Positions 1 through 64,000 are shown, numbered from the stretch's first letter. The stretch: 64,000 nucleotides of DNA from an uncultured Bacteroidota bacterium (GCA_903919075.1 CAIXGR010000047.1:1-64000), one strand, 5' to 3'. Made by a program: numbers and translations. The notes: generated by a model not told the origin, from the letters alone.

Positions 1-846
1 ACCGGTACGTGTTTTAGAGTCAGACAATCCTGGCAGTACGCATAAAGGCTATTACTGGGCTTATTACGACCCGGTGAGCAAACTGGTGCTGTTCGATTAT
101 CGCCCGGGTCGCGGTAAAGAAGGACCCAGGCAAATATTAAAGAACTTTAAAGGGCATCTGCAAACAGACGGCTATGCTGTTTACGATGAATACGGCAGCA
201 AGGCCGGTATTACGCTGATGCACTGCTGGGCCCATGCCCGCCGCAAGTTTGTAGACGCACAGGATAATGACAGCCAAAGGGCTGATTATGTGTTAGCAGA
301 AATACAGAAACTGTATGCCCTGGAAAGAGAGCTAAAGCAAACTAATGCAGAGGAAAAGCAGGTTGTGGCTATGCGCAAAGAAAAGGCCGCGCCGGTCATA
401 GCGGGCTTAAAACAATGGATGATAACTAACAGGCCAGAGGTAATGCCAACAAGTGTTATAGGAAAAGCTATTGATTACACCCTGTCGAGAATAGATGCCC
501 TGAAAGTATACACCACTGACGCAAAATTGCAGATTGATAATAATCTTGTCGAAAACTCCATCCGCCCAATCGCAATAGGCCGTAAAAATTATTTGTTTGC
601 CGGTTCGCATCAGGCCGCCGAAAACGCCGCTATTTTTTATTCGCTGTTTGCTACCTGCAAAGCACAGGGCATCAACCCATATACCTGGCTTGCTGAAACA
701 TTAAAGAAGATTGGCACTCATCCCGTCAACAGGATTGAAGAACTACTGCCGGGTTGGAAACCAGAATCCACCGATTCCGAAAAAACCACGGTCGCTGCCT
801 AATACTCAGCCGGTTCAAAATAAACGTTGCCTCATTTTTGCTTTAC
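1..846 (+). mobile_element. Right part of an IS66-type insertion sequence
   Basis: The transposase frame defines the element. IS66 family elements usually end in ...TTAC (complement of GTAA...). The first good match after the stop codon is CTTTAC ending near 846, so the right end is tentatively placed there. The left end is outside the window, so neither the inverted repeats nor the 8-bp target duplication can be checked. The boundary is inference. Confidence 0.4.
2..802 (+). CDS. IS66-family transposase, C-terminal part (5' truncated by window edge)
   Basis: The reading frame is open to the first bases of the window, so the protein starts upstream; the GTG at 74 in the ORF track is internal. 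About 266 residues are visible. The DDE-type catalytic core is recognisable: LQTDGYAVYD carries the second Asp and NNLVENSIRP carries the Glu, both typical of IS66 transposases, followed by the GRKNYLFAGS block and a C-terminal tail. Enzymes of this family cut and join IS ends. The partner ORFs (TnpA/TnpB types) would lie upstream, outside the window. The coding sequence looks richer in GC than the chromosomal genes that follow, which fits recent acquisition. Family assignment is confident; whether the element is intact cannot be judged. Confidence 0.9.
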   Translation, partial: PVRVLESDNPGSTHKGYYWAYYDPVSKLVLFDYRPGRGKEGPRQILKNFKGHLQTDGYAVYDEYGSKAGITLMHCWAHARRKFVDAQDNDSQRADYVLAEIQKLYALERELKQTNAEEKQVVAMRKEKAAPVIAGLKQWMITNRPEVMPTSVIGKAIDYTLSRIDALKVYTTDAKLQIDNNLVENSIRPIAIGRKNYLFAGSHQAAENAAIFYSLFATCKAQGINPYTWLAETLKKIGTHPVNRIEELLPGWKPESTDSEKTTVAA

Positions 847-912
847 CCGCCTCAATGAAATACGTCCGCTGGAAAACTGCTATACTCGGTTCACAACAAC
901 CAGTAGCTTATT

Positions 913-1548
913 ATGAACCAACAAACGAACCGCGCCTGCCTCTTTATAAGGGTAAGCACAGACAAGCAGGACTACCAGCGCCAAATTCTTGAGCTGAATG
1001 AATTCTGCCGGCAGAAGAACTACGAGGTAACAGAAACCATCGCGGCCAAGATTACCGGCACAAAAACTTTCCAGGAGCGTGAAGACCTGCAACAACTATT
1101 TAAGAGTGCATCGTCTGAAAATTTTGATAAAGTGGTGGTGTCAGAAATCAGCCGTATAGGACGGAACGCGAAGGACATCAGAAACACGATTGACTATCTA
1201 CATTCTAAGAAGATAGCTGTTGTGTTCCGAAACCTCGGTGGTTTAGAGAGCCTGGATGACCGGGGCAACGAAAGCTTTGTCACCAACATCATCATTGCAA
1301 TTTACTCCGAACTGGCTCAGGAAGAGAAACGAATCCTTTCTGAACGCATTAAAAGCGGTCTGGTCAACGCGAGACACAAAGGCAAGCAGATAGGAAGGCC
1401 TGAGGGTAAGCAGGACGATGAAACTCTGTTGAAGAGGTATTCCCGCCTTGCTGCCGACCTGAGAAAAGGTCTATCACTTAGCCAGTGCCAGAAACTCCAC
1501 GATGTTTCCCGTAATACAGCTATTAAAGTCAAGCGCATCCTTTCCTAA
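913..1548 (+). CDS. Serine recombinase, resolvase/invertase family
   Basis: This 211-residue protein begins with a resolvase catalytic domain. The motif RVSTDKQDYQRQ near residue 13 contains the nucleophilic Ser, and VVSEISRIGRNAKDI with the later ERI(K/R)SGL region matches the conserved Arg and E-helix segments. The last ~45 residues (SLSQCQKLHDVSRNTAIKVK) look like a helix-turn-helix for site binding. The length is typical of small DNA invertases and resolvases, not of large phage-type serine integrases. It lies just after the IS66 transposase on the same strand and just before a gene that looks cut short. Its target could be a transposon res site, an invertible segment or a plasmid dimer site; this cannot be decided here. 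Confidence 0.88.
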   Translation: MNQQTNRACLFIRVSTDKQDYQRQILELNEFCRQKNYEVTETIAAKITGTKTFQEREDLQQLFKSASSENFDKVVVSEISRIGRNAKDIRNTIDYLHSKKIAVVFRNLGGLESLDDRGNESFVTNIIIAIYSELAQEEKRILSERIKSGLVNARHKGKQIGRPEGKQDDETLLKRYSRLAADLRKGLSLSQCQKLHDVSRNTAIKVKRILS

Positions 1549-1584
1549 GTGCGTATTGACCGGATGCACTTCACCGGATGCTTA

Positions 1585-2703
1585 CTATTGAAACAGACAA
1601 GCCAATAGAGTAGCACTTCCAAAATTTTGAAGGTAAACCGGTAAATAAGCGCTGCCCCAAAATACCTGGTTTTGGTATTTAACCGATGGCAAAATGAATA
1701 TTGCGGGCGTTATCATCATCACCAGCGAAAAGAGAAGTATACTGAAAAATAGTCGGCTATCATATATTGGTTTATTTCTATGAAACCCGTGTAAAATAAT
1801 AACAGCAATAATAATAATAGCAATGATTGCGAATAAATTAACGGGATTGGCAAGTTGAAAAGAAAGAATCCGGGGAATTTTATACTGTCCATCAAGGTTA
1901 GATAATGGCAGTGAGGCGTAAAGCTGCTTTTTCAAAAGCGTCCACATACTCTGCAAGTCCAACCTCATTTCTAAGCCCTGGTAACTAAAAGCAGGATTAA
2001 ATTTATACACCCGCAGCCAGCCTACATAGCCTAAGTATATAGCGGCAATTAAAAGAGCTGGCAAATAGCTTTTGAAGAATAATTTGCGCGGTGTTTTTAA
2101 TATCAAGGCCGATACTGGCATTAATATCAATACCGTCATGCCAACTTCTGAAAGCAATAGCGCGGTTGCAAATAAAAAAACAGAAAGGATTAAAAATTTA
2201 TTTTTCTGTCTTTTCAGAAACATGCAATAAAAAAGAAGACTCAAAAAAAGCAAAACAGATAATACCTGATACATGCCATTTATGCTGCTAAAGGCGTCAT
2301 GAAAGGTAACTCGCAACTGGATAACGGCACCGAAACACAGCAGCCAAATTGGAGTATTAATACCAAGGTTTAATGAAGAAAGATATAGCAAAAAGACTGC
2401 AATAGCCAGCAGATTCATTATAAATACAAATAATTTGTATGTTTCCAGGGTATTAAAGCACCGGAATACCAGTTCCGTTAATATTGCTGAAATTGGAGTA
2501 TAGCGGCCAGAGCTTTTCCAGAAATCTATTAAGGGGCGGGAAAGGTCAATAATACTTTGTTGCCTTACAGTAGGGTTGTTCTTTAACTGAAAATTATGCA
2601 GGTCGTCGGAATAAAGGCCACTTTTCAAAACGGGAAACAGGCAAACCATTATCAAGCAAAAACCAAGAATTGTAAAAAACTTTTTTTGTTTGTTGGTATC
2701 CAT
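1585..2703 (-). CDS. GT-C-like polytopic membrane protein, probably C-terminally truncated
   Basis: The protein has about 372 residues with roughly nine hydrophobic helices. After the first helix comes SDDLHNF, an acidic motif in the first periplasmic loop as seen in GT-C (GT39/ArnT-like) glycosyltransferases, then SSGRYTPIS. The ATG at 2703 is preferred over the upstream TTG at 2763. The protein stops soon after the last helix, at a sequence resembling the middle of longer relatives. Comparable proteins in this window (468 and 505 residues) continue with a soluble C-terminal part. Because the end abuts the recombinase/IS segment, truncation by insertion is likely but inferred. Substrate is unknown; it would act in the inner membrane on a lipid-linked sugar. 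Confidence 0.6.
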   Translation of the reverse strand: MDTNKQKKFFTILGFCLIMVCLFPVLKSGLYSDDLHNFQLKNNPTVRQQSIIDLSRPLIDFWKSSGRYTPISAILTELVFRCFNTLETYKLFVFIMNLLAIAVFLLYLSSLNLGINTPIWLLCFGAVIQLRVTFHDAFSSINGMYQVLSVLLFLSLLFYCMFLKRQKNKFLILSVFLFATALLLSEVGMTVLILMPVSALILKTPRKLFFKSYLPALLIAAIYLGYVGWLRVYKFNPAFSYQGLEMRLDLQSMWTLLKKQLYASLPLSNLDGQYKIPRILSFQLANPVNLFAIIAIIIIAVIILHGFHRNKPIYDSRLFFSILLFSLVMMITPAIFILPSVKYQNQVFWGSAYLPVYLQNFGSATLLACLFQ

Positions 2704-2801
2704 CGCGAATGCTTTACTCGTTTTCTTGGGTTTAGGTAGCCATGTTTTAAGGCTTAGGCACAATATTAACTATTTTTTAAAATCCACCGGCTCAAACACC
2801 C

Positions 2802-2853
2802 TGCATTTGATATGCTAATGGCAGAGGATGAAGCCTATAGCATGTCAAATGCA
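2802..2853. repeat. 16-bp inverted repeat in divergent intergenic region
   Basis: The arms TGCATTTGATATGCTA and TAGCATGTCAAATGCA pair over 16 positions with one G-U, around a 20-nt loop. There is no following T-run, so it is not an obvious terminator. It sits between two divergent genes, upstream of the proposed paaN promoter. Confidence 0.6.
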
Positions 2854-2881
2854 ATTAGCTCCACAGCAGAAACTTTTTTAA

Positions 2882-2889
2882 TATCTTCG
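2882..2889 (+). promoter_or_regulatory. Putative -7 element for the PaaN-type gene
   Basis: TATCTTCG matches the Bacteroidota consensus TAnnTTTG with one mismatch. It sits 20 bp before the ATG, implying a short leader. Confidence 0.4.
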
Positions 2890-2909
2890 CCCTCAATTAA
2901 AAACAAATT

Positions 2910-4565
2910 ATGGCATTAACTACAGCAAATAAGGAAATAGTTGACAAAGCAGTAAAGGCAATTCATGAGCGTATTTTTTACGCACAATATCCTGAGCATC
3001 CTAAAGCTTATGGCGAAGATGCTCCCGGCAAGGGACAAAGTGCCTATAATAGCCAGCTGGGTAAGCCATTCAATGGCTTGCTGCAACAAAATCCTGTGGC
3101 TTGGGAAGGAGAGGAAGTTTCTCCTTATACCATGAAATCGCTTGGTGTTACTTATCCTGTTTTTGAAGTGGATACTCTTATAGTTCGTGCCGGAAGAGCG
3201 TTTGATGCATGGCGGCATGTAAGTGTTGAAGACCGCGCTGAAATTTTGGTTGACGCGCTGGAAAAAATTAAATACCGCTTTTTTGAAATTGCTTACGCTA
3301 CGCAACATACCACAGGTCAAAGTTTTGTGATGAGTTTTCAGGCATCGGGCCCACATGCAAGTGACCGTGCACTTGAAGCCATGGCTATGGGTTATGAAGA
3401 ACTGCAACGTTTTCCCGGAAACGTAACTTGGGAAAAACCTATGGGCAAAGTATCGGTAAAGCTGCAAAAAGAATTTAAGCCTGTGCCTAAAGGTATTAGC
3501 TTAGCCATAGGCTGTTCTACTTTCCCAACATGGAACTCAGTGCCCGGAATTTTTGCTTCACTCATAACCGGTAATTCAGTAATTGTAAAACCACATCCTA
3601 AATCGGTATATCCAATTGCAATAGTAGTTGCTGAAATTCAAAATGCGTTAAAAGCAAAAGGCATTGATACCAATGTTTGCCAGCTAGCTGTTGATTCATC
3701 AAAAAATTTAATCGCCAAAACTTTGGCAAAACATCCTTTAGTAAAACTAATTGATTATACCGGTGGTTCAGAGTTTGGTGATTATATCGAATCTATCCCC
3801 GGTAAAACAACATTTACCGAAAAGGCAGGGGTGAATTCAGTAATACTTGATTCGGTTGCTGATTTGAAAACGGTTGCTCAGAATTTGGGTTTTGCTGTGT
3901 CTTTATATTCCGGCCAAATGTGTACTGCGCCACAAAATATTTTTATTCCTGCCGGGGGTATAAAACAAGGAGATAAAACAATTTCGTATGAAGAAGTAAA
4001 AAGTGCATTGACCGAAGCTATTTCAGGTTTAAGCTCTCATCCACAAATGGGTCCGGGTACTTTAGGCGCTATACAAAGCGAGATTACTTTAAAAAGAGTA
4101 AACTCAGCAAAAGATTTAGACGCTAAGGTATTACTTGCACCGGCTAAAGTAGCCAATGCAGAATTTCCTGAAGCACGCACCTCATCGCCAATTGTATTAG
4201 AGGTTGATGCTAAAGATAAAGGCATTTATGAAAACGAATTGTTTGGCCCAATTGTATTGATTATAAAAACTAAAGATACAGCTCAATCAGTTGAATTGGC
4301 TAAAGATATGGTTGCCAAACATGGCGCTATTACTTGTTCTGCTTATAGCACCGATGAAGCCACTGCAAAAATGATAACCGACGAAATGGAGAGTGTGTTT
4401 GCACCGGTATCATTAAATCTTACCGGTGTGATTTGGGTAAATCAGCATGCGGGTTTCAGCGATTTTCACGTTACCGGTGGTAACCCCGCAGGCAATGCAT
4501 CATTTACCAATCCTGAGTATGTGAACAAACGTTTTGTTTGGGTAGGCCACCGCAGAGGGGTCTAA
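2910..4565 (+). CDS. paaN: PaaN-type aldehyde dehydrogenase of phenylacetate degradation
   Basis: The 551-residue protein matches the variant aldehyde dehydrogenase family called PaaN in phenylacetate catabolism. The N-terminus (about 100 residues) is specific to this branch. The Rossmann NAD(P) domain follows, with KPHPKSVYP as the cofactor loop, and the catalytic Cys is in SGQMCTAPQNIF (C338). The C-terminal part ends with TGGNPAGNASFTNPEYV. In the classical pathway it oxidises the ring-opened CoA semialdehyde, but ring hydratase and the other paa genes are absent from this window, so the actual substrate may be another aldehyde. It is monocistronic here and converges on gmhA. The ATG is supported by a nearby promoter-like element. 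Confidence 0.85.
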   Translation: MALTTANKEIVDKAVKAIHERIFYAQYPEHPKAYGEDAPGKGQSAYNSQLGKPFNGLLQQNPVAWEGEEVSPYTMKSLGVTYPVFEVDTLIVRAGRAFDAWRHVSVEDRAEILVDALEKIKYRFFEIAYATQHTTGQSFVMSFQASGPHASDRALEAMAMGYEELQRFPGNVTWEKPMGKVSVKLQKEFKPVPKGISLAIGCSTFPTWNSVPGIFASLITGNSVIVKPHPKSVYPIAIVVAEIQNALKAKGIDTNVCQLAVDSSKNLIAKTLAKHPLVKLIDYTGGSEFGDYIESIPGKTTFTEKAGVNSVILDSVADLKTVAQNLGFAVSLYSGQMCTAPQNIFIPAGGIKQGDKTISYEEVKSALTEAISGLSSHPQMGPGTLGAIQSEITLKRVNSAKDLDAKVLLAPAKVANAEFPEARTSSPIVLEVDAKDKGIYENELFGPIVLIIKTKDTAQSVELAKDMVAKHGAITCSAYSTDEATAKMITDEMESVFAPVSLNLTGVIWVNQHAGFSDFHVTGGNPAGNASFTNPEYVNKRFVWVGHRRGV

Positions 4566-4580
4566 AGAACAAGCGTTACT

Positions 4581-5162
4581 TTACTTTATCTTAAACAACT
4601 CTTCTTCCACTAACTGGCAAATAATGTGGCCAACCATAATGTGGCTTTCCTGTATGCGTGGAGTATCTATGCTAGGGATGTTGAGCAGGTAATCGCAACT
4701 GTCTTTCATTTTTCCGCCGGTTTCGCCGGTAAATGAAACAACTATCATCTCTCTCTTTTTAGCCTCTTCCTGCGCCAATAAAATATTCTTTGAATTGCCA
4801 GAAGTTGAAATGGCTATCAGTATATCGCCCTTGCGCCCATAGGCTTTTACCGCGCGCTGGTATATTTCGTTGTACGAATAATCATTGGCAACAGCAGTTA
4901 AAAACGAAGTGTTCACATGAAAAGCCTCAGCTGGCAAAGGTTCACGATCCGAATAGAATCTGCCGGTAAACTCAGCGGCTAAATGTTGTGCATCGGCGGC
5001 GCTTCCGCCATTGCCGCATAAATATAAGCGGTTGCCATCTCTAAATGCTTTTGCTATTACAGCAGCAACTTTTTCAATGCGCTTTAAAAAAGCTTCATCA
5101 GCCAGAATATTATTCTTAACCTGAATGGAAGATGAGATGATGGATTTTATTTTGCTATTCAT
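4581..5162 (-). CDS. gmhA: Phosphoheptose isomerase (sedoheptulose-7-phosphate isomerase)
   Basis: This 193-residue SIS-domain protein converts sedoheptulose 7-phosphate to D-glycero-D-manno-heptose 7-phosphate, the first step of heptose synthesis. GNGGSAADAQHLAAEF supplies the phosphate loop with metal-binding H60 and catalytic E64. STSGNS at about 119-124 is the second phosphate loop, and QESHIMVGH supplies Q171 and H179. These positions match E. coli GmhA within one residue. It lies 12 bp downstream of the heptose-phosphate kinase, so the two are almost surely co-transcribed. Confidence 0.93.
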   Translation of the reverse strand: MNSKIKSIISSSIQVKNNILADEAFLKRIEKVAAVIAKAFRDGNRLYLCGNGGSAADAQHLAAEFTGRFYSDREPLPAEAFHVNTSFLTAVANDYSYNEIYQRAVKAYGRKGDILIAISTSGNSKNILLAQEEAKKREMIVVSFTGETGGKMKDSCDYLLNIPSIDTPRIQESHIMVGHIICQLVEEELFKIK

Positions 5163-5174
5163 ATTTTATAAAAT

Positions 5175-6197
5175 TTAAACGGTCCATGTGGTAAGGCCGT
5201 ACTCAGTAAAATTATATTTCATTACTCGTCCGCCTAACTTATTCAGTGCTTCTATAACCTTGAATTTATTATTGTATGGGGCGTAAAAAAACATAAACCC
5301 ACCACCACCAGCACCGGAAATTTTTCCACCGGTGGCTCCGGCTTTTATACCGGTGTTATAAATGTTTTCAATAAAGGGATTCGAAATGCCTTCAGCCATT
5401 GCTTTTTTATGTTCCCAACCGTAGTGCAAGATTTTTCCTATGTCATCTACCTCACCTTTCAATAGAGCCTCTTTCATCCGTAGCGACTGCTCTTTCAAGT
5501 TATGCATGGCTTCAATACTCTTCACATTTTTCTTTTTCACGTTTTCCGATTGCTTGGCAATAATGCTGGATGATAAGCGCGAAGTTTCAGTAAAGAAAAG
5601 AATCAAATTGTTTTCAAGTTCATGCAGCCATTTATCTTTAATACGCAACGGGTTTACAATTACATTATCATTTGCAAAAAACTCCATATAGTTCACCCCC
5701 CCAAACGTAGCAGCGTATTGGTCTTGCTTTCCGCCGTGCATGGCTAAATCTTCACGCTCAATTTTAAATGCCAGATGGGCAATATCGTATTCGCTAAGTG
5801 GCAACTTAAACCATTCTACAAAAGCACCAAGTATAGCTACCACCAGCGTAGATGATGAGCCTAAGCCCGAACCCGGAGGGGCATCAACAAATGTTGTTAG
5901 TTCGAATGCTATTGGTTTTTTTATAAAATCTTTTACCACACGATTATAGACGCCTTTGGCTAATGACAACTTGCCATCAATAGCCAGTTGCTTTTTTGAA
6001 TCGAGAATGATTTCTTCGCCTCTGTCAATTGCTTTAAGGTGAATTTTTTTTCCGGTCAATGGTTTAATGGTAGCATAGGCATACATGCCAATAGTAATAT
6101 TTAAAATGGCACCACCGTATATATCAGAGTAAGGCGAAACATCAGTTCCGCCACCTGCTAAACCCAAACGTAAAGGAGCTTTGCTTCGAATGATCAT
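5175..6197 (-). CDS. hddA: D-glycero-alpha-D-manno-heptose-7-phosphate kinase (GHMP kinase)
   Basis: The 340-residue protein is a GHMP kinase. It has the N-terminal APLRLGLAGGGTD motif, the ATP loop PPGSGLGSSST, the catalytic region GGKQDQYAATFGG with the Asp, and the C-terminal glycine motif GKISGAGGGGF. The LAGGGTD signature is typical of HddA, which phosphorylates C1 of heptose 7-phosphate on the way to GDP-heptose. It is directly upstream of gmhA and downstream of a GT4 gene, which fits surface glycan synthesis. The phosphatase (GmhB) and the nucleotidyltransferase (HddC) are not in this window, so GDP- and ADP-heptose routes cannot be fully separated. A fucose- or other sugar-kinase role is a weaker alternative. 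Confidence 0.85.
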   Translation of the reverse strand: MIIRSKAPLRLGLAGGGTDVSPYSDIYGGAILNITIGMYAYATIKPLTGKKIHLKAIDRGEEIILDSKKQLAIDGKLSLAKGVYNRVVKDFIKKPIAFELTTFVDAPPGSGLGSSSTLVVAILGAFVEWFKLPLSEYDIAHLAFKIEREDLAMHGGKQDQYAATFGGVNYMEFFANDNVIVNPLRIKDKWLHELENNLILFFTETSRLSSSIIAKQSENVKKKNVKSIEAMHNLKEQSLRMKEALLKGEVDDIGKILHYGWEHKKAMAEGISNPFIENIYNTGIKAGATGGKISGAGGGGFMFFYAPYNNKFKVIEALNKLGGRVMKYNFTEYGLTTWTV

Positions 6198-6254
6198 AAT
6201 TTTATTTGGTGCGCAATTAAACCCATGCGCGATGCAAATTAAGCGTTTTTAAGA

Positions 6255-7397
6255 TTATTGTTTAGATGGAATTTGGGCGGCTATTTCAGCAATTTTATTC
6301 AGCATGGCGCTCCAGGCGTATTTCTTCTTTTCAACCTTAATATTATCGCGCATTACAAACTCTTTATGGTTTTTATAAAAATCAACAATGGCATCGGCAA
6401 CGGCCTGGGCATTGGGTTCTACCACATAACCTACCTTTCCGTTCGGAACAATTTCCGGCAAGCCGCCTACATTGGTTACCAACATAGGGCGATCGAAATG
6501 ATAGCATATTTGTGTAACCCCGCTTTGGGTGGCATGTTTATAGGGTTGCACTACCATATCGGCAGCACAAAAATAATTGCGCACTTCACCATCGGGAATA
6601 AAATCTGTTTTCAAAATCAATTTGTCGGCAATGCCTAATTGCGTAATCATCTCAGCATAAGGTTTGGCATCGGTATAAAATTCGCCAGCCACAATTAGTT
6701 TTACATTCAGTTGCCTTATTCTTTCATCGGCCATTGCGTGCAGCAAAATATCAAGGCCTTTGTAGTCGCGTATAAAACCAAAAAACAAAAGATATTCTGT
6801 GTTTATTTCAAGTCCTAATTTTTGATATGCTTCGGTTTTGCTGATGGCCTCGCCAAAATTATCGTACAAAGGATGCGGCGAAAAAATGGCTGGCTTTTTA
6901 TCATCAAATTTCTTCAAGTCTTCCAGCACTGATTCGCTCATGGCAATAAAACCATCCACCGAGTTTACAAAGTAGCCAGCCAATTGAAAATCGCCAACAC
7001 GTTTTTCGTGAGGAATAATATTATCAATTATGGAAATGACTTTCGTTTTTTTATTCTTCTTCACCATTCTCGAAATAGTACCAAGGCAAGGTGCCATAAA
7101 CGGTAGCCAGAATTTTACTATTAAAAGATCGGCATTCAATTTCGCAATTTCGCGCCCAACGCTAAGCCAGTTGAGAGGATTGAGAGAATTTACTTTTACA
7201 TGAATATAAAGATCATCCGGTGCCGGTTGGTCGCTGTATTGAGATGTGCCGGGAAATAAAAACGAAGGGTATTGCAAACTGAAAGTATATATCTGAACAC
7301 TGTGCCCCTGTCTGATAAACTCCCGGGCCAGCCTTTCATTATAAGCTGCAAGGCCGCCACGTAAAGGATGTGCGCTTCCGAGAATGATTACTTTCAT
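6255..7397 (-). CDS. Glycosyltransferase family 4 (GT-B fold)
   Basis: The 380-residue protein has the two-lobed GT-B architecture. The N-terminal lobe begins MKVIILGSAHPLRGGLAAYN, where the GG loop is typical of GT4. The C-terminal nucleotide-sugar lobe contains FFGFIRDYKGLD and SGVTQICYHFDRPMLVTNVG followed by GGLPEIV. It is likely a cytoplasmic enzyme transferring a sugar to a membrane-linked glycan. The neighbouring heptose genes suggest a heptose or related donor, but this is inference. It lies 57 bp upstream of hddA and about 90 bp after the GT2 gene, separated from the latter by a heptad repeat tract. Confidence 0.85.
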   Translation of the reverse strand: MKVIILGSAHPLRGGLAAYNERLAREFIRQGHSVQIYTFSLQYPSFLFPGTSQYSDQPAPDDLYIHVKVNSLNPLNWLSVGREIAKLNADLLIVKFWLPFMAPCLGTISRMVKKNKKTKVISIIDNIIPHEKRVGDFQLAGYFVNSVDGFIAMSESVLEDLKKFDDKKPAIFSPHPLYDNFGEAISKTEAYQKLGLEINTEYLLFFGFIRDYKGLDILLHAMADERIRQLNVKLIVAGEFYTDAKPYAEMITQLGIADKLILKTDFIPDGEVRNYFCAADMVVQPYKHATQSGVTQICYHFDRPMLVTNVGGLPEIVPNGKVGYVVEPNAQAVADAIVDFYKNHKEFVMRDNIKVEKKKYAWSAMLNKIAEIAAQIPSKQ

Positions 7398-7404
7398 AAC
7401 AGAT

Positions 7405-7487
7405 ATGAGATATTAGACATGAGATATTAGACCGAACCAAATAAAGACGCTTGTATTAATCTCATGTCTCATGTCTAACATCTCAAG
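7405..7487. repeat. Heptad tandem repeat tract with inverted second half
   Basis: ATGAGAT and ATTAGAC alternate twice at 7405-7432 as a perfect 14-bp tandem duplication. At 7459-7486 the same words return on the opposite strand (ATCTCAT, GTCTCAT, GTCTAAC, ATCTCAA), again with a 7-bp period. The two halves can fold into a long imperfect hairpin between the GT2 and GT4 genes. Confidence 0.8.
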
Positions 7488-7488
7488 T

Positions 7489-8430
7489 CTACTTTATATT
7501 TAAAAGTTTCGAAACTTCGTAATTATTTCTGTCGGATGATGTGCGGGAAATAAGCTCGCCTAAAAAACCAGCCACAAATAGCTGCACACCTATTACAATA
7601 GAAAGTAAACCTAAATAGAAGATAGGCCGCTCGGTCATTCGGTATTGTGCAAAAACAAATTTAGCTACGGTTAAATAAAGCACAATACAAAAACCGCCAA
7701 AAAAGCTTATTACCCCCAAGCCACCAAAAAGGTGCATAGGGCGTTTGGCAAAGCGTGTCATAAACGAAACAGAAAGCAAATCGAGGAAGCCATATAAAAA
7801 ACGTTCCATGCCAAATTTGGTAACACCGTATTTGCGTGCCTGGTGTTGCACTATTTTTTCGCCTATTTTTGAGAAACCAGCTTTTTTTGCCAACACCGGT
7901 ATATAGCGATGCATTTCGCCGTATACTTCAACACTTTTAACCACTTCATTTTTATAGGCCTTTAGGCCGCAATTAAAATCGTGCAGTTGAATGCCCGACA
8001 TCATTCTTGCAGCTGCATTATAAATTTTTGTAGGTATGGTTTTGGTTATAGGGTCGTAACGTTTCTGTTTCCATCCGCTTACAATATCGTAACCCTCATC
8101 GGCAATCATATTATATAAAGCAGGTATTTCATCCGGCGAATCCTGCATATCTGCATCCATGGTTATTACCACATCGCCTTGTGCGTATTTAAAACCGGTA
8201 TTTAAAGCCGCACTTTTTCCGTAATTAATTCTGAATTTAACTCCTCTTACACAAGGGTTTTCAGCCGAAATTTTTTCAATTACCTGCCACGACTTGTCTT
8301 TACTACCGTCATCTACCATGATTATTTCATAGGTAAGCGCATTAGCTTTCATTACGCGCTCAATCCAGGCGGCAAGTTCAGGAAGTGATTCTTCCTCGTT
8401 AAATAAAGGTACTATTACCGAAATTTGCAT
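7489..8430 (-). CDS. Glycosyltransferase family 2, polyprenyl-phosphate sugar transferase type
   Basis: The 313-residue protein starts with a GT-A domain: VPLFNEEESLPELAAW, VDDGSKDKS and the metal-binding TMDADMQDSPDE (DxD). This is followed by two C-terminal transmembrane helices (about 230-255 and 265-290). The layout matches DPM1/GtrB/ArnC-like enzymes, which move a sugar from a nucleotide donor to undecaprenyl phosphate at the inner membrane face. It starts 3 bp after the DUF4199 gene ends, so they form one transcript with the dihydroorotase-like and BatA genes. The acceptor and sugar are not known. Confidence 0.9.
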   Translation of the reverse strand: MQISVIVPLFNEEESLPELAAWIERVMKANALTYEIIMVDDGSKDKSWQVIEKISAENPCVRGVKFRINYGKSAALNTGFKYAQGDVVITMDADMQDSPDEIPALYNMIADEGYDIVSGWKQKRYDPITKTIPTKIYNAAARMMSGIQLHDFNCGLKAYKNEVVKSVEVYGEMHRYIPVLAKKAGFSKIGEKIVQHQARKYGVTKFGMERFLYGFLDLLSVSFMTRFAKRPMHLFGGLGVISFFGGFCIVLYLTVAKFVFAQYRMTERPIFYLGLLSIVIGVQLFVAGFLGELISRTSSDRNNYEVSKLLNIK

Positions 8431-8433
8431 CTA

Positions 8434-8964
8434 CTACTCTTGATTAATTATTGTTTTTTGCTCGCCTCTTTTTATAAAAAGACTGACAATTACAGAAAGC
8501 AAAATAGAAAAAGTTAACGAAACCGACCACGCAATTGTTTCAAGTGTATTAACTGTCAAATTCTCAATTTTTTTAGTGGCATCTGCAACGGTTTCATCCG
8601 ACAAGCCTCTTTTATCGGCTACTTCGTTCACAAGCTTTAAAGCATGGGTTTTAATTAATTCAATTATACCGGGGTTAATTATCGTCATTAAAATTCTGTA
8701 GGTAAAAACATTAACCATTAAAACAGCCACAATCGCAATGGTCAAAGTGTTTATGAATGCTTTATTAAACGAAATGATGTTATTAAATTGTTCGCGGCAG
8801 GTAATACCGCCAAATATCATGCAAAACAATATAGGCACATACACTAAAAAAAGCCACGGATTAGTAGATACTACCTGTGGGGCAATGAGGTAAATTATAA
8901 ATTGAAATATTATTGATGCAAGGCCACCAATAACACCATATTTTAAAGCAATATCAAGTTTCAT
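8434..8964 (-). CDS. DUF4199 family membrane protein
   Basis: This 176-residue protein has four hydrophobic segments (about 8-30, 38-58, 70-92 and 145-168). A longer polar stretch between the third and fourth would face the periplasm. The pattern and the start MKLDIALKYGVIGG fit DUF4199, a Bacteroidota-typical family of unknown function. Its start overlaps the end of the dihydroorotase-like gene by 11 bp and its end nearly touches the GT2 gene, so translation of the three is probably coupled. The neighbours suggest an envelope role, but no activity can be assigned. Confidence 0.75.
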   Translation of the reverse strand: MKLDIALKYGVIGGLASIIFQFIIYLIAPQVVSTNPWLFLVYVPILFCMIFGGITCREQFNNIISFNKAFINTLTIAIVAVLMVNVFTYRILMTIINPGIIELIKTHALKLVNEVADKRGLSDETVADATKKIENLTVNTLETIAWSVSLTFSILLSVIVSLFIKRGEQKTIINQE

Positions 8965-10234
8965 TACTGTTAAGTTTCAATTTACTTTTATTAACAACAC
9001 CAATTACTTTGCCGGTAAACTGCGTTCCTATAAAAGGTGTGTTTTTCGATTTTGAACAAATATCTTTTTCTGTAAATATCCAATTTTTATCGGGATTGAA
9101 TAACGTTAAATCGGCTTCGCTTCCTTCGGTAATTGATGGGGCCGTTACGTTTAGTAGCTTCCTTGGGTTTGAAGCTAAAAGTTCAACCATTTTATCGGTA
9201 TCAATCTGGCCTCGCAATGCTGTATTAGCAATTGCATAGCAGGTTTCGAAGCCCAACATTCCGAAATCGGCTTTGTCAAATTCCAGCTTTTTGCATTCTT
9301 CATCTTGCGGGCGATGTGCAGAGGTAATGGTATCAATAGTTCCATCTCCAATTCCTTTTATTAACGCTTTAATATCTTCTTTCGAACGAAGGTGCGGATT
9401 TACTTTGTAATTGGTATTGTATGCGCCAACTGCACTATCATCTAATAATAGATTGTATGCGCTAACTGAAGCCGAAATATTAAGCCCTTTCTTTTTTGCA
9501 GCACGAATAAGCTCAACAGATTTTTTAAGAGAGATGCCGGTAAGGTGAAGTTTAGATTCAGTGTATACTAAAATTGCAATGTCGCGGCTCACAGCAATTT
9601 CTTCAGCAAGTGCCGGTGCGCCTGGTAAGCCGAGTTGTGTACTTGTAATCCCTTCGTGCATCACGCCATTTTTTGAAATGCTTTTATCTTCAGGGTGATT
9701 CATAATAAGCCCGCCAAAGGCCTTTACATATAGTAATGAACGTTCCACCATACCGGCAGATACGCTAGCACGTGGGCCATCGCTAAAAGCAATTGCGCCT
9801 GCCTTATACATATCATACATTTCGGCCAGGTCTTTGCCTTCGGTGTTATGTGTAACTGCGCCTATGGGGTGCACACTTACTACTTCGTCCGCCGATTGGC
9901 GAAGCACATATTCTATTTGCGATTTTGTTTGTATTACGGGGTTGGTATCGGGCATGCAGCAAATGTGTGTAAAGCCACCAGCAGCTGCTGCCCTGCAACC
10001 GGTTTGTATGGTTTCTTTTTGTTCGTAACCGGGATCGGCTAAATATGAGTTTAAATCGAACCAACCTATTGAAACATGAAGGTTATCTTGCTTTATTTCT
10101 GTAGCCGTATTAACCGAGGGTAGTTTATTTCCAATTTTTTTAATTTTGCCATCAGAAATAAAAATATCTTTTACCTGGTTATGAAAAGGAGAGCCGGTAT
10201 CAACTATTCGTGCGGAGCGGATGAGTATTTCCAT
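8954..10234 (-). CDS. Dihydroorotase-like amidohydrolase lacking most metal ligands
   Basis: The 426-residue protein has the overall sequence of a class I dihydroorotase: KETIQTGCRAAAAGGFTH, CMPDTNPV, KVNPHLRSKEDIKAL and the GFETCYAIA tail are all in family order. The catalytic residues are mostly gone. The metal motif DxHxHxRxPG reads DLNSYLADPG (H to N62 and Y64, Arg to A66). The TDHAPH loop reads TSAHRPQ and loses the catalytic Asp. The second His pair reads AYN. Only the His of NHPED is kept. It is therefore probably a non-catalytic PyrC paralogue, possibly a structural partner of aspartate carbamoyltransferase, or a protein with a new role. It should not be taken as proof of pyrimidine synthesis. 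Confidence 0.8.
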   Translation of the reverse strand: MEILIRSARIVDTGSPFHNQVKDIFISDGKIKKIGNKLPSVNTATEIKQDNLHVSIGWFDLNSYLADPGYEQKETIQTGCRAAAAGGFTHICCMPDTNPVIQTKSQIEYVLRQSADEVVSVHPIGAVTHNTEGKDLAEMYDMYKAGAIAFSDGPRASVSAGMVERSLLYVKAFGGLIMNHPEDKSISKNGVMHEGITSTQLGLPGAPALAEEIAVSRDIAILVYTESKLHLTGISLKKSVELIRAAKKKGLNISASVSAYNLLLDDSAVGAYNTNYKVNPHLRSKEDIKALIKGIGDGTIDTITSAHRPQDEECKKLEFDKADFGMLGFETCYAIANTALRGQIDTDKMVELLASNPRKLLNVTAPSITEGSEADLTLFNPDKNWIFTEKDICSKSKNTPFIGTQFTGKVIGVVNKSKLKLNSNET

Positions 10235-10300
10235 GGTTACGTTTACCGGAATACAAATATAGAATTTTATTGGTTGATGGGCTGTGACTAATTTCAGCGT

Positions 10301-12325
10301 TTATACCTTCCAGAATCGCAACATGGCAATTTCAAAGGCAAAGAACAACAGAACGAGGATGATACATAGTTTCCATAACGAGGTGCCACGGTCTAACTCC
10401 TTAACAATCCCGGCTATATCGGTATGTGCTGTGTTAACAACGCTTACATTTTTTTGCGGATATTTTTCTTTCAATTGGTCGGCAGTTAAAAAGGTTAAAT
10501 CTGATTCGCGCCTGTCGAAATTTAAGGCTAATAACTGTGCCGAATCTGAATTTTCAGTTCCAATAGTATAAAATCCGGCTTTTTTAATTTGCCCACCCAA
10601 GCCCAGAAGTATTTTATTGCCTACAGCAAACTGTTCGGGAATAAACTCAACATTTTGCCCCTTCATTTTATATACTTTATCCGCCGCTATTTTAGGGGCT
10701 GTAACTTCAATACGGGTTTTATCGCCAATAAAATAACTAATGTTGCTTTGCTTAATATTTGATACCGCCATTTTATAAAGCATAGGCACAAAAATGGCAT
10801 GAACCGGAAGGTCGGAAAAATTTTTATCGAGCGGAACGGCGCTTACATATAGTGAGCCTGATTGATAAGGATAGCGGCTGAAGAATGAACTGCCATCTTT
10901 AAGTGTAAGAATAGCTTCTTCGTTAGATGCCGTAGAATGCGAGAAGGTATAATATTTTTTTGCCTGTGGCAAATTCATATTCTGCGGCACTTTTTCGAAT
11001 ACATCTTTAAAAATATTTTGCTGCAAATTAATTCCTGCTAAATCCTGCGCCTGCTCCGAAAAACCGGTAATAGAATTAGCCTGCATATTATTCAGAAACC
11101 TGTTGTAGGCTTCAGTTTCGCATTTATCTGATGGGAAAACTGCTACAGCCCCACCACTACTCAGGTATGCATTAGTAGCTGCTGTAAGTGTCGAAGGGAT
11201 AGTTTTTAGGTTATCAAATATTATTAATTGTTTGTCTTGTAAAACCTGCGGATCGAAACTACCAACTGAAATAGTGTTATAGTCAAACTCGGTTTGATTT
11301 TTAAAAAGAGCATCGAGAAAAATATTGGGGTGCCCTTCGTTGATGGCAAGCACTTTTATTTTTTCAATGGCATTAAAAGATAGAAAATAATTATCGTCGT
11401 AGGTAATTGGATAATCTTGTATCGAAAGCTCGGCTTTATTCCAGCCGGGCTTATTTAAAACAAAACCAATGGTATCATTAACGGATGAACCGGCATCAAT
11501 CGAAAAATCGGCCATGGTTTTAGTTTGTCCATTTAGCTTTAGTGCTAAGCGGTTGTTTTCAACTTTCTTGTCGCCCGAGTTGGTAAGCCTTACTATTAAT
11601 TGCGACTGCTGCTCTATAAGCTGAACCGGTTCGTTAAACCAACAGGTATCTATATAAATGTTTTCCTGTGCATCTGCCGTAAACGGAATAAGATTGTATG
11701 ACACTGATGAATCAAGAACCATTTCACCCATGTTTTTCTGAAAATCAGAAAGCAGGTATGCTATTTCACTATTGCTGTTCTCGCGGCTCAAAGCATCTTT
11801 CTGCCGTTTGGTTATTTCGGGCAGCGTTCTTACAGCAGGCGAAATTTCAAGTTCATCTACCATAGCCATAAACTCTTGTTTACTTACCAGGCGTTGGTGC
11901 TTACCTTCAAAATCGTTAGTGAGCAGTTGAAATTGGTCATCGGCTGAATAATCTTTTGCAATTTCTTTAGACGCAATTTTAGCTTGATCAAAAAGGCTTC
12001 TGCCGCCGCTCATGGCATTCATTGAAAATGAATTGTCAATGTAAATACCCACAGATTTTCTGCCAGATGCGATTTGATTTTTTTTATTGGGCAAATAAGG
12101 CTGTGCAAAAGCCAATACCAAAAACGTAATTGCCAACATACGCGAAGCCAGCACCAACAGGTGTTTTATCTTATTGCGAGAGGTGGTTTCTTCTTTTACT
12201 TCACGCAAAAACTTTATGTTGCTGAAATAAACGGTTTTATATCTTCTGAAATTAAAAAGGTGAATAATTACAGGGATAGCCAACGCGCTTAAACCATAAA
12301 GAAATCCCGGATGAAGAAATTGCAT
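10301..12325 (-). CDS. BatA-domain membrane protein (aerotolerance-type, VWA-like)
   Basis: The 674-residue protein begins with the BatA N-terminal region: FLHPGFLYGLSALAIPVIIHLFNFRR (first helix), a short loop and a second helix ending LAFAQPYLP. A von Willebrand A-like domain follows; IYIDNSFSMNA resembles the DxSxS metal site. Then come a long periplasmic part of beta-rich segments and a final helix near the C-terminus (LWKLCIILVLLFFAFEIAM). Such proteins are common in Bacteroidota and are thought to work at the envelope, but no biochemical role is settled. It leads the minus-strand cluster with the dihydroorotase-like, DUF4199 and GT2 genes. Confidence 0.85.
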   Translation of the reverse strand: MQFLHPGFLYGLSALAIPVIIHLFNFRRYKTVYFSNIKFLREVKEETTSRNKIKHLLVLASRMLAITFLVLAFAQPYLPNKKNQIASGRKSVGIYIDNSFSMNAMSGGRSLFDQAKIASKEIAKDYSADDQFQLLTNDFEGKHQRLVSKQEFMAMVDELEISPAVRTLPEITKRQKDALSRENSNSEIAYLLSDFQKNMGEMVLDSSVSYNLIPFTADAQENIYIDTCWFNEPVQLIEQQSQLIVRLTNSGDKKVENNRLALKLNGQTKTMADFSIDAGSSVNDTIGFVLNKPGWNKAELSIQDYPITYDDNYFLSFNAIEKIKVLAINEGHPNIFLDALFKNQTEFDYNTISVGSFDPQVLQDKQLIIFDNLKTIPSTLTAATNAYLSSGGAVAVFPSDKCETEAYNRFLNNMQANSITGFSEQAQDLAGINLQQNIFKDVFEKVPQNMNLPQAKKYYTFSHSTASNEEAILTLKDGSSFFSRYPYQSGSLYVSAVPLDKNFSDLPVHAIFVPMLYKMAVSNIKQSNISYFIGDKTRIEVTAPKIAADKVYKMKGQNVEFIPEQFAVGNKILLGLGGQIKKAGFYTIGTENSDSAQLLALNFDRRESDLTFLTADQLKEKYPQKNVSVVNTAHTDIAGIVKELDRGTSLWKLCIILVLLFFAFEIAMLRFWKV

Positions 12326-12360
12326 GTGGCGAAAATATTAAATTAGAACCAAGGGGCAAG

Positions 12361-12381
12361 AATAGTAAATAGTCAATAGTG
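12361..12381. repeat. Three-copy heptad tract AATAGTN
   Basis: AATAGTA, AATAGTC and AATAGTG follow each other exactly, with only the seventh base changing. The tract lies between the divergent BatA-domain and recN genes. Confidence 0.7.
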
Positions 12382-12468
12382 AAGGGCCCAATAACTTAGA
12401 AATGAACATTTTTTAAGTATTTGCCGCGCGATTTATGAAAGAGGTGGAATAAACTTTATTTTAGCACA

Positions 12469-14130
12469 GTGCTACACAGACTTTCCATAAAAAACTATGC
12501 CATTATCGAAGAGCTTGAAATAACGTTCGACGGGCGTATGAACATTATTACAGGGGAAACGGGGGCAGGAAAATCAATTTTATTAGGCGCTTTATCGTTA
12601 ATACTAGGTGATAGGGCAGATACAAAAGTGCTTTTCGATAAAAATGAAAAATGTGTGGTGGAGGCCGATTTTGAAATACAAAACCGAGATCTGAAAAAAT
12701 TCTTTGAAGCGCATGAACTTGATTTTGAATCGCCAGCAATAATTAGGAGAGAGATTAACCAATCGGGCAAGTCAAGAGCGTTTGTGAATGATACACCAGT
12801 TACCTTGCATGTGCTTCGCGAATTGGGCGAAAAATTGGTGAACCTTCACAGTCAGCATGAAACGCTTGATTTGGTAAAAGCGGGCTTTCAACTGCAAATA
12901 ATTGATGCCATAGCAGGCAATCAATCTTTATTGGATACTTACCGGCAAAAGTTTACACAATACAAAAAAGATTCGAAGAAGTTGGATGAACTAAGCGCTC
13001 AATGGAAAAGTTCATCAGCCGAATTAGATTATCTGCAATTTCAATTAAAGGAATTGGCAGAAGCAAAACTGCAAAGCAACGAACAACAACAGTTAGAGGC
13101 TGAGCAAAATATATTGAGCAATGTTGAAGAGATTAAGCTTTCACTACAAAATGCAGTAAAAACACTTTCGGATAACGAGCTTGCCTTAGTTGACCAATTA
13201 AGCGAAGTTTTAAGCGGACTAAAAACGGTAAAAAACTACAATAAAGATATTCTTGCATTAAGCAACCGTCTTCAAAGTGTGTATGAGGAGGTGAAAGATA
13301 TTGTTGGCGAATTTGAAAGCCTGCAGGAGAATACATCACTTGATCCAGAGAAGCTGAAAGAAGTAAACGACCGACTGCATATTATTTACAGCCTTCAGAA
13401 AAAGCACAGTGCTACTACGATAGAAAACCTGCTGAAAATTCAGCACGAGTTAGAAGACAAGATTTTTTCGGTAGATACCAGCTCTATAAAAATTGAAACT
13501 TTAAAAGCTGAGTTAGCAAAACAACACCAGGAATTAATAAGCCTTGCTGACCGCTTGCATAGCGCTCGCGAAAAGGTGTTGCGTAACTTTCAAACCAATG
13601 TTGTGGTGTTGCTTGCAAAGGTGGGTATGCCCACCGCTTCGTTTAAAGTAGATATGACTAAGCTGCAACAGCAGGAGTTAAATGGAAACGGACTAACAGA
13701 AATTAAATATCTTTTTTCGGCCAATAAAGGTTTTGCGCCCGGCGAGATAAAAGATGTGGCATCGGGTGGAGAGTTATCGCGCTTAATGCTATGTATTAAA
13801 TCGCTGGCGGCTGATGCACTCGCACTGCCTACTTTAATTTTTGATGAGATTGATGCCGGTATATCTGGCGAGGTAGCCTTGAAGGTGGGCGAGATTATGA
13901 AGAAGATATCGCGTGCGCATCAACTAATTTGTATTACACACCTGCCGCAAATAGCACGCACCGGAGATGTTCATTTTTATATTTATAAAGAGAATAAATA
14001 TAACCGCACCCAAACCCGCCTTAAAGAATTAAAAGGAGAGGAGCGCGTAATAGAGCTTGCCAAAATGCTAAGTGGTGATAAAATAAGCGAAGCAGCATTG
14101 GCCAATGCCCGCGAAATGATTGCAGGATAG
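12469..14130 (+). CDS. recN: DNA repair protein RecN
   Basis: The 553-residue SMC-like ATPase functions in double-strand break repair. MLHRLSIKNYAIIEELEI at the N-terminus and the Walker A GETGAGKS near residue 30 form one half of the ATPase. A long coiled-coil region (about 150-370) follows, and the C-terminal half has SGGELSRLMLCIKSL (signature) and PTLIFDEIDAGISG (Walker B). Length is normal for the family. The start is GTG, set by the conserved N-terminus. It is divergent from the BatA-domain gene and forms its own unit. Confidence 0.96.
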   Translation: MLHRLSIKNYAIIEELEITFDGRMNIITGETGAGKSILLGALSLILGDRADTKVLFDKNEKCVVEADFEIQNRDLKKFFEAHELDFESPAIIRREINQSGKSRAFVNDTPVTLHVLRELGEKLVNLHSQHETLDLVKAGFQLQIIDAIAGNQSLLDTYRQKFTQYKKDSKKLDELSAQWKSSSAELDYLQFQLKELAEAKLQSNEQQQLEAEQNILSNVEEIKLSLQNAVKTLSDNELALVDQLSEVLSGLKTVKNYNKDILALSNRLQSVYEEVKDIVGEFESLQENTSLDPEKLKEVNDRLHIIYSLQKKHSATTIENLLKIQHELEDKIFSVDTSSIKIETLKAELAKQHQELISLADRLHSAREKVLRNFQTNVVVLLAKVGMPTASFKVDMTKLQQQELNGNGLTEIKYLFSANKGFAPGEIKDVASGGELSRLMLCIKSLAADALALPTLIFDEIDAGISGEVALKVGEIMKKISRAHQLICITHLPQIARTGDVHFYIYKENKYNRTQTRLKELKGEERVIELAKMLSGDKISEAALANAREMIAG

Positions 14131-14167
14131 TTTATCTAATCGAAATGTAGAAAGATGTAAGAGCAGT

Positions 14168-14527
14168 TTAATGCCTTACCGTTAACGAATAAGTATAACG
14201 CGTTTCGCCCCGGTAAAAAAGCTGGTAGATGTAGTTTCCATTTTGCAAATCCGAAACATCAAATGCTGCACTACTTATACCCGTTTCGGTAGCCATGGAG
14301 ATTTCTCTTACAAGGCTGCTATCTGCATTCAATATTCTTATACTTGAATATGGATCATTTTCAGGCAAATAAGCTCTTATCAAACATTTGTTATTACACG
14401 GATTAGGCGCGCCTTGAAACAGAACTACATTCATGTTAAGCTTTGTATCTTTACCTGGGCTTGAAAAAATACTGCTATTTGCTGAAAATAGAAATACAAA
14501 TAATAAAACTAACACCTTTGGCTTCAT
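14168..14527 (-). CDS. Small exported protein made almost only of a T9SS-tail-like domain
   Basis: This 119-residue protein has a signal peptide (MKPKVLVLLFVFLFSANSS). The rest resembles a type A type IX sorting domain: GAPNPCNNKCLIRAYLPE at the start, a central SSIRILNADSSLVREI strand pair, and DLQNGNYIYQLFYRGE then TYSLTV at the end. Normally such tails sit at the C-terminus of a large cargo protein; here there is almost nothing before it. It may be a remnant, a free adhesin-like beta-sandwich, or a domain sharing the fold without being secreted by T9SS. It converges on recN. Confidence 0.6.
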   Translation of the reverse strand: MKPKVLVLLFVFLFSANSSIFSSPGKDTKLNMNVVLFQGAPNPCNNKCLIRAYLPENDPYSSIRILNADSSLVREISMATETGISSAAFDVSDLQNGNYIYQLFYRGETRYTYSLTVRH

Positions 14528-14607
14528 CTTAAGTTCAAGTAAAGTGGAATAAATATTCTGTATTGAACGCTAAGATAATAAATATATTAATTGGTTAGCC
14601 GAACTGC

Positions 14608-15177
14608 TTAAAAGGTTAGCCCTACATTAGCAAAGGTAGCGCCCCATCCAAACTCGCCAAATACGCCTATGTTACGATTCAACCAGTACCGTATTCCTAT
14701 TTGCGGGCCGGCTAACAGAAAGCCATAAACACCGCCCCCAGGGCCTGTATAAAAGGCAGGACCTCCGCCAGCATTTAAGCCGGCATAAACATCAAGCCGG
14801 TCGGCTATAGGTACATCTGCAGCCTCCAGTATATGAATGTTGACTTTCATAGCTATAGGAATGCCAATGGCTGAATAAACAGCAGGATAACGATAATCGC
14901 CATAAACAAAATATGGCGGATAAGGTCCTACAAATGCATCTATACCGGTTTCAAACCCTAAGCCTATAAAGCGATGTATTCTATATTCGCCAGATACGTT
15001 TAATGAAAAGCCACCAGAGGAGATATATGAATAGCCCGGACCTATTGCCAAAACCTGCGTGCCGCCTACTCCTATTGAATATATACCACTTTTATCCTGG
15101 TTCCAACCCTGACAGTTGGCGGGCTTTGTAAGTGTCAGCATAAGCAGGGCTATAAAAATTGCTTGAATCTTTTTCAT
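14608..15177 (-). CDS. Outer-membrane beta-barrel-like exported protein
   Basis: The 189-residue protein has a signal peptide (MKKIQAIFIALLMLTLTKPANCQ). Alternating hydrophobic and polar strands follow, such as FSLNVSGEYRIHRFIGLGFETG and IGIRYWLNRNIGVFGEFGWG, ending in an aromatic residue (VGLTF), as in small outer-membrane barrels. The middle is rich in Gly, Pro and Tyr. It resembles the general 8-stranded porin-like families of Bacteroidota, but no specific family or ligand can be named. It is transcribed alone. Confidence 0.6.
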   Translation of the reverse strand: MKKIQAIFIALLMLTLTKPANCQGWNQDKSGIYSIGVGGTQVLAIGPGYSYISSGGFSLNVSGEYRIHRFIGLGFETGIDAFVGPYPPYFVYGDYRYPAVYSAIGIPIAMKVNIHILEAADVPIADRLDVYAGLNAGGGPAFYTGPGGGVYGFLLAGPQIGIRYWLNRNIGVFGEFGWGATFANVGLTF

Positions 15178-15341
15178 AAAAAAGTTTTTAGTTAAAGAAT
15201 CGAAAGCACCATCAAAGAACAGATATATTTGGAACGCAGAAGCTATTTATAAATTGTTTTTAGTTACAGCTTGGTGTGTTGAATTAGTAGTAATATTTCC
15301 ATATATAAAATTTAGTTTCAAGTATTTATAAAAACATAATT

Positions 15342-15992
15342 ATGAAAAAAATAGGCGTATTAGGAACCGGAGCAGTAGGTGCTACAATCGGCAAAAAATT
15401 GGTTGAATTGGGTTACGAAGTAAAAATGGGGTCGCGCACTAATGGAAACGAAAAGGCGGTGGCCTGGGTAAAAGCCAATGGCAAAGGTGCAAGTGAAGGT
15501 ACATTTGCTGATGCGGCTGTTTTTGGTGAAATTATTTTTGTTTGTACCAGAGGTGAATTTGCATTAAAAGCATTGGAGCAGGGTGGAGTTGAAAACTTTA
15601 AAAATAAAACAGTGGTAGATGTTTCGAACCCACTTGATTTTAGCAAAGGAATGCCGCCCTCACTTTATATTTCAAACACTAATTCGCTGGGCGAAGAAGT
15701 TCAAAAAATGCTGCCCGGTGCCTACGTGGTTAAAGCACTAAATACAGTAAACTGCGAAGTAATGGTAGATGCTAAAAAAGGCGGTGGCGATATAACCATG
15801 TTAATTTGCGGAAACGATGCTAATGCTAAAGCAGAAGTAAAGGAAATATTAGCACAATTTGGTTGGAATGATATTTTAGATATTGGCGATATTAAAGGCG
15901 CCCGTAGTCAGGAAATGATGGTTATAACATGGGTTAGTGTAATGAGTACGTTAAAAACACCACATTTCGGTTTTAAAGTTGTAAAGCCGTAA
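15342..15992 (+). CDS. NADP/F420-dependent oxidoreductase-like protein
   Basis: The 216-residue protein starts with a classic Rossmann motif (MKKIGVLGTGAVGATIGKKL, GxGxxG). It continues with MGSRT, where the Arg suggests NADP(H). FVCTRGEFALKALEQ and VVDVSNPLDFSKGMP match the NAD-binding domain grouped with F420-dependent NADP reductases. Many Bacteroidota lack F420, so the second substrate here is probably not F420. The C-terminal end is short and may form a dimerisation helix. A TATATTTG promoter-like octamer sits about 110 bp upstream. The neighbours do not suggest a pathway. Confidence 0.75.
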   Translation: MKKIGVLGTGAVGATIGKKLVELGYEVKMGSRTNGNEKAVAWVKANGKGASEGTFADAAVFGEIIFVCTRGEFALKALEQGGVENFKNKTVVDVSNPLDFSKGMPPSLYISNTNSLGEEVQKMLPGAYVVKALNTVNCEVMVDAKKGGGDITMLICGNDANAKAEVKEILAQFGWNDILDIGDIKGARSQEMMVITWVSVMSTLKTPHFGFKVVKP

Positions 15993-16092
15993 ATTGATGT
16001 AGAAAAAGTGATTAGCTAGATACGATAAATAGCAAAAAAATGCGATTTAATGGTGTGGTTTGTCTGATTAAACCGGTATAAAAAATATAATT

Positions 16093-16395
16093 ATGAAAAG
16101 CTTTGATACACTTACTGAAGCCATGCAGGATTTAAAAAAAAGAGGCTTTACCCGCGATTTTAACCTGCGCGAAACTTTTATTGAATGTGCTTCAACCGGT
16201 ATGCAGCTTTCGCCTGAAGAGTTTGAGATTACAGAGGTATACCGGTTTGAGGGTGAAACGGACCCCGCAGATGAAGCAGTGTTATATGCCATCGAATCGA
16301 AAGATGGAATAAAGGGCGTTTTAGTAAATGCTTATGGGCCTTATTCAAATCCTATTCCCGATAAGTTAATAGCCAAGCTTACTGTCCACAAATAA
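16093..16395 (+). CDS. Conserved small protein of unknown function (about 100 aa)
   Basis: This acidic cytoplasmic protein has 100 residues and no signal peptide. It begins MKSFDTLTEAMQDLKKRGFT and has a central FEITEVYRFEGETDPADEAVLYAI. I recall similar proteins in Bacteroidota that carry a database label of phosphoribosylpyrophosphate synthetase, but none of the PRPP synthetase motifs is visible, so I do not assign that activity. It is followed closely by the CPBP, cdsA and psd genes and may share their transcript. Confidence 0.7.
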   Translation: MKSFDTLTEAMQDLKKRGFTRDFNLRETFIECASTGMQLSPEEFEITEVYRFEGETDPADEAVLYAIESKDGIKGVLVNAYGPYSNPIPDKLIAKLTVHK

Positions 16396-16424
16396 TTTTA
16401 TGTTTGTGGATATATAGATCCCAC

Positions 16425-17357
16425 ATGAATCCGCCGTTTCGCAATTTTTCCCTTGGCACTAAGCTTCTTCTAATGTTTTTTGTGCTTTGTTTAAACCTGG
16501 CGGTGTTTTCCAGTATAGCTGTATTTTTAATGCATCAATTTTTCGGTATTGATAAACCCGAAACTGTTCTTGAAAGCATTCCTCAAACCCCAAATGAAGT
16601 GAATGCTTTTTTATTTGTTCAGGCTATTATTTCGTTGGGCGGATTTCTTATTACCTCCATTTCATTTGCTAGACTAGAATCGGTCAGTGTGCTTGAGCGC
16701 TTAAATATTAATTTTTTAGCACCGCTCAAAATGTTTGTGCTGGCAGTTGTTTCTATTTTACTAGCACAGTTTTTTATTGAATTTTTGGTTGAAGCGAATA
16801 CAAAAATCCCTCTGCCGGATGCGCTCAACTTTTTAAAGGATTATGCTAAAAAGGCTGAGGATGTAACCACAGCCGTAATGAATTTTAAGCAGTTTGGGCA
16901 GTTTATTGCTGTTGCCATTGTTATGGCAGTAATACCTGCAATTAGTGAAGAAATGTTTTTTAGAGGATTGTTCATGGGTGCTTTGTTACGGGCAAAAGTA
17001 AATCCGGTGGTGGCTATAATTTCTTCCGGATTTGTTTTTGCTATTTCGCATATGGAATACCAAAATACTATTGCCATATGGGCACTGGGTGCATTTTTAG
17101 GTTATCTGTATTACATATCGGGTAGTATATGGCTGTCGTTTGTTGCGCATTTTACCAATAACTTTTTGATGGTGCTTTTAAAATATTTATACAACATAGG
17201 TGTCATAGGTAAAGATATGGCTGATGCTTCAATGCCTTTATATATTACGTTTATTTCAATAGTATTATTTGCAGGCTGCATTTATATTTTTAATAAATGG
17301 AAACAACCTGATACATTTGAAGAAGCAACACCAGATATTGTTGTGACGAATGAATAA
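16425..17357 (+). CDS. CPBP family intramembrane metalloprotease
   Basis: The protein has about 310 residues and eight or so hydrophobic helices. The three CPBP (Abi/Rce1-like) motifs are present: SEEMFFRG (EExxxR), FVFAISHME (FxxxH) and FVAHFTNNF (HxxxN), which together form the intramembrane metal site. Members cleave prenylated or other membrane peptides or act in immunity and protein sorting; the substrate is unknown. The ATG at 16425 (MNPPFRNF) is preferred to the TTG at 16404 of the ORF track. It is 21 bp from the cdsA start, so the two are likely co-transcribed with psd downstream. Confidence 0.88.
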   Translation: MNPPFRNFSLGTKLLLMFFVLCLNLAVFSSIAVFLMHQFFGIDKPETVLESIPQTPNEVNAFLFVQAIISLGGFLITSISFARLESVSVLERLNINFLAPLKMFVLAVVSILLAQFFIEFLVEANTKIPLPDALNFLKDYAKKAEDVTTAVMNFKQFGQFIAVAIVMAVIPAISEEMFFRGLFMGALLRAKVNPVVAIISSGFVFAISHMEYQNTIAIWALGAFLGYLYYISGSIWLSFVAHFTNNFLMVLLKYLYNIGVIGKDMADASMPLYITFISIVLFAGCIYIFNKWKQPDTFEEATPDIVVTNE

Positions 17358-17378
17358 ATTCGGAAATTGACGAATGAA

Positions 17379-18311
17379 ATGAAAACATTAATAACACGGT
17401 CAGCTTCAGGTATTGTTTTTGTGGCGCTAATGCTTGGCGGCATTTTGTGGAACCAATATTCATTTGCCCTGCTTATGAGCCTGATACTTGCCGGTGCTAT
17501 AAATGAATACTATAACATTACAGCAGCTAAACGCGAGCCAGGCAAATCACGTGCGCGCATAAAATGGTTTGTAATTATATTTAGTTTGTTGGTTTACTGG
17601 CGCTCTTTTCTACTCTCTTCTCCACCGGTAACCTCTACCACCGAAGTAAATAGCGTTCTATGGGCTTTTGTTTTGCAGGTCTTCAGATTGCGCGACGCCA
17701 ACCTGCCCATGAATGCCCTTATTCCCATATTTGCGTTTGTTCTATTTGCCTACGAGCTTTTTACCGAATCGGAAAACTCGTTTAATAATATAGGCTGGAA
17801 TTTAATTGCCATTTTTTGGATATTGGTTCCTATACTACTTACAAATAACTTGTATTTCGAAAAGGGGGGGGCTTTTTTAGTAGCTGTTTTTGTGTTGATT
17901 TGGGTGTATGATTCCGCCAGTTATGTTAGCGGTTCTTTGTTTGGTAAGCACCCCTTGTTTAAAAGAATATCGCCTAAAAAAACTATTGAGGGCTCGGTAG
18001 GAGGGGTATTGCTAACTTTAATATTTGCGTATTTTATTAACCAATGCCCTAGGCTAACCATGCTTTCAAAATTGGAGTGGATGATATTAGCTTTTGTTAT
18101 TATCGTGAGCGCCACATTTGGCGATTTGGTGGAATCGATGCTTAAAAGAAACTTGGGCATAAAGGACTCCGGAAGCATTATGCCTGGTCACGGAGGGTTT
18201 TTAGACCGTTTTGATGCCTATTTGTTCACTGTTCCATTTATAGTTGCTACTATATGGATAATCAACCAGTTGCAAAATATGATGTTGGTTTTTGACTACT
18301 TAAACAAGTAG
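17379..18311 (+). CDS. cdsA: Phosphatidate cytidylyltransferase
   Basis: CdsA makes CDP-diacylglycerol from phosphatidate and CTP in the inner membrane. The protein has about 310 residues with eight helices and the family signature near the C-terminus: SASYVSGSLFGKHP-like segment, SPKKTIEGSVGG, then GDLVESMLKRNLGIKDSGS and PGHGGFLDRFDA, which carry the metal- and CTP-binding Asp residues. The ATG at 17379 is preferred to the TTG at 17367. It lies between the CPBP protease and psd, giving two steps of phosphatidylethanolamine synthesis side by side. pssA is not seen. Confidence 0.95.
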   Translation: MKTLITRSASGIVFVALMLGGILWNQYSFALLMSLILAGAINEYYNITAAKREPGKSRARIKWFVIIFSLLVYWRSFLLSSPPVTSTTEVNSVLWAFVLQVFRLRDANLPMNALIPIFAFVLFAYELFTESENSFNNIGWNLIAIFWILVPILLTNNLYFEKGGAFLVAVFVLIWVYDSASYVSGSLFGKHPLFKRISPKKTIEGSVGGVLLTLIFAYFINQCPRLTMLSKLEWMILAFVIIVSATFGDLVESMLKRNLGIKDSGSIMPGHGGFLDRFDAYLFTVPFIVATIWIINQLQNMMLVFDYLNK

Positions 18312-18370
18312 CGGTGCATTTAAAACCTTACCCAGATTTTAACGTTTAACTTATTTAAGTAATATTCGCT

Positions 18371-18378
18371 TAACTTTG
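18371..18378 (+). promoter_or_regulatory. Putative -7 element for psd
   Basis: TAACTTTG fits TAnnTTTG exactly and lies about 29 bp before the psd start, so psd may also be transcribed apart from cdsA. Confidence 0.45.
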
Positions 18379-18406
18379 TATTCCCAATCACCCATTTAAA
18401 AATATA

Positions 18407-19087
18407 ATGAAGGGAAAAATTAAGATTCATAAAGAAGGCCACACCATCCTTCTTATTTCCGGAATTGTTCTACTACTTGCCACTTTTTGCGCAGCGGTTA
18501 TTTTTAAGAATATCGAAGTGTACTATATTACGGGAGCTGTTTCTATAGCCATTTTGTGCGCTTTTGCATTTTTCTTCCGCATTCCAACACGCAAGTTCTA
18601 CGATAATGATAATCAGATAATAGCGCCTGCTGATGGAAGGATTGTGGTAATAGAAGAAGTTCAGGAAGGCGAATACTTCGGCGATAAGCGCATACAGGTT
18701 TCTATTTTCATGAGTCCCGCCAATGTGCATGTTAACCGGAATCCCATAAGCGGTGTAGTGCGATATCAAAAATATCACCCGGGAAAATACCTTGTAGCTT
18801 GGCACCCAAAGTCTTCTGAAAAGAATGAACGCAATACTTTAGTTATTGAGCATGAAGACGGCCTCGAAATCTTAGTTCGCCAAATAGCCGGAAAGCTGGC
18901 CCGCAAAATACGCTGGTATTTAAACGAAGGCGATGAGGTTCAACAAAATGCCGAACTTGGTTTTATTAAATTTGGCTCACGAGTAGATCTTTTCTTACCT
19001 GTTGGTACTAAAATAGAAGTTGACCTGAAGCAAAAAGTAAAAGGTGGCATTACCGTAATCGGTACTCTACCCGAAGGGGATAATTAG
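18407..19087 (+). CDS. psd: Phosphatidylserine decarboxylase proenzyme, short form
   Basis: The 226-residue protein belongs to the short (archaeal-like) Psd group that makes phosphatidylethanolamine. Two helices at the N-terminus anchor it. IAPADGRIVVIEEV, IQVSIFMSPANVHVNRNPISG and the conserved HPKSSEKNERN block follow. The self-cleavage site, often LGST, reads FGSRVDLFLP here, keeping the Gly-Ser pair that yields the pyruvoyl group and small alpha chain. Length is normal for the short group. It follows cdsA by about 95 bp. Confidence 0.93.
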   Translation: MKGKIKIHKEGHTILLISGIVLLLATFCAAVIFKNIEVYYITGAVSIAILCAFAFFFRIPTRKFYDNDNQIIAPADGRIVVIEEVQEGEYFGDKRIQVSIFMSPANVHVNRNPISGVVRYQKYHPGKYLVAWHPKSSEKNERNTLVIEHEDGLEILVRQIAGKLARKIRWYLNEGDEVQQNAELGFIKFGSRVDLFLPVGTKIEVDLKQKVKGGITVIGTLPEGDN

Positions 19088-19197
19088 TAACACCCCGGTT
19101 GCTAAAAACAAACCTGTCACTAGTTTACGCTCACAATACTGTATTTAATAGACCTCTTTCACAATTCAGAAAATTCTTTTTTGTAGCAGAGCCGGTT

Positions 19198-19211
19198 CTC
19201 CCTTTAGGGAG
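19198..19211. repeat. Short hairpin element CTCCC-TTTA-GGGAG
   Basis: A 5-bp perfect stem with a TTTA loop is followed by GTTAGAGGGTGCGG. The word order (stem, then AGAGGGTG) matches the larger element at 23104-23160, so both may belong to one intergenic repeat family. Confidence 0.45.
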
Positions 19212-19276
19212 TTAGAGGGTGCGGGGCGCGGCAAAAAAGAACAACGGGGTTTAAAAAATCGAAAATACGAAACCCT

Positions 19277-21592
19277 TTATTTCTTCTGCGCTGCAACTAC
19301 CTCGTTGTATTTTTGCTTATACTCTTCCGCAAGTTTTGCATCTCCTTTATTGTGATATGAAATTGAAAGGTTCATATACGCTGCCGGGTAATTCGGATTA
19401 ATTTCCACCAGCTTTTTCGAAACTGCAATAGCCTGGTCAAATTGCTGATTCATTCCATAAGCTACACCCAAGTCTTCATAATACAACTCTGCTTTAGGGT
19501 TTAATTCTACAGCCTTAGTCAAAAACTCAATAGCCTTATTGAAGTTACCCGCCACCTTGCCAAAATTAGTTCCTATTACATAATAATCTGCCGCGTCAGG
19601 TTTCTTCAGTTCTGAACCACGTTTTAGCCAATAGTCCACCGAATCAGGTTGATTAAGTTTGGCCGATACCTGCGCCAGCATAAAGTACGACTCCGGTTGA
19701 TCCGGTTTTGCTTCGTATGCTTTCAGTAAAGCCTCTTTTGCCTTAGCTGGGGTTTTATTATCGTTATAAACTATACCCAGGTTAAACCAGGCATCATAAT
19801 ATCCACCCACGCGCGAAGCAGCCGCTTTTTCATACACCGGTATTACTTCATCTGCGTTATGGTGCCGCTTATACAATGCGTTACCCAATAATAACCAGGC
19901 ATTCGAGTGCGTATTATAAACCCTTAAAGCTTCATTAAGGTGCGCAATAGAAGAATCAAGTAGCATTTGCTTAACCGTAGTGTCGGGCAGGTTTTGTATC
20001 GCATTCAGTTCCTCCTCACTTTTACTACCACAACTCAGGTCACTAAAATATTCTTTAATTTTTCCGGTGCGTTTAAGTTCTGCAATATTATTATCCGCAG
20101 CTTTTGTCAAATCGCCACCTACCGAAGTTTGTATTTTAGCCGAGTTAGGGCTATGCTGCACATCGCGCCTAAACAATGTAAAGCTGTCCTTCCAGTCAAA
20201 GTTGCGCGAAAATGTTTTGTACGAATACAGTGATAGGATTAAAACAAAGATGGAAAGTATAACCGGTGTCGAAATTTTAAACCTGTCCTTTGACTGAATA
20301 AGCAAATAGGAGAGAAGAATACAAAAGCCCAGCGAGCTCATATAAATAAAGCGCTCATTCATCAATACGCCCACTGTAAATAACATGTTCGAAGCAATGG
20401 AAAATGTGATGAAGTAGAACAGAATAGCATAACTGGCAATGGTCTTCTTTTTAAGATTGATAAGCGCATATACTACCAGCGCCACATTAACAACAAACGA
20501 AGCAATAAATCTGAAATCGTTGAAATCAATATATGGTATCTGGTTAAAATAATAATCGTGCGTAAGCGGATGAGGAAAAATTAAAAGCTTGAAATAATAA
20601 AGAAAGGTTAGGAAGATGGTTGCATAGCGTTGCGCTGTGCTCGCCGCAAGAAAAGGGTTATTCAAAATTTCGGGCGAATCCTGTGTTAGCCCAGCCTGCG
20701 TAAACATGCTGCGCAGTATAAGAAAAACTACTACCGGTAATATATATAACCCAAGAGTAACAGCATAATCTTTCAATTTAGCCTGTGTAAAGAAATAATA
20801 CGTAAGTGGTATAATGGCAAAAAACGTAATCGCATTTTCTTTCGACATCAATGCAATGAAGTAAACAAACACCCCCCAAACTAAATGGATATATTTTTTT
20901 GTTTTTACATACTTAACTCCAGCAAGCAGCGATAGAAGAGAGAGCAGCATACACATCACTTCATCGCGCCCCTTTATATTAGCTACAGCCTCGGTATGCA
21001 TAGGGTGTGCAGCGTATAACATGGTAATTAAAAACGGCAGCGACAGATAAAAAGGTGTTCCTTTTTTTTGTGGTAAAATTTGCCGCAGCAAATAATAAAG
21101 TATTAGCCCTGTAAGTGCAAAAAGCAAAATATTAATACCATGGCTTAACATAGGTGCCAGGTAAGGGTCGTTATCGCCCATTATTACATTCTGGTCGTTT
21201 ATTTCAGCGCGTTTATCATGGCGTATTTTGCGCATTATTTCATACTCAACCGTAAGTGTGGCCATGCTTAAAGGCCGGTAACGTCCGCCGCTTACCAATC
21301 GCGCACCACGCTCGCCAAAAAAGCCTTCAAACATATCATGGCTAAAGTGGTCTTTAAGTCCCGCAAAGCCTTTTTTGGTGTATTTATTATCAGTAAGTAC
21401 AATGGTATCATCAATTGCAAACTTGTTCCAAAGCGTGTTGGAATAAAGCATACAGGTAAAAAGAAAAATAATTAAATAACCCGACCATGCAGGAAATTGT
21501 ATAGCAGGTTTAGCACCCAATACCTGTTGAACAGGCTCGGCGGCAGTTGTTACAGATGCTTGTTTTTTTGCTTTTGGATTTTGTTTAGCCAC
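19277..21592 (-). CDS. TMTC-like polytopic membrane protein with C-terminal TPR repeats
   Basis: The 771-residue protein has a short polar N-terminus, then about ten hydrophobic helices (roughly 35-470). In the first loop, NKFAIDDTIVLTDNKYTKKG gives the acidic DD motif of GT-C enzymes. HPMHTEAVANIKGRDEV is the family hallmark of TMTC/DUF1736 proteins. After the membrane part come at least five TPR units (about 545-765), for example NSAKIQTSVGGDL, AWLLLGNALYKRHHNADEV and PAAYMNLSISYHNKGDA. Animal TMTCs are O-mannosyltransferases; a bacterial protein of this type may glycosylate exported proteins, which is inference. It is transcribed alone. Confidence 0.82.
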   Translation of the reverse strand: MAKQNPKAKKQASVTTAAEPVQQVLGAKPAIQFPAWSGYLIIFLFTCMLYSNTLWNKFAIDDTIVLTDNKYTKKGFAGLKDHFSHDMFEGFFGERGARLVSGGRYRPLSMATLTVEYEIMRKIRHDKRAEINDQNVIMGDNDPYLAPMLSHGINILLFALTGLILYYLLRQILPQKKGTPFYLSLPFLITMLYAAHPMHTEAVANIKGRDEVMCMLLSLLSLLAGVKYVKTKKYIHLVWGVFVYFIALMSKENAITFFAIIPLTYYFFTQAKLKDYAVTLGLYILPVVVFLILRSMFTQAGLTQDSPEILNNPFLAASTAQRYATIFLTFLYYFKLLIFPHPLTHDYYFNQIPYIDFNDFRFIASFVVNVALVVYALINLKKKTIASYAILFYFITFSIASNMLFTVGVLMNERFIYMSSLGFCILLSYLLIQSKDRFKISTPVILSIFVLILSLYSYKTFSRNFDWKDSFTLFRRDVQHSPNSAKIQTSVGGDLTKAADNNIAELKRTGKIKEYFSDLSCGSKSEEELNAIQNLPDTTVKQMLLDSSIAHLNEALRVYNTHSNAWLLLGNALYKRHHNADEVIPVYEKAAASRVGGYYDAWFNLGIVYNDNKTPAKAKEALLKAYEAKPDQPESYFMLAQVSAKLNQPDSVDYWLKRGSELKKPDAADYYVIGTNFGKVAGNFNKAIEFLTKAVELNPKAELYYEDLGVAYGMNQQFDQAIAVSKKLVEINPNYPAAYMNLSISYHNKGDAKLAEEYKQKYNEVVAAQKK

Positions 21593-21688
21593 TATAGTTG
21601 GAATTTGTGTGCCAAAATAAAAAAAATAAGGATGTAATAGTCATTGGCGCGCAAGCGATTGAAGATGCTTTAGTGTTTAACAGTAAAG

Positions 21689-22132
21689 CTAATTCACAAT
21701 AAACTCAATTACCGATACATATTGAATGTTAGAACCCGCAGCAAGCGTAGTGCCTGCCGGTAGCCACATAGGCAGCAGTTCGCCGTTTACATTGACAAAA
21801 TTATAGTTACCGTTGTCGTAGCCGTTATACCCAAATGCGGTTTCAACTCGCGTCAAATAGATAATGTTGGAGTTGACGTATATTTCAAATGCCCCCATAG
21901 GCATGGGACTGCCGTTACTGGCGCTTACGTTTTGCTGCACGTTGGCACTGGGAAGTACGGACACCACTTTCCAAACACAATCCACCCCATTGTTGCTGGC
22001 AGCTGCCGGCACCGTGCCGCCGCCACTCGATATAAGTAGCGTGCGGCTATATTGTAAAGTGTGTGGGGTTTGCTGCGCATTCAGTGCAAAACCAATAATT
22101 AAAACAGCGATTGAAATCATACTTTTCTTCAT
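21689..22132 (-). CDS. Exported protein of unknown function
   Basis: The 147-residue protein has a signal peptide (MKKSMISIAVLIIGFALNAQ) and then about 127 residues rich in Asn, Gly, Val and Tyr. This composition suggests a beta-sandwich; LPMWLPAGTTLAAGSNIQYVSVIEF at the end looks like paired strands. There are no Cys pairs, lipobox or T9SS tail. Such small exported beta proteins occur next to surface proteins in Bacteroidota, but I recognise no family. It stands alone between the TMTC-like gene and the YdjM-like gene. Confidence 0.6.
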   Translation of the reverse strand: MKKSMISIAVLIIGFALNAQQTPHTLQYSRTLLISSGGGTVPAAASNNGVDCVWKVVSVLPSANVQQNVSASNGSPMPMGAFEIYVNSNIIYLTRVETAFGYNGYDNGNYNFVNVNGELLPMWLPAGTTLAAGSNIQYVSVIEFIVN

Positions 22133-22209
22133 AGCTGGTAAGTTTATTTTATAAAACGTCAGTTCTTAGTAAATATAGGGAAATGATCTAGTGTTTTAGA
22201 AACAACTTT

Positions 22210-22755
22210 TTATCTCTTTGCCTGTAATCTCTTTACTCCCTCCCCAATCCCCATCACAATAAATGATGGAATCCAAACCCATACAAACTCGCTCTTCAAG
22301 ACCTCCCATCCCCGGTAAGTAAAAAACTTAGCTATGCTTATGGGCGAAACCCTGATAGGCCTGAAATCAAAAAAATAGCGGGTATTATCAAAAGGCGCAG
22401 AAAAAGCTACACCCTTCCCGCCACTGGTCATAGCATCAAGTATAGGGTGCGAAGCCGTAACAATAAAAAAGAGAAGAAATAGCATTAACCACTGGCGGCT
22501 AAATTTCTTTTCAGCCCTATAAAAAATCAACAACACCACAAAAGATAACAAAGCCGCAAAAAAGAAAGAATGTGTAATTCCTCGGTGCCCCCACATCGAT
22601 TCATAAGGTACACCCAGGTTATAACCTATTGCATCAGCATCCGGTATGGCAGCGCATACCATTGCCAGTAGCCAAAATTTGACCCCCGTTTTTTTAATAA
22701 ACGAAATTTTACCCAAAGCAACTCCTGCTATAGCATGCGAAAACGCTGATGGCAT
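22210..22755 (-). CDS. YdjM/DUF457-type inner-membrane metal-dependent hydrolase
   Basis: The 181-residue protein begins MPSAFSHAIAGVALGKI and has IPDADAIGYNLGV, WGHRGITHSFFFA and ASHPILDAMTSGGKG. These are the conserved His and Asp patches of the LexA-regulated YdjM family, placed between four to five helices. Family members are predicted metal-dependent membrane hydrolases, and E. coli YdjM is SOS-induced, but the substrate is unknown. Whether it is damage-regulated here cannot be told: no LexA box was recognised upstream. Confidence 0.85.
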   Translation of the reverse strand: MPSAFSHAIAGVALGKISFIKKTGVKFWLLAMVCAAIPDADAIGYNLGVPYESMWGHRGITHSFFFAALLSFVVLLIFYRAEKKFSRQWLMLFLLFFIVTASHPILDAMTSGGKGVAFSAPFDNTRYFFDFRPIRVSPISIAKFFTYRGWEVLKSEFVWVWIPSFIVMGIGEGVKRLQAKR

Positions 22756-23158
22756 AATTTTAAAATGTGATTTTACAGCTAATGTAACCTAAAAAGTGAA
22801 TGTATCTTTTAATGCGATTTTTTCAAAAAATGCCCTTCATGAAAATGCCGTCAAGAAATTTTCTCGAAGCAGAGCAAGAGAACAAAACGCTGTTCGAGCA
22901 CAACCAACGTTATAAATATTATACGAAGTAAAAGGCGAGTTCGTTTTGTTGCGCGTAGGGAGAAAATTTTAGGCCCTTTTCATGTCCAGGCTTGATTTTT
23001 GCTGCTTTTTATCAAGAAAAAGTAGGAGTAATATTTTTTTGAAAAGCAAAAATAATTTTCAAAACCATACCCCCTTTCGGTTAGCTCAATCTCTCATTAT
23101 ATTCTCCTCCAAAGGAGGAGAATCTTGAACCCTCTCCGAAGGAGAGGGCAGGGTGAGG
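22756..23158. other. Long intergenic region with coding-like remnant and hairpin pair
   Basis: No intact gene is seen in about 400 bp. The part from about 22840 to 23040 reads like a decayed coding sequence (for example a plus-strand run giving FLEAEQENKTLFEHNQ-like residues broken by stops), or an intergenic repeat. From 23104 two perfect hairpins follow each other. The region separates the YdjM-like gene from the end of dprA. Confidence 0.5.
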
Positions 23159-23160
23159 TT
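23104..23160. repeat. Double hairpin element ahead of dprA end
   Basis: CTCCTCC-AAA-GGAGGAG (7-bp stem) is followed after 9 nt by CCCTCTCC-GAA-GGAGAGGG (8-bp stem) and then CAGGGTGAGG. Both stems are perfect. The element overlaps the very end of dprA and may also serve as a bidirectional transcript end, though no T-run is present. Confidence 0.7.
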
Positions 23161-24277
23161 ATATTAATTTATAACGTTTCCCCGGCAACGAAACTATAAG
23201 CCCATTCATTTCCATTTCAAGCAATGTGCCTGCCAGTATACTGGTGTTCATACCGGTTTCTAAAACCAATTTGTCAATTTCAAGCTCGCCTTTTTCATCA
23301 AGCATAGTATGTATTTTTCTTTCCTCTTCACTTAAATTCAAAGCCAATTGCCGTTGTGGTTTTTTCGTTTTTCCTTCGCCTTCTTTTGTTGCCCACCCCA
23401 TAGCTTCCAGTAAATCATTTCCGGTTTCAATCATGGCAGCCTTATGCGTTTTAAGCAAAAAATTGCAACCGGTGCTCATTTTATCAATCGTTCTTCCCGG
23501 TGTAGCAAAAACTTCTCTGTTATACGAATTTGCAATGTTAGCAGTAATCACAGCACCACCCTTTATACCCGATTCTATCACCACCACCGCATCGCACATC
23601 CCCGCAATAATCCTGTTCCTTTCCGGAAAATTATGCAAAATCATCGTGTCTATCGATTTATATTCCGTAAGCAGTCCGCCTTGTAGCACCATTTTTTTAG
23701 CTACCGGTTTGTGCTCCGGCGGGTAAATGGTATTTAATCCGTGGCCCAATACACCAATAGTTTTTAAATTATTTTCAAGCGCTGCGCTGTGTGCCGCCAC
23801 ATCAATACCATAAGCCAAACCGCTTATAATAAGAATATCCTGTGCTGCAAGGTCACTTACTATTTTCTTAGTTAATTCTTTTCCATATTCAGTCGCTTTT
23901 CTGGTGCCTACAATGCCAACAGTTTTTGCAGCATTCAAATCTGCAGTGCCTCGGTAAAAAATAAGTATGGGGCTATCGGCACAAAGTTTTAACCGGTGCG
24001 GGTAATCTTCATCCGTAAAAAACAGTGGTGTAATTTTATACTCATCAATAAACTTCAATTCCTTCTCCGCATCTTTCAATACTTCAGCCTTTACTATGGC
24101 TTCAGCCCGCTCTTCACCTATCAATGGAATTTTAAGCAGCTTTTGTTTCGGCGTTTTAAAAACAGCCTCACAACTACCACAATAAGCAAGCAAATTTTTA
24201 GCTAATACACTACCAATATTTGGTAGCATAGTAAGCCCTATTTGATATAACAGCTGATTTGAATTACTTTTCGACAA
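23159..24277 (-). CDS. dprA: DNA-processing protein DprA
   Basis: DprA protects incoming single-stranded DNA and loads RecA during natural transformation. The 372-residue protein has an N-terminal helical (HhH-like) part: MLPNIGSVLAKNLLAYCG and IPLIGEERAEAIV. The Rossmann core follows with VGIVGTRKATEYGKELT, ISGLAYGIDVAAHSAAL, GVLGHGLNTIYPPEH and FPERNRIIAGMCDAVVVIE-type motifs. The C-terminal part (EERKIHTMLDEKGELEIDKL) is the winged-helix DML1-like domain. Length is normal. It is divergent from the M1 peptidase gene. Confidence 0.95.
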   Translation of the reverse strand: MSKSNSNQLLYQIGLTMLPNIGSVLAKNLLAYCGSCEAVFKTPKQKLLKIPLIGEERAEAIVKAEVLKDAEKELKFIDEYKITPLFFTDEDYPHRLKLCADSPILIFYRGTADLNAAKTVGIVGTRKATEYGKELTKKIVSDLAAQDILIISGLAYGIDVAAHSAALENNLKTIGVLGHGLNTIYPPEHKPVAKKMVLQGGLLTEYKSIDTMILHNFPERNRIIAGMCDAVVVIESGIKGGAVITANIANSYNREVFATPGRTIDKMSTGCNFLLKTHKAAMIETGNDLLEAMGWATKEGEGKTKKPQRQLALNLSEEERKIHTMLDEKGELEIDKLVLETGMNTSILAGTLLEMEMNGLIVSLPGKRYKLI

Positions 24278-24334
24278 AAGATATTTATTTTGAGGTTGTC
24301 AAATTTATAAAAGCGCAGCAATTATACTTTATTA

Positions 24335-27300
24335 ATGCTAAAAAAAATTATACTTCTTTTTTCTCTCCTTTTTCAACTGTGTGCAGTTTACCCGCAAACC
24401 TACACTGATAAAGGCCCGGAAAATAAATTTCAGTCAGCACAAAATCCCCTGTATTGGAAAAATAAAATGCCCTTTCCCGGCTACTGGCAGCAAGATGTGC
24501 ATTATAAAATAAAAGCAAATCTCGACGATAGCCTCAATATTATTACCGCCGAAGAGCAACTTACTTATACCAATAATTCGCCCGATACGCTCTCCTTCGT
24601 ATATTTCAACCTGTATCAAAACGCCTTTCAACCCGGCTCCTATTTAGATAACCTGCAACGCAACAATGGTGCACCACCTACTTACGGCAAATACGAACGC
24701 GCCAAAAAAAATATTTTGATTGATGAAATAAAAAGCGGTAACGATACGCTGCGCACGCTACTCGATAATACTGTTCTAAAAGTATTTTTAGATAACCCCA
24801 TGCCACCAGGAACAAAGAAAAGCTTCAATATAAAATTCCGCACCTTTTACGATTCAGGCTCAATACGCAGGCGTATGAAAAAATACAAAGCCTGGAAGTT
24901 TACCCATTACAACGGCTGCCAATGGTATCCTAAAATTTGTGTGTACGACCGCAAAAGTGGTTGGAACACCGACCAGCATTTAAACCGCGAATTTTACGGC
25001 GATTTCGGAACCTTTGATGTGGAACTTACTTTTGCATCTAATTATATTGTTGAAGCCACCGGTGTATTACAAAATGAAAGTGAAGTGCTACCCGATACTT
25101 TAAAGAAGAAACTCGACATCTATAATTTTAAAGATAAAAAGTGGGATGAAAAACCTTCAATCATTATTCCAAAGGTTAAGGGCGAAACCAAAACCTGGAA
25201 ATACCACGCAGAAAATGTTCACGACTTTGCATTCACCGCCGATCCTACCTATCGTATTCACGACACAATAATTTATCCTGATAGATTGGTGGGTAAAGGA
25301 AACGGAAGGGGCGAAGGGGTTAGATGTGTTGCCATTGTGCAAGAGCCGCACGCATCAGGCTGGCAAAACGCATCCGATTATCTGGCAAAAATAATTTCTG
25401 TTTTCAGTAAAGATTTTGGAGTATTCGAATACCCCAAAATTGTAATTGCCGACGCTGCCGATGGCATGGAATACCCCATGCTTACACTTGATGGTGGACG
25501 GGATAAAGAATATCATAATTTATTGATTCACGAAGTAGGCCATAATTGGTTTTACGGCATGTTGGGCAACAACGAAACCTACCGGGCCATGATGGATGAA
25601 GGTTTCACCCAATTTTTAACCGTATGGGGAATGGAAGCTATTGATGGAAAAAATATCCCCATTGATTCTATCAGCAAAAAGAAATGGTATTTCCGCAAAT
25701 TTTACGAACCGGTGAACGCCCGCGATAGTAAATGTTATTACGGTTATTTGCGAGATGCATTACAGTTTAACGACGAGCCGCTCAATACCCATTCCGATGG
25801 TTTTAACGGCGCGCTGGGTCAAGGTGGCGGCTATGGGCATGTATATTTTAAAACTGCAACTATGCTGTATAACCTGCAGTATGTTTTAGGCGATTCTCTT
25901 TTCGCAGCCGCCATGAAACATTACGTAGCACAATGGAAATTCGCCCACCCTTACCCCGAAGATTTTCGCAACTCTGTTATTCAATTTACACACGTTGATT
26001 TGAATTGGTTTTTTGATGAGTGGATGGAAACCACAAAAAATATCGATTACAAAATTGGCTGCATTAAAAAAGGAACAGAAAAAAATCAATATACCATTAA
26101 GCTGAAACGCAATGGCAGAATGCAAATGCCAATCGACCTTCAGGTCATTTCGAAAAAAGATTCAGTATACAATTATCATATTCCAAATACCTGGTTTCAA
26201 AAAAATGTTTCTAAAGATTCCGGTGCAACAGCTATTTTGCCCAAATGGTATGGCTGGGATAAACTACAACCTACCTATAGCGCAACTGTAACCGTTCCTG
26301 GGGGAATTAAAAACGTAATTATCGACCCCACCAATAGGCTGGCCGATATCAATATGCTCAACAACCGAAAAAAAAGGAAAACTGAGTTCCGTTTCGATTC
26401 ACACATTTATCCTTTCCCATCATGGGAAAAATACCGCCTGTATATGCGCCCCGATATTTGGTGGAATGCTTATGATGGATTTAAAGTAGGTTTTAATTTG
26501 AATGGAAACTATATGTCTGTAAAACATAATTTTTCTTTCACCGCGTGGCTCAATACTCATCTGGCACAAGGCGGTGCCGGTTATAATCTCGATGCGGGAA
26601 AAAATAAAGATGCAGGATGGTTCAGCTACAAGTTCGATTATTCCGATGCAATTGATAAGGTAATTAAAAAAGGCACTATCTATTTTCATAGCCAATGGTT
26701 AGATGGTAATGAAATGTACAAGCTCGGCCTTACCAAATCGTTCCCAAAAAACATTTCTGTTGATATTAACGTAAAAGCTTTCACCCGCCTAAAAAATAGC
26801 TGGCGCAACTACTTACTATACCCAGCCGAATGGGATGCAATCTGGTCAAACGGTGAAAAAATGAACATGTCTATAAATCTTTCACTTACATACAATTATA
26901 CACAGCAAAAAGTCAGTGGCTTCATAACTACACATTTGCGTTCGGGGGCTTTAGGTAATTCATTTAATTACAATTATTTGGAAGGCACGTCGGTATTTAG
27001 GGCAATTGTGGCCAAATTAGATTTTCGCACTAGGTTATACGCCAGAATTGGTATGGGAAGCAACGCACCAACCGAAAGTTTGCTCTATTTTGCGGGAGGC
27101 AACCCCGAAGAGATGATGGATAGTAAGTATTACCGGGCCGCAGGATTTTTTCCTCAAAGTTGGGCAACCAGCTATAGCAATGATGTAAACCACCTTCAAT
27201 TTGGCGGTGGTTTAAACATGCGTGGCTATGCCGGATATGTAATGGTTGAAAAGGACAAAAACGGAGTGATAATGTTGGCCTATAAAGGCCCATCAGGTTT

Positions 27301-27625
27301 TGCTTTGAATGAAGAAATGGATTTTAACAGAATTGTGAAAGTTAAAAGCCCTTGGTTACGAGAACATTTTGCCTTAAACACGTATTTATTTGCAGATTTT
27401 GGAAGTATAGCTTATATTAACAGCAGTGGGGGGCAACAATTGTCCTCCTTCCGGGTTGACTGCGGCGCAGGGTTGGCTTTTACTATTAAAAAATGGGGAG
27501 AACTGCAAGGAATTAAGCCCTTAACACTAAGGTTTGATGTTCCCTTCTTTGTCAACAGTGCTCCTTATGTTTCTCCCGATTACTTTAAGTTTCGGTGGGT
27601 AGTAGGTATCGGAAGAACATTTTAA
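24335..27625 (+). CDS. M1 metallopeptidase fused to an Omp85-like outer-membrane barrel
   Basis: The 1096-residue protein starts with a signal peptide (MLKKIILLFSLLFQLCAVYPQ). Residues ~45-680 are an M1 aminopeptidase-like unit: DGMEYPMLTLDGG replaces the GAMEN exopeptidase motif, and HEVGHNW with the downstream Glu gives zinc ligands H399, H403 and E422. Residues ~690-1096 are not peptidase. They alternate aromatic beta strands and include GGGLNMRGYAGY, like the (V/I)RG(F/Y) motif of Omp85/BamA barrels, then GAGLAFTIKKW and LTLRFDVPFFV, and end in Phe. This implies a peptidase held at the cell surface or in the periplasm by its own barrel. The peptidase call is firm; the barrel family is inferred. 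Confidence 0.82.
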   Translation: MLKKIILLFSLLFQLCAVYPQTYTDKGPENKFQSAQNPLYWKNKMPFPGYWQQDVHYKIKANLDDSLNIITAEEQLTYTNNSPDTLSFVYFNLYQNAFQPGSYLDNLQRNNGAPPTYGKYERAKKNILIDEIKSGNDTLRTLLDNTVLKVFLDNPMPPGTKKSFNIKFRTFYDSGSIRRRMKKYKAWKFTHYNGCQWYPKICVYDRKSGWNTDQHLNREFYGDFGTFDVELTFASNYIVEATGVLQNESEVLPDTLKKKLDIYNFKDKKWDEKPSIIIPKVKGETKTWKYHAENVHDFAFTADPTYRIHDTIIYPDRLVGKGNGRGEGVRCVAIVQEPHASGWQNASDYLAKIISVFSKDFGVFEYPKIVIADAADGMEYPMLTLDGGRDKEYHNLLIHEVGHNWFYGMLGNNETYRAMMDEGFTQFLTVWGMEAIDGKNIPIDSISKKKWYFRKFYEPVNARDSKCYYGYLRDALQFNDEPLNTHSDGFNGALGQGGGYGHVYFKTATMLYNLQYVLGDSLFAAAMKHYVAQWKFAHPYPEDFRNSVIQFTHVDLNWFFDEWMETTKNIDYKIGCIKKGTEKNQYTIKLKRNGRMQMPIDLQVISKKDSVYNYHIPNTWFQKNVSKDSGATAILPKWYGWDKLQPTYSATVTVPGGIKNVIIDPTNRLADINMLNNRKKRKTEFRFDSHIYPFPSWEKYRLYMRPDIWWNAYDGFKVGFNLNGNYMSVKHNFSFTAWLNTHLAQGGAGYNLDAGKNKDAGWFSYKFDYSDAIDKVIKKGTIYFHSQWLDGNEMYKLGLTKSFPKNISVDINVKAFTRLKNSWRNYLLYPAEWDAIWSNGEKMNMSINLSLTYNYTQQKVSGFITTHLRSGALGNSFNYNYLEGTSVFRAIVAKLDFRTRLYARIGMGSNAPTESLLYFAGGNPEEMMDSKYYRAAGFFPQSWATSYSNDVNHLQFGGGLNMRGYAGYVMVEKDKNGVIMLAYKGPSGFALNEEMDFNRIVKVKSPWLREHFALNTYLFADFGSIAYINSSGGQQLSSFRVDCGAGLAFTIKKWGELQGIKPLTLRFDVPFFVNSAPYVSPDYFKFRWVVGIGRTF

Positions 27626-27642
27626 TATTAGCTGAAATCGGT

Positions 27643-27650
27643 TATCTTTG
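27643..27650 (+). promoter_or_regulatory. Putative -7 element for the collagen-like gene
   Basis: TATCTTTG fits TAnnTTTG exactly. It would give an untranslated leader of roughly 170 nt before the collagen-like gene, which is long for this window. No -33 element is convincing. Confidence 0.4.
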
Positions 27651-27826
27651 GTAGAAGTATAAATTTTTAACCTTGTTAAGTGTAGGCCTTAGTTTTAGTT
27701 CTATAACCAAATATTGAAAACAGTAAGATATGGTTTAAAAAAATATTGGTTTATAAACAAAAATATAACCGGATTTTTAATCGAAATCCGGATTTGATAA
27801 ATTAGATGAATGCCAACGAATAATAA

Positions 27827-30800
27827 ATGACACCCATGCAAAAGCAAACATTTACTCTTTTATTTCTATTCTCATTTTTTGCGTTTTCTAAAGCGCAGCA
27901 ATCGGCTGTTCCCCCCGCTATGAATTATCAGGCAGTGGCGCGAAACGGTAGTGGAGATATTCTTACCAACGAAAAAATTTGTGTAAGATTCACTATAGAT
28001 TACGACCCCACCGGCAATAACGGTTCAACCGATTATCAGGAAACACAAACCGTTACCACTAATCAATTTGGGTTGTTTACAGCCAAAATTGGTCTGGGTG
28101 CCCCCACTACATCTTCAATCTTCTCTAATATTGATTGGGCAACCGGCCATAGATATTTACTGGTTGAAATTTCTCTTAATTGCGATGCGCCTTCCAGTTC
28201 TACTTCGTGGTCCAATATGGGCTATACTGAATTAGTGAGCGTGCCTTACGCTTTATACGCAGCCAATGCTTCAACTCCGGGTCCCACAGGCCCACAGGGT
28301 AATACGGGCCACACTGGGCCACTCGGCCCTCAAGGTATCGCCGGCGTTACCGGTCCAATGGGAGCTACCGGAAATACTGGCGCTACCGGCCCACAAGGTA
28401 TTCCTGGCCCAACCGGCCCACAAGGTATAACAGGTCCGCAAGGTTTAATCGGTAATACCGGCCCAACAGGCGCACAAGGCAACACCGGTCCACAAGGCCC
28501 ACAAGGTATTACCGGTCCGCAAGGTTTAATTGGTAATACGGGCCCAACAGGCGCACAAGGCGATACCGGTCCACAAGGCCCACAAGGAATTACAGGCCCA
28601 CAAGGCTTAATTGGCAATACCGGCCCAACTGGTGCCCAAGGCAATACCGGCCCAATCGGCCCACAAGGAATTACTGGCCCGCAAGGTTTAACCGGGCCTA
28701 CCGGGGCCACCGGCGCCCAAGGCGATCCAGGTCCAACAGGTCCACAAGGTATAACAGGTCCGCAGGGATTGATTGGTAATACTGGTCCACAAGGAGCACA
28801 AGGCATACAAGGTATACAAGGCATACAAGGAGTTACTGGCCCACAAGGATTGATCGGTAATACTGGCGCCCAAGGCGATACTGGCGCCCAAGGCCCTCAA
28901 GGAATTACAGGCCCGCAAGGCTTAATTGGCAATACAGGCGCTACAGGCGCACAGGGCATACAAGGTATACAGGGTATACAGGGGGTAACAGGTCCACAGG
29001 GATTGATTGGTAACACTGGTGCCACCGGTGCCCAGGGTGACCCAGGTCCAACCGGCCCACAAGGAATTACCGGCCCTCAGGGGTTGATTGGTAACACTGG
29101 GGCTACCGGCGCACAGGGAAATCCCGGCCCAACTGGGCCACAAGGAATTACTGGTCCGCAAGGACAGATAGGTAATACAGGTGCTACCGGTGCACAAGGT
29201 GACCCGGGCCCAACCGGCCCACAAGGAATAACCGGTCCACAAGGATTAATTGGTAATACGGGTCCAACAGGTGCGCAAGGTATACAAGGTATAACCGGCG
29301 CAACCGGTGTGCAAGGAATACAGGGCAATACCGGTGATACCGGTGCTCAGGGAATTCAAGGTATAACCGGCGCTACCGGGTCGCAAGGTATTCAGGGTAA
29401 TACCGGCCCAACCGGTGCACAAGGCAATACCGGCCCAACCGGCGCACAAGGTATTCAAGGCATTCAAGGCAATACCGGGCCTACCGGTTCTCAGGGTTTA
29501 CAAGGCAATACAGGCGCCACCGGTGCGCAGGGTATACAGGGTGATACCGGCCCTACGGGTTCGCAAGGTATACAGGGTAATACTGGCGCAACCGGTGCAC
29601 AAGGTATACAGGGTATAACCGGCGCCACTGGTGCACAAGGTATACAAGGCATTACCGGCCCCACTGGTTCTCAAGGCATTCAAGGTATTACCGGCGCTAC
29701 CGGCGCACAGGGTATTCAAGGTATTACAGGTGCAACTGGCTCGCAAGGTATACAAGGCGTAACCGGTGCAACCGGTGCTCAAGGCATACAAGGCAGCACT
29801 GGTGCCACAGGTTCACAAGGCATACAAGGTATTACTGGCCCAACCGGTTCACAAGGCATTACTGGCCCAACAGGTTCGCAAGGTATCCAGGGTATTACAG
29901 GCGCCACCGGTTCGCAGGGTGTAACAGGTTCACAAGGTATTACCGGCCCTACCGGTGCTCAGGGTATCCAGGGTATTACTGGTGCCACCGGTTCGCAAGG
30001 CGTAACTGGTTCACAAGGTATTACCGGCCCAACCGGCGCTCAAGGTATTCAGGGTATTACCGGTGCTACCGGGTCGCAGGGTGTAACAGGTTCACAAGGG
30101 GCCACCGGCTCTCAGGGTATTACCGGCCCTACTGGTTCATTAAGCGGAACTGCCGGGGGCGATTTACAAGGCTCATATCCTACCCCTACCGTAACCCATA
30201 TTCAAGGCGATTCAGTTTCAGCTATCAACCCTATTAACGGGCAGGTTTTATTTTTTAACGGAAGTTCTTATGTGCCGGTTACTATCGATACTAACAGGTC
30301 TTGGCATATATTAGGTAACTCGGGAACCTCTGTAACAACTAATTTCTTAGGAACTACTGATAATGTTGACCTGCAGTTTAAAGTAAACAACACTAAAGCA
30401 GGCTTAATTGATATTGCACAGGAAAACACATATTTCGGTTACAAAACCGGCTCCAATAATACCGTTGCGGCTGTTTATAATACCTCAATAGGATACCAGG
30501 CATTGGCTTCTAACATTAATGCAGGATATAACGTAGCAGTAGGCGCAAATTCGCTGTTCTCCCAAAATTATAGTGGCTCAGCGTTTAATTCTTACAACGT
30601 GGCAGTTGGGGTCAACGCATTGTTTAGCAACCAACCTACCGGAACATTAAATGGCTATCAAAACGTTGCCGTTGGTTACAACGCTTTATACTTAAATAAT
30701 ATCGGTGCGGCAAATACTGCTGTAGGTTATCTGGCCTCTCAACAAAATACATCGGCTATAGATAATGTGGCCATAGGCGCTAAAAGTTTATTCACTAATC

Positions 30801-31936
30801 AAATCGGCAACTGGAATACTGCTGTAGGCGAAGAAGCTCTTTATAATACCGTAACCAGTTGGAATACTGCTGTTGGTTATTATGCGTTGTATAATAATTC
30901 CTCCGGCAATTCAAATACTGCATTGGGCTACTATGCTTTACAAGGCAACATAACCGGGGGGTCTAACGTTGCGGTTGGTGCAAATGCATTATCTTTAGGG
31001 GGCACTGCATTATCAAACTGTACAGCTGTTGGATATAATGCGCTAAGAGGCTCTTATGGCTCTAGCAATACCGCAGTCGGATACAACGTGCTGAACGTTA
31101 ATAACGGCGGAACCTTCAACACCGGCACTGGCACAAGTGCTTTAAATGCTAACTCAGCAGGAAGTGATAACGTAGCTGATGGCGCTTCGGCATTAGCCGG
31201 TAATAGCAGCGGTAACTATAACGTAGCAGTCGGTTATACAGCTTTATTTACAGCCAACGCAAGCAACAACACAGCGGTGGGAAATGCTGCCGCTTACTAC
31301 AGTACGGGTAGTAATATTACCGCTGTTGGATATAATGCCGCTATCACAAATACTACGGGTAGTAATATTACTACTATTGGATATACTGCAGATGTAACAT
31401 CAGCCGGCCTTACCAACGCTACAGCAATTGGTGCCTCCGCAAAGGTAGATTCATCCAATAAAGTTAGAATCGGCAACACAACAGTAACCAGTATCGGCGG
31501 TGCAGTTCCTTGGTCAGTGTTTTCTGATGGTCGCGTGAAAGATAATGTAGCAGCAAACGTACCAGGTCTCGGATTCATTACTTTACTTAAACCGGTTACT
31601 TATAACTATAACCTTGAAAAAGAAAATCGGTTATTGGGCATTACCAATGATACTTTGGAATATCCCGGCAAGCACGATATAGAAAAAATATCGTTCAGCG
31701 GATTTATCGCGCAAGATGTTGACGCAATTGCTAAAAAGATAGGCTATAGTTTCAGCGGAGTGGATAAGAATGGAAGAATATGGGGATTGCGTTACTCTGA
31801 TTTTGTGCCATCTTTAGTTAAATCCATTCAGGAGCTAAACCAAAAGAATGAAGCACAGCAACATCAGATAGACCAACTGAATTCAAGAATGGATAGACTT
31901 GAAAGAGAAATTGAAGAGTTAAAAGGCAAGCGGTAG
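27827..31936 (+). CDS. Collagen-like surface protein with head repeats and S74 self-cleaving chaperone
   Basis: The 1369-residue protein has, in order: a signal peptide ending FAFSKAQ; a ~120-residue beta domain starting [15 protein letters not shown]; 207 uninterrupted Gly-X-Y triplets (residues 152-772) rich in GPTG, GATG, PQG and IQG; a [13 protein letters not shown] linker typical of fibre proteins; about 340 residues of trimeric head repeats of the NTAVGYNAL kind (~867-1204); and a C-terminal endosialidase-type chaperone beginning [10 protein letters not shown] with Ser1233 and Lys1238, ending in a coiled coil. S74 chaperones trimerise fibres and then cut themselves off before the Ser. 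The product is probably a trimeric fibre at the cell surface. No T9SS tail or barrel anchor is visible, so its export and anchoring are open. The ATG at 27836 is an alternative start. Confidence 0.9.
28280..30142 (+). repeat. Collagen-coding tandem repeat block
   Basis: All 207 triplets are in register. The first part is built of modules of about 24-27 codons around [16 protein letters not shown]. The second part uses shorter 12-codon units around [10 protein letters not shown]. The opposite strand is also free of stops over long stretches, which creates several shadow ORFs. Confidence 0.9.
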
Positions 31937-31969
31937 ATAAAAAATATTAAATAGAAAATCTGGTTTTAG

Positions 31970-32020
31970 AACAGCGGCCGCAAAGCATGAAGGAATGCCT
32001 GCGGCTGCTGTTTTTATTTA
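31970..32020 (+). terminator. Rho-independent terminator after the collagen-like gene
   Basis: AACAGCGGCCGCAAAGCAT pairs with ATGCCTGCGGCTGCTGTT around a short loop, giving a long GC-rich stem followed by TTTTTATTT. It fits a strong intrinsic terminator 34 bp after the stop codon. Confidence 0.82.
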
Positions 32021-32064
32021 AAGATTAATAAACTTCACGTTAAAATTCTTATTGCACTGTAATT

Positions 32065-32100
32065 AGCTAAAGCATCATTACATTAATGCTGATTTTAGCT
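32065..32100. repeat. Bulged inverted repeat upstream of a membrane-protein gene
   Basis: AGCTAAAGCAT pairs with ATGCT and TTTAGCT, leaving a three-base bulge and a 10-nt loop. It lies in the 226-bp gap after the terminator; no clear promoter octamer was found near it. Confidence 0.45.
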
Positions 32101-32162
32101 TGGCCAATTTCCAATCTGTTTTTTGTATTTATCAGCAGGTTCAATATATTTAAAACCAAGCA

Positions 32163-33569
32163 ATGGCGGAAATGAGAAAATACTTTGATAAAATAAATAC
32201 AGCACTCGGTGTAAATTTTTTAGTGTTTTTACATGCCTTGCTATTCTTTGGTTTTTATTTTACAATGAGTTATTTCAATCGTTTAGGTAAAGATGAATCT
32301 TTAATAATATATTTTTTAAATAAATTCGGATTAGTTTATACTATAAAATATTATTATTTAACTGCTGAAGGGAACTTTACCTCAAACATTGTTTATTGTA
32401 TTATATTTCAATGCTTAAAGAACTTTACTAATATTCTCGTTTTTCACGTTTTGTTCTTGTTTGTATTGTATGTATCGTTTTATCTTCTGATTTACAGATT
32501 AAGCAAACTACAGATTTTATCCATTAGCAGCATTGGTAAGTTATTGTTGCCCATGCTTATTCTAAGCCCGTTTTTCATGCAAAACCCAATTATAACTGAG
32601 GCCTGGTTTTGGCCTACGGCTATGATTGTTTATCAAATACCGCTCATCCTTTTGGTTCTGGGGCTATATTTTTTGCTTTCACCTTCCAAGTGGGCAAAAA
32701 TTGTGGCTTTCTTCATTTTTATTTTATTCGGAGGAACAAAGATTAATTATGTTTTAATGGTTTCTTCTATAGGAGGTGCATATTTTATATATAAAGCCTT
32801 TGGGCAAAAGAAATTAAGCATGAATATGCTAATAGCTTTAAGTGGTATTTTAATAGGCTTGGTCATATACTTGGCTAGTCCGTCAAATATGATGCGAATG
32901 AAAGGCGAAGCTGAATCAAGAAATCTGGGCAGCTTGCTTAGCGCAATAAGTTATAACTCCCAATATATTTTTACCGAATTTTTGTCGCCACTTAGATTGA
33001 TGCGCATTGCATTATTTATGGCAGCCTTTTTAGTAATGGATATAAAACTTCCGGTATTAAAAATTAAAAAAAGTGTTCTGCTCTTTGTGCTATTTATTAT
33101 TGCTATTAATGCTCTTCTGATTATTGCAAATGGTGCAATATATTTTGCCGCAACAGGCAAAGGTGTAATTTACCAACGTGTTTGGACGTTTAATTTTTTT
33201 ATATTAGTAATAACAATAGGATATCTTGTTTATTTAGCTGGAATATTCTTAAAAGTTAAAACGGGCACGTTGCGATATAAACTAATACTTACAGCATTAT
33301 TGTTATACCCATCAGTATCATATGTCAGAGCATTTACAATAGAATATGATAAAACAAAAAGATTAGCAGAATCTTACGACAAACGTATCGAACTTATTAA
33401 AAGCTACAAAGGCAAAACTGTTCCCGGCGGCATTTTATATTTAGAACCGCTTGCCGAAACCAGCATAATTAATTTTTTAGAACTCGAATCTGACCCTGAT
33501 TTTAGCGATAACAGGCAAATAGCCCTTAGATATGGGCTCAACTGCAAAATTGCAGTTAAGTTTAAGTAA
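32163..33569 (+). CDS. Polytopic membrane protein, possible GT-C glycosyltransferase
   Basis: The 468-residue protein has about ten hydrophobic helices and a soluble C-terminal stretch of ~70 residues. The acidic motif after the first helix (RLGKDESLIIY) is where GT-C enzymes keep a catalytic Asp/Glu, and the helices are rich in Phe, Ile and Leu. No Pfam family is recognised with confidence. It begins 226 bp after the collagen-like gene behind a strong terminator, so it is not co-transcribed with it, but it could act on surface polymers. A lipid flippase or O-antigen polymerase is the main alternative. Confidence 0.5.
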   Translation: MAEMRKYFDKINTALGVNFLVFLHALLFFGFYFTMSYFNRLGKDESLIIYFLNKFGLVYTIKYYYLTAEGNFTSNIVYCIIFQCLKNFTNILVFHVLFLFVLYVSFYLLIYRLSKLQILSISSIGKLLLPMLILSPFFMQNPIITEAWFWPTAMIVYQIPLILLVLGLYFLLSPSKWAKIVAFFIFILFGGTKINYVLMVSSIGGAYFIYKAFGQKKLSMNMLIALSGILIGLVIYLASPSNMMRMKGEAESRNLGSLLSAISYNSQYIFTEFLSPLRLMRIALFMAAFLVMDIKLPVLKIKKSVLLFVLFIIAINALLIIANGAIYFAATGKGVIYQRVWTFNFFILVITIGYLVYLAGIFLKVKTGTLRYKLILTALLLYPSVSYVRAFTIEYDKTKRLAESYDKRIELIKSYKGKTVPGGILYLEPLAETSIINFLELESDPDFSDNRQIALRYGLNCKIAVKFK

Positions 33570-33582
33570 ATTAGTAAACCGA

Positions 33583-33990
33583 ATGAAAGTTAGCGTAATT
33601 AGAAAAGCCACATTTAATGCAGCGCACCGCCTTTATAGAAAAGACTGGAGCGATGAAAAAAATAGCGCAGTTTTTGGTTTGTGCGCTAACCCCAATTACC
33701 ACGGGCATAATTACCGGTTAGATGTGAAAATTATTGGTGAAATAGACCCCGAAACAGGATATGTAATAGACCTGAAAGAACTAAATGATATTATTCAGCA
33801 GGAAGTGATGGAGCGCTTCGATCACCGTAATTTGAATCTCGATTGCGAGCAATTTAAAAACCTGAATCCTACCGGAGAGAATATTGTAGTGGTGATATAT
33901 AATATTTTGCGTACTCGCATACCTGCTAAATACGAGTTGCAACTAAAGCTTTGGGAAACAGAAAAAAATTCCTTTGAATACCCAGCTTAA
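33583..33990 (+). CDS. queD: 6-pyruvoyl-tetrahydropterin synthase / QueD-like enzyme
   Basis: The 135-residue protein carries the T-fold and zinc site of the PTPS/QueD family: FNAAHRLY (first His) and CANPNYHGHNYRL (Cys nucleophile and the HxH pair). These are followed by TGYVIDLKELNDII, FDHRNLNLD (conserved His) and PTGENIVVVIYN with the Glu. QueD makes 6-carboxytetrahydropterin for queuosine and related 7-deazapurines; the same fold also serves biopterin synthesis. No queC or queE partner is in the window, so the exact product is unproven. The ATG at 33583 is chosen because the upstream ORF start overlaps the previous gene and lacks conserved sequence. Confidence 0.88.
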   Translation: MKVSVIRKATFNAAHRLYRKDWSDEKNSAVFGLCANPNYHGHNYRLDVKIIGEIDPETGYVIDLKELNDIIQQEVMERFDHRNLNLDCEQFKNLNPTGENIVVVIYNILRTRIPAKYELQLKLWETEKNSFEYPA

Positions 33991-34022
33991 TTTCTCAATC
34001 ATCCCACAACACGAAATAGAAG

Positions 34023-35540
34023 TTATTTTTCTAGATAAAGTTTAATTTGCGGATTCCATGCAGTTACTATCGCCCTTGCATTTGGCGAATAAACCTCAAA
34101 TTGATATGCTTTAAGAGTTATGTAATGAGGCTTTGAAAAAATCTTGGTATAGCCCGCAGTATCTTTATATGGATGTATTGTAATTGCTGATTCAACCGGC
34201 CACGGCACACCTATATTTACCGCAACAAGCTTTTTATAATTACTTGAATCCGGTTGCCCTTTATGAGGTGATAACACCATATCATCATCACATTCCGATA
34301 CTAACTGAACTCTTCTTGACGAAGCGTAATCGTTTACTCTCCATACTGTATCTTGGGGATATTCGACGGTTAAAAAATCTCGCATTCCTGCCATATAAGT
34401 TGCCAGGCAAATTACAGATATGAATCCAGTAAGTGCAGAGGCCCTTAATCGTAACTTTTCAAATATTATATGAAAAGCGTATACGGCCATAATAAAAAGG
34501 AATGGAAAAAATTGATGTAGCAATCTTCCGTATAGCACCAGTTTTTGACCATAGTAGCCTAGTATAACTGAATAATATACATACAATAGCACCATAAACA
34601 AAAACAACAAATTGAAAAGGTTATTGAGGGTGTTTTTTAAATTCATAAAAACCATCACTGCAGTAACTATTAGTCCAACTATGATAAGAACCCCAATAAA
34701 TGGATCAACCTGCATTAAATACTCAAACAAGTACAATGGCGATTCAGCAAAAAAGCGCGATTGAATATTATCATAATACTCCTGCATTTGTGCATAGTAG
34801 GATTTGTTCACAGTTCTTGACACTAACTCAAATAATACAATAACTGCCGAACCGGTTGATACGCCAATAAAACAGGCCAGAAACCTTTGCTTAAAGTTTT
34901 CAAGCGTTAACTTGTAAAAAAATATTACCGCAAATACAATTCCTACCAATGGAAAATAGCCAGGATAAACCAAAAAACTTCCTACTATCAAAAATCCTAT
35001 AAGCGCCCCCTTTTTGTATCCTAGCTTGTTCGTATTAATGGCTTTTATAGCTAAATAAAAGCCAAAATAAATCATTAGCAATGCAGCATCATAAGGAAAA
35101 GCATGCCTTAGATATATATACGAGTTAGTCGCAGCACTATAAAGCAACACACTCAACAATGCCAATAGTTTGTCATTAAGCACGGTTAATGACACCCGGT
35201 AATGGACTAATAGTATTAATACAAATACAATAAAATTATAAGTAAAAAGTGTGTATTTATCTACTGTCTCTATGTCTTTATGCAGCAATTTGCTGCCTGC
35301 AAAACGCATAACTGCGGGAATGATGTTAAGCGTAGTAAACCCCGGTCTTTCTTCACCCGGAAATATGGCTTCAAGTGTTTGTTTTATATCGCCTTTCTTA
35401 ATAGCATTAAAGGCCATAATAGAAAATCTGTATCTGGTCTCATCGCCATAATCTTTCTGATAGCCCTTGCCCGCCAACATAAATTTAGAGGCATTTATAG
35501 CTACTATAAATATTAAAAGGTATAAAACCGTTCTTGACAT
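34023..35540 (-). CDS. Polytopic membrane protein, likely GT-C glycosyltransferase
   Basis: The 505-residue protein has ten or more helices and a C-terminal soluble domain of about 110 residues. The first periplasmic loop reads QKDYGDETRYRFS, matching the acidic DE motif of GT39/ArnT-like enzymes, and EERPGFTTLN-like segments follow. RHAFPYDAALLMIYFG after the third helix fits the same layout. It would use a polyprenyl-phosphate sugar to modify an envelope polymer or protein. It is not assigned to a named family. It converges with the QueD-like gene and is divergent from nothing close, lying downstream of the nuclease-fold gene. Confidence 0.6.
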   Translation of the reverse strand: MSRTVLYLLIFIVAINASKFMLAGKGYQKDYGDETRYRFSIMAFNAIKKGDIKQTLEAIFPGEERPGFTTLNIIPAVMRFAGSKLLHKDIETVDKYTLFTYNFIVFVLILLVHYRVSLTVLNDKLLALLSVLLYSAATNSYIYLRHAFPYDAALLMIYFGFYLAIKAINTNKLGYKKGALIGFLIVGSFLVYPGYFPLVGIVFAVIFFYKLTLENFKQRFLACFIGVSTGSAVIVLFELVSRTVNKSYYAQMQEYYDNIQSRFFAESPLYLFEYLMQVDPFIGVLIIVGLIVTAVMVFMNLKNTLNNLFNLLFLFMVLLYVYYSVILGYYGQKLVLYGRLLHQFFPFLFIMAVYAFHIIFEKLRLRASALTGFISVICLATYMAGMRDFLTVEYPQDTVWRVNDYASSRRVQLVSECDDDMVLSPHKGQPDSSNYKKLVAVNIGVPWPVESAITIHPYKDTAGYTKIFSKPHYITLKAYQFEVYSPNARAIVTAWNPQIKLYLEK

Positions 35541-35606
35541 GAGGTTTGCCGTTTGTACTAAAGTAGCAAAAGAAAATTATTCTTACCGGTTAGGGTATAA
35601 AAACTA

Positions 35607-36626
35607 TCAATAAAATTTCAAATCAATATATACTGGTAAGTGGTCCGAATAACCGGCAACCCAATGGTTATATGCATAAGTTCGGTTGGGCTCCATTCCA
35701 TATTTAGGACTATTAAATAATAACCAGCGCGGGTTAAAAATATACGCCTTTAAATTGCGCACATAATAACTGCTCTTCCGGTTAAGCAAATTTTTCGACA
35801 CAATAAATTGGTCAAACAAATCAAGTTCATCTCTGTATTTAAGTGTGAATTCCTTTTTTGCATATATCGGCTTCATCAAATCCACAAGGTCTTCTTCAGC
35901 AGGGTGAGGATTCGCACCCGAGCAAAGGTATTCAAGGCTCGAATCAGTAGGGTTATCATTAAAATCTCCCATGGCAATAATGCGCGCTTGTGGCTCGCCT
36001 ATGTATATGTTTTCAATTTTGTCTCGCAAAATCTTTGACACATATAACCTCTTCTTTTCACTATCTCCATTCGCCTTTCGGCGGCTGGGCCAGTGGTTTA
36101 CAAAAAAGTAAACCGGGGTATCTTCAGTTACAAATCCTTTAAAATAAACAATGTCGCGCGTTTTGTCCGTCGTATCAAATGGGTAATTAATTCTCAAAAA
36201 AGCGTCAAAAACATTTGCTACTATATCTTTATTGTATAAAAAGGCCACATCAATTCCGCGTTCATCGGGTGAGTCGTGGTGTATAATGCCGAAATTGAAT
36301 TTTTTTAAGGCCGGTTGTGATATTAAATCTTCAAGCACTTGTCTGTTTTCCACTTCCGAAAGCCCGACAACCAAAGGTTGAATGGTATCGAACAAAGTCG
36401 CAATAACTTTAGAGATGTGATTAAGCTTTAACTCATATTTTTCGGTATTCCACTTAATTTTCGACTCCGGCGTAAACTCATCATCCTGCGTTTCTGGGTC
36501 ATTGATAGTATCAAAAAAGTTCTCAACGTTATAAAACACTATTCTGCCAGGCTTAAGCATAGTTTCTACCTGCGCATGTATGAAGGAGGGTAGAAACAAA
36601 AAGAAAACAACTGCAAATGGCTTCAT
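35607..36626 (-). CDS. Exported endonuclease/exonuclease/phosphatase-fold protein
   Basis: The 339-residue protein has a signal peptide (MKPFAVVFFLFLPSFIHAQ) and an EEP domain: IVFYNVENFFDTINDPE (metal Asn and Glu), VVGLSEVENRQVLEDL (catalytic Glu), HWPSRRKANGDSEKKR, AMGDFNDNPTDSSLEYL (Asp and Asn) and a final SDHLPVYID with the His. All catalytic motifs are intact, so it should be an active extracellular or periplasmic hydrolase acting on nucleic acid or phosphoesters. It starts directly at the end of the RmlD-like gene and is probably read from the same transcript as the lpdA side. Confidence 0.88.
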   Translation of the reverse strand: MKPFAVVFFLFLPSFIHAQVETMLKPGRIVFYNVENFFDTINDPETQDDEFTPESKIKWNTEKYELKLNHISKVIATLFDTIQPLVVGLSEVENRQVLEDLISQPALKKFNFGIIHHDSPDERGIDVAFLYNKDIVANVFDAFLRINYPFDTTDKTRDIVYFKGFVTEDTPVYFFVNHWPSRRKANGDSEKKRLYVSKILRDKIENIYIGEPQARIIAMGDFNDNPTDSSLEYLCSGANPHPAEEDLVDLMKPIYAKKEFTLKYRDELDLFDQFIVSKNLLNRKSSYYVRNLKAYIFNPRWLLFNSPKYGMEPNRTYAYNHWVAGYSDHLPVYIDLKFY

Positions 36627-37511
36627 TTATAAATATAATTTTTTATATATCTGTATCAACTCTTCATCTACGCTCATGGGCGAATAACCCAAAGATATAG
36701 CATTAGAAATGTTAAGTGATACATCTGCAGCTCGCGGAGCACTTGTTTTTACATCTTTTTGTGAGCAAGACTGTATGAATTCTTTCTGAAGCTGAAATGC
36801 ATCAGCCAATTTAATTCCAAAATCATATCGCGAAAGCCTGTCTTTGCCCGCAAGATGAATAATGCCCGAATAGTTTTCAAAAAGCCTGAGAAGTCCCATG
36901 CTAATACTTCTAGCACCACATATACTTCTAAACTCATCAGTAAATATAGGCACCTGTTGCTGGCTTTTTAATTGCGCTGTTATTTTTTGTATAAAATTAT
37001 TATTACCCGCCTCTGGTGTGCCAAACATTAATGGTATTCGGAACACACCTGATGGAGGATAGATTTTTAGTATCTCTTCTTCGGCTATTGATTTGTGTTC
37101 TCCGTAAATATTCACCGGATTCTTCTCATCGCCCTCGGTATACATTCCCTTTTTTCCGTCAAATACTAAGTCAGTTGAAGTAAATGCAAGAGGAATTTGA
37201 AAATCGCTGCAAATGCCGGCAAGATTTTGCGACGCAGCAACATTTACCGAGTACGAAATTTCTTTATTTAACTGGCAAAAATCCGGGCTTGAAATAGCTG
37301 CGACGTGGATAACAGCATCCGGTTCAATTTCATCAAAAAAATTTCCAAGTTCAATATATGAGGTAATATCGCATTTTACAGGAATAGCGTTTTCAAAATC
37401 GAAACCACCCGAATTTACTAAGCCATATATTTCCCAATCTTTAGCGGCTACGCGCATTAAATGATAACCGAGAAAACCCGAAGCACCTGTAAGAAGGAGT
37501 TTCTTTTTCAT
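36627..37511 (-). CDS. RmlD-like SDR family sugar-nucleotide reductase
   Basis: The 294-residue protein has the extended SDR pattern of dTDP-4-dehydrorhamnose reductase relatives: KKLLLTGASGFLGYHLM (cofactor loop), VIHVAAISSPDFCQ, FTSTDLVFDGKKGMY and the catalytic YGEHK (YxxxK). It probably reduces or epimerises a nucleotide sugar or a related small molecule. rmlA, B and C are not in the window, so rhamnose synthesis cannot be claimed. It lies 6 bp downstream of lpdA and directly touches the EEP gene, forming one run of minus-strand genes. Confidence 0.82.
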   Translation of the reverse strand: MKKKLLLTGASGFLGYHLMRVAAKDWEIYGLVNSGGFDFENAIPVKCDITSYIELGNFFDEIEPDAVIHVAAISSPDFCQLNKEISYSVNVAASQNLAGICSDFQIPLAFTSTDLVFDGKKGMYTEGDEKNPVNIYGEHKSIAEEEILKIYPPSGVFRIPLMFGTPEAGNNNFIQKITAQLKSQQQVPIFTDEFRSICGARSISMGLLRLFENYSGIIHLAGKDRLSRYDFGIKLADAFQLQKEFIQSCSQKDVKTSAPRAADVSLNISNAISLGYSPMSVDEELIQIYKKLYL

Positions 37512-37517
37512 ATCAGC

Positions 37518-38921
37518 TTACATAGATAACGGCCGGTTCTCAGTAGCTGCTAAACACGCTTCTTTAAATGCCTCGGTATAAGTAGGGTGAGGGTGGCTCA
37601 TGCGCGCTATATCTTCAGCGCTGGCACGGTATTCCATCGCTACCACGCCTTCAATAATCATATCGGCAGCGCGTGCGCCAATAATATGCACACCAAGTAT
37701 TTCATCAGTTTCTTTCGCTGCAAGGATTTTTACAAAGCCATCCAAATCGCCACTGGCACGCGCCCGGCCCAATGCCCGGAAAGGAAACTTACCGGTTTTA
37801 TACGCAGTTCCTTTCTCTTTTAATTCTTGTTCTGTAGCACCAACACTTGCCGCTTCCGGCCATGTATACGCAACACCGGGTATCATATTATAATTAATAT
37901 GCGGCTTCTGGCCAGCCATAGTCTCTGCAATAAATACGCCCTCCTCTTCAGCTTTATGGGCCAACATTGCTCCGCGTATTACATCGCCTAAAGCATAAAT
38001 ACCGGCAACCGGTGTTTCAAGTTTTTCGTTTACCGGTATCCTTCCTTTTTCATCCGTCTTCAAACCAGCATTTTCCAATGTAAGGCCGGTTGTGTATGGA
38101 ACACGCCCCACTGCAACCAAACAATAATCTCCTTTTATTTCAACCTTCTCCCCATTTTTATTTTCGGCTGTAACAGTTACTTCTTTTCCTTTTACAGTAG
38201 CACCGGTCACCTTATGCGAAAGAATAAATTCCATTCCATCTTTGCGAAGAATACGCAACATCTCTTTGCTTATTTCTTCATCCATCGAAGGAACAATCTT
38301 ATCTAAAAACTCTACCACTGTAACTTTCGAGCCCAAACGCTGATAAACTGAACCCAGCTCTACTCCAATAATTCCCCCGCCTATAATTACCAAATGTTGA
38401 GGCACCTCGGTTAATGAAAGGGCTTCAGTAGAAGTAATGATTCTCTTCTTGTCAAGTTTAATGAAAGGAAGATTGGTAGGTTTACTACCGGTAGCAATAA
38501 TTACCTTTTCAGTTTCAATTTCCTGCTTTTCGTTTTTCGAATCAGTAACTGCAATTTTATTTTTATTGATGAACGAACCGGTGCCGGTATACATATCAAT
38601 CTTATTTTTCTTCATTAAAAAAGTAAGGCCATCGTTATTTTGCTTTACTACGCTGCTTTTGCGCTCAACCATTTTTCCAAAATCAAGCGATAGACCCTTT
38701 ACATTAATGCCGTGCGTTGAAAACACCATTTCAGCATTATGATAATGTTCAGATGAATCAAGCAACGCTTTTGATGGAATACAACCTACATTGGTGCAAG
38801 TGCCACCCAAAACCGGGTATTTTTCAATAATGGCCACTTTCATTCCAAGTTGCGAACATCTGATAGCAGCAATATAACCACCGGGTCCCGAACCAATAAC
38901 TACAACATTATATTTCGACAT
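37518..38921 (-). CDS. lpdA: Dihydrolipoyl dehydrogenase (E3)
   Basis: The 467-residue flavoprotein reoxidises lipoyl groups of 2-oxoacid dehydrogenases. It has the FAD loop VVVIGSGPGGYIAAI, the redox disulfide GGTCTNVGCIPSKALL, the NAD loop IIGGGIIGVELGSVY and YALGDVIRGAMLAHKAEEEG. The dimer-interface HPHPTYTEAFKEA supplies the catalytic His and Glu. The gene is 20 bp downstream of the E2 gene, so it serves the 2-oxoglutarate complex and may also serve the fused E1 complex at the other end of the window. Confidence 0.97.
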   Translation of the reverse strand: MSKYNVVVIGSGPGGYIAAIRCSQLGMKVAIIEKYPVLGGTCTNVGCIPSKALLDSSEHYHNAEMVFSTHGINVKGLSLDFGKMVERKSSVVKQNNDGLTFLMKKNKIDMYTGTGSFINKNKIAVTDSKNEKQEIETEKVIIATGSKPTNLPFIKLDKKRIITSTEALSLTEVPQHLVIIGGGIIGVELGSVYQRLGSKVTVVEFLDKIVPSMDEEISKEMLRILRKDGMEFILSHKVTGATVKGKEVTVTAENKNGEKVEIKGDYCLVAVGRVPYTTGLTLENAGLKTDEKGRIPVNEKLETPVAGIYALGDVIRGAMLAHKAEEEGVFIAETMAGQKPHINYNMIPGVAYTWPEAASVGATEQELKEKGTAYKTGKFPFRALGRARASGDLDGFVKILAAKETDEILGVHIIGARAADMIIEGVVAMEYRASAEDIARMSHPHPTYTEAFKEACLAATENRPLSM

Positions 38922-38941
38922 GAGATAAGAGAGTTTATCTT

Positions 38942-40189
38942 TTATAATTCAAGTAACAATTCAATTGGGTCAGCACCCAGCAACATTTTTTCAGGGTGCT
39001 CTAGAAATTCTTTTACGGCTACTAAAAAACTTACCGATTCTTTCCCATCAATAATCCGGTGGTCGTACGAAAGTGCCACATACATCATCGGCCTTATTTC
39101 GATTTTACCATCAATCACCACCGGTCTATCCTGTACCTTATGCATACCCAGTATGGCAGATTGTGGAGGATTGATAATAGGAGTACTCATTAACGAACCA
39201 AACACACCGCCGTTAGAAATAGTAAAAGTGCCACCGGTCATTTCTTCCATCGAAAGAATTCCATCGCGGCCCTTTATAGCTAACTCTTTTACTTTCTTTT
39301 CAATCTCTGATAAAGAAAGCGATTCCGCATTTTTAATTACCGGAACCACTAAACCTTTAGGCGTTGAAACCGCAATAGAAATATCGCAGTAATCATGAAA
39401 AACAACATTACCACTATCTATATAAGCATTCACCGCCGGAAATTTCTCAAGCGCCAAACAACATGCTTTTGCGAAGAAGCTCATAAAGCCCAGATTGATA
39501 TCGTATTTTTTTCTGAAGGCCTCAAGATGTTTTTCGCGTATTTTATTTATGCCAGTCATATCTACTTCGTTAAAAGTAGTCAACATGGCTGTTGAGTTTT
39601 TTGAATACACCAACCGGTCCGAAACCGTTTTTCGCAGTCGGCTCATTTTTTCAACGCGCTCATTTCTGCTAAATGGTGTTCTACCACCGGTAGTTTTATT
39701 TTTAATGGCATTCAGCGCATCTTCTTTAGTAATGCGGCCTTTTACGCCAGTGCCTTTCACCTCGTTGGTTGCCATGTTACCTTCATCCAATATTTTTTTG
39801 GCTGCCGGCGAAGGATAATTGGTTTGTGGTTTATCATTTGTTGTTTGAAGCGGCTGAGTAGTCTTCTCTGCTTTTGGTTCTTCTGTCTTAGCAGGCTTTG
39901 TTTTTTTCTCTGTTTCTTTGGGCTTTTCTTCTTTCGGTGTACCGGCTGGTTTCTTTGCACTCTCATCAATATTGCATATCACGGCGCCTATTTTTAAATC
40001 ATAGCCTTCCTTAGCAACAAATTTTACTGTTCCAGCAATCGGCGAAGGAATTTCTTGTGATGCCTTGTCTGTTTCCAACTCGCATACCGGTTGGTCTAAT
40101 TCCACATAATCACCTTCTTTAACCAGGTATCTCGATAAAGTTACTTCGGTAATTGATTCGGCTACTGCTGGTACTTTTAATTCTGTCAT
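38942..40189 (-). CDS. sucB: Dihydrolipoyl succinyltransferase, 2-oxoglutarate dehydrogenase E2
   Basis: The 415-residue protein has a lipoyl domain at the N-terminus with the lipoylated Lys in [15 protein letters not shown] Lys/Pro/Thr-rich linker (about 80-125) follows, then an E3-binding peripheral domain ([12 protein letters not shown]... [10 protein letters not shown]) and the catalytic acyltransferase domain. That domain includes [41 protein letters not shown] and the active-site [16 protein letters not shown] (His and Asp). Placement between sucA and lpdA assigns it to the 2-oxoglutarate complex. Confidence 0.97.
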
Positions 40190-40223
40190 AATAATATTGA
40201 GTATTAATATTTGGTATTAAGTT

Positions 40224-42929
40224 TTATTCGAATGCTCTTTTTAAAATTGCTTCCTGCTCATCTAAGTGCACCTTTTTAAATCCGGTTGATGGCGATGCAG
40301 AATTTTTTCGTGCAATTCCCTTCATAGGTAATTTATCATGCAGTCGCGCTAGCATAAAATGCCAAGCACCCATATTTTCCGATTCTTCTTGAACCCAACA
40401 AACTTCTGCGGTTGGATATTTTTGTGTAACCGCTATCATTTTATCTTGTGGTAATGGGTAAAGTTGCTCTACGCGCGCAATTACTATATCATCGTGTTTA
40501 TCGCGCTCTTTACGTTCCAATAAATCGTAATATATTTTCCCGCTGCAAAAAAGAATCTTTCTTACTTTTTTACTTGCAGCTTCATCAACAATTAATTCTT
40601 TGAAGCCACCTTTCAATATATTATCTAAGGGAGAAATGCAACGCGGGTGGCGCAATAACGACTTAGGAGTCATTACTACCAGTGGCTTTCTGAAAGGCCA
40701 ATACATCTGCCTGCGCAAAGCGTGAAAGAAATTAGCTGGGTCAGAAATATTTACCACCACCATATTCATTTCGGCGCACTGTTGTAAAAAGCGTTCCAAT
40801 CTTGCTGATGAGTGCTCCGGTCCCTGGCCTTCGTAACCATGTGGCAACAACAATACCAATCCCGAACTTTTTTGCCATTTCGATTCACCGGAGGCAATAA
40901 ACTGGTCGATAGTAATTTGTGCACCGTTCGAAAAATCTCCAAACTGCGCTTCCCATAATACTAAAGCTTCTGGGTGCGGAAGTGTATAACCATATTCAAA
41001 GCCTAATACACCATATTCACTTAAAAGAGAATTATAAACAAAAAAGCGTCCCTGCTTTTCGCTCAGGTTGCATAATCTGCAATATTGCTCATTGGTATTT
41101 TCATCTGTAATTACCGAATGCCGGTGCGTAAATGTTCCACGCTTTACGTCTTCGCCGCTTAAGCGTACATCTCTTCCCTCAAGTAATAGCGAGCCATAGG
41201 CCATTAATTCGGCTGCGGCCCAATCTAATTTACTTTCGCCTTGTGTTAGTTTTTTTCTTTCATCTAAATATTTCTGCACTTTTTTTAATGGAACAAAGCC
41301 ATCCGGCACTTTATTCAATCCTTCAATAAGTTGTAACGCAGTTTTTTTAGTTATAGCAGTATCCGGCGAATCATGAAAATCTTCGATAGTGGCCTTACGC
41401 AATTTTTGCCATGCCAACTCAGTGGGCTGTGGTTGATAAGGGAGTGGATGTTGCTTTACTAAATTTAATCGCTGCTGCAATTCATCCCAAAATTCCTTTT
41501 CCAAGCGCTTAGCTATTTCACCGGTCATTGAGCCTTGGGCAATCAACTGTTCCGAATAAACATCGCGCGGATTTTTATGCGCCTCAATTAATTTATAAAG
41601 GGCCGGTTGTGTGTATTTCGGGTCGTCGCTTTCGTTATGGCCATGCTTGCGGTAGCACACCATATCAATAAAAATATCTTTATTGAATTTCTGTCTGTAC
41701 TCGGTGGCTAATTCGCAGGCAAAAACTGTTGCTTCAACATCATCGCCATTTACGTGCATCACAGGTGCCTCAATAGTAGCTGCAATCGAAGTGCAATAGT
41801 CCGATGAACGTGCATCATCAAAATCGGTAGTAAAACCAATTTGATTATTAATTACAAAATGAAAGGTGCCACCGGTGTAGTAGCCGTTCAACTTTGCCAT
41901 TTGCAATACTTCATAAACTATACCCTGCCCTGCAACAGCCGAGTCGCCGTGAATAAGGAGAGGAAGAATTTTATCGTAATCAGAATTATAAATAGCATCT
42001 GCCTTAGCACGGGTAAAGCCCTCTACAATCGGGTTCACAGCCTCAAGGTGCGAAGGATTCGGCATCAACTTCATATATACCGACCTGCCATTGGCTACCG
42101 GATACTGCGATGAAAAACCAAGATGGTATTTCACATCACCATCGCCCATTGTCAAATCATATTTTGCATTGCCTTCAAACTCGTTAAATATTTCTTCGTA
42201 AGTTTTACCAAGAATATTTACCAGCACGTTCAATCTTCCTCGGTGTGCCATACCTATTACTACTTCCTCAACCCCCATATTCGAGGCGGTTTGTATAATA
42301 GCATCAAGACCCGGTATTGTAGTTTCACCTCCTTCAAGCGAAAAACGTTTTTCGCCTATATATTTAGTGCCCAAAAACTTTTCGAATACTACAGCTTGGT
42401 TTAAACGACGTAAAATATGCTCCTTTTTTTCAGCAGTATAACTAACTACTGCATCGCTCTTTTCAATCTTACTTCTGAAAAATTCAATTTCTTCTTTTAC
42501 ACGTACGTAACCATATTCAAAACCTATAGTGTTACAATATATGCTCTTTAGCTTGGCAATAATTTCGTTAAGTGTGGCACTGGTTAGTCCTATTTCCGAA
42601 CCAACTGTAAATTTCTTTTCAAGGTCGTTATCGCTCAAACCAAAATTTTCAAGCTCAAGATCAGCGTGGCGGTTCTTTCGGGGCTTTAAAGGGTTGGTGT
42701 TGGCTATTAAATGGCCCTTACAGCGGTAAGCTTCAATAAGCTTATAAACCTTCAGCTCATCAGCCGAAAGCGACGATGATTTGCCATTATAGTTAAGTTG
42801 GGCAAAATCGAAACCTTCGAAAAATTTTTTGAACTCAATATCTACAGAATCAGGGTTTGACTTGAATTCTTTATACAAATTTTCCAGATACTCAGGGCTT
42901 GCGTTAGCCAGATACGAATACTTATCCAT
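40224..42929 (-). CDS. sucA: 2-oxoglutarate dehydrogenase E1 component
   Basis: The 901-residue thiamine-diphosphate enzyme decarboxylates 2-oxoglutarate. The N-terminus (SYLANASPEYLENLYKEFK) is the E2-binding peptide of this family. GMAHRGRLNVLVNILGK, the thiamine/Mg motif with GDSAVAGQGIVYEVLQM, and NNQIGFTT are in order. The transketolase-like C-terminal half has FEYGYTLPHPEALVLWEAQFGDF and HGYEGQGPEHSSARLERFLQ. It leads an operon with sucB and lpdA. Its promoter probably lies inside the inverted repeat just upstream. Confidence 0.97.
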   Translation of the reverse strand: MDKYSYLANASPEYLENLYKEFKSNPDSVDIEFKKFFEGFDFAQLNYNGKSSSLSADELKVYKLIEAYRCKGHLIANTNPLKPRKNRHADLELENFGLSDNDLEKKFTVGSEIGLTSATLNEIIAKLKSIYCNTIGFEYGYVRVKEEIEFFRSKIEKSDAVVSYTAEKKEHILRRLNQAVVFEKFLGTKYIGEKRFSLEGGETTIPGLDAIIQTASNMGVEEVVIGMAHRGRLNVLVNILGKTYEEIFNEFEGNAKYDLTMGDGDVKYHLGFSSQYPVANGRSVYMKLMPNPSHLEAVNPIVEGFTRAKADAIYNSDYDKILPLLIHGDSAVAGQGIVYEVLQMAKLNGYYTGGTFHFVINNQIGFTTDFDDARSSDYCTSIAATIEAPVMHVNGDDVEATVFACELATEYRQKFNKDIFIDMVCYRKHGHNESDDPKYTQPALYKLIEAHKNPRDVYSEQLIAQGSMTGEIAKRLEKEFWDELQQRLNLVKQHPLPYQPQPTELAWQKLRKATIEDFHDSPDTAITKKTALQLIEGLNKVPDGFVPLKKVQKYLDERKKLTQGESKLDWAAAELMAYGSLLLEGRDVRLSGEDVKRGTFTHRHSVITDENTNEQYCRLCNLSEKQGRFFVYNSLLSEYGVLGFEYGYTLPHPEALVLWEAQFGDFSNGAQITIDQFIASGESKWQKSSGLVLLLPHGYEGQGPEHSSARLERFLQQCAEMNMVVVNISDPANFFHALRRQMYWPFRKPLVVMTPKSLLRHPRCISPLDNILKGGFKELIVDEAASKKVRKILFCSGKIYYDLLERKERDKHDDIVIARVEQLYPLPQDKMIAVTQKYPTAEVCWVQEESENMGAWHFMLARLHDKLPMKGIARKNSASPSTGFKKVHLDEQEAILKRAFE

Positions 42930-42954
42930 TTTTAATTCCCACGATTTTTTTATG

Positions 42955-42962
42955 CAAACCTA
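42955..42962 (-). promoter_or_regulatory. Putative -7 element for the sucA operon
   Basis: On the minus strand the sequence reads TAGGTTTG, an exact TAnnTTTG match about 26 bp before the sucA ATG. It lies inside one arm of the inverted repeat at 42956-43007. Confidence 0.5.
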
Positions 42963-43007
42963 AAATAAAACACTAATAATCAGCATTTTAAAAATAATTT
43001 TAGGTTT
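42956..43007. repeat. 11-bp perfect inverted repeat in sucA-rpsT intergenic region
   Basis: AAACCTAAAAT and ATTTTAGGTTT are exact complements separated by 30 bp. The left arm overlaps the proposed sucA promoter, which makes an operator possible. Confidence 0.6.
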
Positions 43008-43087
43008 ACGAAAACACTTACAAAACAATGAACTTGAGGGCAAAGTTGAAATTTTAAGTTGATTTTTGGAAATAAAGGCAGGAAAGC

Positions 43088-43095
43088 TATATTTG
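43088..43095 (+). promoter_or_regulatory. Putative promoter of rpsT
   Basis: TATATTTG is an exact TAnnTTTG match. A TTTTTGG run about 19-20 bp upstream can serve as the -33 element. The leader would be about 28 nt. Confidence 0.6.
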
Positions 43096-43122
43096 CAGTC
43101 CTTTTTAAACAAGAAAAAACAC

Positions 43123-43377
43123 ATGGCACATCACAAATCAGCCCAAAAGCGTATCCGTCAAACAGCCAAAAGAAGGTTGATAAACAGGTATTATGCTAAA
43201 ACAACACGGAATGCTATCCGCGCTTTAAGAGCAGAAACTAACCCAGGCGAAGCTAAGAAAGCGCTTGTAGAGGTTGTTTCATCAGTAGACCGTTTGGCAA
43301 AAAGAGGCTATATCCACAAAAATAAAGCTGCTAACCTTAAATCAGGCCTGGCTGCCAAGATTTCTAAATTGAAATAA
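43123..43377 (+). CDS. rpsT: 30S ribosomal protein S20
   Basis: This 84-residue basic protein begins MAHHKSAQKRIRQTAKRRLIN and continues with three predicted helices, including SSVDRLAKRGYIHKNKAANLKSGL, the conserved S20 C-terminal part. It binds 16S rRNA in the small subunit. The ORF-track start at 43066 lies upstream of the promoter and is rejected; the ATG at 43123 matches the family N-terminus. The gene stands alone and is closed by an intrinsic terminator. Confidence 0.97.
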   Translation: MAHHKSAQKRIRQTAKRRLINRYYAKTTRNAIRALRAETNPGEAKKALVEVVSSVDRLAKRGYIHKNKAANLKSGLAAKISKLK

Positions 43378-43402
43378 TATTTTTTCGAAAATAAATTTTT
43401 GA

Positions 43403-43429
43403 AGGCATCTCCAACGAGGTGCCTTTTTT
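43403..43429 (+). terminator. Rho-independent terminator after rpsT
   Basis: AGGCATCT pairs with AGGTGCCT (one T-G pair) around CCAACG and is followed by TTTTT. It lies 25 bp after the stop codon. Confidence 0.82.
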
Positions 43430-43467
43430 ATTTACCTTTCATTTAAGTATTAAGCTAATTCTAATTT

Positions 43468-44172
43468 ATGGAAGAAGAAACCAAAGACTTTTTATCAATT
43501 AAAAGTTGGGCCGAGGAAGACCGCCCGCGCGAGAAGCTGATGCTAAAAGGCAAATCAACTTTAAGCGATGCAGAGTTAATTGCTATTTTATTACGAACCG
43601 GTGTAACTGGAAATTCCGCTTTAGATATTTCTAAAAAAATATTGAAACACGTTAATGGCGATTTGAATGAGTTAGGTAAGCTTACCGTTAACGAAATAAA
43701 GAAATTAGAAAAAGGCTTAGGCGATACCAAATCAATTACCATAGTAGCGGCGCTTGAACTTGGAAGAAGAAGACAATCCAGCGAAGTGCGCGAAAAGCCA
43801 ACGCTTACAAGCAGTCAGCATTCGTTTGATTATATATACCCTGAAATTGCCGACCTGAAGCACGAAGCCTTTTTTGTTATTTATTTAAACCGGGCAAATA
43901 AAGTTATTGCGCACAAACAAATTAGCAGTGGTGGCGTTTCAGGAACCTTTACCGATACCAAAATTATTCTTAAACATGCCATTGAATTGCTTGCCAGCTA
44001 TATTATTGCAGTTCATAATCACCCTTCCGGTAACATACAACCAAGCCCCCCAGATATTAGTTTAACAAAACAATTAAAGGAAGCCGGAAAATTAATTAAC
44101 GTTGACCTGCTTGACCACCTGATAATAGGAGAGAAGAAGTTTTACAGCTTTGCTGATGAAAGTATGATGTAA
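43468..44172 (+). CDS. radC: RadC/JAB-domain protein
   Basis: The 234-residue protein has an N-terminal helix-hairpin-helix-like part (LSDAELIAILLRTGVTGNSAL, KGLGDTKSITI). A C-terminal JAMM/MPN+ metal site follows: AVHNHPSGNIQPSPPDISLTK carries HxH and the Asp, with the upstream Glu in the DLKHEAFF region. RadC family proteins were once linked to DNA repair, but their true biochemical role is unclear. The length is normal. It follows rpsT but has its own start after the terminator. Confidence 0.93.
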   Translation: MEEETKDFLSIKSWAEEDRPREKLMLKGKSTLSDAELIAILLRTGVTGNSALDISKKILKHVNGDLNELGKLTVNEIKKLEKGLGDTKSITIVAALELGRRRQSSEVREKPTLTSSQHSFDYIYPEIADLKHEAFFVIYLNRANKVIAHKQISSGGVSGTFTDTKIILKHAIELLASYIIAVHNHPSGNIQPSPPDISLTKQLKEAGKLINVDLLDHLIIGEKKFYSFADESMM

Positions 44173-44217
44173 TTATTCAGCGCTATTCCGTTCTTAATAA
44201 TACATTTTTAAAACCGT

Positions 44218-44225
44218 TATCTTAG
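44218..44225 (+). promoter_or_regulatory. Possible -7 element for the M43 protease gene
   Basis: TATCTTAG differs from TAnnTTTG at one position and lies 17 bp before the GTG start. Confidence 0.3.
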
Positions 44226-44241
44226 CGCAAAAAAAATAACA

Positions 44242-46311
44242 GTGAAAAAAGTTTTTTTACCCGGCTTATTTGTATTGTTCGCTTTCATCAATCTGCATGC
44301 TCAGGAGCCATTAAAATATTGTGCAACTGATGAAATGAGTTACGAGTTGTACCGCGATAACCCATCCCTGCAAGCCACTATGCAAGCTAACCGCGATGCA
44401 TTAAAAACTTTTACCCGGCAGTTTACAAATGCTGCAGCCGAAAGAAGTGTTGATACGGTTTATGCTATTCCCGTAGTGTTTCATGTTATTCATACTTATG
44501 GGTCCGAAGATATTTCAGACGCACAAATTATGAGTGGCCTGAAAGTACTGAATTGGAATTTCAGAAAACAAAATCCCGATACTGCTGACATTGTTGATGC
44601 GTTTAAACCAATAGCTGCCGATTGCCAGATTGAATTTCACTTGGCCCATATTGATCCTAATGGCAATTGCACCAGTGGTATTAACCGTATCCCATCGTTT
44701 CTTACCAATACCGGGGGCCACAATGTAAAAAGCCTTATACACTGGGATCCTTCAAAATATTTAAATATATATATAGTGAAAGCAATAGTAGGCTACAATT
44801 TGGCCGCTTATTGCCTAATGCCCGATCAGGCCGATGTAATGCCTGCCTGGGATGGTATTGTGGCAATTAATACATACATAGGCGATACGGGTACCTCAAA
44901 CCCGGTGCAATCAGTAGTTCTCTCGCACGAATCAGGGCATTATCTGAACCTGTTTCATATATGGGGTGGTAATAATGTGCCCGGTTATTATTATTTACCG
45001 GTTGGTCAGGATACCAATTGTTTTGTAGGCGATGGAGTAGATGACACCCCTAATACTAAAGGCTGGGGCTCTTGTAATTTGAACGCGTCTTCATGCGGCA
45101 ACGTGGTAGACAACGTACAGAATGCAATGGATTATAGTTATTGCAACTTTATGTTTACCCAAGGACAAAAACTGCGAATGCGTGCTGCTTTGAATGATAC
45201 TATGGCACACCGTAATAATTTAATTACGCAGCAAAATTTAGATGCTACAGGCGTTAATCTTACTACACTTTGCCATGCTGAGTTCCTTTCTAGCAGCTGC
45301 GTAGTATGTGCTGGCGATACGATTTTTTTTACTGATAAAAGTTTGGCAACGCCTGATTCATGGTCATGGAACTTTGGCGATGGAGGTTCATCGAACGAAC
45401 AGAACCCTGCGTATGTTTTTTATGGCCCCGGAGATTATTATGTAGTGCTTTCTGCATCTAAAGGCGGCAACGTAGTAACCAGCGATTCATTATCCATTCA
45501 CGTTAATAATCCTATAGTTAATAATCCTTTTTACGTGCAGAACTTTGAAAGTATTAACACCTTTTCCGAATCGCAATTATTCAGCATAACTGATAATCCG
45601 AATCTTGATTATAAGATATCAACTTCGGGGCAGGGATACAATAGCACACAATCTATTGTAATGAGAATGGCCGATACCACCTCAACATATTCCGGCAGAA
45701 TAGACCTGTATTCGCCCGCTATTGATTTAAGCCATACTGTCCTTCCATCTTTTTCATTTAAATATGCATGTAGCCAAAGAACACTCAATAGTTACGACCA
45801 GCTTGAAGTTTTTATTTCAAAAGATTGCGGGAAAACATGGTTTAGCGAAGGGAAAAGAGGTTCAACTACTCTACGAACCATTTCTTCAACACAAACAGAT
45901 GCTAACTGGATGCCACAGGATTCTACTCAATGGAAAATATATTCTTTCTCTGTCCCTTCTGCCTATTGCGTAACCGGGTTTCTATTTAAAATCGAATTTA
46001 CCAATTATGAGGGCAACGCATTTTATATTGACAATATAAACGTAAACCCTTCGGCATACACCGGTATTCAAAAAATACCTTTAGAGGGTGTTGAGCTAAT
46101 GCCTAATCCGGCGAATCAATATATTTTAATAACCGGCCTTCCGGAGGCAATGCCCTGCCAGATAATTGATGTTAACGGTAAGGTATGCGCCCAGCGAAAA
46201 AACCTTGATAATGCCGAATCTATTGATATTAGCCGACTGGCAGCCGGTGTTTACATTCTTCGGTTGGAAAGCGAGGCTGCTTTTTGCAATAAAAGGTTTG
46301 TGAAATATTGA
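44242..46311 (+). CDS. T9SS-secreted M43 metalloprotease with PKD domain
   Basis: The 689-residue protein starts at GTG and has a signal peptide (MKKVFLPGLFVLFAFINLHAQ). The pappalysin-type domain contains HESGHYLNLFH (HExxHxxxxxH; first His at 229), and the GDGVDDTPNT and MDYSYCNFMFTQGQ (Met-turn) blocks follow. A PKD domain (about 350-410, WSWNFGDGGSSNEQNPAYVF) and a jelly-roll-like region come next. The last ~75 residues are a type A T9SS sorting domain (VELMPNPANQYILITGLP ... LAAGVYILRLE). It is expected to be exported and attached to, or released from, the cell surface. Confidence 0.93.
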   Translation: MKKVFLPGLFVLFAFINLHAQEPLKYCATDEMSYELYRDNPSLQATMQANRDALKTFTRQFTNAAAERSVDTVYAIPVVFHVIHTYGSEDISDAQIMSGLKVLNWNFRKQNPDTADIVDAFKPIAADCQIEFHLAHIDPNGNCTSGINRIPSFLTNTGGHNVKSLIHWDPSKYLNIYIVKAIVGYNLAAYCLMPDQADVMPAWDGIVAINTYIGDTGTSNPVQSVVLSHESGHYLNLFHIWGGNNVPGYYYLPVGQDTNCFVGDGVDDTPNTKGWGSCNLNASSCGNVVDNVQNAMDYSYCNFMFTQGQKLRMRAALNDTMAHRNNLITQQNLDATGVNLTTLCHAEFLSSSCVVCAGDTIFFTDKSLATPDSWSWNFGDGGSSNEQNPAYVFYGPGDYYVVLSASKGGNVVTSDSLSIHVNNPIVNNPFYVQNFESINTFSESQLFSITDNPNLDYKISTSGQGYNSTQSIVMRMADTTSTYSGRIDLYSPAIDLSHTVLPSFSFKYACSQRTLNSYDQLEVFISKDCGKTWFSEGKRGSTTLRTISSTQTDANWMPQDSTQWKIYSFSVPSAYCVTGFLFKIEFTNYEGNAFYIDNINVNPSAYTGIQKIPLEGVELMPNPANQYILITGLPEAMPCQIIDVNGKVCAQRKNLDNAESIDISRLAAGVYILRLESEAAFCNKRFVKY

Positions 46312-46342
46312 TTTTTAGATAAAGCGGAAGATTGCTCTTTTT

Positions 46343-46867
46343 TTATTTTTCCAATCGCTGTAATTCTTGCTCTAAAACATACTCATCACCTTCCACATAT
46401 CCCGAATGGGTGAATACAATTTTGCCTTTTTTGTCAACTACTATAATATAAGGCACGCTTGGCAAATCTAGTGCTCGCTTTAGATCCTGGTTTACATCCA
46501 ATAAAACATCAAAGCCCCATTTTTGACCCTCTAAATATGCCTTTACTTTCCCTAAACTTTTGGCATCATCTATCGATACGGCCACAACCTGCAATCCATA
46601 TTTTAACTTCCATTCCTCATAAATGTCCGATAAGTTCATCAACTCCCTTTTGCATGGGCTGCACCAGGTGGCCCAAAAGCCTATTACAGTTATTTTATCT
46701 GCTTTTCCATACTTGGCAACATTAATTTGCTTGCCATTTACCTCCGAAAGGGTCAAATCCGGCAGGCTTTTTTCTTTATTTGTATTTTCAGCACCCTTTT
46801 TATCTTGCTGCGCATTTATTTGCATGCTCAGCACAGCCAAAACAAGGACCAAAAGTGTTTTTTTCAT
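46343..46867 (-). CDS. TlpA/ResA-like thioredoxin-fold protein
   Basis: The 174-residue protein has a signal peptide (MKKTLLVLVLAVLSMQINAQ). A thioredoxin-fold domain follows with the redox motif GFWATWCSPCKRELM and the cis-Pro region SVPYIIVVDKKGKIV. It probably acts in the periplasm in cytochrome c maturation, disulfide reduction or peroxide defence. The ATG at 46867 is chosen over the upstream start of the ORF track because it begins the signal peptide. It converges on the M43 gene. Confidence 0.88.
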   Translation of the reverse strand: MKKTLLVLVLAVLSMQINAQQDKKGAENTNKEKSLPDLTLSEVNGKQINVAKYGKADKITVIGFWATWCSPCKRELMNLSDIYEEWKLKYGLQVVAVSIDDAKSLGKVKAYLEGQKWGFDVLLDVNQDLKRALDLPSVPYIIVVDKKGKIVFTHSGYVEGDEYVLEQELQRLEK

Positions 46868-47046
46868 GTTTAGGATTTTAATTACTCTTGTTTTTAAAAC
46901 GATGCATGGATGCATTATATTCGAAATTAACTGATTTTTAAATAAAAAAGTATTTAAATAATTCCCAATAGGCTATTAACTTATATACCGCCCTTTATCA
47001 TTCTACGAACAATGGTAGTGTTTGTTTTTTGACTAAGGTAAATTTA

Positions 47047-47054
47047 TACATTTG
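47047..47054 (+). promoter_or_regulatory. Putative promoter of pheT
   Basis: TACATTTG matches TAnnTTTG exactly and ends 7 bp before the ATG. A TTTG about 22 bp further upstream may be the -33 element. The transcript would be nearly leaderless. Confidence 0.5.
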
Positions 47055-47061
47055 TGCTACT

Positions 47062-49491
47062 ATGAAGATTTCGTATAACTGGCTTAAGCAGTATGTTGAT
47101 TTTAATCTTTCGCCCAAAGATTTAGGCGAGGTGCTAACCGGCGTTGGATTGGAAGTAGAAGATATCATCCCTTTCGAAACCGTGAAAGGCGGGCTGGAAG
47201 GCGTTGTAATTGGCGAAGTGAAAGAATGCGCTAAACACCCCGATGCTGATAAACTTTCAGTAACAAAAGTAGATGTTGGTACAGGCGAACTACTTCAAAT
47301 TGTTTGTGGTGCGCCCAATGTAGCCGCTGGCCAAAAAGTGGTAGTTGCGTTGGTAGGCTCAACCTTATATCCTTTTAATGGCGAAAAGCTGCAAATAAAA
47401 AAAGCAAAAATACGTGGCGTAGAAAGCCTGGGAATGATTTGCGCCGAAGATGAGCTGGGCTTTGGTGAAAGCCATGACGGGATTATGGTTTTAGAACCCA
47501 CAACAAAAGTAGGCACCAAAGCCGCCGATTATTTTAAAGTTGAAAAAGATAACGTTCTGGAAATAGGCTTAACCCCAAACCGAAGCGATGCCAACTCGCA
47601 TATTGGCGTAGCGCGCGATATTGCGGCAGCATTGAATGTGGCATACAAGGCAAAAGTAAATTTTACAAAGCCAGATACTGGTAACTTTCAAATTGCAAAC
47701 TCTAAATCTCAAATCACAGTTGAAGTTCTTGATGTTGATGCCAGCCCAAGATACTCCGGTGTTTGCATTACCGGCGTCGAGGTCAAAGAATCACCCGATT
47801 GGTTGAAAAACCGATTAAAAGCAATTGATGTAAGGCCTATTAACAACGTAGTAGATATTACCAACTACGTATTGCATGAATACGGCCAACCCTTACATGC
47901 ATTCGATGCCGATAAAATTCGCGGCGGTAAAGTGGTGGTGAAAAAACTAAAAGAAGGAACTGTTTTTAAAACACTCGACGCGAAAGATGTAAAACTAAGC
48001 GCCAACGATTTAATGATTTGCGATGCCGAAGGCGGCATGTGTATTGCAGGAGTATTTGGCGGTGCCGATAGTGGAGTAAGTATTACAACAAAAAATATTT
48101 TTTTAGAGAGCGCATATTTTTCTTCTACCGGTATACGTAAAACAGCAACGCGCCTTAACCTGCGTACCGATGCTGCCATGCATTTCGAAAAAGGCTGCGA
48201 CCCGAATATTACAATTGAAGCCTTAAAACGCGCAGCCATACTTATTACCGAAATTGCAGGCGGTAAAATTGCTTCTGAAATAATTGATGTTTATCCTAAG
48301 CCGATTGAAGGCTGGAAATTCGATGTTTCGTACGATAGGATGATGCGCCTTGCAGGATTCCCTATTGAGAAACAAACCGTAAAAGAAATTTTACAACGCC
48401 TTGAAATTAAAATCGAAAAGGAAGAAGGCGATACATGGAGTTTATTTGTTCCCGCATTTAAAACCGATGTAAAACGCGAAGCAGATGTAGTGGAAGAAAT
48501 TATAAGGATATATGGGTACAATAGCTTTACGCTGCCCAAAACCTTAAAATCCAGTCTTGCTTTTGCCCCTAAAATAGATGCCCAAAAAACAGAGAACGTT
48601 GTTGCAGAAATGCTAAGCGGCGCAGGCTTTAATGAAATGTGGACCAATTCTGTTACGCAATCCAAATACGAAGAAGATGAGCAACAAAAGCAAGAGCAGG
48701 TAAAATTATTAAACAGCCAGACTGCAGATTTAGACTCAATGAGAACTTCAATGCTTTATTCAGGCCTCGAAGTAATTGCATATAATCAAAACCGTAAAGC
48801 AACCGATTTGCGCTTGTATGAATTCGGATGCACGTACCATAAAGTAGCTGGTAAGTACGAGCAAAGGCGACATCTTACGCTGTTTCTCACCGGTAAAACT
48901 TCTGAACATAACTGGTTAGATAAAGGAGCTTCTTACGGCTTTTATCATCTAAAAAGTTTTGTAATGAACGTGCTTCACCGCATGGGCCACCATCAATTCG
49001 AAAAAGAGGTTTCAGAACAAGTCCCGTTTGCTTTCAACCTGGTATTAAAAAACGAAGGAATAGTTGTTGCACGGTTAGGTAGTGTTTCAAAAAATGTACT
49101 TTCTAAATTCGATGTAAAAAACGAAGTGTTTTTCGCCGATATTAATTGGGATTACCTGCTAGATAAATCACAATTTGCAAAAACCTCATTTACCGAATTG
49201 CCGAAATTCCCGGCAGTACGCCGCGACTTGGCTATGATGGTAAACGAAGACTTAGCATTTGAAGCCATTGAAAAAATAGCAGTAACCGAATCAAAAAAAC
49301 TATTGCAGGAAATTTCTCTTTTCGATGTTTACAAAGGCGATAAAATTGAAAAAGGCAAAAAGAGCTATGCAGTAAGCTTCCTTTTCCAACACCCCGAAAA
49401 AACCCTAACCGATCAGGAAATTGAAAAAGTAATGAGCCGCTTAATGGGCAAGTACGAAAGCGAGTTGGGAGCAACAATTAGAAAGGGATAA
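47062..49491 (+). CDS. pheT: Phenylalanine--tRNA ligase beta subunit
   Basis: The 809-residue protein has all PheT parts. The N-terminus is MKISYNWLKQYVDF. The tRNA-binding EMAP-like domain (CAKHPDADKLSVTKVD... QIVCGAPNV) comes at 40-150, then B3/B4 editing domains (RPINNVVDITNYVLHEYGQP), a B5 domain and the catalytic-like core. The C-terminal FDX-ACB domain (FPAVRRDLAMMVNEDL) binds the tRNA anticodon. pheS is not adjacent. The ATG at 47062 is chosen over the earlier GTG/TTG-type start because the family N-terminus begins there. Confidence 0.97.
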   Translation: MKISYNWLKQYVDFNLSPKDLGEVLTGVGLEVEDIIPFETVKGGLEGVVIGEVKECAKHPDADKLSVTKVDVGTGELLQIVCGAPNVAAGQKVVVALVGSTLYPFNGEKLQIKKAKIRGVESLGMICAEDELGFGESHDGIMVLEPTTKVGTKAADYFKVEKDNVLEIGLTPNRSDANSHIGVARDIAAALNVAYKAKVNFTKPDTGNFQIANSKSQITVEVLDVDASPRYSGVCITGVEVKESPDWLKNRLKAIDVRPINNVVDITNYVLHEYGQPLHAFDADKIRGGKVVVKKLKEGTVFKTLDAKDVKLSANDLMICDAEGGMCIAGVFGGADSGVSITTKNIFLESAYFSSTGIRKTATRLNLRTDAAMHFEKGCDPNITIEALKRAAILITEIAGGKIASEIIDVYPKPIEGWKFDVSYDRMMRLAGFPIEKQTVKEILQRLEIKIEKEEGDTWSLFVPAFKTDVKREADVVEEIIRIYGYNSFTLPKTLKSSLAFAPKIDAQKTENVVAEMLSGAGFNEMWTNSVTQSKYEEDEQQKQEQVKLLNSQTADLDSMRTSMLYSGLEVIAYNQNRKATDLRLYEFGCTYHKVAGKYEQRRHLTLFLTGKTSEHNWLDKGASYGFYHLKSFVMNVLHRMGHHQFEKEVSEQVPFAFNLVLKNEGIVVARLGSVSKNVLSKFDVKNEVFFADINWDYLLDKSQFAKTSFTELPKFPAVRRDLAMMVNEDLAFEAIEKIAVTESKKLLQEISLFDVYKGDKIEKGKKSYAVSFLFQHPEKTLTDQEIEKVMSRLMGKYESELGATIRKG

Positions 49492-49513
49492 TATTTCCAT
49501 TACTTTTCTTCTT

Positions 49514-49541
49514 TCTTGATTCTTGACTCTTGGTTCTTGCT
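49514..49541. repeat. Four-copy heptad tract TCTTGNN
   Basis: TCTTGAT, TCTTGAC, TCTTGGT and TCTTGCT follow each other with no gap. The tract fills the short space between the convergent pheT and arginine decarboxylase genes. Confidence 0.75.
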
Positions 49542-49542
49542 T

Positions 49543-50937
49543 CTAATACCCCAAAATCTTCATCATACTCTCCGCAGTTTGTTCCTCGGCAAAAACCTTG
49601 TAAACAAACTCGCCTTTCTTTTTCTCATCCACTAAAATATGCGGAGGAGAGGGGAGAAGACAATGTTTAATACCACCATATCCGCTCAAAGTATCCTGGT
49701 AAGCACCGGTATTAAAAAAGCCGATGTATAATTTATCTCCCTGTTTTATTTTAGGCAGGTACACTTGGTTAATGTGCGCGTCACTATTGTAATAATCGCC
49801 AACATCGCAGGTAATGCCGCCTAGGTTTACGTGCTTATAATCATCATCCCATTTATTAACCGGTAGCATAATAAAGCGTTGCGAAAGCCCCCATATATCC
49901 GGCAGGTTATTCATCAGCGAGCCATCCAGCATATACCATGTTTCACGGTCGTTCTGGCGTTTTACGCCCAATACACTAAAAATAACACAACCACTTTCGC
50001 CAACAGTATAAGTACCGAACTCTGTAAAAATATCAGGTTCATCAACCCCTTCATTATTGCAAACAGTTTTTATCTGCGAAATAATTTCGTTAATCATATA
50101 CTCATAATCAAAATCGGCTGCCAGCGAATGTTTAATAGGCATTCCTCCACCCAAATTAAGCGCAGTTAACTCCGGACATATTTTTTTCAACTCGCAATAT
50201 ACTTCCAATGCTTTATGAAACTCCGTCCAGTAATAGTTCACATCTTTAATACCGGTATCAATAAAAAAGTGTAACATCTTCACTTTAAAATTCGGATTGT
50301 TCTGTATTTTTTGCTGGTAAAACGGCACAATATCTTTATATCTCACACCAAGTCGCGAAGTATAAAACTCATACTTAGGCTCTTCCTCCGCCGCAATTCT
50401 AAAACCAATATTCAAGGGCTCGCCAACATTCTGGTATTTATCTAACTCATCTAAGTTATCAAGCACTGGTATAATATTCTTGTAGCCATTTTTAATGGCA
50501 TCAATAATATTATCAACGTAACTCTGCGGTTTAAACCCGTTGCAAATAATGTAGTTCTCTTTTTTAATTTTCTTTTTCTCTTCCAGCCTTTTAATAATTT
50601 CAAAATCGAAGGCTGATGAAGTTTCAATGAAAACTTTATTTTTCAAAGCCTCTTCCAGCACGAAAGAGAAGTGTGAGCTTTTGGTGCAGTAACAATAGTT
50701 ATAATCGCCCCTGTAATCGTTATTGGCAATGGCCGAATTAAAAAGCCTGCGCGCCTTTTGTATTTGCTGCCCTATTTTGGGCAAATACGTAATTCGCAGC
50801 GGACTGCCGTATTTTTCTATAATATCCATTAACGGCAAATTATTCCATAGCAAATAGCTTTTTTCAGTCTTAAAATCCTTTTGAGGGAAATCAAAGGTCT
50901 GCTCAATTAGCTCGCGGTATTTGGGGTTCTTTATCAT
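49543..50937 (-). CDS. speA: Arginine decarboxylase-like PLP enzyme (group IV)
   Basis: The 464-residue protein has the alanine-racemase-like barrel of group IV decarboxylases. The PLP Lys is in YNYCYCTKSSHF (about residue 84), and NLGGGMPIKHS gives the phosphate-binding glycines. The C-terminal beta domain contains CDVGDYY and GAYQDTLSGYGG with the active-site region. The shape is closest to the short Bacteroidota arginine decarboxylase type and starts polyamine synthesis from arginine to agmatine. Carboxynorspermidine or diaminopimelate decarboxylase is possible but fits less well. It is divergent from argS, so two arginine-using genes share one promoter region. Confidence 0.82.
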   Translation of the reverse strand: MIKNPKYRELIEQTFDFPQKDFKTEKSYLLWNNLPLMDIIEKYGSPLRITYLPKIGQQIQKARRLFNSAIANNDYRGDYNYCYCTKSSHFSFVLEEALKNKVFIETSSAFDFEIIKRLEEKKKIKKENYIICNGFKPQSYVDNIIDAIKNGYKNIIPVLDNLDELDKYQNVGEPLNIGFRIAAEEEPKYEFYTSRLGVRYKDIVPFYQQKIQNNPNFKVKMLHFFIDTGIKDVNYYWTEFHKALEVYCELKKICPELTALNLGGGMPIKHSLAADFDYEYMINEIISQIKTVCNNEGVDEPDIFTEFGTYTVGESGCVIFSVLGVKRQNDRETWYMLDGSLMNNLPDIWGLSQRFIMLPVNKWDDDYKHVNLGGITCDVGDYYNSDAHINQVYLPKIKQGDKLYIGFFNTGAYQDTLSGYGGIKHCLLPSPPHILVDEKKKGEFVYKVFAEEQTAESMMKILGY

Positions 50938-51030
50938 TATCAGAAAAAATTGTCCGCGAAGTTATATTTTTAGCCGCGTTTATTCGATTTTTTTTGAGCA
51001 GGGGCCATTTGGCCCAAAACACAATTTGTA

Positions 51031-52812
51031 ATGAATTTAGAAGAAACATTAAAGCAGGCCACAGTTCAAATTTTCAAAGAAGAATTCGACGCGGATATAA
51101 CCACCGATGCCGTAACTATAAACATCACCAAAAAAGAACACGAAGGCGATTTTACCATTGTTGCTTTCCCATTGGCAAAGTTTGCCAAAATGCTGCCCGA
51201 GCAAACTGCACAGAAGTTAGGGGAAGCAATGCAGGCCAAAACCGGTATAGTAGACCGTTTTAATGTCATCAAAGGCTTTTTGAACCTTTCACTTACAGAT
51301 ACTTACTGGTTAAACAGGTTGAAAGAAATTTCAAAAAACAATTCATACGGAACGTTTTCGCCCAATAGCCAAAAAGTTGCTTTAGAATATTGCGGCCCCA
51401 ACACGAACAAGCCTTTGCATATAGGCCACGTGCGCAACATGCTGCTCGGTTTTTCAATGAGCGAAATTTTGAAAGCCACCGGCTACAACGTTACTAAAAT
51501 GAATATTTATAACGACCGGGGTGTGGCTATCTGCCAATCCATGGTCGCGTACTTGCGTTATGCCAATGGTGCCACACCAAAATCAAGTGGTATTAAGGGC
51601 GATCATTTTGTGGGCGATTGGTATGTAAAGTTTAACACGGTTTGCATGGAAGAAATAACCACTCTTTCCAACGCGCCTGCAGATAAAGACGAAGCGAAAA
51701 AGCTAACACCCATTTATAAAGATGCACAAGCCTTACTTTTAAAATGGGAAGCCGGCGACAAAGAAACCATTGAACTTTGGAAAAAGATGAACGAATGGGT
51801 ATACGAAGGTTTCCAGGAAACCTACAAACTGCTCGGCGTAGATTTTCAGAAAGATTACTATGAAAGCGAAACCTACAAGCTGGGCAAAAATATTGTTGAT
51901 GAAGGCTTACAGAAAAAAACTTTTTATAAACGTGCCGATGGTGCCGTAGCGGTTGATTTAACACCGGATGGGTTGGATGAAAAAGTGTTGTTGCGCGCCG
52001 ATGGTACTTCAATATATATCACGCAGGATATTGCCACCGCTCAATTGCGCTACGATGAATTTGAAATGAATAAACTGATTTATGTAGTAGCTAATGAGCA
52101 AGACTACCATTTTAAAGTTCTCAAACTTGTATTACAAAAGCTCGGCCGTAAATGGGCCGAAGGCATCTACCATCTTTCTTATGCATTAGTCGAATCACCC
52201 ACCGGTAGGTTCAAATCTCGCGAAGGCAAAACTGCCGATGCCGATGATTTAATTTCGGAAGTGTTGCGCATTGCCGAAGAGAAAACAAAAGAGCTGGGAA
52301 AAATTGAAGGCTTTACAGAAGAAGAAGCAACAAAGCTTTACAAAACAATCGGGCTTGGTGCGTTGAAATATTTTATACTCCGCGTAAATCCCTATAAGAA
52401 AATAATTTTTAATCCTGAAGAAAGTATAGATTTTCACGGCCATACCGGCCCGTTTGTGCAATACACTTACGCGCGCATACGCGCAGTAATCCGCAAAGCG
52501 GGCGAGCAAACAAATGGATTTGAAATTCCATCTGGCTTAAACCTTGCAGCTGTTGAACGCGAAATTATCATTCAACTAAGCGAGTACGAAAATGTAGTAA
52601 AAACCGCTGCCGATAAATACGACCCATCTGAACTGGCGAATTACGTTTACACCCTCGCCAAAACCTACAATAAATTTTACCACGAGCATCCCATCTTGAA
52701 TGCTGAAAGTGAAAGCGAGAAAAAATTCCGTATCGCTTTATCGAATGAAACCAGTGTGATTATTAAAAAGGCAATGAAGTTGTTGGGGATTGATGTGCCG
52801 GAGAAGATGTAG
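51031..52812 (+). CDS. argS: Arginine--tRNA ligase
   Basis: The 593-residue class I synthetase has the N-terminal Add-1 domain (1-~90) and the HIGH motif in GPNTNKPLHIGHVRNMLLG. The catalytic Rossmann domain has LRADGTSIYITQDIATAQ, the KMSKS-like loop is SPTGRFKSREGKTADA, and the C-terminal all-helical anticodon domain ends NETSVIIKKAMKLLGI. Length and order are typical. It is transcribed away from the arginine decarboxylase gene. Confidence 0.97.
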   Translation: MNLEETLKQATVQIFKEEFDADITTDAVTINITKKEHEGDFTIVAFPLAKFAKMLPEQTAQKLGEAMQAKTGIVDRFNVIKGFLNLSLTDTYWLNRLKEISKNNSYGTFSPNSQKVALEYCGPNTNKPLHIGHVRNMLLGFSMSEILKATGYNVTKMNIYNDRGVAICQSMVAYLRYANGATPKSSGIKGDHFVGDWYVKFNTVCMEEITTLSNAPADKDEAKKLTPIYKDAQALLLKWEAGDKETIELWKKMNEWVYEGFQETYKLLGVDFQKDYYESETYKLGKNIVDEGLQKKTFYKRADGAVAVDLTPDGLDEKVLLRADGTSIYITQDIATAQLRYDEFEMNKLIYVVANEQDYHFKVLKLVLQKLGRKWAEGIYHLSYALVESPTGRFKSREGKTADADDLISEVLRIAEEKTKELGKIEGFTEEEATKLYKTIGLGALKYFILRVNPYKKIIFNPEESIDFHGHTGPFVQYTYARIRAVIRKAGEQTNGFEIPSGLNLAAVEREIIIQLSEYENVVKTAADKYDPSELANYVYTLAKTYNKFYHEHPILNAESESEKKFRIALSNETSVIIKKAMKLLGIDVPEKM

Positions 52813-52818
52813 AAGATA

Positions 52819-53322
52819 TCAGAATTTTATGCTATCTCGTTTGCAATACCAGTTAGGGTCACAATTGGTGATTTTGCAGCCACCTGTAACGAATTTTACA
52901 CCCTCATCTTTCGTTGAGTCGCCTCTTGTTGAAATAGGAACCCCATACATTATAGGAATTGCTTTGTCTTTTTTGTGGCAAACGGGACACGTTTTGTTAT
53001 GCACTGAAGCGTCATATTTGCAATACTTATGGACATCCAATGTAAGCTTAGTGTCTCCTTTAATTGTTATATTATGAAAAGTTGTATCGCCGAAAGGAAT
53101 ACGACTTATCTTGATAGAATAGATGCCTGGAGAAACTCCAATAATTTTAAACTTACCGTTGTTATCGGTAAGTGCTTCGAACATATTTATGGTAGAAATG
53201 AGTTGAACATCGGTGCCTGAAATCTTCTTGTTCTTTATTTTATCAATAACAATTCCTTCAATGGTTTGACCAAAAATCAATATGGAAATTGACAAAAGTG
53301 AAAATGTTATAAGTAATCGCAT
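52819..53322 (-). CDS. Exported CarboxypepD-reg-like protein with Cys-rich tail
   Basis: The 167-residue protein has a signal peptide (MRLLITFSLLSISILIFGQ) and a beta-sandwich like the carboxypeptidase regulatory domain: IEGIVIDKIKNKKISGTDVQL, LTDNNGKFKIIGVSPGIYSI and KGDTKLTLDVHKYCKYD. The last ~60 residues hold several Cys (TCPVCHKKD, GGCKITNCDPNWYC) that could bind zinc or form disulfides. This tail is not part of the usual domain. It lies 3 bp downstream of the 3-hydroxyacyl-CoA dehydrogenase gene. Confidence 0.7.
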   Translation of the reverse strand: MRLLITFSLLSISILIFGQTIEGIVIDKIKNKKISGTDVQLISTINMFEALTDNNGKFKIIGVSPGIYSIKISRIPFGDTTFHNITIKGDTKLTLDVHKYCKYDASVHNKTCPVCHKKDKAIPIMYGVPISTRGDSTKDEGVKFVTGGCKITNCDPNWYCKRDSIKF

Positions 53323-53325
53323 TTC

Positions 53326-54213
53326 TTACTTTATAAACCTCGGGCTAACTACCAAATCCTTAACCCCAAGCGCATAATTATAAAACCCTTCATTGGTTTT
53401 TACGCCTAAATAGCCAGCAGTAACCATATTAATCAATAAAGGACAAGGTGCATATTTCGGGTTGCCAAACCCTTCGTGCAATACGCGTAGAATGGCAAGA
53501 CAAACATCTAATCCAATAAAATCTGCTAATTGCAAAGGGCCCATAGGGTGGGCCATTCCAAGTTTCATTACTATATCAATTTCTTCAACACCAGCTACTC
53601 CTTCATATAAAGTATAAATAGCTTCGTTAATCATAGGCATCAAAATTCTATTTGCTACAAAGCCGGGATAGTCATTTACCTCAACCGGGCTTTTGCCAAG
53701 TTTTAATGAAAGCTCCATAATGGTTTTCAATACTTCATCGCTGGTGGCATAACCTTTTATTATTTCCACCAATTTCATTACCGGTACCGGGTTCATAAAG
53801 TGCATGCCTATTACTTTATCGGCGCGGTTAGTAGCAGCAGCAATTTTGGTAATAGAGATGGAAGAAGTATTCGAAGCCAGAATAGTTTCTTTCTTACACA
53901 ACTCATCCAGCTGCTTAAAAATTTTCAATTTAATTTCCGAATTCTCAGTAGCCGCTTCAATTACTAAATCAGAATCTTTACAGGCATCGAGAGTAGTACC
54001 GGTAACAAGATTTTTTAGAGTTGAGTTTTTTACTTCTTCTTTAATACTGCCCTTCGCCACCATCCTATCCAGGTTTTTTGAAACAGTAGCTACTGCCTTT
54101 TTCAAAGCATCTTCCGATACATCTACCAGCGTTACATTAAAACCATTCATCGCAAAAACATGGGCAATGCCATTACCCATGGTGCCTGCTCCTATAACTG
54201 AAATTTTCCGCAT
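53326..54213 (-). CDS. hbd: 3-hydroxybutyryl-CoA dehydrogenase
   Basis: The 295-residue enzyme oxidises 3-hydroxyacyl-CoA with NAD. The N-terminal Rossmann loop is ISVIGAGTMGNGIAHVFAM. DLVIEAATEN, ILASNTSSISIT, GMHFMNPVPVMKLVEII (catalytic His) and NDYPGFVANRILMPMINEAI follow, and the C-terminal dimer domain has LGMAHPMGPLQLADFIGLD. Length and motifs fit the short single-domain form. It may serve butyrate, phenylacetate or fatty-acid metabolism; the paaN-like gene is in the same window but 50 kb away. Confidence 0.95.
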   Translation of the reverse strand: MRKISVIGAGTMGNGIAHVFAMNGFNVTLVDVSEDALKKAVATVSKNLDRMVAKGSIKEEVKNSTLKNLVTGTTLDACKDSDLVIEAATENSEIKLKIFKQLDELCKKETILASNTSSISITKIAAATNRADKVIGMHFMNPVPVMKLVEIIKGYATSDEVLKTIMELSLKLGKSPVEVNDYPGFVANRILMPMINEAIYTLYEGVAGVEEIDIVMKLGMAHPMGPLQLADFIGLDVCLAILRVLHEGFGNPKYAPCPLLINMVTAGYLGVKTNEGFYNYALGVKDLVVSPRFIK

Positions 54214-54257
54214 CTTTTTATTTAATTAAATTCTCCGTAAAGGTTACCAAATATTTT

Positions 54258-55658
54258 CTATCCAATTCGAAATGTTGTTAATACCCAATTCTTATTCAGG
54301 TCAATAACCGCAGCACCACAATAGGTACACACATCATCAGTTGTATCTGTATATGGCGCCCCGCACGATGAGCATTCGTAGCTATAAACAGTTTCCTTAG
54401 CCGGTGTTTGCAATGCCTTAATATTTTTAGATAAAGTAAGCGTAAAGCCATGCGTGGTAGCTTCTTCGTCTAGCATCGTTAATCTTGGCTGTAGCGATAC
54501 CCTTTTATAAGTTACACTAAGTAAAAAAACTAGGTTAAGTCTTTCATTCTCTTCACTAAAGTTCGATAATGCCACATCATTCAAGTAAAGGCGGTCAAAA
54601 ATAAAATTACCGCTGGCCGCTTTTATCTTCAAAATGTTTGCAACAGTTTCGCTATCAGCAAAGCGCGATAATTTTTTTTCATCCCCACCGGTCATCACTT
54701 CCATAATTTGCATAAAAACGTTTGATGCAATATCTTCCATTCGGTGTGTTGAAAAAAGAGTGTCATTTTTGGTAAGTTCCAAAAGTTGTTCTTGCGCATT
54801 ATCTTCCAATGCTATTGAAGCATTATCATAATCATCCGCCTGAGTTATTTCACCAAGCACCCAATCATATGATGCATTATTGGTAAGTGTTCCGCAACTT
54901 GAGCACCGGCTTATCTCTCCCATTTTTATGTCTAACGGTGCGCCGCAATTGGGGCAGTTATCATTATCATACAAATTTTTTCCCGGGCTCGCATCGCTTC
55001 TTTTTATAAAAGTCCAGTATTCTGTATCGCTGTCATCTTCGTATTGCTCATTAAAAACCGGGTATTTATTACTAATAAATGAATCGTCCATTATAAATCC
55101 TATGGCTACATCTGCTGTATGATAATGGCCTTCTGTATTTGTTTTTACAACCTTAATGCCACTAATACGAATGTTGCTTAATTTGTTGGTTTGCGATAAT
55201 TTGTTCATCATCTCAAACTGTGCTGTGTAGCGCTGATACACACCATCCGAAATCCATTTTCTTACCTGTTTTAAATCTTTATTTTGCCAGGCACTTTGTA
55301 TGGCCATAAAAGAAGTGTGTATTTTTTGTGCATCTAACCCTTCAGGAAAACTATCTGCCGGGTCTGTGTCCGAAACTATATTACCTCCACCGGTAGACGC
55401 AGATTTTGCTTTGGCGGCGCTTATTATAAATATTACAACAATGAATACAATAATAACCACCAAAAAATCAGGGCTTCCCCCTCCGCCGCCACCATAGTAA
55501 CCTCCGCCGCCATAATGCCCACCTCCGCTGCTATGGCCACCACCACCTCCATGCCCTCCGCCGCCGCCGCCAGCACGTGCCCAAATCTCGCTACTGTATA
55601 AAATGCACAGTAATGCTAAAACGTATGTCTTGTTTAAGGCAGTGAAAAGTTGTCGCAT
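54258..55658 (-). CDS. Membrane protein with Gly/His-rich loop, TIM44-like domain and two zinc ribbons
   Basis: The 466-residue protein has a signal or anchor segment (~1-27), a Gly/His/Tyr-rich loop (GGGGHGGGGGHSSGGGHY) and a transmembrane helix (FLVVIIVFIVVIFIIS). A TIM44/Tim44-like domain (~108-250) follows, then a zinc ribbon (CPNCGAPLDIKMGEISRCSSCG). A second beta domain and a C-terminal zinc ribbon (CSSCGAPYTDTTDDVCTYCG) close it. It is directly downstream of the SPFH-GYF gene. The design recalls zinc-ribbon membrane partners of SPFH proteins in envelope-stress systems (for example B. subtilis YdjG with YdjI). Function is inferred from this only. Confidence 0.75.
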   Translation of the reverse strand: MRQLFTALNKTYVLALLCILYSSEIWARAGGGGGGHGGGGGHSSGGGHYGGGGYYGGGGGGSPDFLVVIIVFIVVIFIISAAKAKSASTGGGNIVSDTDPADSFPEGLDAQKIHTSFMAIQSAWQNKDLKQVRKWISDGVYQRYTAQFEMMNKLSQTNKLSNIRISGIKVVKTNTEGHYHTADVAIGFIMDDSFISNKYPVFNEQYEDDSDTEYWTFIKRSDASPGKNLYDNDNCPNCGAPLDIKMGEISRCSSCGTLTNNASYDWVLGEITQADDYDNASIALEDNAQEQLLELTKNDTLFSTHRMEDIASNVFMQIMEVMTGGDEKKLSRFADSETVANILKIKAASGNFIFDRLYLNDVALSNFSEENERLNLVFLLSVTYKRVSLQPRLTMLDEEATTHGFTLTLSKNIKALQTPAKETVYSYECSSCGAPYTDTTDDVCTYCGAAVIDLNKNWVLTTFRIG

Positions 55659-55742
55659 GGGTTAATTGGCTTTATTGAAGAATATATTAGTTCAATCTCA
55701 AATAAAAAGCGTGAAATAATATGGCATGTAATTTTTGGTTAG

Positions 55743-56840
55743 TTACCCTGCAGGCGGTGGTGGTGGCATGTTGCTAAACATAGAAGAAAGTTCCCCTACA
55801 GAATCGGCCTTTGCCCATTGTGCCATACCTGCTTTCCATACCAGCGATTCGCGTTTTAACGAGCCACCGGTTGCCATTTGCGCCATTTGTTCCATACTAA
55901 AGGGGCCGGTTTGCTGTCCGTTTACTGCTATAAAAAATTGCAGCACAGGTGGTGGGTTGTTTGTGTTCTGTTGTGCATTTTGATTTAAGGCATTATTTAG
56001 CGTATTGGCCATCATGTTGCCAACGCCAACGCCAACACCAAGCCCTGCGCCCATGCCACCTATACCTTCATTCGCAGCAGCTGTTTCAATACTTTGCGCG
56101 GTTTTCAATTGCGCCAGTTTTTGCATATCTATTTTATTAAGGCGAGAGTATTCGAATATTTCTTTCTTCAAATCATCTGGCATGCTTACATTCTCAATCA
56201 AAAATTTATTGATGGCAAGGCCGTAAGCTGCAAAATCATCGTTCAATTTATTCTGGCATAGTTGCGAAAGTTCCTCAAGATTAGCTGCAAATTTATCTAT
56301 AGTAATATCGCCACTTCCCGCGGCACTCGAAAACTTGGTTACCATCAGGCTTCTAAGTTGCCCTGCAATTTCTTCGGTACTGTATTGTCCTTCAGTGCCG
56401 GCTACCTGTTGAATAAATTTTCCTGCGTCTACGATATGAAAAGCAAATGTTCCGAAAGCACGCAATTCTATCATGCCAAAACGAGGATCGTTTATTGTAA
56501 TTGGATTTTTAGTGCCCCATTTTTGTCCCAGGAATTGCCTGGTGCTTGCAAAAAATACATCTGCCTTAAATGGGCTTTGAAATCCGTATTTCCATCCCTT
56601 AAGGGTTGCCAGAATAGGCATGTTCTGTGTTTCAAGAGTATACATACCCGGTTGAAATACATCAGCTATTTTGCCTTCGTTTATAAATACCGCTTGCTGC
56701 GATTCGCGCACCGTAAGCTTGGCATTCATTTTAATTTCGTTCTCGTAACGAGGGAACTTCCATATTAAAGTGTCTGTAGAGTCATCGGTCCATTGTATAA
56801 TATCAATAAACTCATGGCTTAATTTATCAAATAGTCCCAT
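55743..56840 (-). CDS. SPFH-domain protein of the YdjI type with C-terminal GYF_2 domain
   Basis: The 365-residue protein begins MGLFDKLSHEFIDIIQWTDD, typical of the YdjI-like (virion-core-like) SPFH branch. The SPFH/band-7 fold runs to about residue 240. A Gly/Met/Ala-rich linker (IGGMGAGLGVGVGVGNMMAN) follows, then a GYF_2 domain (FFIAVNGQQTGPFSMEQMA... SLVWKAGMAQWAK) and a proline tail (MPPPPPAG). SPFH proteins organise membrane patches, and GYF domains bind proline-rich peptides. The GYF domain could bind the proline tail of its own neighbours. The pair with the downstream zinc-ribbon TIM44 protein is the point of interest. Confidence 0.85.
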   Translation of the reverse strand: MGLFDKLSHEFIDIIQWTDDSTDTLIWKFPRYENEIKMNAKLTVRESQQAVFINEGKIADVFQPGMYTLETQNMPILATLKGWKYGFQSPFKADVFFASTRQFLGQKWGTKNPITINDPRFGMIELRAFGTFAFHIVDAGKFIQQVAGTEGQYSTEEIAGQLRSLMVTKFSSAAGSGDITIDKFAANLEELSQLCQNKLNDDFAAYGLAINKFLIENVSMPDDLKKEIFEYSRLNKIDMQKLAQLKTAQSIETAAANEGIGGMGAGLGVGVGVGNMMANTLNNALNQNAQQNTNNPPPVLQFFIAVNGQQTGPFSMEQMAQMATGGSLKRESLVWKAGMAQWAKADSVGELSSMFSNMPPPPPAG

Positions 56841-56915
56841 ATAGGTGTTTTTAAAATTTAAATAAAGATTGTTGTTTTAGGTTGAATATTCTAAATATTT
56901 ATATTTTTTAAGATT

Positions 56916-59309
56916 TTACTCCTTTATTAATTTCTTAGTAACCCCATTTCCAGATTTGTCTGTCAGCTTTACAAAATAGCTGCCTGCTGCAATGTTTTTC
57001 AAATTTAAACTTATCGAATTCTGAGTGTTCGAAATTTTGCATGTAAAAAATTTTTTACCCAAAATATCAAATATTTCTGCCTGGTTAAAAGTATTTATTT
57101 CAAAACTTACTGTCAAAGTTTCTGCAGTCGGGTTAGGATAAAGCTTAATGTTTTGCAACGGATTTATTTGTTGTATTCCTGTTTGCAATGGGCAACTTAC
57201 CCTGGTATTAGTATCAGTACGCAGATTTGAATTGTAAATGGCTAAGGCATATTCGCCCTTTTGTATATTATAAATGGTTATCGTCCCAACTCTGTCGGAA
57301 TCATTATACTCTGTATTTACCAAAAACGAGTCTGCAAATGCCCAGTCATCATGCTGTGTTGGGCGGTACATTAATACAAGGCTATCTTCTTTGTTGCTAA
57401 TAAATGTTGAATCCAGATAAGCACCCGTAGTTCCGTTATAGTTAATAGTTGCTGTAGCGTTAAAGGTTGAATCAAATATGCCGTTTACAGTCCAGTATCT
57501 ATGGTTATTCAAATGAAGCCCATGAATCGGATTAAACATAGCATCTGCTGCAATCCAATTGTGTTCCACCCGCAGTAAAACCGAATCTGTGCCCATGGAA
57601 TTAACTTTTACATTCATTAACCCAAAGCCGTAATTGTAATTACCGGTATCCTTAATTATTTTCCATTCGTCGTTTATAGCGTCTTGCAAATCTTCATCAA
57701 AATCAGGAACTATATATACCGGTCGAAAAGGAAGTGTGGTAGTGCGGCTTGTACATTCTCCGCTCACCATAACTGTTTCAGTAACGCGGCTCATATCCTG
57801 GTTGAAAAAGGAAATCTTTACCGGTACGTTATTGTAGTAATGCTGTGCATGGCTAATACGTTGGCGTATTTGATAATTTACTAAATAATTTGCGCTAACT
57901 GGTTCAACCTCGCTATGCTCAATAGATAAATGGGTAAAGCCCGGCTGTAGTACCCAATCATTAAAATAATTGGTTAAATCAATACCAGAGCACTGGCTTA
58001 AAAAATCGCGAAGCTTTTCGGTGCTGCCATTTTTATAGGCATAGTAATCAATATAATTTTTTACGCAATGAAAGAAAAGCGAATCTCCCATATAGTAGCG
58101 TAAGGTATGAATCACATTTGCACCTTTATCATACACCGTTGTGCCGTAAGTCATATCATGCGGAATATTGCCTACCGGGTAATATCCTTGGTCGTTTATA
58201 TTTCCCATTTGCAAAACGTTTTGCAATTTTATACGCATTTGTTGTTTTGCTGAATCAATCCCGTAGGTGTATTCATAAAATGTAATTTCATTATATGATG
58301 CCCAGCCCTCATTAAGCCACATTTCTTCCGAACTATCGCAGGTTACCAGGTCGCCAAACCAATGGTGGCTTAGCTCGTGGGCCATAGTCGACTCACAAGT
58401 ATTAAAAAAAGTAGGCACGTTCGGGTTTAAATAATATTCCGAAAAAATGATGTTAGTGGCATGTTCCATAGCCCCATAAGCAAAAGGAACTATGCAATAC
58501 CCTACCCTTTCCCACCGGTATCGCCCCCAAAGTTTTTCCTCATTATGGAAAACTTCATGCAGGTGTACAAATTGCGATTTAAGCATGGTAGTATCTGCTG
58601 CCACCGCACCCAATTCAACTGGTATTGTTCCATTCATCCCATTTACAGTATCGGTTAAAGTTGTAAATTTAGCCACCGCTACCGATGCCAGATAAGAGGG
58701 TATGCTTTCATATAATTTCCAGTGCCATATATTAATGGTAGCGTTTTGTACTGTATCTAACAATACGCCGTTACAAAAAGCTTTATGAATGTTTCGGGTG
58801 GTAACATAATACTCGTAATAGCTGCGCACCTTAAAATTATCGAAGCACGGAAACCAAACTTTCCCAAAATTATTTGGAGTAGACACAAAACTTACCCCGA
58901 TATTATATGCCATGGTTCCATTCCAAAAAAAACCGCCAAAGTCGTTGGATGGTTGTAATGGGTGGCCGTGATAAAAGATTTCAAGCGTTGCAGAATCTCC
59001 GGTATTAAGTGCCGAGGGAAAATTAATGTTCAGTATGGAATCGTTATAGGTAAATACTTGGATAGTGCTATTTACTTTTACCGAATCAACAGTAAGATTA
59101 AGCAGGTCCAGGTGAATGGCCTGTACATTATTCATCTTAGCTTTTACGCCAATAGTTACATCGCCTGTAAGAATATGATTTGTGAAAACACTAAAGTCAA
59201 GCCTCATCAAATAAGAATGAATATCTATAGTATCTCCGCGCAAATCATCGGCAAATAGGCAGCTATTAAATGCTAAAAGCAAAATAACTATACTGAGTTT
59301 TCCTTTCAT
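56916..59309 (-). CDS. T9SS-secreted M1 family aminopeptidase
   Basis: The 797-residue protein has a signal peptide (MKGKLSIVILLLAFNSCLFA). An M1 domain follows with GAMEHATNIIFSEY (exopeptidase GAMEN-like motif), the zinc site HELSHHWFGDLVTCDSSEEM and WLNEGWASY. It ends with a type A T9SS sorting domain (IKLYPNPTAETLTVSFE ... NIAAGSYFVKLTDKSGNG). It is expected to be active on or outside the cell surface, unlike the other M1 protein in this window, which carries a barrel. It is first in a minus-strand run with the SPFH pair, but the gap is about 75 bp and co-transcription is uncertain. Confidence 0.93.
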   Translation of the reverse strand: MKGKLSIVILLLAFNSCLFADDLRGDTIDIHSYLMRLDFSVFTNHILTGDVTIGVKAKMNNVQAIHLDLLNLTVDSVKVNSTIQVFTYNDSILNINFPSALNTGDSATLEIFYHGHPLQPSNDFGGFFWNGTMAYNIGVSFVSTPNNFGKVWFPCFDNFKVRSYYEYYVTTRNIHKAFCNGVLLDTVQNATINIWHWKLYESIPSYLASVAVAKFTTLTDTVNGMNGTIPVELGAVAADTTMLKSQFVHLHEVFHNEEKLWGRYRWERVGYCIVPFAYGAMEHATNIIFSEYYLNPNVPTFFNTCESTMAHELSHHWFGDLVTCDSSEEMWLNEGWASYNEITFYEYTYGIDSAKQQMRIKLQNVLQMGNINDQGYYPVGNIPHDMTYGTTVYDKGANVIHTLRYYMGDSLFFHCVKNYIDYYAYKNGSTEKLRDFLSQCSGIDLTNYFNDWVLQPGFTHLSIEHSEVEPVSANYLVNYQIRQRISHAQHYYNNVPVKISFFNQDMSRVTETVMVSGECTSRTTTLPFRPVYIVPDFDEDLQDAINDEWKIIKDTGNYNYGFGLMNVKVNSMGTDSVLLRVEHNWIAADAMFNPIHGLHLNNHRYWTVNGIFDSTFNATATINYNGTTGAYLDSTFISNKEDSLVLMYRPTQHDDWAFADSFLVNTEYNDSDRVGTITIYNIQKGEYALAIYNSNLRTDTNTRVSCPLQTGIQQINPLQNIKLYPNPTAETLTVSFEINTFNQAEIFDILGKKFFTCKISNTQNSISLNLKNIAAGSYFVKLTDKSGNGVTKKLIKE

Positions 59310-59342
59310 TAAAGCACTGAATTTAGAGGCGTGAAGATAAAA

Positions 59343-59363
59343 AGTATATAGTAGGTAGTATTA
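59343..59363. repeat. Possible three-copy heptad tract AGTANNN
   Basis: AGTATAT, AGTAGGT and AGTATTA follow in register. The match is weaker than in the other three heptad tracts because three positions vary. It lies between the divergent M1 and SCO genes. Confidence 0.35.
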
Positions 59364-59486
59364 AGATTTAAAGGTGGTGTCATATCAGTTTAACAAATTA
59401 ATTAGAACAGGCATTTTTGAACAAATACTTACATACAACCAGTTTCTGATTTTTCTGTTATAAATTGCGCCCGCTTTAAAAAATTT

Positions 59487-60206
59487 ATGAACGACAAACG
59501 ACTTAAAATACTGGCACTGGCAATTGTTTTAATCATGCCGGTTTTTTTCCTGCTTGTTTTTCAACCACTTGGTAAAATACCTCGCCCAAAATCGCCGCCA
59601 AAAATGTTTGCCACAGGCACAAAAGAGGGCACAAATAATAAAGGTGAAAAGGTTCAGGATTCGGTTTACCACACTATACCCAATTATAAATTCGAAACAC
59701 AAAATGGCGATTCGCTCGAGTTGGATTCACTGCACGGCAATATTTATGTGGCCGATTTTTTCTTTGCCACCTGCCCCGGTATTTGCCCAAAGCTGAGCAA
59801 TAGCCTTGAAAGAGTGCAGCAGGCCTTTGTGAAGGATAATAACTTTAAAATAGTATCTATTAGTGTAGACCCTGCCAAAGATACCTTGCAAGCATTAAGA
59901 AAGTATGCCGCTATGCACAATGCCATACCCGGCAAATGGTATTTTTTGCGGACTGATAAAGAAGATGTTTTTAAACTGGCCCGCGAAGGATTTTATGTTA
60001 CCGCCAAAAACGATGAAGACGGCGGCCCCGAAGCCTTTATGCACAGCGAAAAATTAGTATTGATAGACCAAGATGGCAACATACGCGGCTATTACAGCGG
60101 TGTTGATACCAACCGGGTACTAAAAATGATGGGCGATATTGTACTACTACTTCGGCAAACGGAAGATGGATTTAGTTTCGATCAGAAAAAGCCGAAAGCA
60201 AAATAA
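59487..60206 (+). CDS. SCO1/SenC family copper chaperone
   Basis: The 239-residue protein has an N-terminal anchor (LAIVLIMPVFFLLVFQPLG) and a thioredoxin-fold domain. The copper site CPGICPKLSN (CxxxC) comes first and the conserved His is in FMHSEKLVLID. SCO proteins deliver copper to the CuA centre of cytochrome c oxidase. The following DUF420 and CxxC genes fit the same role. A mildly AT-rich promoter region precedes it; no clean TAnnTTTG octamer is seen. Confidence 0.92.
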   Translation: MNDKRLKILALAIVLIMPVFFLLVFQPLGKIPRPKSPPKMFATGTKEGTNNKGEKVQDSVYHTIPNYKFETQNGDSLELDSLHGNIYVADFFFATCPGICPKLSNSLERVQQAFVKDNNFKIVSISVDPAKDTLQALRKYAAMHNAIPGKWYFLRTDKEDVFKLAREGFYVTAKNDEDGGPEAFMHSEKLVLIDQDGNIRGYYSGVDTNRVLKMMGDIVLLLRQTEDGFSFDQKKPKAK

Positions 60207-60224
60207 TGTATAACTAAAGTTTTA

Positions 60225-60770
60225 ATGATGTTGAAAGCCGTAATTAATAGAAACGATAGAGTAGCTTACAGTTTAATAGCCATAGTTTCGGTAGTTGTAT
60301 TTGCTGCCGTGGTATTGTTGCGTTACGATGCCGTAAAAATTAACCCCGGTTTCGATGCGCATATCTTTGCACGGGTAAATGCAGTTATCAATTTTATGGT
60401 TTCTGTTTTACTAATATGCGGCTATGCGGCTGTAATGAATAAAAAATACGAACTGCACAGAAATTTAATGCTTACTTGTATTCTTCTTTCTACGCTGTTC
60501 TTGGTTTCATACATAGCCCACCATTTACTGGCACCCGAAACACATTTTGGCGGAAGCGGGGGGCTTAAATATTTTTACTTTTTTATTCTGGCTACTCATA
60601 TTGTATTGGCGGCCATTATTTTGCCCTTTATCCTGTTTACTTCCTACCAAAGTTTATCGGGCGATTTTGCAAAACACAAAAAAATAGCGCGCTATACATT
60701 TCCCATTTGGTTGTATGTATCTATAACTGGCGTGTTGGTTTATTTAATGATATCGCCATATTATTCGTAA
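60225..60770 (+). CDS. DUF420 family membrane protein (CtaM-like)
   Basis: The 181-residue protein has five hydrophobic helices and conserved His residues near their ends: KYELHRNLMLT, YIAHHLLAPETHFGG, ILATHIVLAA and KHKKIARYTFPIWLY. This is the DUF420/CtaM pattern. CtaM of Staphylococcus is needed for cytochrome oxidase assembly. It lies 18 bp after the SCO gene and 30 bp before the small CxxC gene, so they form one operon. Confidence 0.88.
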   Translation: MMLKAVINRNDRVAYSLIAIVSVVVFAAVVLLRYDAVKINPGFDAHIFARVNAVINFMVSVLLICGYAAVMNKKYELHRNLMLTCILLSTLFLVSYIAHHLLAPETHFGGSGGLKYFYFFILATHIVLAAIILPFILFTSYQSLSGDFAKHKKIARYTFPIWLYVSITGVLVYLMISPYYS

Positions 60771-60799
60771 CACGAGGCGGTAATTTTTATATTTGTAGT

Positions 60800-61036
60800 A
60801 TGAAACGCTATATTTCTTCCATCATAACAATGTTGCTTTTGGTGGCGCTCTATTTGCCATCATTTTCGCAATGTGCCATGTGCGCCGGGCAGGTTGAATC
60901 GGCACATGGCGCGGGGTCATCTGTGGCGGAGGGTGTCAATAAAGGGGTTCTTTACATTTTTATGATGCCTTACCTTATTGCCGGCACTTTGGGATATTTT
61001 TGGTGGAGGGCCAGAAAAAAAGCCCAAATGGAATAA
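60800..61036 (+). CDS. Small exported protein with CxxC motif and C-terminal helix
   Basis: This 78-residue protein has a signal peptide (MKRYISSIITMLLLVALYLPSFS), then QCAMCAGQVESAHG and one transmembrane helix (VLYIFMMPYLIAGTLGYFWW) with a basic tail. The CxxC could bind a metal or haem-related ligand. Similar small proteins occur after the SCO and DUF420 genes of Bacteroidota, suggesting an oxidase-assembly role. The ORF-track start lies inside the previous gene and is rejected. Confidence 0.7.
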   Translation: MKRYISSIITMLLLVALYLPSFSQCAMCAGQVESAHGAGSSVAEGVNKGVLYIFMMPYLIAGTLGYFWWRARKKAQME

Positions 61037-61063
61037 CCTTTTAATAACTGTAAAATAATATAG

Positions 61064-61091
61064 GAAGGGACTTTGACAACAAAGTCCCTTC
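61064..61091. repeat. Perfect 12-bp hairpin upstream of fused E1 gene
   Basis: GAAGGGACTTTG and CAAAGTCCCTTC are exact complements around ACAA. No T-run follows on either strand, so a simple terminator is unlikely. The left arm overlaps a possible -33 element. Confidence 0.75.
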
Positions 61092-61096
61092 GTGCT

Positions 61097-61104
61097 TATA
61101 TTTG
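61097..61104 (+). promoter_or_regulatory. Putative promoter of fused E1 gene
   Basis: TATATTTG matches TAnnTTTG exactly. A TTTG 21 bp upstream lies in the left arm of the perfect hairpin. Confidence 0.55.
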
Positions 61105-61125
61105 TGTTCTATACATCCTAACACC

Positions 61126-63546
61126 ATGCAGGAAAACATAATGGACAGCGAAGCAAAAACTAAAATAACTTTCGAAGAATTTAAAAGCGAAGTGCTGAGC
61201 GATTTTCGGACCGCTTGTGTTTCGCGCGAGATGAGTTTGCTGGGAAGGAAAGAAGTTTTAACCGGCAAAGCCAAGTTCGGAATATTTGGTGATGGAAAGG
61301 AAATAGCACAAATAGCCCTTTCAAAATCTTTCGAGCCCGGCGACTGGCGCAGCGGCTACTACCGCGACCAAACCTGGATGCTTGCTATAGATGCTTTAAC
61401 GCCCGAACAATTTTTTGCCCAATTATACGCCAACCCCGACCAGAATGAAGAGTTGATGAGCGCCGGCCGGCAAATGAACGGCCACTATGCCACTGCTTTG
61501 CAAGATGCCGACGGGAATTGGTTAGACCAAGCATCAAAATATAATTCAACGGCAGATGCTTCGCCTACTGCCAGCCAAATGCCGCGTTCGTTGGGCATTG
61601 CACTGGCATCAAAACTTTATCGCGAAAATGAAGAGTTGGAAGACTTCACCATTTTTTCGCAAAAAGGAAATGAAGTTTCGTTTGTATCCATCGGCGATGC
61701 TTCTACCAGCGAAGGTTTATTTTGGGAAACGTTGAATGCTGCCGGTGTGTTGCGTGTGCCCCTTGCTATTTCAGTATGGGATGATGGCTATGGTATTTCG
61801 GTGCCACAAAAATACCAAACAACAAAAGAAAGCATTTCAGAAATTACAAAAGGTTTTCAAGCCGATGCCACAGGTAGGGGCGTTGATATTTATGTATGCG
61901 AAGGGTGGAACTATCCTAAACTGGTTGAAACCTACAAGCGAGGAATAGAAAAAATGCGCCGTACGCATATTCCTGCTTTATTTCATATTACTGAAATTAC
62001 ACAACCACAAGGGCACTCTACTTCAGGTTCGCACGAGCGCTATAAAAATGCTGAGCGGTTAGAATGGGAAAAAGATTTCGACTGCCTTAAAAAAATGACC
62101 GAGTGGATTATAAGCAGTGGAATTGCAACTATTGATGAGTGCGAGCAAATACAGGAAGCAGCAAAAAAATATGTTGCCGAAAGCAAGCGCGCAGCCTGGA
62201 GAAAGTTTAGCGAGCCTTTAGCAGAAGAGTTGAAGGAAATGACCAGCATTATTGAGGAAATTGGAGCAGCGGCCGGAACTAGCCAAAGTTTGGAAGCTGC
62301 AATGGATAGTTTGCAAAAAGCTATCGACCCGGTAAGAAAAGATATTTTAAAAACCGGCAAGCAATTACTTCGCCAGTACCGGGGCCAGCAATTTAATGCT
62401 TTAGATAAACTGCGCGAATGGCTAAAAGAGTTTGAAGCGAAATACCGCGATATATACGACTCATATCAATACAGCGAGAGCGATAAAAATGCGCTAAAGG
62501 TTCCGGTTATTCCTGCTGAATATTCCGACAGCTCAAAAACATTGAATGGTTTTGAAGTGCTGAATGTGTTGTTCGATAAAATGTTTACCAAATACCCTAA
62601 CGTAGTTGCCTTTGGCGAAGACGTAGGAAAAATAGGCGATGTAAACCAGGGCTTTGCAGGCATACAAGATAAATACGGGGAGAATAGAATTTTTGATACC
62701 GGTATACGCGAGGCTACTATTATGGGGCAGGGTATAGGTTTAGCTATGCGCGGCTTTCGCCCTATTGCGGAAATTCAATATTTAGATTATTTAATATATG
62801 GCTTAGAGCCATTGGTTGATGACCTTGCCTGTTTGCAATACCGTACCAAAGGCTTACAGAAAGCGCCGTTAATAGTGCGCACACGTGGCCATCGGTTAGA
62901 GGGAATTTGGCACACCGGTTCACCAATGGGCATGATTATAAATTCGCTACGCGGAATGTATGTATGTGTGCCGCGTAATATGGTGCAAGCGGCCGGTATG
63001 TACAATACCATGCTGCAAAGCGATGAACCGGCTTTGGTAATTGAATGTTTAAATGGCTACCGGTTAAAAGAAACGCTGCCTGATAATGTGGATGAGTTCA
63101 CTGTTCCTCTCGGAGTTCCTGAAATATTGCAACAGGGCGATGATGTTACCTTAGTTACCTATGGCAGTTGTGTTCGCATTGCAGAAGAAGCCATGAAACA
63201 ATTGGAAGAAGTAGGAATTTCGGTAGAATTAATTGATGTGCAGACTCTAATTCCGTTCGATATACATAGCAGCATTATTGAATCGATAAAGAAAACTAAC
63301 CGGGTAGTATTTTTAGATGAAGATGTACCCGGTGGCGCTTCAGCATTTATGTTTCAGCAAGTGTTCGAGAAGCAAAGTGCTTACCGGTGGCTTGATTCGG
63401 AACCGCGCACTATTACAGCAAAAGAACATCGCACATCATACGGTACCGATGGCGATTATTTCGGCAAGCCCAACGCCGAAGATGTGTTTGAAGTAATTTA
63501 CGGAATGATGAATGAAGTAGATCCAAGCACATATCCTGCCTTGTAA
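61126..63546 (+). CDS. Fused alpha/beta 2-oxoacid dehydrogenase E1 (branched-chain type)
   Basis: The 806-residue protein joins the alpha (about 1-340) and beta (about 465-806) parts of E1. The alpha half has REMSLLGRKEVLTGKAKFG, SKYNSTADASPTASQMPRSLG and the thiamine motif VSIGDASTSEGLFWETLN ... WDDGYGISVP. The beta half has VVAFGEDVGKIGDVNQGF, EIQYLDYLIYG and VFLDEDVPGGASAFMFQ. Between them is a helical linker of about 110 residues. Such fused E1 proteins are usual in Bacteroidota and probably use branched-chain 2-oxoacids. E2 and E3 are shared or elsewhere (lpdA lies in this window). The ATG at 61126 is chosen; 61141 is possible. Confidence 0.9.
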   Translation: MQENIMDSEAKTKITFEEFKSEVLSDFRTACVSREMSLLGRKEVLTGKAKFGIFGDGKEIAQIALSKSFEPGDWRSGYYRDQTWMLAIDALTPEQFFAQLYANPDQNEELMSAGRQMNGHYATALQDADGNWLDQASKYNSTADASPTASQMPRSLGIALASKLYRENEELEDFTIFSQKGNEVSFVSIGDASTSEGLFWETLNAAGVLRVPLAISVWDDGYGISVPQKYQTTKESISEITKGFQADATGRGVDIYVCEGWNYPKLVETYKRGIEKMRRTHIPALFHITEITQPQGHSTSGSHERYKNAERLEWEKDFDCLKKMTEWIISSGIATIDECEQIQEAAKKYVAESKRAAWRKFSEPLAEELKEMTSIIEEIGAAAGTSQSLEAAMDSLQKAIDPVRKDILKTGKQLLRQYRGQQFNALDKLREWLKEFEAKYRDIYDSYQYSESDKNALKVPVIPAEYSDSSKTLNGFEVLNVLFDKMFTKYPNVVAFGEDVGKIGDVNQGFAGIQDKYGENRIFDTGIREATIMGQGIGLAMRGFRPIAEIQYLDYLIYGLEPLVDDLACLQYRTKGLQKAPLIVRTRGHRLEGIWHTGSPMGMIINSLRGMYVCVPRNMVQAAGMYNTMLQSDEPALVIECLNGYRLKETLPDNVDEFTVPLGVPEILQQGDDVTLVTYGSCVRIAEEAMKQLEEVGISVELIDVQTLIPFDIHSSIIESIKKTNRVVFLDEDVPGGASAFMFQQVFEKQSAYRWLDSEPRTITAKEHRTSYGTDGDYFGKPNAEDVFEVIYGMMNEVDPSTYPAL

Positions 63547-63911
63547 CAACAAGCTCTGGCAGTTTCTTAAAAAAAATTAAAACGTTTGTTTTAGCGCAAC
63601 CACTATTAATAAATTTACGTGGAATAGGAATGATTAAATATTGTTTCTGCTAAAAGATGTAACGATGCAACTATTAGCCAATACAAATAATATTTCGTTC
63701 AAAGAGAAATGGTGGCCAATAAAATATGGCCAGGCCCACATTCCATCTTCGCTAGTGTGGTTTATTTTATCAAAACTACGTCCGCCTACCCGGTATGTCC
63801 TTTTTCTCTTTATTCAACTATACATATAATTAAGTATTGGGTTATACTGCCTTGCATGTAGCATAACTAATTCTAAAACAAAATATTCAATCAACCCTAA
63901 AACCAATAAAA
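63547..63911. other. Intergenic region without a supported gene
   Basis: It contains one 62-codon ORF (from 63641) that has no recognisable family and unusual composition. A TGGCCA-ATAAAATA-TGGCCA palindrome pair is present near 63713-63732. Nothing else was recognised; it serves as the leader and promoter region of the next exported protein. Confidence 0.5.
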
Positions 63912-64000
63912 ATGAAATCGACTATTAAAACACAAATACTTTTTTCTTCTGTTTTTCTTTTATGCTTTTTTTATTTCAGTGCATACTGTCAAACCGATTC
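63912..64000 (+). CDS. Start of an exported protein (3' end outside window)
   Basis: From the ATG at 63912 the frame reads MKSTIKTQILFSSVFLLCFF followed by YFSAYCQTD, a clear signal peptide with a cleavage site after ...YCQ-like residues. Nothing of the mature protein is in the window, so its function is unknown. It was too short for the ORF track. Confidence 0.75.
   Translation, partial: MKSTIKTQILFSSVFLLCFFYFSAYCQTD

Follow-up and report, generated by a model that had tools for sequence, protein, structure and literature searches.

A probable MAT-like surface fibre with a collagen stalk and a predicted self-cleaving S74 domain in an uncultured Bacteroidota bacterium

The stretch of DNA analysed here (the window, 64,000 nucleotides of an uncultured Bacteroidota bacterium, GCA_903919075.1 CAIXGR010000047.1:1-64000) carries on its plus strand an intact open reading frame, 27827-31936, which encodes a protein of 1369 amino acids and on which the parts of this protein described below are likewise oriented. 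Reading of the translation by eye places a likely Sec signal peptide without lipobox Cys at residues 1-23 (27827..27895), followed by a beta domain at residues 28-148 (NYQAVAR...VPYALYA, 27908..28270) supported by profile comparisons and AlphaFold2, and by a collagen-like stalk of 207 Gly-X-Y triplets at residues 152-772 (28280..30142) recognised by Pfam and in the sequence itself. A linker with a module, W..GNSGT...NFLGTTDN, defined by comparison with related fibres, occupies residues 773-868 (30143..30430) and precedes about 20 repeats of about 17 amino acids with the pattern N-x-A-V-G-x-x-A-L at residues 884-1225 (30476..31501). The protein ends with an S74 intramolecular chaperone/protease at residues 1233-1369 (31523..31933), assigned from Pfam, homologues and a fold match. 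This architecture is not due to chance, the collagen and S74 matches being above curated cut-offs and the repeats evident by eye, and the order of signal peptide, beta domain, collagen, head repeats and S74 given in a preliminary description of this DNA is borne out by the reading frame, Pfam, AlphaFold2 and the sequence. An 8-bp inverted repeat (CCGGATTT...AAATCCGG) was also observed at window positions 27769-27791, about 35 bases 5' of the start codon.

The beta domain had no match in Pfam. AlphaFold2 predicted six strands for it with a mean pLDDT of 82 (ten copies from the same genome were modelled), and a fold search against the PDB returned generic beta-sandwiches only, none with an E-value better than 0.011. 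This absence of a close fold in the PDB agrees with what has been published on the mosaic adhesive trimers (MATs) of Bdellovibrio by Caulton et al. (PMC10769870), according to whom no PDB structure is homologous to the MAT N-domain, which they presume to attach to some element of the surface. These MATs, a term that a search of the open literature returned in three papers, all of them about Bdellovibrio, consist of a signal peptide, a conserved beta domain of about 130 amino acids and a long trimeric fibre with S74 or other folds as tips, and are displayed on the cell surface (PMC10769870). Genomes for comparison were reached via a published Bdellovibrio 16S primer (PMC3628794) used as DNA pattern, which gave 13 loci, B. 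bacteriovorus kdesi among them. When whole genomes of Bdellovibrio relatives were searched with a profile of the Bacteroidota N-domain (A1), each of the four full-length S74 proteins of B. bacteriovorus kdesi was matched at its N-terminus (per-genome E-values of 6e-6 to 3e-3), and so was one further protein of 650 amino acids. Alignment of A1 with the Bdellovibrio N-domains by hhalign gave a probability of 98.8% and an E-value of 1.3e-16 over 106 columns, that is, over the full domain. In the reverse search, the leading matches of the independent NCBIfam model Bdello_MAT_N in the Bacteroidota genome were N-domain proteins (best score 39.6 bits). The window domain alone gave 27.2 bits with this model (NF053851, E 2.9e-6), under its curated cut-off of 60 bits, and a B. 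bacteriovorus kdesi protein bearing the domain gave 225 bits. On these profile comparisons, the window N-domain is considered a distant homologue of the MAT surface-retention domain and, because of its score below the cut-off, a homologous sister branch rather than a member of the narrow Bdello_MAT_N family. By analogy with Bdellovibrio, it is probably a surface-retention module.

The window protein was first described as a single fibre, which does not hold for the genome (3.5 Mb, 97 contigs), where five S74 proteins, four of them with collagen, and 15 beta-domain proteins were counted. S74 was found in 29 of the 30 genomes of the family and the beta domain in 28, and a phylum-wide sample of 297 genomes yielded the beta domain in 78. 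Of 46 N-domain proteins, 16 have S74, 12 collagen, three YadA_head, two each Lcl_C and Peptidase_G2 and one C1q; other C-terminal partners occur as well. A tree built from 106 beta domains shows no fewer than 12 switches of the S74 label on branches with strong support, from which it follows that tips have been exchanged, those swapped comprising S74, C1q and lectin-like ones.

The resemblance to the Bdellovibrio bacteriovorus MAT fibres (PMC10769870) concerns the conserved beta-rich domain of about 130 amino acids placed directly after the signal peptide and homologous to the MAT domain (about 120-135 amino acids), the long fibre, and a constant N-domain combined with exchanged C-terminal tips, which in Bdellovibrio are S74 with an SDxxxK motif in one subset and TNF-like or lectin-like in the rest. 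Unlike them, the window fibre has a collagen stalk of 207 triplets (no Gly-X-Y run was found in the Bdellovibrio MAT proteins examined) and a repeat head and belongs to a different phylum, and some of its relatives adjoin a small T9SS-exported protein. Two further observations concern the N-termini of related fibres. A second N-terminal module at residues ~20-90, NNVGIGT..P..SA.LEL....GFLVPRMT..QR.AI..P...LLVFDT (loci L165, L159, L183, L157, L174, L192 and others), is borne by S74 collagen fibres from which both the MAT-type domain and a T9SS tail are absent. In another S74 collagen fibre of the same genome, the N-domain is divided between two frames (G000:C84:19665-20023), possibly through a frameshift or an assembly error.

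As to export, the genome encodes at least 150 T9SS tails, and the window protein itself has no match to the T9SS sorting tail (PF18962 / TIGR04183), nor to a barrel, in accordance with the preliminary description. Complete S74 proteins numbered 63 in the family, 27 with and 36 without the N-domain. T9SS tails were found on none of the 27, compared with about 13 of the 36, the latter count being 5 with Pfam, 11 with NCBIfam and 13-14 with our own regular expression and seeded profile; one of the 14 tails of this profile, L172_m_1569, proved false, as it ends in the S74 coil. The difference between 0/27 and 14/36 has a Fisher p of 1.2e-4, and the contrast runs in the same direction with every count. 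Since N-domain and T9SS tail do not co-occur in the S74 fibres of the family (0/27 vs 5-14/36), they appear to be two routes to the surface of which a fibre uses one or the other. Most S74 proteins with neither N-domain nor T9SS tail begin with other N-terminal modules. No secretin was found in the genome, which rules out T2SS export of the kind used by Legionella Lcl. The question of export, initially regarded as unexplained, is narrowed: the lack of a T9SS tail stands, and the N-domain is homologous to the MAT domain presumed to keep such fibres on the cell surface.

Some S74 proteins of the family do carry a tail. In several without the N-domain, S74 is followed by a T9SS sorting tail (L148, L163, L177, L181, L188, L201, L226 and others), an arrangement in which self-cleavage would take off the sorting signal once export has occurred and which points to events in a set order. 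Some relatives were also noted whose single chain has two S74 domains and then a T9SS-like tail (L161:1154-4801, L191:340-4005, L176:993-4292), in which cleavage at the first site would shed all that lies downstream.

A small protein of about 180 amino acids, in which Pfam recognises the T9SS tail only, is present in exactly three copies in the genome, all adjoining or near N-domain fibres. It lies immediately upstream of the fibre on contig C21 (~2489-3091), immediately downstream on C50 (10216-10746) and one gene off on C84 (16572-17105). In the family (loci including L231-L270), 46 copies were examined with their surroundings: 36 have an N-domain fibre no more than 200 nt away on their own strand, with the copy directly preceding the fibre in 32 of these cases, and two of the ten remaining, unlinked copies are at contig ends. 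Chance would place a random gene so in about 1% of cases, a rough estimate, the kinship of the genomes limiting their independence. The coordinates by themselves reveal further pairs, and at four loci outside the family a matching neighbour was found within short flanks. The fibres linked to this partner carry collagen in 16 of 24 cases, C1q in four and S74 in two. The small protein is a candidate anchor or carrier for such fibres.

This linkage leads to a proposal that extends the main explanation without contradicting it, namely that docking of its N-domain on the small T9SS-exported partner, which bears the tail, brings the fibre to the surface or keeps it there, so that the fibre would ride along or be anchored and fibres lacking a neighbouring copy would use the partner in trans. 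The placement of the three copies in the genome, the linkage of 36 of the 46 family copies (32 with the fibre directly downstream), the four loci outside the family, the absence of T9SS tails from N-domain S74 fibres (0/27 vs ~13/36) and the lack of a secretin, hence of a T2SS, all speak for docking. Against it, no small T9SS-tailed protein is found next to the window fibre, there are 15 fibres for only three partners in the genome, and Bdellovibrio MATs are displayed on the surface although only Bacteroidetes are described as having a T9SS (PMC7906972). Docking is accordingly put forward as a tentative explanation, attractive enough to keep in view and open to considerable doubt. Somewhat more doubtful still is its wider form, in which the N-domain would be a surface-anchoring module common to two phyla that works in Bacteroidota with a T9SS-exported partner from a conserved two-gene cassette.

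At the other end of the protein, residues 1233-1305 matched Peptidase_S74 (PF13884) with 26.9 bits against a cut-off of 22, and the last 182 amino acids aligned over 98% with Bacillus phage tail spike proteins (30% identity, E 3e-10). In the AlphaFold2 monomer model (mean pLDDT 77, with values over 75 for most of S74), the best PDB fold was the ICA domain of MyRF (7dc3, E 1.6e-3, prob 1.00), after which came the phage chaperones 3gud and 3gw6 with weak scores (E 0.09 and above); a phmmer search of the S74 region against the PDB returned coiled coils only. The dyad motif reads S1233-D-G-R-V-K1238, and its Ser, Asp and Lys are invariant in the 63 family homologues, 27 with the N-domain (the window protein included) and 36 without. 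The S74 identity with a Ser/Lys dyad that had been proposed is upheld by the Pfam match, the phage spike alignment, the ICA fold and the invariant residues. The long C-terminal helix (residues 1323-1368, 31793..31930, AlphaFold2 pLDDT >90) is likely the trimeric coiled coil of S74, as the model places it at the same position as the leucine zipper of the MYRF ICA domain (PMC3742443).

The resemblance to the phage endosialidase/tail spike chaperone (Peptidase_S74, PF13884; 3GW6, 3GUD) comprises the C-terminal place, the Ser-Asp...Lys residues, the end helix and the predicted removal after trimerisation; the window fibre differs in being a bacterial protein with a signal peptide and without an endosialidase domain. 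The MYRF ICA domain (7DC3; PMC3742443, PMC8326128), the closest solved fold to the modelled S74, has the same dyad and a terminal coiled coil, although MYRF is a eukaryotic transcription factor precursor. The view that S74 chaperones are known mainly from phage is not supported, given their presence in all but one of the 30 family genomes, in Bdellovibrio MAT fibres (PMC10769870) and in animal MYRF (PMC3742443).

Self-cleavage that is lost in catalytic-residue mutants has been reported for phage, MYRF and the Bdellovibrio fibre Bd3182 (PMC3742443, PMC10769870), and in a MAT fibre with the SDxxxK motif cleavage was blocked by S782A (PMC10769870). From the position of the S74 Ser and a mechanism taken by homology (PMC10769870, PMC3742443), the self-cleavage site of the window protein is predicted at Phe1232/Ser1233 (31520..31525). 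The piece so released keeps the ~137 residues of the preliminary description, its computed mass being 15.6 kDa and not ~14 kDa. The S74 of the window protein could instead be a trimerisation clamp only, which folds the fibre, makes no cut and stays as its tip. It is indeed divergent and insert-bearing, with 32.8 bits compared with 51-66 for the other four S74 domains of the genome; its dyad is nevertheless intact, Ser, Asp and Lys are conserved in 63/63 homologues, and a MAT with the same SDxxxK motif was seen to cleave (PMC10769870), all of which makes a clamp without cleavage improbable and favours the self-cutting S74. That the whole fibre was borrowed in evolution from the tail fibres of phage, as decayed prophage cargo with no cellular role, is a reading already disfavoured and scarcely credible: S74 does align with phage tail spikes, but the reading frames on both sides look by inspection like ordinary chromosomal genes, the signal peptide is intact, the dyad is invariant, and S74 (29/30) and N-domain (28/30) occur throughout the family genomes, often in many copies.

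Between S74 and the collagen, the repeats (residues ~884-1225, ~20 copies) are spaced by 14-22 amino acids, mostly 16-17. The trimeric head repeats earlier proposed are present, but their resemblance to YadA is one of pattern only, for no match to YadA_head (PF05658) was obtained with Pfam at E up to 1 and no matching chain or solved head was found among PDB sequences. An identity as YadA head was consequently dropped. What is common to YadA-type trimeric autotransporter heads is the short N-x-A-x-G repeat, suggestive of a trimeric beta-roll; the window protein differs in having no YadA_head match, no YadA anchor barrel and a repeat of ~17 amino acids. As judged from its sequence, the repeat region is probably a trimeric beta-roll or beta-helix head. 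YadA_head was matched in three of the 46 N-domain relatives, LbR_Ice_bind in single relatives, and the module GNSGT...NFLGTTDN (residues 773-868) recurs at varying positions in related fibres.

The collagen stalk is an uninterrupted Gly-X-Y run with a Pfam Collagen score of 310 bits, as in bacterial collagen-like proteins, and would measure about 178 nm if entirely triple-helical, assuming 0.286 nm per residue. In all 23 S74 fibres having both N-domain and collagen, the collagen starts within 40 amino acids of the N-domain. Long Pro/Cys-rich antisense reading frames were noted opposite the collagen repeats (window 28330-29791, minus strand) and are mechanical by-products of them. Two NCBIfam models passed their cut-offs with the window protein, NF046116 adhesin_Lcl (513.9 bits, cut-off 500) and NF038329 SclB (326.6 bits, cut-off 325), from which the fibre could be named an Lcl/Scl-type collagen adhesin. 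This naming can hardly be right and membership is refuted, given that the best-scoring stretches lie within the collagen (residues 416-775), that Lcl_C is absent from the window protein by Pfam and that the genome, lacking a secretin, has no T2SS of the kind through which Lcl is exported (PMC11162425); the common feature is the collagen stalk. Automatic annotation could thus misname the protein, as these equivalog models pass their cut-offs on the collagen part alone. Legionella Lcl (PMC11162425) is similar in its secreted trimeric collagen stalk and in a C-terminal trimer from which the collagen may begin to fold, and Lcl_C tips are indeed present on N-domain relatives within the same genome; unlike the window fibre, Lcl has a coiled-coil N-terminus, no S74 and T2SS export.

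Taken together, we consider with good confidence that the gene product is a MAT-like mosaic adhesive fibre with a collagen stalk, predicted to trimerise, to cut itself and to be held at the surface. The data show its architecture, the kinship of its N-domain with that of MATs, the conserved dyad, the exchange of tips and the missing T9SS tail, while cleavage and adhesion are predictions. That it forms a trimeric surface fibre is inferred from its collagen, S74 and N-domain, the surface location being carried over by analogy from another phylum. Following Sec export, as read from the sequence, three chains would by homology join via the C-terminal S74, which would seed the folding of both repeat head and collagen in the direction of the N-terminus, zippering from the C-terminus having been proposed for collagens with C-terminal trimerisers (PMC11162425). 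Once the fibre is trimeric and folded, Ser1233 and Lys1238 would, again by homology, cut before Ser1233, releasing the 15.6-kDa chaperone and leaving a fibre of 116 kDa per chain with the repeat head as its tip. The N-domain would then hold the fibre at the surface, possibly via the T9SS-exported partner, as homology and gene linkage suggest. The head may bind a glycan, a surface or another cell, which is a guess from the family.

In Bdellovibrio, MAT fibres serve prey recognition by a predator (PMC10769870). The fibre class itself has been described recently, and what is new here is the collagen stalk on a MAT-like fibre; such collagen-stalked fibres are common in this Bacteroidota family, which shows that bacteria other than predators have the class in a collagen-stalked form. 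For making collagen, a bacterial collagen that brings its own C-terminal trimeriser and removes it by itself is of practical interest too. More broadly, many Bacteroidota surface proteins that have neither a name nor a Pfam family are tied to the MAT fibres reported in 2024 in a bacterial predator. The outcome of most interest lies beyond the gene itself, in the cross-phylum N-domain and the T9SS-linked cassette. The conserved T9SS-tailed gene neighbour provides a concrete candidate for how MAT-type fibres are held at the surface, and T9SS mutants can be made in Bacteroidota. If the docking proposal is true, large self-trimerising fibres without a T9SS signal would be carried to, or held on, the cell surface by T9SS cargo.
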